Source of the DNA: Rhodospirillaceae bacterium
Lineage (GTDB): Bacteria > Pseudomonadota > Alphaproteobacteria > Thalassobaculales > Thalassobaculaceae
Assembly (NCBI GenBank): GCA_018699735.1
Contig: JABIRP010000365.1
Coordinates: 1-37,576 of the forward strand
DNA length: 37,576 bases
Reading direction: 5' to 3'
The notes under the pieces were generated by a model. The model was not told where the DNA came from and ran no database searches. It was given only the letters and a program-made list of their open reading frames with translations. Below are positions 1 to 37,576 of this stretch, one piece after another (position 1 is the stretch's first letter; each line of letters opens with the position of its first letter). Made by a program: the position numbers and the translations under genes.

Positions 1-319
1 CGTCATCGTCGTCTTCGATCTCGTCGTCTCCGTCGACCACGACCGCAGCAACCGCCGCATCGGCATCATCCTCAGACTCGTCATCGGCTGCCTCAGCTTC
101 TTCTACGGCCTCCTCCTCTTCGGATTCAGCCTCGGGCGCCTTAGCTTTTTCGACTTTCTTATCGGCCGGCACATTGCGCGCACGACGGCTTTTAAGGACT
201 GCCTCTGGGTCGAACGCCACCTCGCAGCTCGGACAGACGATCGGTGTCCGGCTGAAATCGTAGTAGCGAGCGCCACAGGCTTGGCAGATCCGCTTAACGC
301 CCCATTCGGGTTTGGCCAC
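1..319 (-). CDS. FYDLN acid domain protein (TIGR02300-type), 3' end cut by window
   Basis: This is a small protein of unknown function, typical of alphaproteobacteria and commonly found beside aroA. The visible 106 residues start with a zinc-ribbon-like module with CxxC pairs at Cys12/Cys15 and Cys29/Cys32 around a YYDFSRTPIVC segment. A basic stretch follows (KSRRARN), then a very acidic Glu/Asp tail that runs off the left edge. I chose the GTG start at 319 because a perfect GGAGG lies 5 nt upstream and because family members begin MAKPE. In-frame ATGs at 346 and 352 would add only a few residues and have no ribosome site. It is divergent from aroA. The family call is firm; any role, perhaps nucleic-acid or protein binding through the zinc ribbon, is inference. 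Confidence 0.88.
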   Translation of the reverse strand, partial: MAKPEWGVKRICQACGARYYDFSRTPIVCPSCEVAFDPEAVLKSRRARNVPADKKVEKAKAPEAESEEEEAVEEAEAADDESEDDADAAVAAVVVDGDDEIEDDDD

Positions 320-492
320 GGGCCCCTCCGGATTGAAATGTGTCATCAACATGAATTTGGCGGGAATATCCACGATGTGCCGCGCAAGTCAAAGCGAAAA
401 TAAGTAATTCTGCGAAATCCCCGGACACGTTGGACCGGTTATGCTAGAGACGGCGCCTGCTGCAAAGGAAATTTCGAACAAGGATCGCAAAG

Positions 493-1821
493 GTGACTTC
501 GTTGAAATCTACCGGCGGTCGACCATTAAAAGGCCGCTTCGTCGTTCCGGGCGACAAATCAATCTCGCATCGCTCGCTCATACTCGGCGGGCTGGCGGTT
601 GGCGAAACCACAATCGAGGGATTGTTGGAAGGCGAGGACGTGCTGGCAACGGCGGATGCGATGCGCATGCTCGGTTCAGAGATCTCGCGCGACGAAAACG
701 GGATCTGGCACGCCCGAGGCGCGGGCATCGGCGGCCTGGCGGAGCCCGAGGACGTAATCGACTGCGGCAACTCCGGCACTGGCGCCCGATTGTTAATGGG
801 CTTGACCGCTGGTCACCCGATCCGGGCCGTCTTCACCGGCGACGCCTCACTCAGGCGACGCCCGATGCTGCGGGTCACCGACCCTCTGACGTTGATGGGC
901 GCTGAGTTTCATGCCCGGCAAGGCGGCCGCCTGCCGATAACGGTTACGGGCGCGACGCGGGCAACCGCGATCCGATATGTTCTGCCGGTCGCTTCAGCTC
1001 AGGTTAAATCTGCGATTATGCTGGCCGGGCTAAATGCCGCTGGCGAGACCACCGTGGTCGAACCACACCCAACCCGCGATCATACCGAGACCATGTTTCA
1101 GCACTTTGGGGTCGAGGTTCGTGTTGTTGATACTCCGGACGGGCGCGAGATCACGATGGTGGGGCAGCCCGAGATTTCCGGCCGTCCGATTGTGGTTCCG
1201 GGCGATCCCTCCTCGGCTGCATTCCCGGCTGTAGCGGCACTGATCACCGAGGGCTCGGAGATCGAGTTGCCCGGCATCGGCATCAATCCACTTCGGTTCG
1301 GGTTGTTCGAGACCTTGGTGGAAATGGGTGCCGATATCGCAATTCACAACCGCCGGACCGAAGCCGGCGAGCCGATCGCCGATTTGACCGTTCGGGCCAG
1401 CGAACTCCAGGGCATCGAGGTTCCGGGCGCGCGAGCGCCGAGCATGATCGACGAGTATCCGATCCTGGCGGTCGCCGCCGCCCGGGCGAGGGGCGTGACA
1501 GTCATGCACGGTGTCGGAGAGCTCAGGGTCAAAGAGAGTGACCGACTGGGCGCCATGGCACGGGGTCTCGCGGCTTGCGGCGTCCGGGTCGAGGAAACCG
1601 AAGACACGCTCACGGTCCATGGCGGTAATCGGATCGAGGGCGGGGCGACGATAGAAGCCGACCTCGATCACCGCATCGCCATGGCATTCCTGGTCCTGGG
1701 CCTTGCCGCCGAGCAAGCGGTCGAAATTGACGACGCCAGTCCGATCGACACCAGCTTTCCCGGCTTCGCGGACGCGATGCGATCGCTGGGCGGCACGTTC
1801 GAGGCAGGAGATGTATCATGA
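493..1821 (+). CDS. aroA: 3-phosphoshikimate 1-carboxyvinyltransferase (EPSP synthase)
   Basis: Sixth step of the shikimate pathway: it transfers the enolpyruvyl group of PEP to shikimate-3-phosphate in the cytoplasm. The 442-residue length fits the family. Visible signatures are PGDKSISHR (residues 19-27), GNSGTGARL (92-100), [10 protein letters not shown] (116-125), SAQVKSA, and a C-terminal RVKESDRL and DHRIAM. The overall pattern resembles class II enzymes such as the Agrobacterium CP4 type. The residue aligned with CP4 Ala100 is Gly95 here. Start is GTG, with an AAGGA about a dozen bases upstream; a longer unrelated frame from 441 is spurious. The stop overlaps the cmk start (ATGA), so the two are probably translationally coupled. 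Confidence 0.97.
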
Positions 1822-2441
1822 TCATCGCCATCGACGGGCCCGCCGCATCCGGCAAAGGCACGGTTGCCAAACGACTGGCAGCGCATTTCGCCTATCCCCA
1901 CCTCGACACCGGGGCCCTCTATCGCGCGGTTGGACTGACCGTATTGCGCCAAGGCCTGGACCCAAATGACGCGGCAGCAGCAACCGAAGCCGCGCGCGGC
2001 TTGGATCCAGCCATCATCGACGACCCGGAAATCCGCTCCGGTGAAGCAGGTGCCGCAGCGTCGAAGGTGGCTATCGTGGGTGCCGTACGCGAGGCGTTGC
2101 TCGCCTTCCAGCGCGACTTCGCCGCCCGCCCACCGGGTGCGGTTTTGGACGGACGCGACATTGCAACGGTCATCTGCCCCGGTGCCGAACGGAAGATCTT
2201 CGTCACCGCCTCGGTCGAGGAGCGTGCGAACCGAAGGCTGAAAGAGTTGCTAGGTCGGGGCGAGGCCGCTATATATGCGCGCGTTCTGGCAGATCTTAGA
2301 GAAAGAGACGCTCGGGACGCGGGCCGAGAGGATGCGCCAATGATCCAGGCAGCCGATGCGTATCTTCTGGATACGACGACGCTGGACGCAGATCAGGCGT
2401 TTGCCAAGGCCTTAGCATTCGTTACCGATGGCACTAGGTGA
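1818..2441 (+). CDS. cmk: (d)CMP kinase
   Basis: Phosphorylates CMP and dCMP with ATP for nucleotide synthesis. The 207-residue protein begins with the P-loop GPAASGKGT (residues 7-15), followed by DTGALYRAV (36-44). It also has the LDGRDIAT motif and the late RDARD segment typical of bacterial Cmk. The ATG overlaps the aroA stop by four bases. The order aroA-cmk-rpsA is widely conserved in proteobacteria. Confidence 0.96.
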
Positions 2442-2469
2442 CGCTTGAACTTCTGTGCGAATAAAACCC

Positions 2470-2498
2470 GTCGGCCTTTACCAAGGTCCCAGGCCGAC
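2470..2498 (+). other. 8-bp hairpin after cmk
   Basis: GTCGGCCT (2470-2477) pairs perfectly with AGGCCGAC (2491-2498) across a 13-nt loop, 29 bases after the cmk stop. There is no T-tract, so it is at best a weak terminator or a 3'-end stabiliser. It could also be the first element of the rpsA leader. Confidence 0.5.
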
Positions 2499-2534
2499 AC
2501 CTGAAACCAAACCGGCCGCTGACGGTACTCAGCA

Positions 2535-2580
2535 GTCCTTTCCCCGGACCGGGCAGGACGCTCTGGAGTGGAAACTCCAG
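2535..2580 (+). promoter_or_regulatory. Paired hairpins in the rpsA leader
   Basis: Two stem-loops follow one another in the 233-bp cmk-rpsA spacer. The first pairs GTCCT (2535-2539) with AGGAC (2555-2559), with an inner CCC/GGG closing a GGACC loop. The second is CTGGAGT (2563-2569) with ACTCCAG (2574-2580), closing a GGAA tetraloop. Both loops contain GGA. No clear sigma70 promoter was found in the spacer. A role in rpsA control is inference. Confidence 0.4.
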
Positions 2581-2674
2581 AGGCACGCTGTTCCAGACCA
2601 TACCGCCAGTTTGCTGATTGAACCGTTGTCCACGCAGTTGCGCGGGCGCGATACGTTATCCCTAAGGAGTTTTC

Positions 2675-4402
2675 ATGGCTGAAATGGCCACTGCGGAAAT
2701 GCCCGCACTCGAAGAAGATTTTGCCGCCATGTTGGAAGAGTCTTTTGGTGACCACCCCTCGATCGAGGGCAGCGTCGTCAAAGGTATCGTGATTTCCGTG
2801 GACGGCGACGCGGCAACTATCGACGTCGGACTGAAGTCCGAAGGTCGGGTGTCGTTGAGAGAATTTGCCCAAGCCGGCCAGTCGACCGAACTTAAGGCCG
2901 GCGACACCGTCGAGGTTTATGTCGAACGCATGGAGGATCGCAACGGCGAGGCCATGCTGAGCCGGGATAAGGCCAAGCGCGAGGAAGCCTGGGCCGTACT
3001 CGAGACCGCCTTCGACGACGCCGAGCGCGTCACCGGCACCATCTTCGGCCGGGTCAAGGGTGGCTTTACCGTTGATCTGTCCGGCGCCGTGGCCTTCCTG
3101 CCCGGTAGCCAGGTCGATATCCGTCCGGTTCGCGACATCGGCCCGCTGATGGGCACGCCGCAACCGTTCCAGATCCTCAAAATGGATCGTCGTCGCGGCA
3201 ACATCGTTGTCTCGCGTCGTGCGGTACTCGAGGAATCACGGGCTGAGGCACGCTCGGAGCTGATCGCCAACCTCAAGGAAGGCCAGGTTCTCCAGGGTGT
3301 GGTTAAGAACATCACCGATTACGGCGCTTTCGTCGATCTCGGCGGTGTAGACGGCCTGTTGCACGTCACCGATATTGCCTGGCGTCGCATCAACCACCCG
3401 ACCGAAGCTCTGCAAATCGGCCAGACTGTGGATGTCCAGGTTATCCGCTTCAACCCGGAAACCCAACGCATCTCGCTTGGCATGAAGCAGCTGCAGGCCG
3501 ATCCGTGGGAAGGCGTCGAGGCCAAGTATCCGGTGGGTACCAAGTTCTCCGGCCGGGTGACCAACATCACCGACTACGGCGCCTTCGTCGAGCTGGAGCC
3601 GGGCATTGAGGGCCTGGTGCACGTCTCGGAGATGAGCTGGACCAAGAAGAACGTCCATCCGGGCAAGATCGTCTCCACCTCCCAGGAGGTCGACGTGATG
3701 GTGCTCGATGTGGATCCGGTCAAACGCCGCATTTCTCTCGGTCTCAAGCAGACCATGTCGAACCCGTGGGACGAGTTCGTCGAGAAGTTCCCGGTTGGTG
3801 CCGAGATCGAAGGCGAGGTCAAGAACATCACCGAGTTCGGTCTGTTCGTTGGCCTCTCCGGCGAAATCGACGGCATGGTTCATCTCTCCGATCTCGATTG
3901 GGAGACCCCGGGCGAAGAAGCCCTCAAGGTCTACACCAAGGGTGAGATGGTCAAAGCCAAGGTGCTGGATGTCGACACCCAAAAAGAGCGCATCTCGCTC
4001 GGCATCAAGCAACTGACCGACGATCCGTTCGCTGCCGGTACCGGTGAGTTGAAGCGAGGCTCGGTCGTGACCTGCACGGTCACCGCGCTCACCGACGGCG
4101 GCATCGAGGTGTCGATCGGCGAGGGCATGCCTGGCTTTATCCGCAAGTCGGATCTGTCTCGCGAACGTTCCGAGCAGCGCTCGGACCGGTTTGCGGTCGG
4201 TGAGAAGGTTGACGCCAAGGTCACCCAGATCGATGCCAAGACCCGTCGCCTTACCCTCTCCATCAAGGCTCGCGAGGCCGAGGAAGAGAAGAAGGCAATG
4301 GCCGAGTACGGCTCTTCTGACAGCGGCGCCAGCCTGGGTGATATCCTAGGTGCGGCCCTAAAGCAGAAGGAAGACTCACAGTCAGACGATGACGAGGAAT
4401 AA
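2675..4402 (+). CDS. rpsA: 30S ribosomal protein S1
   Basis: Ribosome-associated mRNA-binding protein needed to start translation on most mRNAs. The 575 residues contain six S1 (OB-fold) repeats at roughly 32-100, 118-185, 203-272, 289-360, 375-447 and 460-533. Repeats 3 to 5 are the most regular, with motifs such as NITDYGAFVDLGG and RISLGMKQ. The tail is acidic and ends in DDDEE. AAGGAG lies 6 nt before the ATG, which fixes the start. It is expressed from a long structured leader and ends at a strong terminator. Confidence 0.98.
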   Translation: MAEMATAEMPALEEDFAAMLEESFGDHPSIEGSVVKGIVISVDGDAATIDVGLKSEGRVSLREFAQAGQSTELKAGDTVEVYVERMEDRNGEAMLSRDKAKREEAWAVLETAFDDAERVTGTIFGRVKGGFTVDLSGAVAFLPGSQVDIRPVRDIGPLMGTPQPFQILKMDRRRGNIVVSRRAVLEESRAEARSELIANLKEGQVLQGVVKNITDYGAFVDLGGVDGLLHVTDIAWRRINHPTEALQIGQTVDVQVIRFNPETQRISLGMKQLQADPWEGVEAKYPVGTKFSGRVTNITDYGAFVELEPGIEGLVHVSEMSWTKKNVHPGKIVSTSQEVDVMVLDVDPVKRRISLGLKQTMSNPWDEFVEKFPVGAEIEGEVKNITEFGLFVGLSGEIDGMVHLSDLDWETPGEEALKVYTKGEMVKAKVLDVDTQKERISLGIKQLTDDPFAAGTGELKRGSVVTCTVTALTDGGIEVSIGEGMPGFIRKSDLSRERSEQRSDRFAVGEKVDAKVTQIDAKTRRLTLSIKAREAEEEKKAMAEYGSSDSGASLGDILGAALKQKEDSQSDDDEE

Positions 4403-4430
4403 TCCTCCTCCAATCGACTTGATCTGATCG

Positions 4431-4465
4431 AACCGCCGCCCCAACCCAGGGGCGGCGGTTTCGAT
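4431..4465 (+). terminator. Rho-independent terminator of rpsA
   Basis: A perfect 12-bp stem, AACCGCCGCCCC (4431-4442) with GGGGCGGCGGTT (4449-4460), closes a 6-nt loop 28 bases after the rpsA stop. The following bases are only moderately T-rich, but the stem is very stable. Confidence 0.85.
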
Positions 4466-4637
4466 TCTCCCCCCAATTCTAGGGTCTTTCTTGGAAATCC
4501 CTTTCAATAGAAACACTTATACTTGACGATGAGGCTCCACGTTGGCATCCTTTAGGCGCTTGGGAGGGAGGCCTTGCCGCATTTGCGGGTAATGGGCACC
4601 CGTGACGACGCGCGGCAAGCGGGGAGATACCGACACC

Positions 4638-4922
4638 ATGACTAAATCCGAGCTGATTTTAAGGCTGTCGGAGGCCAATCCTCACCTCTATCAGCGTGAT
4701 GTGGAGCGGATTGTCTCAACGATTTTCGACGAGGTCTCCTGGGCAATGGCGCGCGGTGATCGCGTGGAATTGCGCGGGTTTGGTGCCTTTTCGGTTAAAA
4801 AACGCGAAGCCCGTATCGGCCGCAATCCGCGAACCGGGACCGCCGTATCGGTGAAAGAAAAATTCGTCCCCTTCTTTAAGACCGGCAAGCAGTTGCGAGA
4901 ACGTCTGAACGATAACGATTGA
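4638..4922 (+). CDS. ihfB: Integration host factor subunit beta
   Basis: DNA-bending nucleoid protein that works as a heterodimer with IhfA. The 94 residues from this ATG match the family length and start (MTKSELI). They carry the [13 protein letters not shown] helix, the GRGFGAF-like segment ([12 protein letters not shown]), and the DNA-inserting arm RIGRNPRTG. An in-frame GTG at 4602 would add 12 unconserved residues. GGGGAG lies 11 nt before the chosen ATG. The spacer 4466-4637 holds a TTGACG about 100 bases upstream but no convincing -10, so I do not call a promoter. Confidence 0.95.
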
Positions 4923-4927
4923 GTATG

Positions 4928-4942
4928 GGGCGAGTATCGCCC
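4928..4942 (+). other. Short hairpin after ihfB; rest of spacer empty
   Basis: GGGCGA and TCGCCC pair perfectly over a GTA loop just after the ihfB stop. There is no T-run, so termination here is uncertain. The rest of the 244-bp spacer to 5166 shows no gene, RNA or clear promoter. Confidence 0.35.
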
Positions 4943-5166
4943 GCTGAATTCCATCGTCCCCGGCTTGATCCACTGACGTCTGGTTCGATCTCCCTTAATC
5001 ACAAACGCTTCCCGGAAGACGCGGAGCGGCTATCCGGGTTCCAGGGCCGCATGCTCTGTGCCTACCACCCCGGGTCTCTGTCTCGGCTGCGCCAAACCAG
5101 GAATCGGACAATTTGGCAGCAATAGTGGGCGTTGCCCAAACTACCGGCCCTACAAGGAACCAAGCC

Positions 5167-5787
5167 ATGTACGTCCCAAAGCCCTTTCTGATCGAAGACC
5201 GGTCGGCGCAGCACGACCTCATCGATGCAAACCCGCTAGGCATAATGATCAGAGTTGAGGAAGATCGGCCGAGGCTCGCTCACATCCCCTTCGTGCTCGA
5301 CCGCGAGGTCGGCACGCTTGGACGTCTACGCTGTCACGTGGCCCGGGCCAACCCGCTCTGGGAAACCATCGAGGCCGATGCACGCGTTACCATCGCCTTT
5401 CAGGGGGCTGAAAGCTACATCTCGCCCGATTGGTACGAAACCCGGACCCTGGTGCCGACCTGGAACTATGAAGCGGTCGAGGCCCAGGGCCAGGCACGGA
5501 TCATGAGCGCAGAGGATACTTATGCCTTGATCGTCGACCTCAGTGCGCAGGAAGAAGAAAAGCTGCGCCCGAAATCACCATGGAAGATCGAAAAAGTTCC
5601 AGAGAAGCAGGCCCAGGCCCTGCTCCGGGCCATCGTCGGCATTGAGATTGATCTGACCGAACTCACCGGCAAGCGAAAGATGTCGCAAAATCGAAGCGCA
5701 GAAGACCGAGCCGGAGTGGCCTCCGCGTTGCGTTTGCTTGGCGGAGACGCCAGCGAGGCCGTTGCGGATTTGATCAATCCGAGCTAG
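5167..5787 (+). CDS. PaiB-like FMN-binding protein
   Basis: The 206-residue protein has the PaiB / FMN-binding negative regulator pattern. It begins MYVPKPF, continues with DANPLGIMIR and HIPFVLDRE near residues 40-65, and has the core segment SPDWYETRTLVPTWNYEAVEAQG around residues 98-120. Family members fold like pyridoxamine-phosphate oxidases and bind FMN. In Bacillus, PaiB was linked to repression of protease and sporulation genes, but most homologues are uncharacterised. The ATG at 5167 fits the family start and has AAGGA 10 bases upstream. It sits alone between ihfB and lapA, which are often closer neighbours in alphaproteobacteria, so this could be an insertion (inference). Confidence 0.85.
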   Translation: MYVPKPFLIEDRSAQHDLIDANPLGIMIRVEEDRPRLAHIPFVLDREVGTLGRLRCHVARANPLWETIEADARVTIAFQGAESYISPDWYETRTLVPTWNYEAVEAQGQARIMSAEDTYALIVDLSAQEEEKLRPKSPWKIEKVPEKQAQALLRAIVGIEIDLTELTGKRKMSQNRSAEDRAGVASALRLLGGDASEAVADLINPS

Positions 5788-5862
5788 CGGGTCGCCTGTT
5801 CAAGCAGGGATCTGCGATGTACACTCCGCCCCTCACGCAACCAAACCTTTTCGGAGCCTGAT

Positions 5863-6282
5863 ATGGGCAATGGATCAGGGCTCACCCGCTTGGTGAGCAG
5901 TCTCATCACCATACCGACCACCATCGTGGTGATCCTGTTCGCTATATCCAACCGTGGAACGGTAGAGGTGCGACTGTGGCCGTTGCCAGCCGAAGTGGAC
6001 ACCCCCATATACGTGTTGGCGCTCGTAACGTTGGCCCTTGGGGTCTTGTTCGGTGGGGTCGTGGCCTGGTTGTCCGGTGGCGCGCAACGCCGGCGCCTGC
6101 GGCAGGCCGAGAGGCGCGCGGCACGGCTGGAGACCGAATTGAGCCAAACCAAAAGCGAACTCAAGGCGGCACGCCAAACTACTGACGCGGGGACTAATAC
6201 AGGGACTAATACGGGGACTAATACCGGGGCTACACCGGCTTTACCGGCACCGGCCAAGAACATGACCCGTCTCGCATCCTGA
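5863..6282 (+). CDS. LapA domain (DUF1049) inner-membrane protein
   Basis: A 139-residue protein with two predicted membrane helices (about 11-30 and 48-69), as in LapA/YciS-type proteins. In enterobacteria these help assemble lipopolysaccharide. The region after the second helix is a basic coiled coil (RRRLRQAERRAARLETELSQTKSELKAA). Then comes a low-complexity TNTG repeat encoded by 12-bp tandem copies, and a Pro/Ala tail. GGAG lies 6 nt before the ATG. It is the apparent first gene of the run into trpF. Confidence 0.85.
   Translation: MGNGSGLTRLVSSLITIPTTIVVILFAISNRGTVEVRLWPLPAEVDTPIYVLALVTLALGVLFGGVVAWLSGGAQRRRLRQAERRAARLETELSQTKSELKAARQTTDAGTNTGTNTGTNTGATPALPAPAKNMTRLAS
6190..6237 (+). 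repeat. 12-bp tandem repeat inside lapA
   Basis: Three near-identical copies of GGGACTAATACN (6190-6201, 6202-6213, 6214-6225) are followed by a diverged fourth (6226-6237). They encode TNTG in frame in the cytoplasmic tail. The copies are almost identical at silent positions, which suggests recent slippage. Confidence 0.9.
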
Positions 6283-6309
6283 TCCGGCGAGCTGAGGTAG
6301 GAAAAACCA

Positions 6310-6966
6310 ATGCAGGTCAAGATCTGCGGCATTAATGATGAAACCGCGCTCGACGCAGCCGTCGCGACAGGCGCGAGCCATGTCGGCTTCAACTTCTTTC
6401 CGCCTTCACCACGTGCTGTCCTACCGGACGAAGCTGGGCGATTGGCAAAGAGACTACCGGACGAAATTGAACGAGTAGCGCTCTTCGTCGACCCGGACGA
6501 CGCTTTGATCGAGGCGGTTATCGCTGCGCTACATCCAGACCTGCTGCAATTGCACGGTAGCGAAAGCCCGGAACGGGTTGCCGAGATCAAGCAACGCTTC
6601 GGGGTTCGGGTCATGAAGGCTGTCAAAGTCTCAGGCCGTGAGGACATCGAAATCGCCATCAGTTACGACGGCATCGCCGACATGATCCTGTTTGATGCTA
6701 AAGCGCCCAAGGATATGAAGGGCGCACTTCCCGGCGGCAATGGATTGGTCTTCGATTGGGATTTGATCGCGCATTATCGCGGACAGACACCTTGGATGTT
6801 GTCCGGCGGTCTCGATGCAGAAAACGTCAGCGAAGCGATCCGTATCACAGGGGCTAAAGCGGTGGATACCGCCTCCGGAGCCGAGGATCGACCGGGGGTT
6901 AAAAACCCGACGAAGATCAAAGCATTTGTTGCGGCCGCAACCGCTGTTCAGTCGGCGCTCAGGTAA
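6310..6966 (+). CDS. trpF: Phosphoribosylanthranilate isomerase
   Basis: Third step of tryptophan synthesis: an Amadori rearrangement of phosphoribosylanthranilate to CdRP. The 218-residue TIM barrel begins MQVKICGI and carries the catalytic pair Cys6 and Asp129 (LFDAK). LLQLHGSE (78-85) and the phosphate-binding SGGL and DTASGAE segments also match. It lies 27 bases after lapA and leads the trpF-trpB-trpA run. Confidence 0.97.
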   Translation: MQVKICGINDETALDAAVATGASHVGFNFFPPSPRAVLPDEAGRLAKRLPDEIERVALFVDPDDALIEAVIAALHPDLLQLHGSESPERVAEIKQRFGVRVMKAVKVSGREDIEIAISYDGIADMILFDAKAPKDMKGALPGGNGLVFDWDLIAHYRGQTPWMLSGGLDAENVSEAIRITGAKAVDTASGAEDRPGVKNPTKIKAFVAAATAVQSALR

Positions 6967-7019
6967 GTCGGTTATCACGTGCATCAAAGCCGCTACAGCG
7001 CTTGCCTTGACGGGGGCCC

Positions 7020-7036
7020 GCCCGCATTATGCGGGC
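7020..7036 (+). other. Hairpin between trpF and trpB
   Basis: GCCCGC (7020-7025) and GCGGGC (7031-7036) pair around ATTAT and are followed by TTGTT. The shape resembles a weak intrinsic terminator inside the trp run, about 36 bases before trpB. It might lower read-through or set an mRNA processing point. No leader peptide rich in Trp codons is visible. Confidence 0.4.
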
Positions 7037-7072
7037 TTGTTCACACTAGCCGAAGACAGGGGCTGACGGCCG

Positions 7073-8302
7073 ATGGCTGACACCACCGCGACACCCAACA
7101 CCTTTCGCAGCGGACCCAACGAGACGGGCCATTTCGGCACGTTCGGCGGGCGGTTCGTCGCTGAAACGCTGATGCCTCTCATCCTCGACGTCGAGAAAGC
7201 CTATGAGGCGGCCAAGAAAGATCCCTCCTTTCAGGCCGACATCGAGTATTACCACAAACACTATATCGGCCGTCCGAGTGCGCTTTACTTTGCATCCCGC
7301 CTGACCGAGCATTTTGGCGGCGGTAAGCTGTACTTCAAACGCGACGAGCTGAACCACACGGGCGCACATAAGATCAACAACGTCATGGGTCAGGCCCTGG
7401 TCGCCAGGCGTATGGGCAAAACCAAGATCATTGCCGAGACAGGTGCCGGTCAACATGGGGTTGCCACGGCGACAGCCTGCGCTCTGTTCGGAATGGAGTG
7501 CGAGGTTTTCATGGGCGCCGTCGACGTGGCGCGCCAGAAACCCAATGTCGATCGCATGCGTCTGCTCGGTGCCAAGGTCCATTCGGTTACCGCCGGGTCA
7601 TCGACCTTGAAGGACGCGATGAACGAGGCGCTTCGGTATTGGGTCTCAAAGGCGGAGACGCATTTCTACATCATCGGCACGGTCGCCGGCCCGCATCCCT
7701 ATCCGGCCATGGTGCGCGACTTTCAATGCATCATCGGCGAGGAAGTGCGCTGGCAGCTTGAGGAGGCCGAAGGACGCCTGCCCGACACGTTGGTGGCCTG
7801 TATCGGCGGCGGCTCGAACGCCATGGGCCTGTTTCATCCCTTCCTCGACGACGAGGGAGTGGAAATCTACGGCGTTGAGGCGGCTGGACACGGTATCGAA
7901 ACCGGTGAACACGCGGCCTCACTTACCGGCGGTCGCCCGGGCATTTTGCATGGCAATCGAACCTATCTGCTGCAGAACGACGATGGCCAGATCACCGAAG
8001 CGCATTCGATCTCGGCCGGGCTTGACTACCCCGGTATAGGCCCCGAACACTCTTGGCTGAACGATATCGGGCGGGTGAAGTACGTTAGCGCCACCGACGA
8101 ACAAGCCCTCGAGTCTTTCGCTCTTTGTTCTCGCCTGGAGGGGATCATTCCAGCCCTGGAGCCTAGTCATGCGCTGGCTTTCGTTGGCCGCATGATCGGT
8201 GATCTGCCGAAAGATCATATCGTGGTCATGAACATGTGCGGCCGCGGCGACAAGGATCTGGAGGCGGTTCTGCCTCGTCTGGAAACCATGGGTTTGCTCT
8301 GA
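7073..8302 (+). CDS. trpB: Tryptophan synthase beta chain
   Basis: Condenses indole with serine using pyridoxal phosphate, in the alpha2-beta2 complex with TrpA. The 409 residues include [14 protein letters not shown] with the PLP lysine at Lys100, [13 protein letters not shown], and the phosphate-binding GGGSNAMG. It ends one base before the trpA start, so the subunits are probably coupled in translation. Confidence 0.98.
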
Positions 8303-8303
8303 T

Positions 8304-9140
8304 ATGGCCTATACCGAGAACCGACTGACCCGTCTATTCGACCGGTTGAAGGGTGAGAACCGAGGCGCGCTGGGCATCTTCATTACCGCCGGCGATCCGG
8401 ATTTCGACACCTCGCTCGCGATTATGCAGGGCCTGCCAGGCGCTGGCGCCGATATGATTGAGTTCGGCATGCCGTTCTCCGATCCAATGGCCGACGGCCC
8501 GGCGGTCCAAGCCGCCAGCTTGCGTGCGTTGAGTTCTGGTGCCTCTCTGGCCCGAACCCTTGAAATGGTGCGGGTCTTCAGGGCCGATGATCAGAGTACG
8601 CCGATCGTCCTGATGGGCTACTACAATCCGATCTATAGCTACGGCGTTGACCGGTTCCTCGACGATGCAATTTCCGCCGGGGCTGACGGACTGATCGTCG
8701 TCGATTTACCGCCAGAAGAAGACCGGGAGCTTTGTATTCCAGCTGTCGAACTTGGCCTGCCCTTCGTCCGCTTGGCAACCCCGACAACCGATGCGAAGCG
8801 TCTTCCGGCAGTTCTCAAAAACACCTCCGGTTTCATCTATTATGTTTCGATCATGGGCGTCACCGGGACAAAGGACGTGCCGACCGACTTGGTGCGCGCC
8901 GCCGTCGCCAGACTGCGTGATCACACCGATATACCGATCGGGGTCGGCTTTGGCATCAAAACGCCGGAGCAAGCGGCCGGCGTTGCACGTGAGGCCGATG
9001 CCGCAATCGTCGGCACGGCGGTTGTCGACATCATCAAGGCCAATTTGGATGAGAACGGAAAAGCGACTGCACCGACAGCTCAATCGGTGATCGACTTCGT
9101 CGGCCAACTTGCCGATGGCGTCCGTTCCGCCAGGCTTTGA
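8304..9140 (+). CDS. trpA: Tryptophan synthase alpha chain
   Basis: Cleaves indole-3-glycerol phosphate and passes indole to TrpB. The 278-residue TIM barrel has the catalytic Glu53 ([11 protein letters not shown]) and Asp64 (ADGP). [10 protein letters not shown] and the phosphate-binding GVGFGI segment also match. It starts one base after the trpB stop. The order trpF-trpB-trpA-accD-folC is a known proteobacterial arrangement. Confidence 0.98.
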
Positions 9141-9168
9141 TGGCTACATGAGATCGGGAGAATAGGCG

Positions 9169-10125
9169 ATGAACTGGATTACCAATTCCGTCCTGCCGAA
9201 GATCAAGGCACTGGTGCAGCCGAAAGAAGTTCCCGATAATTTTTGGACCAAATGTCCAAATTGCTCGGAAATGGTATTCCACCGTCAGCTTGAGGAAAAT
9301 CTACAGGTTTGTCCCCGATGCGAGCACCACCTGACCATGTCAGTGAAAGCCCGGTTGGAGATGCTGTTCGACGGTGCCGATTGGACATCGGTCGAATTGC
9401 CCGAACCGGTACTGGACCCGCTGAAATTCCGCGACCGCAAACGATATACGGACCGACTGAAAGAGCATCAGGGCAAGTCCGAGAACAAGGACGCCATTGT
9501 CGTTGCATACGGCAAGCTGGGTGGGCACGACACCGTCATCGCCGTGTTTGACTTCTCCTTTATGGGTGGATCCATGGGGGCGGCGGTTGGCGATGCGCTG
9601 GTACGAGCGGCTGAACTTGCAGTGGTTCAAAAGGCACCACTAATCGTCTTTCCGGCCTCCGGTGGCGCCCGCATGCAAGAGGGTATCCTTTCCTTGATGC
9701 AGATGCCGCGCACCGTGATCGCCGCCGAGATGGTCAAGGAAAATGGCCTGCCGTTCATCGTCGTTATGACCAACCCGACGACCGGGGGTGTGACTGCCTC
9801 TTTCGCCATGCTGGGTGATATTCATCTGGCCGAACCGGGTGCCGTAATCGGTTTCGCTGGTCGCCGGGTTATCGAGGAAACCATCCGGGAGCAATTGCCG
9901 GAAGGGTTTCAGCGGGCCGAATATCTGGTTGATCATGGAATGGTTGACATGGTGGTGCGCCGCCATGATCTGCGGGACACATTGGCACGCATCCTCTCGC
10001 TCTTGTTGGCGCCGCGCCCGGTTGGCGATGTCGTCCCGATCCCGACGGATCTCAATATAGCCTCGAGTGAAAAGCCCGAGCCGATTGAGGGTGAGATCAT
10101 CGAAGCCACTCCTTCGGCCGAATGA
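9169..10125 (+). CDS. accD: Acetyl-CoA carboxylase, carboxyltransferase beta subunit
   Basis: Beta half of the carboxyltransferase that makes malonyl-CoA for fatty-acid synthesis; it pairs with AccA. The 318-residue protein has an N-terminal zinc finger with Cys29/Cys32 and Cys48/Cys51, followed by the crotonase-like core. Core motifs include [25 protein letters not shown] and [16 protein letters not shown]. It lies 28 bases after trpA, with GGGAG before its ATG. Confidence 0.98.
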
Positions 10126-10159
10126 GCCACCGCGGGACTACAACTCTCTGGCTTGAACC

Positions 10160-11458
10160 TTGATCTCCCCCGATCCGATCCTCGCGCGGCTGATGGCGCT
10201 GCATCCAAAGGAGATCGACCTTTCACTCGACCGTCTCTGGCGGCTCCTGGACCGTCTCGATCATCCCGAGGATAAACTTCCGCCGGTGGTGCATGTCGCC
10301 GGAACCAATGGGAAAGGCTCAACCCTCGCCTTCCTGCGCGCGATGCTGGAGGCTGAAGGCTACGCGGTCCACGCCTATATCTCGCCTCACCTCGCGCGCT
10401 TCAACGAGCGGATCCGGCTTGCCGGGGAGCTAATATCCGACACAGCGCTCTCAGCTGTTCTGGCGGAATGCGAGCAGGCCAATGCGGATGACCCGATAAC
10501 CTTCTTCGAAGTCACCACAGCGGCGGCTTTCCTGGCGTATTCGCGCCATCCGGCAGACGTGTTGCTGCTTGAGGTTGGGCTTGGTGGCCGGCTCGACGCC
10601 ACGAATGTTTTCGAGAAGCCCCTCGCCACCGCGATCACGCCGATCGATATCGACCACACCCGCTTCTTAGGCGACACGTTGACCGAAATTGCCGGCGAGA
10701 AAGCCGGAATTCTGAAAGCCGGTGTTCCCTCTGCCATAGCGGCGCAATCGGGTGAAGCTCTCACCGCCATAGAGAAGCGCGCCGAGGCTGTTGGCGCACC
10801 GCTTGTGCGCCACGGCCTGGATTGGGAGGCCAAACCGGAGCCGGACGGATTTTCATTTCACCTGAGAGGGGTAAGCCAGCACTACCCTGCCCCCTCCCTC
10901 CCCGGTGACCATCAGATCGCAAATGCCGGTTTGGCCCTTGTTCTGGCGCATCTGATCGAAGACCGCTTGCCAACCAGTGTAGCCTCTCGCCAAGCTGGGG
11001 TCTCGGGTGCGGTCTGGCCGGCCCGTATGCAACATCTCGTCGGTGGGGCTCTGCCGGCCCTCCTGCCGGAAGGCTCCGAGTTATGGTTGGATGGCGGCCA
11101 CAACCGGCATGCGGCAGCGGCTGTGGCGGCAGTGCTCAAAGACTGGCGTACCCGCCGACCCGAACGGCCGGTTTGGCTTGTGGTTGGTCTTCTGGACACC
11201 CGGCCACCTGAAGAGTACTTGGCGCCATTCGCTGGCCTCGTCGGTGGTGTTCGAACGGTAACCATTCCAGGGGAGGTGGCCGCGTTGCCCGCAGACACCA
11301 TCGCTCACGTTGCCGAAAATTTGGGAATTCCCGCCGAGGCTAGCGATACCGTCGAGGCAGCTGTTACCGCTGCCGCCCATAACGTCGGCGGGCCGGTAAC
11401 TGTGCTGATCTGTGGCTCACTCTATTTTGCCGGAGCGGTTCTGCGAATGATGAATTGA
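10160..11458 (+). CDS. folC: Folylpolyglutamate synthase / dihydrofolate synthase
   Basis: Adds glutamate to dihydropteroate and to folates. The 432 residues carry the ATP loop HVAGTNGKGST (45-55), the segment ISPHLARFNERI, and the LLEVGLGGRLDATN motif. DGGHN and the C-terminal GSLYF match Mur-ligase-like enzymes. An in-frame TGA sits six bases upstream of the TTG at 10160, so the gene starts at this TTG unless it uses the internal ATG at 10193. Homology to ILARLMALHP favours the TTG. No good ribosome site is seen. It is last in the run. Confidence 0.95.
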   Translation: MISPDPILARLMALHPKEIDLSLDRLWRLLDRLDHPEDKLPPVVHVAGTNGKGSTLAFLRAMLEAEGYAVHAYISPHLARFNERIRLAGELISDTALSAVLAECEQANADDPITFFEVTTAAAFLAYSRHPADVLLLEVGLGGRLDATNVFEKPLATAITPIDIDHTRFLGDTLTEIAGEKAGILKAGVPSAIAAQSGEALTAIEKRAEAVGAPLVRHGLDWEAKPEPDGFSFHLRGVSQHYPAPSLPGDHQIANAGLALVLAHLIEDRLPTSVASRQAGVSGAVWPARMQHLVGGALPALLPEGSELWLDGGHNRHAAAAVAAVLKDWRTRRPERPVWLVVGLLDTRPPEEYLAPFAGLVGGVRTVTIPGEVAALPADTIAHVAENLGIPAEASDTVEAAVTAAAHNVGGPVTVLICGSLYFAGAVLRMMN

Positions 11459-11483
11459 GACCGCCAATTGAAACAATAAAAGA

Positions 11484-11511
11484 AAAAGACCGCGCCGAGG
11501 CGCGGTCTTTT
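11484..11511. terminator. Bidirectional terminator between folC and trxA
   Basis: A 13-base arm AAAAGACCGCGCC (11484-11496) and its exact complement (11499-11511) are separated by two bases. The stem has A-rich and T-rich flanks on both strands. It can end folC transcripts on the plus strand and trxA transcripts on the minus strand. Confidence 0.9.
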
Positions 11512-11536
11512 GATACTCGTAATACGGGCAGTGTGC

Positions 11537-11857
11537 TCAGAGAGCTTCCTTAACCCACTGTTCAAGCTGCGACTGTGGCATGGCACCGATCTTCGTCGCC
11601 GCAACCTGCCCATCTTTGAACAGGATCAGGGTCGGAATTCCCCGTACGCCATATTGCTGAGGTGTCGAGGGATTGTCGTCGATATTGAGCTTAGCGACAG
11701 TCAATTCCGCGTCCATATTCTCGGCAATTGACTCCAAAGCCGGCGCGATGGTTTTACACGGGCCGCACCATTCAGCCCAGAAATCGACAAGAACGGGCTT
11801 CGAAGCGCCGAGTACATCGGCGGAGAAGCTATCATCCGTGATCTTAACCGTTGTCAT
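11537..11857 (-). CDS. trxA: Thioredoxin
   Basis: Cytoplasmic protein-disulfide reductase of 106 residues with the classic active site AEWCGPCK (Cys31, Cys34). The buried Asp25 (VDFWA) and cis-Pro segment GIPTL are present. AAAGGG lies 5 nt before the ATG. It has its own promoter downstream of addA and ends at the shared terminator. Confidence 0.98.
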
Positions 11858-11930
11858 CCATGAATACCCTTTAATGTCCTGTCCCTTGCCCGCTCACGCG
11901 CATCTAAGCGGCGTATCACCGGCACCTAAT

Positions 11931-11959
11931 ACTGTAGGGATCGACCCGCCAAAGGTCAA
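11931..11959 (-). promoter_or_regulatory. sigma70-type promoter for trxA
   Basis: On the minus strand, TTGACC (11954-11959) and TACAGT (11931-11936) are separated by exactly 17 bases. They match consensus at 5/6 and 4/6 positions. The predicted leader is about 65-70 bases. Confidence 0.7.
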
Positions 11960-11995
11960 GGTCTCTGGATTAACTCATTGATTTATAATATATAA

Positions 11996-14900
11996 TTATC
12001 CAGAATACGAACTTGCTGCGATTTGATCTGAAGGTAAAATCATCAAATTTGGACCGTCGGTCCAGAGTAACGCACAGACCACCTCTCGCCCCGGGTAAAG
12101 TTGTTCCAGGAGGGCGCGATAGGCCGCCATCTGGCGGAAATAAAGGGTTGGAACCAGTTCCGGCGCGCCCGGAGGCGGTCGATTGGTCTTGAAATCGACC
12201 ACGGTGACACGCTCCGGCTCGACCACCATACGATCGATCTGCCCAGAGACCACCGTAGCGGTCTCGCCCTCGCCCAAAATTCCGACAATCGGTACCTCGG
12301 CGCGTGAATTTGGGCCGAAGAGTCGCCGGAACGAAGATTCTCGTAAAACCTCAAGGATTTCCGCACTATAAGCCGCTTTTTGCTGCTCGGAAAGGTCGTG
12401 TACCGGGCGATCAAGAAACTTGTGGCAAGCCTCTTCCCATTTGGCTTCCGGTATTTCCGGCAAGAGCTCCAAAAGCCTGTGCATCAGCACACCGCGCTTA
12501 AATCGGGCCGAGCCGTCTTGGTCAAGCGGGGAGGCAACGGCCGGCTCATCCTCGCTGGGCCGTGAAGGTGCGAGAGGCACCGGCGGATGGGGTTCCTGCA
12601 ACGGCGGCCGACTGGCCCAACCGGGCAATTCGATCCGACCCGGATTAGCCTGGCCCCGCTCTGTCTCTCTTTCGACCTCCGCTTCTTGGCGTCCGGCGAA
12701 GACCAGCGCCGGCTCTTGCGAGAGCGAGACCTGTGAAATGTCCGGAAGATCCACCTCATCGCCGAGTTCCGTCATGGCGCTGCGGACGAGTTGGTACCAA
12801 TTGCCCTCGGGCGGCATTCTGGCGCCATGCCAGCCTGTAACCAACAGACGATCTTCCGCTCGGGTCATCGCGACATAGAGTAGGCGGCGGTATTCCCGAT
12901 CCCGCACCCGGACCAACCGCCCCCGCTCAGCCGCCGAAACCGGGTCATCGGTCGCAGCATTGGGTGACCAGATCGGCAGTGCCTCCCCAGCATCCGTCTC
13001 GATCCATTTCAGAGGATCTAGACGGGTCGGAAGTTGCATCGTATCCGGCAAAAACACGATCGGCGCCTGTAGGCCTTTGGCACCATGCACGGTCATGATA
13101 CGCACCTGATCCGGCGCACCGGTTTCAAGATCGCGCTTGATCTCGAAGGCGCCAGCGGCGAGCCACTGCAAGAAACCTTGCAGAGATGGTACGTGAATGC
13201 GCTCGTAGGCCACGGCCTGAGCCAGAAACTCATCGATTGGGTCGGATGCCTCCGGGCCGAGACGCGCCAGGATGCGCCGCCTGCCCCCTGATGACAAAAC
13301 TTCTGCGAAGAGCTCGTAGGGCGGCATACGGTCGGCCCGAGCCAGCAGATCCCCCAAATACGCGTGCGCTCCAGTTAAAACGGCATTATCTCCGGCTTTC
13401 CGGCGCAGCTCGTCCCATAGCCGCTTGGCGTGGCGATTATTCGCCAAGTCGAACAGGTCATCCTCACTGAGCCCGACAAGCGGTCCCTTAAGCACTGTAG
13501 CGAGTGTCAGATCGTCCTCGGGCAACAACAGGAATTGGCCGAGCGCCACCAGATCCATCACTGCAAGTTGGTCGGTCAGCACCATCCGGTCGACACCGGC
13601 GACAGCGATCTCGCGTGTCTTCAGGGCGCGCACCAAATCCTCGACCAGCGCGTCGCGGCGACGCACCAGGATCATCACGTCGCCAGGGCGAATGGCACGT
13701 CCTTTTGAAGGCAAAGGCTCTTCCTCGACAACCCAACTGGCGATCCTGTCGGCGATGGCCTCGGCCAGGCGGCGGCGCGGACTGTCGGAGGCTATGCGTT
13801 CTACCGGTGGCGCCCAGGCCTCACGCGGCAGACCCTCGGCCGGCACAAAGGGGGGCCAAACCTCGACCAACCCGGCCTGGCCGACGCGATGGGGCTCGTG
13901 GTGAACCGGCATGGGGTGGCCCTGGTCGTCGCTTTCGACGACACCATCGCCGGCATCGGGGCGGTTGAATACGGCATCAACCGCCTGCAAGACGGGTGCG
14001 GTTGAGCGAAACGACATGTCTAGGTCGACCCGGTCCCAGCGCCGTTCGGCGGCGGTCACTCGGCCAGAGAAATGCCGGCGCATTTCGAGGAAGCCGGCAG
14101 GGTCGGCCCGTTGAAAACTATAAATCGACTGCTTTACGTCCCCGACGGCGAAAACCGTGCGATTGCGCTCATCCGCACCCTCACCGGCGAAAAACTCTTC
14201 GGCCAGAGCCTCGACCACCTGCCATTGTTCCGGATTGGTATCCTGCGCTTCATCGATCAAAATGTGATTGAGCCCGCCGTCGAGCTTGAACAAGACCCAA
14301 GGCGCCACGCCAGGCCGGCGCAACAGGTCGCGGGCGGTCAAGACCAAATCCTCGTAATCGAGTAGAGCGGCTCGACGTTTGCTGCTCTCATAGGTATCGA
14401 CAACCGCCGATACCAATCGCAACAACGCCGATGTCGCCACCGCCACATCCTGAGCCTTGCGACGCTCTTCAACGCGGATCAGCCGCTCGGCTTCTTGCTC
14501 CAAGGTAACGAGCATATCGGGATCGGCCTCGGCCAATTTCTTCGTCGCCAGAGACTTGCGCGGCGACCCATCAGCGGTGAGAAACGCCTGACGGTAGGCT
14601 GGATAGGAGTCGAGACGCCCGTCACGATCCGAGGCAAGCCAGGCGGCAATAACCTCGCCTCGGCCGATATCGGTTTTCGATCCTCCTGACAGCACCTCCA
14701 CAGCCTGCTTGAGCCCAGAGCCGTCAAACCGATGATCGTCGCACTCCTGTGCAATCAACCCCTCAACGCTCTCACCCTGGATCGCACCGAGCAGCTTGTG
14801 AATTTCAGCGATGGCACCCTCTATGCCGCCACCGCCCGACAGTCTGGCCAGCCGGGCGCGCTCGCGCACCGCGCCGCCCAACAGTTCAAGAAAACCTTGT

Positions 14901-15496
14901 TCGGCGACCCGCCCGGTAACTTCAGAAAGTGCTTGGGCCAGAGCCGGATCGCCGCCATCTCGTGCACCGTCTTGCGCACCGTTTCGGGCCATCGCCAATA
15001 CCTGCTCACGCGCGTCAAACAGGCGCTCGCTGGCGCTGCGCTCATCAAGCAGATTGAAATGCGGCGGCACACCGGCTTCCAGTGGAAACCGCCGTAACAA
15101 TCCTTGGCAAAAAGCATGAACGGTCTCAATCCGCATCCCACCCGGAACATCAAGCACTTGGGCGAAGAGTTTCCGTGCCCGGGATATTTCGTCCTGTACG
15201 GGCGTGCGACCGAGCAGTTTTCCGAGATCATCGAAAAGCGGCTTCTCGCCGATCACGGCCCAGTCCGCAAGGCGATGGGCGATGCGCTCGGCCATCTCGG
15301 CCGCTGCCGCACGGGTGAAGGTCAGGCAGAGGATGCTGTCCGGCGAGGTATTGGCAATCAGCAGGTTCAACACCCGGTCCGTCAGCACCTTTGTCTTGCC
15401 GGTCCCGGCCGAGGCCGCAACCCAAACCGACGCGGCTGGGTCCGCCGCCCGGCGCTGAAGCGCATCAGCCGAGGAGAGCGCGGGAGATATCGACAC
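11996..15496 (-). CDS. addA: Double-strand break repair helicase-nuclease AddA
   Basis: UvrD-like helicase plus RecB-type nuclease that resects double-strand ends for RecA, in complex with AddB. The 1166 residues show Walker A ASAGTGKT (28-35) and the Walker B helicase motif LIDEAQDTNPEQW (Asp415-Glu416). Further helicase motifs are GDVKQSIYSFQRADP, MTVHGAKGLQAPIVF and VAMTRAEDRLLV. The C-terminal nuclease motif is VVDFKTNR (Asp1101, Lys1103). The GTG start lies three bases after the addB stop and has GGAGGG inside the end of addB. It is last in the divL-addA run. Confidence 0.97.
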   Translation of the reverse strand: MSISPALSSADALQRRAADPAASVWVAASAGTGKTKVLTDRVLNLLIANTSPDSILCLTFTRAAAAEMAERIAHRLADWAVIGEKPLFDDLGKLLGRTPVQDEISRARKLFAQVLDVPGGMRIETVHAFCQGLLRRFPLEAGVPPHFNLLDERSASERLFDAREQVLAMARNGAQDGARDGGDPALAQALSEVTGRVAEQGFLELLGGAVRERARLARLSGGGGIEGAIAEIHKLLGAIQGESVEGLIAQECDDHRFDGSGLKQAVEVLSGGSKTDIGRGEVIAAWLASDRDGRLDSYPAYRQAFLTADGSPRKSLATKKLAEADPDMLVTLEQEAERLIRVEERRKAQDVAVATSALLRLVSAVVDTYESSKRRAALLDYEDLVLTARDLLRRPGVAPWVLFKLDGGLNHILIDEAQDTNPEQWQVVEALAEEFFAGEGADERNRTVFAVGDVKQSIYSFQRADPAGFLEMRRHFSGRVTAAERRWDRVDLDMSFRSTAPVLQAVDAVFNRPDAGDGVVESDDQGHPMPVHHEPHRVGQAGLVEVWPPFVPAEGLPREAWAPPVERIASDSPRRRLAEAIADRIASWVVEEEPLPSKGRAIRPGDVMILVRRRDALVEDLVRALKTREIAVAGVDRMVLTDQLAVMDLVALGQFLLLPEDDLTLATVLKGPLVGLSEDDLFDLANNRHAKRLWDELRRKAGDNAVLTGAHAYLGDLLARADRMPPYELFAEVLSSGGRRRILARLGPEASDPIDEFLAQAVAYERIHVPSLQGFLQWLAAGAFEIKRDLETGAPDQVRIMTVHGAKGLQAPIVFLPDTMQLPTRLDPLKWIETDAGEALPIWSPNAATDDPVSAAERGRLVRVRDREYRRLLYVAMTRAEDRLLVTGWHGARMPPEGNWYQLVRSAMTELGDEVDLPDISQVSLSQEPALVFAGRQEAEVERETERGQANPGRIELPGWASRPPLQEPHPPVPLAPSRPSEDEPAVASPLDQDGSARFKRGVLMHRLLELLPEIPEAKWEEACHKFLDRPVHDLSEQQKAAYSAEILEVLRESSFRRLFGPNSRAEVPIVGILGEGETATVVSGQIDRMVVEPERVTVVDFKTNRPPPGAPELVPTLYFRQMAAYRALLEQLYPGREVVCALLWTDGPNLMILPSDQIAASSYSG

Positions 15497-15499
15497 GGC

Positions 15500-18493
15500 T
15501 CAGCCCTCCTCGCGTGTCGCCCACTCGCGCACGCGGGCGAGATGGGCGTAGTCGTTGTAATCGAGCGCGCGCCCGGCATCCGGTTGGGCAAGATAGGGTG
15601 TGTCGGGATCGTCGAAGGTCGCGATCAGATCTTCAAGCCCGGTTCGGGCACTTTCGATCAAGGCATCAAGCCCTTCGGTCGTCTCGATCACGAGGCCCGC
15701 CGGATTGCCGCCGGTCAACCGCCAATACGCTAGAGTGTCCAATTCTCCTGCAGGCAGCCCGGGAAATCCCCCAGCCGCCAGAATTAACGCCTCAAGAGGC
15801 AACTGCGGCGCCAATCCAGCTTGAAGCTGTTTGCGAGATGGTGCGCCTCCGGTCTTGTAGTCGATCACCGCATAACGCCCATCGCCAGAACGCTCGATCC
15901 GGTCGGCCTTTGCTGTGAGTTTGAAGGCACCGGCGGGGCCTTGCAGTGTCATTTCACCCATACATTCCGTTGCAATACGCCCAATCGACCGCCGGCGTTG
16001 GTTTTCGTGCTCGATAAACCAATGTGCGATGCGTTCGAACCGCGGCCACCAGAATGCCCAGACTGTCGGATGCGCCATCGTCACACCGAACGCCGATCGT
16101 CCATATTCCAACAGCCGGTCAAGCGCATCACCCGGCAAATCCCCTGACGGGTAATCGCTCACCAGGTCATCCAGCGCCTTATGTATAAAGTTTCCGCGAT
16201 CAGCCGCACCCGGGTCGGCGTCAATTGGATCGAGCGCCTTGAGAGAAAGGATGCGACTGGCGTAGAGGGCGTAGGGATCTCTTATCCAAGTCTCAATACG
16301 GGTAGCGGAAAGCTGTCTCGGACGGGCCGAAACCGGTGGCCTCGGCGCCGGCGGGCTCACCGGGTCCGGAACGCCCGGCCGGTCGAGCTCTTTTTGCCAA
16401 AGAAGCCAAGGGCCACCCACTGCATCGAGCCAAGCATCGGAATGCCCGGCCGCCATGATCACAGTTTCCAATCTCAGCAGCCAACGAGACGGGACGGTCG
16501 GGGAGCCATCGACCCGGCGGGATCGGGTCAGAACAACGTTCGGTGCCATGCACGCCATGGCAAAGTCATGCGCCGAGAGGCCGATCCGACGCTCCGCTTC
16601 CGGCAAACCAAAGGATCTACGCATCCCCCGGCTCATCCAGGGATCGGCACCGAGATCCGGTGGCCAGGTGCCCTCGTTCAATCCCCCAAGGACTGTCAGA
16701 TCGAAATGCTGCAACCGCGCCTCCAACGGGCCAAGAATGGCCAATCGAGGGTGGTGACCGTAGCGCGGGCGCCAAGCACGCCCCTGCAGCAATGCGTCGA
16801 CCAGCGCTGGATACGCACGCCCGTCGATCGGGTCGGCGTCTTTCGTAGCCTCGTACAAATCGGCAATGAACGCCGCCGCCTCCTCGCCCGCGTCGCCACG
16901 CCATAGCCGCACCTCACCCGCCTCATCTTCGCTTGAAGCAAGCCAGGTCACAGCACGGTCATGCGCCTGCAACAAGTCCGCGAGCGAGATCGCCTTGTTC
17001 GACATGGCATCGACAAGCGGCCCCATTTCGGCACCGAACCGCTCTGCCCATTCGATCAGATCGGCGTCTGCGTCGGAGCCATGAAGCGCTTCCAGCAAGC
17101 CGCTTATACCGGGCCCCGGTCGTGGCCCTCGCAACACGGCACGCTCCAATGCCCGAGCCCGGCGCCGAAAATCGGGAGCTGCCAACCCACCGGCGGCAAG
17201 CGGCTGCTTCAGGACTGCCAGCAACGGAACAGGAGCCACGGCGTGCAGCGCCATGGCCGCGGTCAAACGCCAGAGCGCCATAGTTTCGGTATTGGCCAAG
17301 GGCTCTCCGGCAGAGTCATCCACCTCGATATCCCAGCGCCTAAGCTCCGACTTAACCCGCCGGGCGAGGGTCCGATCCGGCGTGATCAACGCCGCTGTTC
17401 GTCCACCGGTCTCCAATGCCTCGCGCAGCATCAACGCGATCGAAACGGCTTCCTCTTGCTGGCTCGGGCAAAGCAACATCGATACCCCGTCAAGCGGTCG
17501 ATCATCGGCGGCATGGTCGCGTTGCAGGCGACGCCAATCGCCGGTCGCATCCGCCGGCAACAGAGCCGCATCCAGCAGCCGCCTACGCGCCGCGCGGGGT
17601 CCGTCTCCGTCAACGCTTGAGGCTTGGGTGAGCCAAGCCAGCACATCCGGGCGGCTGATATCGAAATGATGCAGCAGCAATGCCAGACCGTGTTGGGGAT
17701 GGCTTGCATCGGTTTGGATCGAAGCCCAAACCCGGTCGCTGGCCGCTCGATCGAGGCCTGGCAACACGACGGCACCCTTGGGCAACATTCGAACCACATC
17801 CATCAGAGCCGCTGTCGAGGGAATACTGCCGGTGGATCCGGCGATGATGATCGGGTCGCTGGGCGGTAACCGGCGCCAGAGCTCCGCCAGCCCCTCGGTC
17901 GCGCGGGCCCGCCAGTCGGCCGGATCGATAGCTCCCTCGCGGCCAAGAACATCTGGCCAATATTCCGTCACGATTGCAAGAAAACCGAGGATGTCCTGCC
18001 AGTGCGTCGCATATTGATCGGGCACAAGCTGCTTCAGGCCTGAGAAGTCCAAGCCTTCGGTGTGAACCTGATCAACCAGCCGCGCCAATTCCGCCGCCAG
18101 AAGAGCCGCCTGGTCCGTCGTAACCGGTGGCAAACCCGCCGCCCGATCGCGGGTTCGGGCAAATCGCAGCACCATCTGCGTCAACATCATCTGGCGCCGT
18201 ATGCTGGAAATCGCCGGCGGCAATTCCGCAGCACCTGCAAGTCCGGCGACCAGGGCTTCGTCGCCGTCGTCGACATCGCCGATCGGACGAATGCTTGGCA
18301 GTAACATGGCCCGGCCATCGCCCAGTCGCAGAAACGCTTCACGCAAACCACGCATCGCTCGTCGGGTCGGCACCATGACCGTGGCTCGGGTCAAAGTCAG
18401 GGGGTCGCGCCCAGCCTGCTCCCATAAGCCCTCAGCCAATCGTTCAAGGAAGGGCTCTCCGGCCGGGATGTTGAATACGCGCGAGTTGGTCAT
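15500..18493 (-). CDS. addB: Double-strand break repair protein AddB
   Basis: Partner of AddA, of the alphaproteobacterial type. The 997 residues begin with an inactivated helicase-like domain: the usual Walker A place reads MVPTRRAMRGL. The C-terminal RecB-like nuclease carries YAVIDYKTGGAPS (Asp878, Lys880). No cysteines follow this motif, so the Fe-S cluster described for Bacillus AddB appears absent. The ATG is preceded by AGAGG, which lies in a duplicated copy of the murU 3' end. Confidence 0.96.
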   Translation of the reverse strand: MTNSRVFNIPAGEPFLERLAEGLWEQAGRDPLTLTRATVMVPTRRAMRGLREAFLRLGDGRAMLLPSIRPIGDVDDGDEALVAGLAGAAELPPAISSIRRQMMLTQMVLRFARTRDRAAGLPPVTTDQAALLAAELARLVDQVHTEGLDFSGLKQLVPDQYATHWQDILGFLAIVTEYWPDVLGREGAIDPADWRARATEGLAELWRRLPPSDPIIIAGSTGSIPSTAALMDVVRMLPKGAVVLPGLDRAASDRVWASIQTDASHPQHGLALLLHHFDISRPDVLAWLTQASSVDGDGPRAARRRLLDAALLPADATGDWRRLQRDHAADDRPLDGVSMLLCPSQQEEAVSIALMLREALETGGRTAALITPDRTLARRVKSELRRWDIEVDDSAGEPLANTETMALWRLTAAMALHAVAPVPLLAVLKQPLAAGGLAAPDFRRRARALERAVLRGPRPGPGISGLLEALHGSDADADLIEWAERFGAEMGPLVDAMSNKAISLADLLQAHDRAVTWLASSEDEAGEVRLWRGDAGEEAAAFIADLYEATKDADPIDGRAYPALVDALLQGRAWRPRYGHHPRLAILGPLEARLQHFDLTVLGGLNEGTWPPDLGADPWMSRGMRRSFGLPEAERRIGLSAHDFAMACMAPNVVLTRSRRVDGSPTVPSRWLLRLETVIMAAGHSDAWLDAVGGPWLLWQKELDRPGVPDPVSPPAPRPPVSARPRQLSATRIETWIRDPYALYASRILSLKALDPIDADPGAADRGNFIHKALDDLVSDYPSGDLPGDALDRLLEYGRSAFGVTMAHPTVWAFWWPRFERIAHWFIEHENQRRRSIGRIATECMGEMTLQGPAGAFKLTAKADRIERSGDGRYAVIDYKTGGAPSRKQLQAGLAPQLPLEALILAAGGFPGLPAGELDTLAYWRLTGGNPAGLVIETTEGLDALIESARTGLEDLIATFDDPDTPYLAQPDAGRALDYNDYAHLARVREWATREEG

Positions 18494-18497
18494 CCAA

Positions 18498-18535
18498 CCT
18501 CTTTAAAAGAATGGCACCCTCTAAAAGAACGGCAC
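18498..18535 (-). repeat. Tandem duplication of the murU 3' end before addB
   Basis: Two adjacent copies, 18518-18535 (18 bp) and 18498-18517 (20 bp), differ by one substitution and two extra bases. The first copy is the end of murU (VPFF and its stop). The second repeats this in the spacer and supplies the AGAGG before the addB start. Confidence 0.85.
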
Positions 18536-19285
18536 TTCTGGCACATGGCCGTTTGCAAATCGGCGGCGGGCCGCCTCCAAGTCCTCTGGCGTGCTGATAT
18601 GATACCAGAGACCATCGTGGATCTGGCCAAACAGGCGTCCCGCATCCGCCGAGCGAGTGTACGGCAGGCGCATCGAAAACGGGCCGTCGGGAGTGTCATT
18701 GAACACTTTGGGGTGGACGATCGAAACTCCGATATAGGCGTAGGGCGCAACTCTACCCTCCTCCCGCCAGGAGACCCGCCCGAGCGGATCCATCTCAAAA
18801 TCACCATAGCCATGCCAGCCAAGCACCCGGGCGAAGGAGTAGAGCAGGAGCTGGATGTCCATCTCCTCGCCGTTCCAGGCCGCAGCAAACCGAGCCAGGG
18901 TATCGGCCATCCCGTCGAGCCAGACAGCATCGCCGTTGATGACGAAGAACGGCTCGTCGCCCAACTCGGCAAGCGCATTCTTGACCCCACCGCCGGTCTC
19001 AAGCAGGTCCTGCTCAGCCGAAAAGGCAATCTCAAGCCCGGTCCGTTTCGACAGATGGTCGACAATCTGGTCTCCGAGGTGCCAATGGTTGACCACCACC
19101 TTTTCCACCCCAACAGCCCCGAGATGCTCAAGTGTGCGGTCGAGCACCGTCATACCACCGAGCTCTATCAAAGGCTTCGGGGTCTTATCCGTAATCGGCC
19201 GCAGGCGCTCTCCACGGCCGGCACAGAGCACGATCGCGCGTTTCGGTATTTTTGCGCCGTTCGGGCGCAGCTTCGTCAGGAGCAT
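18521..19285 (-). CDS. murU: N-acetylmuramate 1-phosphate uridylyltransferase-type nucleotidyltransferase
   Basis: Predicted to convert MurNAc-alpha-1-phosphate and UTP to UDP-MurNAc in the cell-wall recycling bypass known from Pseudomonas. The 254 residues have the nucleotidyltransferase signature LCAGRGERLRPITDKTPKPL (20-39). They also have NHWHLGDQI, GGGVKNAL, and the metal-binding NGDAVW (114-119). The gene directly follows an AmgK-type kinase, which supports MurU over a generic glucose-1-phosphate or mannose-1-phosphate transferase. The start at 19285 puts a GGA five bases upstream. Confidence 0.88.
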   Translation of the reverse strand: MLLTKLRPNGAKIPKRAIVLCAGRGERLRPITDKTPKPLIELGGMTVLDRTLEHLGAVGVEKVVVNHWHLGDQIVDHLSKRTGLEIAFSAEQDLLETGGGVKNALAELGDEPFFVINGDAVWLDGMADTLARFAAAWNGEEMDIQLLLYSFARVLGWHGYGDFEMDPLGRVSWREEGRVAPYAYIGVSIVHPKVFNDTPDGPFSMRLPYTRSADAGRLFGQIHDGLWYHISTPEDLEAARRRFANGHVPEVPFF

Positions 19286-19296
19286 CCGTATTCCAT

Positions 19297-19344
19297 CTCT
19301 ATGAAAGCCCGCCTCTATGAAACCCCACCTCTATGAAACCTCGC
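19297..19344 (-). repeat. Three 16-bp tandem units across the amgK stop
   Basis: Units at 19329-19344, 19313-19328 and 19297-19312 share TTTCATAGAG plus a G-rich part on the minus strand. The first unit encodes the last residues and stop of amgK. The next two make up most of the 45-bp spacer before murU, each repeating the TAG. Confidence 0.9.
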
Positions 19345-20368
19345 CGCCCGGATTTGGGGTTAGACGCCTGTCTTCCGGCACATGGGTCTCAATCCACTCC
19401 CGCACGGCTGCCAGTTCTGGAATTGAAAGATCGGCCATTGTGTGCCGCCAGAGCCGAGGGATATGGGTCAGATACTGGTGATTTCCGTAGAGGACTGACT
19501 GGCGCGTGAAAATACCAAAGACTTTCAATGCGCGTTGGGCGCCAAAGGCCAGGTATGACCGCAGAAAAGCATCCTGATCTGACTTGCTCTCAAACCGATC
19601 AAGATATGCGGCAAGCAACGGCTGGACGATGGCTTCGGGAATATCTCTTCGGGAGTCCTGTAGCAACGAGACCAGATCGTAGCTCGCCGGTCCAATTACG
19701 GCATCTTGAAAATCAAGCAGACCGCAGGCCCGATGTCCGTCGCGGCCCTCCAAAACTATGAGATTGTCGACATGGTAATCGCGCAACACCAAGGTTTCGG
19801 GAGCACCGCGCAGGAGCGGCAGGCAGGCGCGCCATGCTTCGATATAGTCAGACCGGGCGGCGTCCGATATTTCCAGCTCCAGTCCCGGACGCAGATACCA
19901 ATCGACAAACATCGCCGCCTCGGACAGCAGTTTGTCTTCACCATATTCTGGGACCTCACCAACCACTTCACCGATTTGGCGGTCGTGCAAGTCAATCAGA
20001 ACGTCGAAGGCAAGCCGGTAGAGTTGCGCCTCGTCAGCGCCGTTCGCCAAGGCGCGGGTATAGGTCGCATCGCCAAAGTCCTCGACCAACAAGAACCCGC
20101 GCTCTGGGTCTTCGGCCAGGATCTCCGGGGCACTGTAGCCCATGGCGGCAAGTCGGCGGGCGACGATCACGAATGGGCGTACATCTTCCAAATCCGGCGG
20201 TGCGTCCATAAGCACGACCCGTTCGCCATTTCGCGCCAGACGGAAATAACGCCGGAATGAGCAGTCGTCGGCCAACGGGAGAGGTGAAGTTCCGGCCCAA
20301 CCGACACGGGCCAGAAAATCGTGGATTGCCTCTTCGCGTCCGGACTCAAATGTCGCGGTTTCCGCCAA
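19331..20368 (-). CDS. amgK: Aminoglycoside-phosphotransferase-fold sugar kinase (AmgK-type)
   Basis: Predicted anomeric kinase for N-acetylmuramate and N-acetylglucosamine, the step before MurU. The 345 residues include DDCSFRRYFRL (34-44) and the catalytic loop LRDYHVDNL (Asp197, Asn202). The metal motif LLDFQDAVIGPASYDLVSLLQD starts with Asp219. The usual HRD histidine is absent: the loop reads L-R-D. In this frame a TAA lies upstream, so the TTG at 20368 is the only start that keeps the conserved N-terminus. It lies 31 bases after tsaE. Confidence 0.88.
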   Translation of the reverse strand: MAETATFESGREEAIHDFLARVGWAGTSPLPLADDCSFRRYFRLARNGERVVLMDAPPDLEDVRPFVIVARRLAAMGYSAPEILAEDPERGFLLVEDFGDATYTRALANGADEAQLYRLAFDVLIDLHDRQIGEVVGEVPEYGEDKLLSEAAMFVDWYLRPGLELEISDAARSDYIEAWRACLPLLRGAPETLVLRDYHVDNLIVLEGRDGHRACGLLDFQDAVIGPASYDLVSLLQDSRRDIPEAIVQPLLAAYLDRFESKSDQDAFLRSYLAFGAQRALKVFGIFTRQSVLYGNHQYLTHIPRLWRHTMADLSIPELAAVREWIETHVPEDRRLTPNPGGEVS

Positions 20369-20399
20369 TGTCGTGTTCCCCGCCCACAGCGAATCTTGC

Positions 20400-20951
20400 C
20401 TATGCGTTTATCACACCGGCCTCAGTCAGTCGTCGCCACCACAAGGACGAGCCTTCGATGTCGACAATCCTAGCTTCGGGAATATCACAAAATCTGAGCC
20501 GAATTGTCAGATTTTTGGCCGGCAGCGCAAGACCAAGGCGATCTGGCCATTCGATCAGGCAAATCGCGGTCTCGAACGCTTCCTCCAAACCCAGCTCCAG
20601 AGCCTCCTCGGCATCGACAAGACGATACAGGTCGACATGACGTAGCGAATCGAGCGCATTCTCGTCGCCGAATTCGTACTCCTGGACCAGTGTGAAGGTC
20701 GGGCTCGGCACTTCGATCGCACTTCCAGCCCGCGCCCGTATGAAGGCCCTGGCAAACTCGGTCTTGCCGGCCCCGAGGTCTCCCTCCAAGGCTAGTACAT
20801 CGCCTTGCCGGGATATTCGGGCGAGATTTATGGCCAAAACCCGCGTTGCTTCGACATCGGCGAGCCGGATGTGCAATTGAAAGCCTGCATCCGCATCTGC
20901 AATTGGGGACACGTCCTCGTTGGCGTGATTTGTTGGCATTCGCGGGCTCAT
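20400..20951 (-). CDS. tsaE: tRNA t6A biosynthesis ATPase TsaE
   Basis: ATPase that works with TsaB and TsaD to make the universal t6A37 tRNA modification. The 183 residues have Walker A GDLGAGKT (57-64), SPTFTLVQEY, HVDLYRL, and the conserved IEWPDRLG. The first 20 residues are poorly conserved, so the ATG at 20939 is an alternative start. It is 17 bases after divL. Confidence 0.95.
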   Translation of the reverse strand: MSPRMPTNHANEDVSPIADADAGFQLHIRLADVEATRVLAINLARISRQGDVLALEGDLGAGKTEFARAFIRARAGSAIEVPSPTFTLVQEYEFGDENALDSLRHVDLYRLVDAEEALELGLEEAFETAICLIEWPDRLGLALPAKNLTIRLRFCDIPEARIVDIEGSSLWWRRLTEAGVINA

Positions 20952-20968
20952 TTTATTCCCGGTTCACC

Positions 20969-23092
20969 TCACGCCTGGCCGATCGGTAAACGCAAGCGAA
21001 CGGTGGTGCCCTCATCGACTGCGGACTCCAATTCAACCGTACCGCCATGCAACTCGATCAAGCTCTTGACCAAAGACAGGCCGAGCCCGACACCAGGCGA
21101 CGCGGCACGGCCAGCCCTTTCGAACCGCTCGAACACCTGACCCTGTTCCTCCGGAGCAATACCAGAGCCTGTATCGATGACGGAAAACACGATCTCCGGG
21201 CCGTCCACTTGCGCAGCCAGGGTAACGGTTCCACCGGATACACTGAAGTTCATCGCATTCGACATCAGATTATACAGCGCCTGGGTCAACCGCACCGGAT
21301 CACCCTCAATCGTCTCCAGGTCGATATCGATTGCGCGGCGCAATTCCAATCCATTGGCCCGGGCGCGCTCCTGGCACAACATTTCGACATCCGCGATCAG
21401 GTCCAGAATATCGACCTGTTTGCGATCCAGTTCCATATATCCAGCCTCGATCGAGGCAAGATCCAGAATATTGTCGACCAGACGAACCAAGCGTTCGGAC
21501 GACTCGACGATGGCATCGGTATAGCTAAGCTGACGATCGTTCAGGGGCCCGAATCGTGGATCATGCAACAACTCGGCAAAACCGGTGATGGCATTGAGCG
21601 GTGTGCGCAACTCATAGGAAATATTGGCGATAAACTCGCTCTTCAACCGGTCTGCAGTAACCAGGGCTTCGTTCCGTTCCTGTAGGATCCTTTGAACGTT
21701 CAAGCTATCGCTGATATCGCGATAGGTGATCAGGGTACCGCCATCTGGTAATGGCAAATAATCGGCATCTACAGCGCCGCCGCCAACCCGGGCCAACCGT
21801 TCGGACGCCACCTCGCGTTCGCCAATGTGCAAGATCGACGTTGCCCGAATTTCATCCCAGGGTGCCGCCGCATCGAAACAGGGGCGCATGGCATCGACAA
21901 CCTGGCTGAAATGCGCCTCTCCGTCCCGCAGGCTTGCCGGTAAGCTCCAAAGCTCCAAGAACGCCGGATTGGCCAGGCGCAAACGCCCATCGGCGCCGAA
22001 CACCGCCACACCATCGCGCAAATGATCGATGGTTTCGCGCTGCACTTCCAAGGCTGTGTTGAACGACCGCTCAAGCGCCAGCATGTCGGTCACATCCTCG
22101 AAGGTCATCAGCAAACCGCCGAACGGGTGCGGCGTGACCACCATCCGGATCGTGGTGTCGTCAGGCAGAAACAGTAATTCCTCGTGGGAGTCGATTACGC
22201 TGGTAAAGAGTGCTGACCATTCCTCGCGATAGGCTCGATAATCCGATTGCTCCGGCAACCGACGACGCTCGCGCAGCGCTTCCAACAACTCGATCAACGA
22301 TGGGCTCTCGGAAATAATCGATACATCGAGGCGCCACAACCGGGCGAAGGCCGTATTGGCAAACGTCAATCGTCGGTCCGGCCCAAAGATCGCGATCGCG
22401 GTTGCCAGCTTCTGCAGCACATCCTGTTGGGCGGCGACATGGCGCTCAAGTTCACCCTGAAGGTCTTCCAACTCGGTCATATCGACCGCGTGGCCAATGG
22501 CGCCGCCGCCTTCCGCATCGCTCAACGGTTCGGCGGTGACCTGAAACATGCGTGGGGTTCCATCGACCACGGCGCGGCGGCTCTCGACCTGAGCCGAACC
22601 CACGGACATAGCTCGTCGCGCCAAAAGTCCGGGCATCTCGTTGACCCGTAGCAAAGGAACAGCCGCGCGATTGTTATCAATCAACTCACCATCGGCATTA
22701 CGCCGCCAGATTGCGACACCGAGCCCATCGATAACCCGTTCCAATCGGCTGAGCGCCACCTCGAAGTCCCGAACCTTAGCCTCGGCCTCATCGGCCTTGG
22801 CCTCAGCCTCATCGGCTCTGCGACACTCATCCGCCCGCCGGCGCTCGCTCTCTCCGGTCCGCGCGGTTTGGCGCAGCAACACGCCAATCAAAACAACCAG
22901 CACTGCCCCACCACCACCGAACAGCGCTATATCCATTCCGGCCATGCCGATTCCTTCCGTCTGGACTTGAGCATGCGCAACGTTCGGCCAAATCGATGCA
23001 GTCGCTATGGCTACCACTTTGGTCGCCACGACCCACCTTTTAGAGATTTGCTTCATCCGTCTCACGAGGGAAAGCCTACGGTCCCGCGCCAT
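20969..23092 (-). CDS. divL: DivL-type PAS sensor kinase with Tyr in place of the H-box His
   Basis: Probable orthologue of the Caulobacter cell-cycle kinase DivL, which controls CckA and interacts with DivK. Order of elements, numbered from ATG 23092: hydrophobic leader (18-41), membrane helix (54-73), coiled coil (83-120) with an ADEAEAK heptad repeated twice, and three PAS-like domains (about 115-215, 222-340, 350-470). The HisKA domain follows. Its H-box reads ANISYELRTPLN, with Tyr493 (codon TAT at 21614-21616) replacing His. The ATP domain is intact: NLMSNAMNF, DTGSGI and GVGLGLSL. A TTG at 23101 and an ATG at 23056 are other possible starts; none has a strong ribosome site. It opens the run to addA. 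Confidence 0.9.
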   Translation of the reverse strand: MARDRRLSLVRRMKQISKRWVVATKVVAIATASIWPNVAHAQVQTEGIGMAGMDIALFGGGGAVLVVLIGVLLRQTARTGESERRRADECRRADEAEAKADEAEAKVRDFEVALSRLERVIDGLGVAIWRRNADGELIDNNRAAVPLLRVNEMPGLLARRAMSVGSAQVESRRAVVDGTPRMFQVTAEPLSDAEGGGAIGHAVDMTELEDLQGELERHVAAQQDVLQKLATAIAIFGPDRRLTFANTAFARLWRLDVSIISESPSLIELLEALRERRRLPEQSDYRAYREEWSALFTSVIDSHEELLFLPDDTTIRMVVTPHPFGGLLMTFEDVTDMLALERSFNTALEVQRETIDHLRDGVAVFGADGRLRLANPAFLELWSLPASLRDGEAHFSQVVDAMRPCFDAAAPWDEIRATSILHIGEREVASERLARVGGGAVDADYLPLPDGGTLITYRDISDSLNVQRILQERNEALVTADRLKSEFIANISYELRTPLNAITGFAELLHDPRFGPLNDRQLSYTDAIVESSERLVRLVDNILDLASIEAGYMELDRKQVDILDLIADVEMLCQERARANGLELRRAIDIDLETIEGDPVRLTQALYNLMSNAMNFSVSGGTVTLAAQVDGPEIVFSVIDTGSGIAPEEQGQVFERFERAGRAASPGVGLGLSLVKSLIELHGGTVELESAVDEGTTVRLRLPIGQA
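22775..22816 (-). repeat. 21-bp in-frame tandem duplication in divL
   Basis: Two 21-base units (22775-22795 and 22796-22816) match at 19 of 21 positions. They encode the repeated heptad ADEAEAK in the coiled coil between the membrane helix and the first PAS domain. Being one heptad long, the duplication keeps the coiled-coil register. Confidence 0.85.
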
Positions 23093-23224
23093 TCGCCTCA
23101 AGCCCTATGAGAATTCGGATGGATTGGCGCTCTCGATCACCAGCGCTGTCGGCCTACCTGGTGATACCGAGGCCAATAGCCGGAACGACCGCAGCCATCA
23201 GGGTCGACGTCAAGCGCGGCACCC

Positions 23225-23257
23225 AAAACAGAAACGGGGGAGCTGATAGCTCCCCCG
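23225..23257 (-). terminator. Rho-independent terminator of ahcY
   Basis: A perfect 10-bp stem, CGGGGGAGCT (23235-23244) with AGCTCCCCCG (23248-23257), has a 3-base loop. On the minus strand it is followed by TTTCTGTTTT. It lies 26 bases past the ahcY stop. The remaining 23102-23224 before divL shows no gene or clear promoter. Confidence 0.9.
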
Positions 23258-23283
23258 TAGCGCTTCTCTTAAGCCAATCGGGC

Positions 23284-24579
23284 CTAGTAGCGGTATGTCT
23301 CCGGCTTGAACGGGCCCTCGGTCGAAACGCCGATGTACCCGGCCTGCTCGCTGTTCAGCTTTGACAGCTCTGCGCCAATCTTCGAGAGGTGAAGCATTGC
23401 GACCTTCTCATCGAGCTTCTTCGGCAGCACATAGACCTTCTTGTCGTATTTGGCGTGATCTTTCCAAAGCTCAATCTGGGCCAGGGTCTGGTTCGTGAAG
23501 GACGCGCTCATCACAAAGCTCGGATGACCGGTAGCGCAACCGAGGTTCACCAGGCGGCCCTCGGCCAGCAGCAACATGCGCTTGCCATCGGGGAATATTA
23601 CCTCGTCGACCTGGGGCTTAATGTTCTCCCAGGTGTAGTTCTTCAGCGCGCTGACCTGGATCTCGGTATCAAAGTGGCCAATGATGCAGACGATCGCCCG
23701 ATCCTTCATCTCACGCATATGGTCGATCGTGATGACGTCCTTGTTGCCGGTCGCGGTCACGAAGACGTCGCCGTACTTGCAGGCGTCATCCATGGTGACG
23801 ACCTGATAGCCTTCCATGGCAGCCTGCAGGGCGCAGATCGGGTCGACCTCGGTGACCACGACACGAGCGCCGCCGTTACGCAGGCTGGCGGCCGATCCCT
23901 TGCCGACGTCACCGTAACCAGCGACCACGGCGACCTTGCCGGAAAGCATCACGTCGGTCGCCCGGCGAATACCGTCGACCAGGCTCTCACGGCAACCATA
24001 GAGGTTGTCAAACTTGGACTTGGTGACACTGTCGTTGACGTTGATCGCCGGGACCTTGAGCGTGCCGGCATTCTCCATCTCGTAGAGCCGGTGAACACCG
24101 GTGGTGGTTTCCTCCGACAGGCCTTTGACCTCGCCCATCAGCTCGGGATAATCCTCATGCATCATCAAGGTCAAGTCGCCGCCATCGTCGAGCAGCATAT
24201 TCGGTGTCCATCCGTCCGGTCCCTTGATGGTCTGATGGATGCACCACTCGGCCTCTTCTTCGGTTTCGCCTTTCCAGGCAAAAACCGGGACCCCGGTTGC
24301 CGCTATCGCGGCGGCGGCCTGGTCCTGGGTCGAGAAGATGTTACAGGACGACCAACGGATCTCAGCGCCGAGATGGGTCAGGGTTTCGATCAGCACCGCG
24401 GTCTGGATCGTCATATGCAGGCATCCGGCGATGCGGGCGCCCGCCAGCGGCTGACTGTCGCCATATTCTTCACGTGTGGCCATCAGGCCCGGCATCTCAG
24501 TTTCGGCGATCGCAATTTCGCGGCGCCCCCATTCGGCTAGCGAGATGTCGGCGACTTTGTAGTCGGTGAATTCGGCCAT
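23284..24579 (-). CDS. ahcY: Adenosylhomocysteinase
   Basis: Hydrolyses S-adenosylhomocysteine to adenosine and homocysteine, clearing the inhibitor made by methyltransferases. The 431 residues include [15 protein letters not shown] (53-67), the NAD-binding [10 protein letters not shown] (221-230), and the conserved end [10 protein letters not shown]. The length matches the short form, without the roughly 40-residue insertion many bacterial enzymes have. The ATG at 24579 has AGGGG 8-9 bases upstream and gives the normal N-terminus. The open frame runs to 24918 but the extra part overlaps the neighbouring gene and is not conserved. Confidence 0.98.
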
Positions 24580-24631
24580 ATTCGGTACCCCTGATGAGAA
24601 AAGCGGGTGATCGGATTTATTTTCGCGGTGG

Positions 24632-24660
24632 CGTATAGCAGGCGGCCCGATGTCCGGCAA
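24632..24660 (-). promoter_or_regulatory. sigma70-type promoter for ahcY
   Basis: On the minus strand, TTGCCG (24655-24660) and TATACG (24632-24637) are 17 bases apart, each matching four of six consensus positions. The predicted leader is about 45 bases. Confidence 0.55.
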
Positions 24661-24688
24661 GATGTGGAAATTCGGAGCCGCTATTGTA

Positions 24689-24720
24689 TGTTGGCGGAGG
24701 TCGGCTGGGGGCCTCCAACA
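24689..24720 (-). other. Hairpin between the aminotransferase gene and ahcY
   Basis: TGTTGGAGG (24712-24720 on the minus strand) pairs with CCT(CCG)CCAACA (24689-24700), with three bulged bases and a 10-11 base loop. It starts a few bases after the aminotransferase stop. It lacks a T-run, so it may stabilise that mRNA rather than terminate it. Confidence 0.4.
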
Positions 24721-24727
24721 TCGAGCC

Positions 24728-25897
24728 TCAAATCCCATCTCGTAGGCGGTTCGCGAGATCGCCCATCCGGTCCGCTTCCAGATTGGCGAAGGCAAAACGC
24801 AGGCATTGCTCTTGGCCGGGCCCGAAGAATGAGCCCGGCAGGCAGAGTATGTTTGCCTCGTCAGCCAGGCGCCGGGCGACCGCGTGCCCTGTCTCGCCGG
24901 CAAATGGGTGGCGGACATAGGCGAAAAAGGCGCCGCTGGAAATCAACTCATAGCCAAGATCGTTGGCTCGGAAGATTTCCTCCAAAGCATGCCGGCGTTC
25001 AGCCGTCTCCCGCCGGCGATCGGCGACCCAGTCGGAAAGGTTTTCAAGTCCGTAGAGAGCTGCATCCTGGGCAATACGGGCGGCGCAGATTGAGACTGTA
25101 TCCATAATCTTGGCCACCGCATCGATCATCGCCGGCCCGGAAATGACCGAACCGACACGATAGCCGGTCAGACTGAAGGATTTGGAAAAGCTGAAAAGCT
25201 GTACCAAGGTCTCGCCCCACCGCTCGTCGCGAAACAGATCATGTGGCGGGGTACCTGGCGCAAGGAAATCCTTGTAGGTCTCATCCAGGATCAGCGCGAT
25301 GCCACGATCGGCGGCGAGGTCGCGAAATTGGGCCAGCACCTCCGGTGGATACACGGCCCCCGTCGGATTATTCGGGCTGACCAGTACGATAGCGCGGGTA
25401 CGCTCGGTGATCAGGGTCGCTGCCTCTGCCGGATCCGGAACGCCTGCACGGTCAGCGCGAAACGGTAGGTGAACCGCCTCAATCCCTTGCATCTCAAGCC
25501 ACATTTGATGATTGAAGTAATACGGCACCGGCAGGAGGATCTCGTCGCCTGCTTTGGCCAAAGCCAATACGGCCAAGCAGAAGGCCTGATTGCATCCGGC
25601 CGTGATCTGCACGTTATCGGCGGCGATACTGCCGCCGTAAACCCCGCTCATATGAGCGGCGAGGGCCGCGCGCAGAGGCATAATGCCGCGAATAGCCGTG
25701 TACTGCGCCGCCTCGAAGCTCATGACCCGCTCGGCCAAATGCTGACGCAAGGCCTCGGCCGGTGGATAGCTCGGCACGGCCTGCGCCATATCGAGCAACG
25801 GCTTTTCGGCTGGGAATTTGCGCCCGGCGATCCAAGATTGGGCTTCGGCGATCGGCGGATCGATGGCGTCCGTGACCAAGGAATTTACGGCAGGCAT
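24728..25897 (-). CDS. PLP-dependent class I/II aminotransferase
   Basis: Fold-type I aminotransferase of 389 residues; the substrate cannot be read from sequence. Conserved features are TAGCNQAF (99-106), [13 protein letters not shown] with Asn176-Asn177, [10 protein letters not shown] with the PLP-ring Asp205, and the Schiff-base Lys239 in [14 protein letters not shown]. The C-terminal Arg that binds the substrate carboxylate is likely in [12 protein letters not shown] lies 6 nt before the ATG. It is divergent from a second aminotransferase and upstream of ahcY with its own promoter. A link to methionine or aromatic amino acids is only a guess. Confidence 0.88.
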
Positions 25898-25907
25898 GAG
25901 CGATCCT

Positions 25908-25943
25908 GTTCACTGGGGGGTTCACCGGGGGCGTTCACTAGGG
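25908..25943. repeat. Triple 11-13-bp repeat between divergent aminotransferase genes
   Basis: GTTCACTGGGGG (25908-25919), GTTCACCGGGGGC (25920-25932) and GTTCACTAGGG (25933-25943) lie head to tail just upstream of the minus-strand aminotransferase. TTGACC follows immediately at 25944-25949 on the plus strand. The repeat could be slippage or a set of regulator sites. Confidence 0.75.
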
Positions 25944-26052
25944 TTGACCCACGCTTTTTATGGGGAGTATGGAGAGCCGTCCAGCCCGATCGGGATTTGA
26001 TGGTCTCCCGCGGCGACGCACCCCCGTGTCCGACCATCCTGGAGTTTTACGC

Positions 26053-27246
26053 ATGCGATACTCAAAATACGTCGAGGCCATGCAGGCCATGAACGCCGTC
26101 GACAGCGCCTGGGCGATCCATGGCGAGGCGCGCCGCCGTCAGCGCGAAGGCGAAGAAGACTTGCTGGTGCTCTCGATCGGTGACCACGATTTCTCAACCG
26201 ACGATCAGATCGTCGATGCGGCGGTCGATTCTCTCAGGTCCGGGCGGCACCACTACTCCGGCAACGTCGGCATGCTAGAGACCCGCCAGGCGGCGGCGGA
26301 ATATTACACCCGCACAATTGGCGAGACGGTCGACCTGGAAAACATCGCGATCGTTCCGGGCGCGCAGTGTGGCGTTTTCGCCTCGTATCAGGTCACGCTT
26401 GATGCTGGCGACGAGATCATCGTCTTCGATCCGATGTACGTAACCTATGAAGGTGCCATCCTCTCGCGTCACGCCAAGCTGGTGCGCGTTCCACTTCGCC
26501 CAGAGAACGGCTACCAGCCGGACCCGGACGATGTACGCGCCGCAGTAACACCACGCACCCGGGCGATCATGTTGAACTCGCCCAACAATCCTATGGGCTC
26601 CGTCGTCTCGCGCGAAGGGATGGAGGCGCTGGCAGCGATCTGTATTGAGCATGACCTGTGGATGATCTCCGACGAGGTTTACGCCACGCTCACCTTTAAA
26701 AGTCAGCATGTTTCGCCGCGCCTCATTGATGGCATGGCCGAGCGCACGCTCTCAGTCCACAGCCTCTCGAAGTCCCACGGCATGACCGGGTGGCGTCTCG
26801 GCTGGGTGGTCGGCCCCAAGCCGGCGATCCAGGCGATTGGCGATGTTCTCGGCTCTCTGATGTTTGGCACCGCCATGTTCATCCAGGATGCGGCTCAAAC
26901 CGCCCTGACCGCTGCTTCCGATCGGGTGACCGCCAACATTCGTGAGACTTATCGCCATCGCCGCGACGTGATATGCGAGGCGCTTTCCGGCGTGCCTCGA
27001 ATTCGGTTCTTCGAGCCCGAAGCCGGAATGTTCCTGATGGTCGATGTTCGCGATACCGGGCTCGGCAGCATGGAATTCGGACGCAAATTGCTAGATGAGC
27101 AGAAACTCGCGATTTTGCCGGGCGAGGGCTTTGGTCCGTCACTCTCAGGACAATTGCGCCTCAGCTATTGTGTCGAGGAAGACCAGCTACGCGAAGCCGC
27201 CAGACGCATCGCGGCTTTCGTGCAAAGACACGCAAAGGCCGCTTGA
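26053..27246 (+). CDS. PLP-dependent class I/II aminotransferase
   Basis: A second fold-type I aminotransferase, 397 residues, only distantly like its neighbour. It has LLVLSIGDHDFSTDD near the N-terminus, PGAQCGVFA (102-110), SPNNPMGSVVS (176-186), ISDEVY with Asp207, and Lys240 in SLSKSHGMTGWRLGW. The pattern is close to aspartate/arginine-pyruvate type enzymes, but the substrate is not clear. The ATG at 26053 has GGAG 8 bases upstream; the in-frame start at 25960 would add 31 unconserved residues. It converges on ptsP with only 19 bases between. Confidence 0.88.
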   Translation: MRYSKYVEAMQAMNAVDSAWAIHGEARRRQREGEEDLLVLSIGDHDFSTDDQIVDAAVDSLRSGRHHYSGNVGMLETRQAAAEYYTRTIGETVDLENIAIVPGAQCGVFASYQVTLDAGDEIIVFDPMYVTYEGAILSRHAKLVRVPLRPENGYQPDPDDVRAAVTPRTRAIMLNSPNNPMGSVVSREGMEALAAICIEHDLWMISDEVYATLTFKSQHVSPRLIDGMAERTLSVHSLSKSHGMTGWRLGWVVGPKPAIQAIGDVLGSLMFGTAMFIQDAAQTALTAASDRVTANIRETYRHRRDVICEALSGVPRIRFFEPEAGMFLMVDVRDTGLGSMEFGRKLLDEQKLAILPGEGFGPSLSGQLRLSYCVEEDQLREAARRIAAFVQRHAKAA

Positions 27247-27265
27247 GGAGAAGGCAGGAGCGCCC

Positions 27266-29038
27266 TCACAGTCCCTCATTGAAATCATCCAGCAGGGCCG
27301 AGATCCGGCCCTCGTCGGCTTGATCCAGAATCGCCTGGGCCCGGCGGGTGGCGGCGCCCAAATCAAGGGCCCGCACGCGTTGCTTGACCCTGGGGATGCT
27401 GTGCGAGGTCATCGATAGTTCGCGCACCCCCATGCCCAAAAGCAAGGGCGCGAACCTCGGGTTGCCAGCCATCTCGCCGCAAATCGAGGTCGGGATGCCA
27501 GCGCGCTGGGCGGCTCCGACCGTATCCTGCATCAGTCGCAAAACCGCCGGATGCAATGGGTTATAAAGATGCGCCACTTGCTCATCCCCGCGATCGATCG
27601 CAAGCGCGTACTGGATCAGATCGTTGGTTCCGATTGCGAAGAAATCACATTCGCGTGCCAGGGCATCGGCTGTGAGGGCTGCTGCCGGAACTTCTATCAT
27701 CGCTCCCAGCGGCGGCATCTCGGCAACCATCCGCGCCTTGCGACGCTTCAAGCGGGTCCAGACTCGTTTCAGGATTTTTCGAACCTGCCGTACCTGGCTA
27801 GCCGAGGAAATCATCGGCAGTAAAATTCGGATCGGTCCATGCGCTCCAGCACGCAGGATCGCTGCGAGCTGTGTCTCGAGAAGACCCGGTTCCTTGAGGG
27901 ATAGCCGGATAGCGCGTAGCCCAAGCGCTGGATTGGCGCCCTCGACAATGACATCGCCAAGCGCCGCAATCAGTTTTTCTCCACCCACATCGAGGGTTCG
28001 AATGGTAACCGGGCGCCCCTCCATGCCCTCGACGATGCCGCGCAACAGGGCATATTGCTCTTCTTCGTTCGGTAACTCCTCCCGGTTCATAAACAAGAAC
28101 TCGGTGCGCAGCAGCCCGACCCCCTCGGCGCCGGCCCGGTTGGCCGCCTCCACATCGCGGGGCATCTCGATATTGGCCTGCAGCACCGCGCGCCCGCCAT
28201 CTCGGGTTGCCGCCGGTAGTGAGCGAAGCCGCGCCAGTTGACGCCCAAGCCGGCGGCGGGCCTCGGCCTTGCGCTTGTATTCGGCGAGTGTCTCCTCGCT
28301 CGGATCGAGCACGATGCGCCCGGCGTCTCCGTCGACAATGACAGTCTGGCCCGCCCGCGCCTTGCCCAACAATCCGGGGGCGCCGAGCACTGCCGGCAAC
28401 CCCATCGAGCGTGCCATGATCGCGGTGTGGCTTTCGGCCCCGCCAAGAACGGTAACGAATGCTGAGACCCGCTCCGGGTCCATCAAGACCGTATCGGCCG
28501 GGCTCAGCTCGTCGGCGATTAGGACCGTCCCTGGTCGAAGCATTGAAAAGGCCTGAAACGGCGTATCGGTCAGATGCCGCAAGATCCGCGAGCCGATGTC
28601 GCGGACTTCCTGTACGCGGGCGGCGAGATAGGCATCCTTAACCGCAGCGAAGCCTTGCGCGATTTCTCGAACCACGCCCTGCACCGCAGCCTCGGCGTTG
28701 ATGCCGCGTTCTCGGATCTGCCGCTCGACGCCCCGTGTCATGCGTGAGGACCCCAGCATGGCACCATGTGCATCAAGCAGAAGCGTCAGTTCCTCGGCCG
28801 CAGTTTCCGGTAAACCCCGGGTCTTCAGTTTCAACTTGTCGAGTTGCTTATGTGCTTTCACGAGGGCCAATTGAAAGCGCGCGACCTCGCTTTCGATCGC
28901 ATCCTCGCCGACCAGGTACTCCGAAACCTGACCGATACCGGTTTCCATCAGATGAGCCTCGCCGACGGCGATCCCACTTGAGACACCGACGCCATCCAGC
29001 ACGATTTGCTTGGGTGCTTTCTTGCGTTTAGTACTCAC
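27266..29038 (-). CDS. ptsP: PTS enzyme I (phosphoenolpyruvate-protein phosphotransferase)
   Basis: Takes phosphate from PEP and gives it to HPr. The 590 residues have the N-terminal HPr-binding part, the phospho-histidine site GGAESHTAIMARSMGLPAV (His204), and the PEP-binding barrel. Barrel motifs are VGLLRTEFLFM, FFAIGTNDLIQYALAIDR, and the active-site Cys in SICGEMAGN. There is no N-terminal GAF domain, so it is the plain enzyme I form rather than the nitrogen-PTS form; ptsI would also be a fair name. The GTG start has AGGAG 8 nt upstream. It ends the chvI run. Confidence 0.95.
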   Translation of the reverse strand: MSTKRKKAPKQIVLDGVGVSSGIAVGEAHLMETGIGQVSEYLVGEDAIESEVARFQLALVKAHKQLDKLKLKTRGLPETAAEELTLLLDAHGAMLGSSRMTRGVERQIRERGINAEAAVQGVVREIAQGFAAVKDAYLAARVQEVRDIGSRILRHLTDTPFQAFSMLRPGTVLIADELSPADTVLMDPERVSAFVTVLGGAESHTAIMARSMGLPAVLGAPGLLGKARAGQTVIVDGDAGRIVLDPSEETLAEYKRKAEARRRLGRQLARLRSLPAATRDGGRAVLQANIEMPRDVEAANRAGAEGVGLLRTEFLFMNREELPNEEEQYALLRGIVEGMEGRPVTIRTLDVGGEKLIAALGDVIVEGANPALGLRAIRLSLKEPGLLETQLAAILRAGAHGPIRILLPMISSASQVRQVRKILKRVWTRLKRRKARMVAEMPPLGAMIEVPAAALTADALARECDFFAIGTNDLIQYALAIDRGDEQVAHLYNPLHPAVLRLMQDTVGAAQRAGIPTSICGEMAGNPRFAPLLLGMGVRELSMTSHSIPRVKQRVRALDLGAATRRAQAILDQADEGRISALLDDFNEGL

Positions 29039-29047
29039 CGGCTAACT

Positions 29048-29103
29048 CCTCTCGGCTCAGTCCTCCCAGCTCAACCCTCCGAGATCAATCCTCCGAGCTC
29101 AAT
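29048..29103 (-). repeat. Four 14-bp tandem units across the HPr stop
   Basis: Units at 29090-29103, 29076-29089, 29062-29075 and 29048-29061 follow the pattern ATTGAGCTCGGAGG on the minus strand, with 1-5 differences. The first unit contains the HPr stop codon. The repeats fill nearly all of the 60-bp spacer to ptsP, and each carries a purine-rich GGAGG or GAGAGG core. Confidence 0.92.
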
Positions 29104-29410
29104 CCTCATCGAAACGATCGTCGACGAGCTGGGTTATAGCATCAAGCGCTGCCACCGCATCGGTTCCCGCCGCCGCAACATGGATCTCCGTGCCCGGAGA
29201 GGCCGCCAACATCATCAGCCCCATGATCGAGCGCCCGGAAACGGTTTCACCGTCTTTGCTTACGTTGACGTCGGCGGTGAAGGTCTCGACCAGCTTTACG
29301 AATTTAGCTGCAGCACGCGCGTGCAGACCGCGCTTATTGACAATCGTCAGCCTGCATTCGACCGGCTCGGCGTTCTCCGCCGGCTTGGAGATATCCATGT
29401 CGTTCGGCAA
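29099..29410 (-). CDS. HPr phosphocarrier protein
   Basis: Small PTS carrier that takes phosphate from enzyme I and passes it to EIIA. The 103 residues contain the phospho-His site NKRGLHARAAAKFV (His30) and the regulatory serine site GRSIMGLMMLA (Ser61), the target of HprK. The TTG at 29410 has GGGGA 5 nt upstream inside the end of the EIIA gene. The ATG at 29398 has no ribosome site but would give a more usual start. The first 15-17 residues are an extension not needed for the fold. Confidence 0.94.
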   Translation of the reverse strand: MPNDMDISKPAENAEPVECRLTIVNKRGLHARAAAKFVKLVETFTADVNVSKDGETVSGRSIMGLMMLAASPGTEIHVAAAGTDAVAALDAITQLVDDRFDED

Positions 29411-29411
29411 A

Positions 29412-29837
29412 TCAATCCCCGGTCAGCACTTGCGAAGCGATACGAATGTATTTTCTGCCGGCTTCCTGAGCCGCCGCCGCCGCATCACTCATCGACATCG
29501 ACGCCCGCGCACTGGCAAGCTTAACCAGCATCGGCAGATTGACGCCGGCGATAACCTCGATATTCGCTTGATCCATAATCGATATCGCAAGGTTGGAGGG
29601 CGTTCCGCCGAACATGTCGGTCAGCACGATCACCCCCTGGCCCGCGTCCATCTCCTTGACCGACTTTAGGATCTCGTCGCGACGCTGTTCCATATCGTCG
29701 TCGGCGTCGATGCAGATCGTTGAGACCCTATCGAGCGCACCCACCACATGCTCAAGTGCGCTGCGTAGCTCATCGGCTAAACGCCCATGGGTCACGAGCA
29801 CCAGCCCAATCGGCGCCCCTTCCTCAGCCTCTGCCAT
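29412..29837 (-). CDS. PTS EIIA component, mannose/fructose type
   Basis: A 141-residue EIIA-Man domain standing alone, without EIIB, EIIC or EIID. The phospho-His is His17 in VLVTHGRLADEL. The TDMFGGTPSNLA segment and the IEVIAGVNLPML strand are typical. In this alphaproteobacterial cluster the protein is thought to act in regulation rather than sugar uptake. It overlaps closely with the HPr gene (one base between stop and the TTG start). Confidence 0.95.
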   Translation of the reverse strand: MAEAEEGAPIGLVLVTHGRLADELRSALEHVVGALDRVSTICIDADDDMEQRRDEILKSVKEMDAGQGVIVLTDMFGGTPSNLAISIMDQANIEVIAGVNLPMLVKLASARASMSMSDAAAAAQEAGRKYIRIASQVLTGD

Positions 29838-29857
29838 TCCCCACTCCAGATTTTCTG

Positions 29858-29883
29858 CCCAGTTTGATCACCCTGTTTGATCG
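29858..29883 (-). repeat. Two 13-bp tandem units in the rapZ-EIIA spacer
   Basis: CCCAGTTTGATCA (29858-29870) and CCCTGTTTGATCG (29871-29883), plus strand, match at 11 of 13 positions. Unlike the other spacer repeats they do not include a stop codon of the upstream gene. Confidence 0.7.
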
Positions 29884-29908
29884 TTTTTGGTCTTGTCACC
29901 GCGCGCCT

Positions 29909-30799
29909 TCATGACTCGGACGCTTTGCGAGCGACATCCCGATGCAACAGGGTGACAGGATGCCCCCCGCTCTTCAACCGCTTCGCCAATTCTTCAGAGA
30001 CGAAGACCGAACGATGCTGGCCACCCGTGCATCCGACCGCGAGCGTCAGGTAGCTCTTGCCCTCCGCCTTGTAACGCGGCAACAGCGGTTCGATCAGCCC
30101 AATCAAATTGGCAAAAAACGGTGCAAACCCCTCGTCGCGCGCGATAAATTCGGCAACCGGAGCGTCGCGCCCATCGAGCGGTCTGAGGTCGGTGTCCCAA
30201 TGCGGGTTGTTGAGGAACCGCACATCGAAAACCATGTCCGCATCTCTTGGGATCCCGTTCCGGAAACCAAATGATGTCACGGTAACTGTTAGCCCACGCT
30301 CACCGTCTATTCCAAGGCGCTCGAGCAGCAAGCGCCGAAAATCCGTCAACGAGGTCTGCGAGGTATCGAGGACCACATCAGCCAAATCTCGGATCGGCGC
30401 CATCATTCGGCGCTCCAGGCGAATGCCATCGATCACCCGGCGGTCCTGGGCCAAGGGATGGCGACGGCGGGTTTCGGTAAAGCGTCGGATCAACACATCA
30501 TCGTCGCAATCGAGATATACCACCTGGATCGCAACATCATCGCGGCCACCATGCCGGTCCAGTTCAGCAACCAACGCATCCACGGCAAAATCGCGGGTTC
30601 GTACGTCGACCCCGACGGCAATCCGAGGCGGCCCGGTTTCGCGGTTGGCCGACGGCGCGAACAATGCCGGCAAGAGCGCCAGCGGCAGATTGTCGACCGC
30701 CTCAAAGCCTGCATCCTCTAGCGTTTTTAAGCAAGAGGTCCGCCCGGCCCCTGATAGGCCGGTGACCAAAACCGCATGGCGGGAACCCGTCTCGCTCAT
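29909..30799 (-). CDS. rapZ: RapZ-type nucleotide-binding protein
   Basis: RapZ (YvcJ/YhbJ) family. In E. coli it senses GlcN6P and guides RNase E to a small RNA. The 296 residues start with a Walker A-like TGLSGAGRTS, where Arg takes the place of the usual Lys, followed by DNLPLALLP. The C-terminal domain has FDVRFLNNP and the GCTGGQHRSV motif. An ATG at 30799 has AGGGAAG 6-7 nt upstream; a GTG directly before it is a weaker alternative. It lies 10-13 bases after hprK. Confidence 0.94.
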   Translation of the reverse strand: MSETGSRHAVLVTGLSGAGRTSCLKTLEDAGFEAVDNLPLALLPALFAPSANRETGPPRIAVGVDVRTRDFAVDALVAELDRHGGRDDVAIQVVYLDCDDDVLIRRFTETRRRHPLAQDRRVIDGIRLERRMMAPIRDLADVVLDTSQTSLTDFRRLLLERLGIDGERGLTVTVTSFGFRNGIPRDADMVFDVRFLNNPHWDTDLRPLDGRDAPVAEFIARDEGFAPFFANLIGLIEPLLPRYKAEGKSYLTLAVGCTGGQHRSVFVSEELAKRLKSGGHPVTLLHRDVARKASES

Positions 30800-30812
30800 C
30801 ACCGCTTCCCTT

Positions 30813-31232
30813 TCAGATCGACGCGATCGACGTCAGTGCCAAACGCAGCTTAATAGGCGCCGAAGCCTCGAACGGTGCCAAACCCAACAGCGGAACCGCA
30901 AGACCGAGATATTCACAGGATCCTGGGTCCGGCGCTCGCTCAACCTGATCGACCGGCACCATATCGACAACCAATACCAGCGGCGCGCGCGGAACACTAT
31001 CGACCGGCACAATTCCAATGCCTCGGATTTCGATTTGGCCGGATATCACATCCGGTGCCGCCGCGACCAAGGTACTGCCCTCCCGTGCGAGGCGGGTCTG
31101 ATCGTCAGCCACCAAGCGCCCACCGGCATCGATAACCCTAAGAGCCAGATCGGACTTGCCGCTGCCCGACGGGCCGCGCAGAAGCACGCCTCGGCCATCG
31201 ATCGCCACACAGGTTCCCCAAACCAGCTCCAT
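30813..31232 (-). CDS. hprK: HPr kinase/phosphorylase, short alphaproteobacterial form
   Basis: Phosphorylates HPr on serine. At 139 residues it is only the C-terminal catalytic domain, as usual in alphaproteobacteria; the Firmicute enzyme has about 310. The P-loop is RGPSGSGKSDLALR (19-32), followed by LVADDQTRL and the IEIRGIGIV signature. An in-frame stop close upstream fixes the ATG. It follows chvG by about 50 bases and precedes rapZ by about 10. Confidence 0.95.
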   Translation of the reverse strand: MELVWGTCVAIDGRGVLLRGPSGSGKSDLALRVIDAGGRLVADDQTRLAREGSTLVAAAPDVISGQIEIRGIGIVPVDSVPRAPLVLVVDMVPVDQVERAPDPGSCEYLGLAVPLLGLAPFEASAPIKLRLALTSIASI

Positions 31233-31281
31233 GGGAAGGATTCGTCACGCGTCGAGGCGGAGAGTCAATGCTCGCGCTGTC

Positions 31282-32916
31282 TCAGACGGTGGGAGGGTGC
31301 ATTTTTTCCGTCAGGCGTGGTATCGAGACCACAAATCGTGCCCCCGCTACCGCGCCGTTCTCGTCATTCCTATTTTCCGCCCAAATTCGGCCAGCATGCG
31401 CTTCGACGATTTGGCGCGATATCGACAATCCCAAGCCGGAATGGGTCCCGAACTTTTCACCCTCGGGGCGTTCACTGTAAAACCGATCAAATATTGCAGC
31501 GAGTTTGCCTTCCGGAATGCCCGGGCCATCATCTTCCACCGAGACAATCACGGTTTCGTCGTCTACTCGAGCCTGAAGGCGCACAGTGCCGCCTTCGGGT
31601 GAAAAGCTGACCGCGTTGGCGAGAAGATTGCGCACAACCTGAACCAATCGGTTCTCATGTCCCTGCACAAACAACGCCGAACCGTCCGGGATTTCGCAGC
31701 GAACCGCCACACCACGATTAGCACCGGTCGCGGTCTGCAACTCCGCCATCATCGTAAGCATAGCGCCCATATCGAGCGGGCCGGTCTCGTCGCGAGACAA
31801 CTCCGCATCCAGTCGCGAGGCCTCGGAAATGTCGCTGATCAAGCGGTCAAGCCGGGCGACATCGTCATGAATGATGGCGAGAAGCTTTTTCTGCTGCTCC
31901 GGGTCGTCGATCCTGGTCGCGGTCTCGACAGCACTGCGAACCGAGGTCAGAGGGTTCTTGATCTCATGCGCCACATCGGCAGCGAAACGCTCGATCGCGT
32001 CCATGCGCTGCCAAAGAGCCTCGTTCATCTCGCCAATCGCGCGTGACAAGTCACCGATCTCATCGCGCCGCTCGACGAACTCAGGGATCGCTTGGCGACG
32101 ATTTCGGTTCGCCGTGACCGCCTCTGCTGCCGCCGCCAAGCGTTGCACCGGCCGGGTGATCGAGCCCGCCAGATAGAGCGACAGCAATACCGTGATCGCG
32201 AACACCACGGCGAACACGCCCAAAATTTCAAACCGAACCGAGCGCACCGCCTGATCGATCTCTCTGCCATCAATCGACAACATCAAGGCGCCCAGGACAT
32301 GGCGGTAGTTCTGCACAGGCACGGCAACGCTCAAAACCAACTCACCCTCGTCTGTCACGCGAACTGTGCTGGCATTCGCTCCCGCCAGGGCGGCCATCAC
32401 CTCTTGGTATTGCCGTGCATGCTGAACCGCCGCCTCGCGGTAGTGAGGCATGTCGCCCCGCCTCGGCAACCAGTTCACGACACGCTCGTAAATGCGCACC
32501 GCGAACTCGCCGCCAAACCCACTGGCAAACCCGCCACCAGCCTCGCTGCCCGGTGGCGGCAAGGGGCGGATCTGAACCAAGCCACCCGGCAACCCACCGG
32601 GCCGTCCAATCACCAAGCTGTCGGCGATCAAAATACCGTCGGAGGAAAAGACCCGTGCACGCTTGCCCAACAAAAGACTGGCACGTCGCAACATGCGTCG
32701 AACAATGTCGTCTGACAGCCGTTGATCGGCTGCAAATTTCTGTTCGATTGCAAGTTCGGCGATTGCCCGGCCAAAGATCTCGGCTTGACCAGACATGGCT
32801 TCCAACTCGGCCCGAATAAGGCTGTTCTGATACCGGTCGAGATAGAGCACACCGACAAACAAGATGGCGACCGCGAAAAGGTTGATCGCCAATATGCGTG
32901 CCGTCAGACGCGACAA
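31282..32916 (-). CDS. chvG: ChvG/ExoS-type sensor histidine kinase
   Basis: Membrane sensor of the ChvG-ChvI system, which responds to acid or envelope stress in other alphaproteobacteria. The 544 residues have membrane helices at about 8-26 and 231-250 around a periplasmic sensor domain. HAMP follows (about 251-305), then the H-box AADVAHEIKNPLTS (His317), the N-box RNLLANAVSF, G1 DDGPGI and G2 GLGLS. The only usual start in frame is the TTG at 32916. The frame stays open upstream into the end of chvI with CTG codons but no ATG or GTG nearby, so the true start is uncertain. Confidence 0.94.
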   Translation of the reverse strand: MSRLTARILAINLFAVAILFVGVLYLDRYQNSLIRAELEAMSGQAEIFGRAIAELAIEQKFAADQRLSDDIVRRMLRRASLLLGKRARVFSSDGILIADSLVIGRPGGLPGGLVQIRPLPPPGSEAGGGFASGFGGEFAVRIYERVVNWLPRRGDMPHYREAAVQHARQYQEVMAALAGANASTVRVTDEGELVLSVAVPVQNYRHVLGALMLSIDGREIDQAVRSVRFEILGVFAVVFAITVLLSLYLAGSITRPVQRLAAAAEAVTANRNRRQAIPEFVERRDEIGDLSRAIGEMNEALWQRMDAIERFAADVAHEIKNPLTSVRSAVETATRIDDPEQQKKLLAIIHDDVARLDRLISDISEASRLDAELSRDETGPLDMGAMLTMMAELQTATGANRGVAVRCEIPDGSALFVQGHENRLVQVVRNLLANAVSFSPEGGTVRLQARVDDETVIVSVEDDGPGIPEGKLAAIFDRFYSERPEGEKFGTHSGLGLSISRQIVEAHAGRIWAENRNDENGAVAGARFVVSIPRLTEKMHPPTV

Positions 32917-32945
32917 TCTTCGCCGTCCGGTTTTCAGGCTCTTAG

Positions 32946-33662
32946 TCAGGCTGCCGCCTCCAGGCTCGGATCGCGATAACGATACCCAACACCATACAAC
33001 GTCTCGATCTGATCGAAGTCCTCATCCACGACTTTGAACTTCTTGCGCAGTCTTTTGATGTGGCTGTCGATGGTTCGATCGTCGACATAGATGGACTCTC
33101 CGTAAGCCGAGTCCATCAACTGGTCGCGGTTCTTGACGTGCCCTGGTCGGGTCGCAAGTGACTTCAGGATCAGGAATTCAGTGACCGTCAGCGCCACAGG
33201 CTGGCCGCGCCAGGTGCAGAGATGACGTGACGCGTCGAGCACCAGATCACCGCGCACGATCATCGACTCCGCCGAAGTTTCGCCATCGTCCTGCGCCAGG
33301 TCCTGGCGTCGTAGCAAGGCCCGGATCCGCTCGATCAACAGGCGCTGCGAGAACGGTTTGGTGATGTAGTCGTCGGCACCCATCCGCAAACCCAGAACTT
33401 CGTCCACCTCGTCGTCCTTCGAGGTCAAGAAGATCACCGGCACGGCGGAGTTTCGTCGCAGCCGCTGCAGCAACTCCATCCCGTCCATACGCGGCATTTT
33501 GATGTCGAGCACCGCCAGGTCAGCCGGGCGCTGGGTCAAACCCCGCAGGGCTTCCTCCCCATCATTGAAGGTCCGGACCTCAAAGCCTTCCGCTTCCAAC
33601 GACATGGTGACAGAGGTTAGGATATTTCGGTCGTCATCGACGAGCGCTATGGTGTGAGCCAT
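32946..33662 (-). CDS. chvI: ChvI-type response regulator (OmpR family)
   Basis: Transcription factor partner of ChvG. The 238 residues hold a receiver domain with acidic pocket Asp9-Asp11, phospho-acceptor Asp53 ([10 protein letters not shown]), Thr80 and Lys102. A winged helix at about 140-232 includes [23 protein letters not shown] lies 7 nt before the ATG. It opens the run to ptsP. Confidence 0.96.
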
Positions 33663-33783
33663 GATCTCGCCCCCTTAGATAATGTTCAGTTCCAATCGGC
33701 CCAACGTGGATACCGACCCTGCCTTAATCGGCGAACATTGCGGCAGGTATGTGGCGTCAACGCGGCAGTTTCGTGCAAACAAC

Positions 33784-33804
33784 CGGTCCGCAGAGATTGG
33801 ACCG
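33784..33804. promoter_or_regulatory. 6-9-6 dyad in the divergent chvI / HugZ-like region
   Basis: CGGTCC and GGACCG form a perfect inverted repeat with a 9-base spacer, the size of a typical dimeric regulator site. It lies in the 230-bp divergent region 33663-33892. That region also has a TATAAA at 33868-33873, very close to the HugZ-like gene, but no matching -35. No start-site assignment is possible. Confidence 0.35.
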
Positions 33805-33892
33805 CGACGTTTAGTCGACAGGCGATGCGATCCTATCTCATATAGGGTGAACCGACGCAATCCGCACTATAAACCGATCTGAGAAGGTGGTC

Positions 33893-34618
33893 ATGACTGA
33901 AGCTGACAATAGCGAGACCAAACCGGGTGAAAGCATCCGTCAATTGATCCGAGACGCCGATCACGCGACACTGTCAACCTCGGAGCGTGGCGGGGGTGGG
34001 TGGCCATACGGCTCGCTGGTGTTGGCCGCATGCGACCACGATGCGGCACCGTTGATCTTCATTTCCGATCTTGCCGATCATACCAAGAACATCGCCGAAG
34101 ACGATAGGGTCTGCCTGCTCTACGACAATACCGCCGGGCTTGAGGATCCCTTGACCGGCGCGCGAGCGAGCATACTCGGACGCGCCCACCCGATCGAGGA
34201 TGCGCGCCTTTTGGAGCGTTACGTACGTCGTCACCCAAGCGCCGAATTGTACAAATCCTTCACCGATTTCAATCTCTACCGGGTAGAGATCGAGCGCGCG
34301 CATCTGGTGGCCGGTTTCGGGCGCATACATTGGGTCGGCGGCGACAAAGTGCTCGTCGCGGCAAGTGAGGCTCTGCAAGCGGCGGAGGCCGATATCATCG
34401 AACACATGAACACGGATCACGCCGACGCCCTGCAGTTGTATGCCACCCAACTCGACGACCAAGACGGTGAGGGATGGATCATGACCGGTATCGATGGCGA
34501 AGGCTGTGACCTCAGATCAGGCGGAAAAGTGTCACGGGTCGCCTTCGAGTCCCTGGTAATCGACGGCCCCAGCGCCCGCGCCGAACTTGTCGGATTGGCG
34601 AAAAAGGCAAGAGGTTGA
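33893..34618 (+). CDS. HugZ-like pyridoxamine-phosphate-oxidase-fold protein with DUF2470
   Basis: The 241 residues have an N-terminal split-barrel FMN/heme-binding fold (about 10-145). Its segments include ATLSTSERGGGGWPYGSLVLAA and FISDLADHTKNI. A C-terminal DUF2470-type domain has EHMNTDHADALQLYA (near residues 166-180). This architecture matches HugZ-type heme-degrading proteins and many uncharacterised relatives. Heme breakdown is possible but not shown. The ATG at 33893 has GAGAAGG 5 bases upstream; a GTG at 33887 is inside that site. It sits between chvI and pckA, which are often direct neighbours in alphaproteobacteria. Confidence 0.85.
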   Translation: MTEADNSETKPGESIRQLIRDADHATLSTSERGGGGWPYGSLVLAACDHDAAPLIFISDLADHTKNIAEDDRVCLLYDNTAGLEDPLTGARASILGRAHPIEDARLLERYVRRHPSAELYKSFTDFNLYRVEIERAHLVAGFGRIHWVGGDKVLVAASEALQAAEADIIEHMNTDHADALQLYATQLDDQDGEGWIMTGIDGEGCDLRSGGKVSRVAFESLVIDGPSARAELVGLAKKARG

Positions 34619-34747
34619 GGCGCTTGCAACCACGATGCGGAAACCCATTTCGCCGGGTGTTGCGTTCGCCCGCGAAGGGTCTTATTCAAGAGTATTGAAG
34701 GGACGTAACTTACAAGTCCCAAAAAGATCTTCACCGGGAGGAAAAGC

Positions 34748-36361
34748 GTGGACATCATTGGCCTCGGAGCGGGCAAGCACGGGTTGGAGAACCATGGGCT
34801 CTTCAATACCGGGGACGTATACTGGAACCTCTCGGAGCCGGCGCTCTACGAGGAAGCCATCCAACGCGGTGAGGGTGTGCTAACCCGAGGCGGCGCGCTG
34901 TCGGTCAATACCGGCGTGCATACCGGGCGGGCACCGAAAGACAAATTCATCGTCGATTCTCCGCTGACCCACGGCGAAGTCGACTGGGGCGCGGTCAACA
35001 AGGCGATCTCGCCCGAGCAGTTCGACGTGATGCACGGTCGCATGGCTGCCTACTACCAGGACCGCGACGCCTTCGTGCTCGACTGTTACGCCGGCGCTGA
35101 TCCCGCTCACCGTTTGCCGGTGCGCGTGGTGACAGAGAACGCCTGGCACAAGCTCTTCGCCCGCAACATGTTCATCCGTCCGCCGGTTGAGGATCTGGAA
35201 AACTTCGAGCCGGCCTTCACCGTGCTGCATGCGCCGGGACTGCTGTCCCGCGGGCCCGAGGACCAGCTGAATTCAGAGACCTTTATCCTGGTCAATTTCG
35301 ACAAGCGCATGATCCTGATCGGTGGTTCGTGGTACGCTGGAGAAATCAAGAAGTCGATCTTCGGGGTCATGAATTATCTGATGCCGGCTGCCGGCGTTCT
35401 GCCGATGCACTGCTCAGCCAACGTCGGACCGAAGGGCGATAGCGCGATCTTTTTCGGGCTGTCCGGTACCGGCAAGACCACTCTCTCAGCCGACAGCTCT
35501 CGCATGCTGATCGGCGACGACGAGCATGGCTGGTCGGAAAACGGTATTTTCAATTTCGAGGGCGGTTGCTACGCCAAGGTGATCAAGCTTTCACCCGAAG
35601 CCGAGCCGGAGATTTATGCCACCACGCACCGGTTTGGCACGGTGTTGGAGAATGTGGTCTATGACGACACGAACCGGGGTCTCGACCTCGACGACGGACA
35701 GTTCACCGAGAACACCCGGGCCTGCTATCCCCTCGACTTTATCCCGAACACATCTGAAACCGGCATGGCTGGCCATCCGGACAACATCGTCATGCTGACG
35801 GCCGACGCCTTCGGTGTCCTGCCGCCGATCTCAAAGTTGACGCCGGAACAGGCGATGTACCACTTCCTCTCGGGCTACACCGCTCGGGTTGCGGGTACCG
35901 AAAAGGGGCTCGGCAACGACCCACAGGCAACATTCTCAACCTGCTTTGGCGCCCCCTTCATGGCGCGCCACCCGAGTGTCTATGGTCAGATGTTGCGCGA
36001 TCGTATCGCCAAGCACGGCTCGAGCTGCTGGTTGGTCAACACCGGCTGGTCCGGCGGGCGCGCCGGTAGTGGCGGTGAGCGCATGGCGATCAAGCACACC
36101 CGCGCAATGGTGCGGGCGGCGGTCGACGGCTCACTGGCCGCGGCTCCGGTGCGCTCGGATCCGAATTTCGGCCTGTTGATCCCGGAGACTTGCCCGGATG
36201 TGCCGAACGATGTTCTGGAGCCGCGCACAACCTGGTCCGACAAGGGTGGCTACGACAACACAGCCGCTGAGTTGCGCGGTCGGTTCGAAGAAAATTTCAC
36301 TCAGTTCGAAGAATTCGTCGATGACAAGGTGAAGGCCGCCGGGATCCGCCGCGCCGCCTGA
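34748..36361 (+). CDS. pckA: Phosphoenolpyruvate carboxykinase (ATP)
   Basis: Converts oxaloacetate to PEP with ATP, the entry to gluconeogenesis. The 537 residues carry SVNTGVHTGRAPKDKF (52-67), MHCSANVG, and the kinase loop GLSGTGKTT (237-245). LIGDDEHGW and the C-terminal RMAIKHTRAMV also match. The GTG start has GGGAGGA about 5 bases upstream. The product PEP is the phosphate donor for the nearby PTS genes, and location opposite chvI is shared with other alphaproteobacteria. Two hairpins follow the stop. Confidence 0.98.
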   Translation: MDIIGLGAGKHGLENHGLFNTGDVYWNLSEPALYEEAIQRGEGVLTRGGALSVNTGVHTGRAPKDKFIVDSPLTHGEVDWGAVNKAISPEQFDVMHGRMAAYYQDRDAFVLDCYAGADPAHRLPVRVVTENAWHKLFARNMFIRPPVEDLENFEPAFTVLHAPGLLSRGPEDQLNSETFILVNFDKRMILIGGSWYAGEIKKSIFGVMNYLMPAAGVLPMHCSANVGPKGDSAIFFGLSGTGKTTLSADSSRMLIGDDEHGWSENGIFNFEGGCYAKVIKLSPEAEPEIYATTHRFGTVLENVVYDDTNRGLDLDDGQFTENTRACYPLDFIPNTSETGMAGHPDNIVMLTADAFGVLPPISKLTPEQAMYHFLSGYTARVAGTEKGLGNDPQATFSTCFGAPFMARHPSVYGQMLRDRIAKHGSSCWLVNTGWSGGRAGSGGERMAIKHTRAMVRAAVDGSLAAAPVRSDPNFGLLIPETCPDVPNDVLEPRTTWSDKGGYDNTAAELRGRFEENFTQFEEFVDDKVKAAGIRRAA

Positions 36362-36381
36362 TCGTTGGCCATAACAGTTAA

Positions 36382-36413
36382 ACCGCCCGTACCTACCCAA
36401 GATCGCGGGCGGT
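36382..36413 (+). terminator. Hairpin after pckA
   Basis: ACCGCCCG (36382-36389) pairs with CGGGCGGT (36406-36413) over a 16-base loop, 20 bases after the pckA stop. An AT-rich tract follows. It is probably a terminator of moderate strength. Confidence 0.6.
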
Positions 36414-36418
36414 AAATT

Positions 36419-36463
36419 AAAGGGGACATTCTGCTTTATGCCATAAAGCAGAATGTCCCCTTT
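36419..36463. repeat. Perfect 22-bp inverted repeat between convergent genes
   Basis: A 22-base arm (36419-36440, core GGGGACATTCTGC) and its exact complement (36442-36463) are separated by a single C. The plus-strand copy ends in TTTT and the minus-strand copy in TTTAATTT, so it can terminate both pckA and the Hpt gene. The near-zero loop and perfect match are more like a REP/MITE-type palindrome than an ordinary terminator. Confidence 0.9.
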
Positions 36464-36470
36464 TATATTC

Positions 36471-37229
36471 TCAGGACATCAGCGTCGTCATGACCTCGGC
36501 CAGACCTTCCTCGAAGCCTGTCTGGGTACTGATGATTGGGGTCCCTTCGGGCACCCCCGCCAGCTCATTGTGGCCCGGCTTAAAGCTAGTCACGACGGCA
36601 ACCGGGATGTCCTGGGTGGCGTTCATAGTGTTCAAAGCGCGGATCACATCCACCCCACCAAGCCCATCCAGCGTTGGAGATATCAGGATCAGATCCGGGC
36701 GTCCGAGAACGGCCTCGCGCAAGCCTTCGAACGGATCGGTCGAGATAATCGTGCCACACCCAAGTTCGCCCAACACGGCGGCCACCAGCCGACCAATAAT
36801 GCGATTGTGGTTCACCAGCAGGACCTGGATACGCTTGCCGCTTGAAGCCGTGATCGCGTGGCTGTGAAATACCGGCAAGGACGTCAAGATTTTAGTCATC
36901 GCCGAGTCGTTTGGGTTCTTGGCCTTCTCAACGATCGTTGTCAGATGGTCGAGAAAAACATGCACTTCGCCCCAATCAATCTCACCGGCATCATCGGATT
37001 GCTTTATGTAGCTCTCCAAGCGATGCGAGATGGTGGTAATGGCCGGAAAACCGAACATGCCGCCCATGCCTTTCAGGCTATGGATCTCGCGATGGACGTC
37101 GATACTGATGTCGCGCCACTTCTTGGCACCGGATTCAATTTCAACAATAGACGTATCTATTCGTTGTAGGCGGTCGCTTGATTCGTCGACGAACTCTTGC
37201 GTCAGAGTTTCGATCATGCCGTTGCTCAT
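36471..37229 (-). CDS. Hpt phosphotransfer protein with degenerate receiver domain
   Basis: The 252-residue protein has an N-terminal histidine phosphotransfer domain (about 5-105) with the phospho-site HREIHSLKGMGG (His50). A CheY-like fold follows (about 133-250). In the second domain the acidic pocket reads VNHN instead of VDD, and the acceptor Asp is replaced by Ser184 (LILISPTLDG). Thr214 and Lys217 remain, so it is a pseudoreceiver. I do not recognise a named orthologue. The ATG at 37229 has only a weak GGGG upstream. It follows polA by 38 bases. Confidence 0.85.
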   Translation of the reverse strand: MSNGMIETLTQEFVDESSDRLQRIDTSIVEIESGAKKWRDISIDVHREIHSLKGMGGMFGFPAITTISHRLESYIKQSDDAGEIDWGEVHVFLDHLTTIVEKAKNPNDSAMTKILTSLPVFHSHAITASSGKRIQVLLVNHNRIIGRLVAAVLGELGCGTIISTDPFEGLREAVLGRPDLILISPTLDGLGGVDVIRALNTMNATQDIPVAVVTSFKPGHNELAGVPEGTPIISTQTGFEEGLAEVMTTLMS

Positions 37230-37267
37230 AGGCGCGCCCCATCTAAAGTTCGTCGCAATACGAAGGA

Positions 37268-37576
37268 TTAATGCGCCTCGGCCCAGCTGCCGCCAGATCC
37301 AGCATCAGCCACCAAGGGCACGGAAATCTGAACCGCCGGTTCGGCCGCCGCCTCCATCACTTGGCGGACCAGCGCCGTCGTCTCTTCAAGCTCAGCCTCC
37401 GGCAACTCGAAAATCAACTCATCATGCACCTGCAACAACATACGCGCTGCTAAACCGGCGGCGCTCAACGCCGGCGGCACCCGAACCATGGCCCGCTTGA
37501 TCACGTCGGCGGCGGAGCCCTGAATTGGTGCGTTGATAGCAGCACGCTCGGAAAATCCACGCCGCGCAGGATTGGC
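37268..37576 (-). CDS. polA: DNA polymerase I, C-terminal end (partial)
   Basis: The last 102 codons of polA, entering from the right edge. The frame shows RAAINAPIQGSAADVIKRAM, which is the end of the polymerase fingers/palm region. Motif C follows as LLQVHDELIFE, with the catalytic Asp, and then the usual short tail. The 5' part is outside the window. Confidence 0.96.
   Translation of the reverse strand, partial: ANPARRGFSERAAINAPIQGSAADVIKRAMVRVPPALSAAGLAARMLLQVHDELIFELPEAELEETTALVRQVMEAAAEPAVQISVPLVADAGSGGSWAEAH

Follow-up and report, generated by a model that had tools for sequence, protein, structure and literature searches.

Near the right-hand end of the window (the whole stretch of DNA analysed, 37,576 nucleotides in length) lies a gene on the minus strand (positions 36471..37229, stop included) that begins with ATG and encodes a protein of 252 amino acids. 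It starts 38 bp past the 3' end of polA (37268..37576, minus), which lies upstream on the same strand, and it is convergent with pckA; neither neighbour is a signalling gene. Elsewhere in the window (27266–33662) is a consecutive series of ORF translations that we take to be ptsI, HPr, EIIA, rapZ, HPr kinase, chvG and chvI, which is a usual alphaproteobacterial order. A single-protein search finds full-length relatives in 18 of 61 genomes (20 rows, the window's own genome and 17 others), and dN is lower than dS in both halves of the protein in 9/9 pairs of relatives (dN/dS 0.03 to 0.30), so we regard the ORF as a real gene and not a chance reading frame. These pairs are drawn from the relatives only, as none is close enough to the window protein to be paired with it.

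A Pfam scan of the 252-residue protein reports only Hpt and receiver regions. Together with an alignment to the ChvI receiver, whose gene is also in the window, and with the predicted folds, this bears out the layout proposed in a first-pass annotation of the sequence, namely an Hpt domain joined to a receiver that lacks its phosphorylation site. An AlphaFold2 model, calculated from an alignment of the window protein with twelve relatives (mean pLDDT 84.7, pTM 0.49), contains two well-formed domains, the mutual arrangement of which is uncertain at this pTM, and a low-confidence stretch at residues 124–130 of the linker that connects them (residues 118–133; 36831..36878, minus). The linker opens with Leu-Pro, the Pro being present in 62/62 rows and the Leu in 60/62. 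Structure prediction, which the annotation had recommended, gives an Hpt-type bundle for the first half and a receiver fold for the second. The ChpT family (PF10090, HPTransfase) is absent from the four Pfam families that match the protein at E values up to 1, and a separate HPTransfase match is found elsewhere in the same genome (G000:C397).

The Hpt domain (PF01627, residues 9–97; 36939..37205, minus) scores 46.1 bits, over the curated Pfam threshold of 24.6. Five helices are predicted for this half (residues 2–32, 38–58, 62–81, 86–102 and 108–117), and residues 1–120 folded alone give five helices, with a pLDDT of 93.9. Among solved structures, the best sequence matches are to CheA phosphotransfer domains (2ld6, E 7e-8; 1tqg, E 2e-7), and CheA P1 domains are likewise the top five hits in a structure search with the model (TM 0.68/0.77 for 1tqg), although these hits have modest Foldseek E values (from 6e-3 to 2e-2) and scores nearly as good are reached by designed four-helix bundles. 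P1 is joined to a kinase in CheA, whereas here the equivalent domain is joined to a pseudo-receiver. The presumed phospho-acceptor, His50 (codon 37080..37082, minus), is intact as the annotation had claimed, and is followed by Lys53 and by Gly54 at H+4, the position at which efficient phosphotransfer by Ypd1 is described as needing a small residue (PMC6341664).

The second half (residues 135–252; 36474..36827, minus) has a receiver fold as judged by Pfam, the model, the structure search and the ChvI alignment. The match to Pfam Response_reg (PF00072) covers residues 136–217 and, at 21.7 bits, is under the cut-off of 30.2; by sequence the best solved relatives are ordinary receivers such as PleD. 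Compared with solved receivers the second-domain model gives Z scores of 17.8–19.3 and rmsd values of 1.6–2.3 Å over 107–120 residues in the 50 matches shown, and a different fold for this half is rejected on the strength of the model and these matches. The region of helix 4 (215–231) is nearly all loop in the model.

Placing the pocket positions by alignment to the ChvI receiver, we find that Asn140 and His141 (36807..36812, minus) align with the Asp pair of ChvI and so replace the two metal-binding acidic residues, in agreement with the VNHN motif previously noted in place of the acidic pocket. Ser184 (36678..36680, minus) is indeed at the position of the acceptor Asp, in both the ChvI and the family alignments, and the ChvI alignment identifies Thr214 (36588..36590, minus) as the pocket Thr, which is retained. 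The first-pass annotation was mistaken, however, in stating that the conserved Lys remains as Lys217 (36579..36581, minus). The receiver Lys belongs to beta 5, about 22 columns past the Thr, whereas Lys217 comes three residues past Thr214 and falls in the loop that follows beta 4, as the ChvI and family alignments both indicate, and a Lys at this position is found in the window protein only among 63 aligned members. As residues 227–252 do not include any Lys, the beta-5 Lys is absent, only Thr214 is kept of the five pocket residues, and the pocket is more degraded than the annotation described. With a receiver fold from which the phosphotransfer residues are missing, the second half is a pseudo-receiver (ALR) by definition and not a canonical receiver (PF00072).

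To define the family we assembled 74 members from alphaproteobacterial genomes, consisting of 63 distinct sequences and 11 more, with one listed full-length match left out. A single-sequence scan of the genome contigs confirmed no relative, while a profile scan yielded 15 loci, from which we excluded one with the receiver half only (L055, 24%) and two partial ones (L053–L054). When a profile was run against 385 genomes of the window's class, 148 gave matches at E values up to 1e-12, and most of the weaker matches listed span the receiver half only and are ordinary receivers; at 1e-40 or better there are matches in 44/385 genomes, representing 24 family codes. Copy numbers from this search are lower bounds because at most six candidates were scored per genome. 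Members are present in Thalassobaculum fulvum, T. litoreum, Nisaea denitrificans, N. nitritireducens and strain BAL199. In a sample of the phylum, the class make-up of which is not stated, matches at 1e-25 or better occur in 6/299 genomes, all of the window's class, and a plasmid collection queried with one distant member gave no match. Fusions of receiver and Hpt domains are already known, the RRHPt type being counted in PMC4558063, as are receivers that lack catalytic residues, which are described as pseudo-receivers (PMC12632262, PMC4395418, PMC7010744). Among the matches listed from open-licence literature we found no description of an Hpt-then-receiver family in which the receiver is dead throughout and the Hpt is often dead, and this alphaproteobacterial family is apparently undescribed.

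The loss of the phosphorylation site from the receiver half is common to all members seen. An acidic residue is present at the acceptor position in 0/74 members, where we find Ser (57), Ala (9), Thr (3), Asn (2), Gly (1), Gln (1) and Pro (1); homologues with an intact Asp, which the annotation had named as evidence against its reading, were sought and none was found. Both metal-binding acids are likewise present in 0/74, although in nine members one of the two positions is acidic. At position 214 there are 70 Thr, two Ser and two Ala. Conserved non-catalytic positions in the family are 214–215, 227, 236 and 242, from which the window protein departs at 236 and 242.

The Hpt half is more variable. 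The His is present in 45/71 members that cover the site and absent from 26/71, and in at least two of those without it Pfam reports no Hpt match. Mean column entropy over 62 rows is 1.81 bits for the receiver half against 2.41 bits for the Hpt half, and mean pairwise identity is 0.41 against 0.33 in the 38 rows with the His and 0.49 against 0.28 in the 24 rows without it; if anything, the receiver half is more conserved in the His-less rows. A Gly at H+4 is seen in 39/45 members with the His and 9/26 without it, although a tie between loss of the His and loss of this Gly is not significant after correction for common descent, well-supported branches providing 5 independent pairs. In six members with the His, H+4 is Ile, which argues against phosphotransfer in those six. 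On a tree of 62 rows the His state changes at least eight times, five of the changes being forced by well-supported branches, and as the tree is unrooted each change may be a gain or a loss. Both forms occur together in 8/10 genomes with at least two members that cover the site, from which we draw no conclusion, because, given these proportions, a fair fraction of genomes would be mixed in any case.

On this tree the window protein, which sits on a long branch (1.43), clusters with ten proteins of its family that are linked to polA or pckA (98/85). The motif H-x-x-K-G is present in 11/11 rows of this clade, and in a 12-sequence alignment that includes two Nisaea proteins and a further relative (L017), His50, Lys53, Gly54 and Ser184 are invariant. 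Because the motif is invariant and dN is lower than dS in pairs of relatives, the Hpt site of the clade is, judging from sequence conservation, under constraint, and phosphotransfer by the Hpt is likely within it, although this speaks less surely for the window protein itself as it is a long branch.

The annotation had suggested looking for orthologues beside polA. A polA neighbour does occur in several relatives but is not general: among twelve relatives (L041–L052) polA lies nearby in six, pckA in six and both in three, while three Nisaea loci have neither, and the surroundings of L110, sister to the window's clade, are different. Nor is the layout peculiar to the polA locus, since relatives are also found beside other genes, including one for a DUF455 protein and others that we read as hemA, rnr/topA, peroxiredoxin and hslU. 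Those at four loci in four genomes (L121, L130, L135 and L144) adjoin or lie near the presumed hemA (5-aminolevulinate synthase). The DUF455 neighbour is seen in the window's own genome, where a second member on another contig (C107; L031:6797–7555, minus) has Asp at the position of the Hpt His, gives no Pfam match at E 0.01 and overlaps the start of the downstream DUF455 gene; relatives of this DUF455 gene are also near members in L113, L115, L116, L133 and L143.

The neighbourhoods in Nisaea are different in kind. In 5/5 genomes of this group (g2) a gene for a PAS-HisKA-HATPase kinase lies downstream of the member on the same strand, with 186–195 bp between matches, and the kinases of the other four genomes are 69–72% identical to the G021 copy. 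At one locus (L036) Pfam also identifies a single-domain response regulator, a second Hpt gene and a DUF2336 gene beside the member, and at another (L040) there is a multi-PAS kinase. The two clusters (L036:4134–8919 and L040:1334–8698), with DUF2336, the second Hpt (L036), one or two PAS kinases, a single-domain regulator and the Hpt-pseudo-receiver protein, look like a complete signalling module, and this context connects the family with two-component signalling. The kinase-linked Nisaea proteins, which are more distant relatives, cluster with L061 and L062 (97/92), apart from the window's clade, and the link is therefore indirect for the window protein. As a partner of the window protein the Nisaea kinase itself was considered and rejected, as outside Nisaea the matches listed are 32–48% identical and most cover the kinase core only.

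Several known systems resemble this arrangement in part. Plant Hpt proteins termed pseudo-HPt exist in the literature; these lack the His, and one of them, AHP6, inhibits, and they have no receiver domain. The nearest known design is, by analogy, RcsD of enterobacteria, in which an Hpt is next to a regulator-binding domain and which links a hybrid kinase and a regulator (PMC7418988, PMC13317618). Its ABL domain, beside the Hpt, is described as binding RcsB and inhibiting RcsB phosphorylation (PMC7418988, citing an earlier paper). However, RcsD is a large membrane-bound kinase-like protein with the order ABL then HPt, whereas here a protein of 252 residues has the Hpt followed by the pseudo-receiver. 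Osp of Rhodobacter sphaeroides and FixT are alphaproteobacterial receiver-like proteins from which the metal-binding acids are missing and which act on a kinase while themselves unphosphorylated; Osp inhibits CckA through the transmitter domain of CckA (PMC9430884). Osp also resembles the window protein in missing the beta-5 Lys, but it keeps its acceptor Asp (D51), and both Osp and FixT are single-domain proteins that have no Hpt, unlike the window protein with its fused Hpt (PMC9430884). FrzS, the second domain of PleD and REC1 of ShkA share a receiver fold minus catalytic residues, although the passages that describe them (PMC12632262, PMC4395418, PMC7010744) do not mention a family combining an Hpt with a pseudo-receiver.

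A plausible explanation for these observations, to which we give an even chance, is that the window protein acts as a soluble adaptor in two-component signalling, whose pseudo-receiver docks unphosphorylated and whose Hpt, in this clade, still passes phosphate. The C-terminal pseudo-receiver would be a non-phosphorylatable docking domain for a two-component partner, for which the dimerisation domain of a histidine kinase, a response regulator and the protein's own Hpt half are candidates. In the window's clade His50 would accept phosphate from the receiver of a hybrid kinase and donate it to a response regulator, the pseudo-receiver setting the specificity of the transfer or holding the partner while it takes place. 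In the His-less relatives docking alone would remain, and because so many relatives have lost the His and would keep docking only, we infer that docking is the function shared by the family. The first-pass annotation had taken the second domain to be a docking or regulatory module that controls phosphotransfer through the Hpt. Its idea of such a module is plausible; the general part of the claim does not stand, since the His is gone from 26/71 members that keep the pseudo-receiver. Control of Hpt phosphotransfer is possible for the window protein but cannot be the general function of the family.

The same evidence bears on other arrangements of the two halves. Hpt domains and receivers are natural docking partners, and together with the low model confidence of the linker at 124–130 this would suit an intramolecular cap, in which the pseudo-receiver packs against the Hpt surface within the same polypeptide, keeping His50 masked until freed by a ligand or partner. 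We think this improbable, as the relative placement of the domains is not confident in the full-length model and a cap leaves the retention of the pseudo-receiver in His-less members unexplained. In a further reading, with the receiver dead in every member seen and the Hpt His gone from over a third, both halves of the phosphorelay would have become binding modules that signal by docking alone, with His50 kept as an extra in the window protein, which is possible although we doubt it somewhat.

An inhibitor or decoy of the Osp/FixT type, with the pseudo-receiver binding and blocking a histidine kinase and the Hpt-like bundle serving as a scaffold or decoy even where it has the His, would agree with the dispensability of the His across the family, and it has precedents in Osp, which inhibits CckA unphosphorylated, and FixT, which acts likewise on FixL (PMC9430884). 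A pure scaffold, however, needs no H-x-x-K-G, yet the motif is kept in 11/11 clade rows over long branches, and we consider this explanation unlikely. Sensing of a second messenger or metabolite by the pseudo-receiver has a precedent in the same class, where REC1 of ShkA from Caulobacter binds c-di-GMP (PMC7010744), and the conserved non-catalytic positions noted above could be read in its favour, two of them (236 and 242) being positions at which the window protein departs from the family; such sensing seems to us quite improbable here. An adaptor with a docking pseudo-receiver and, in the window's clade, a working Hpt is the explanation that we favour.

The switching mechanisms of bacterial pseudo-receivers are described in a 2025 review as still a mystery, and the same review gives the His as missing from 0.9% of Hpt domains (90/10,312) and the Asp from 2.0% of receivers (3,111/152,269) (PMC12632262). 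In the present family the acceptor Asp is missing from 74/74 members and the Hpt His from 26/71, notwithstanding that the samples are not alike. Pfam recognises no Hpt domain in at least two of the members without the His, and proteins of this sort would therefore escape Pfam-based counts. The small size of the protein, its presence in genera with named species (Thalassobaculum and Nisaea) and the natural occurrence of forms with and without the His make the role of a pseudo-receiver for an Hpt directly testable.

Lastly, a long palindrome (36419–36463; 20 pairs, loop of 3–5) lies between the convergent ends of the gene and pckA. Terminator-like sites of this kind are no more numerous than expected by chance, two being found against 1.6 in shuffles. 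Its 17-base core, allowing up to two mismatches, has 19 copies in the genome, compared with 0 for a reversed-pattern control, and it occurs seven times as facing pairs about 22 bp apart; the palindrome is a dispersed REP-like repeat. The genome also contains one match to a Y1-transposase (PF01797).
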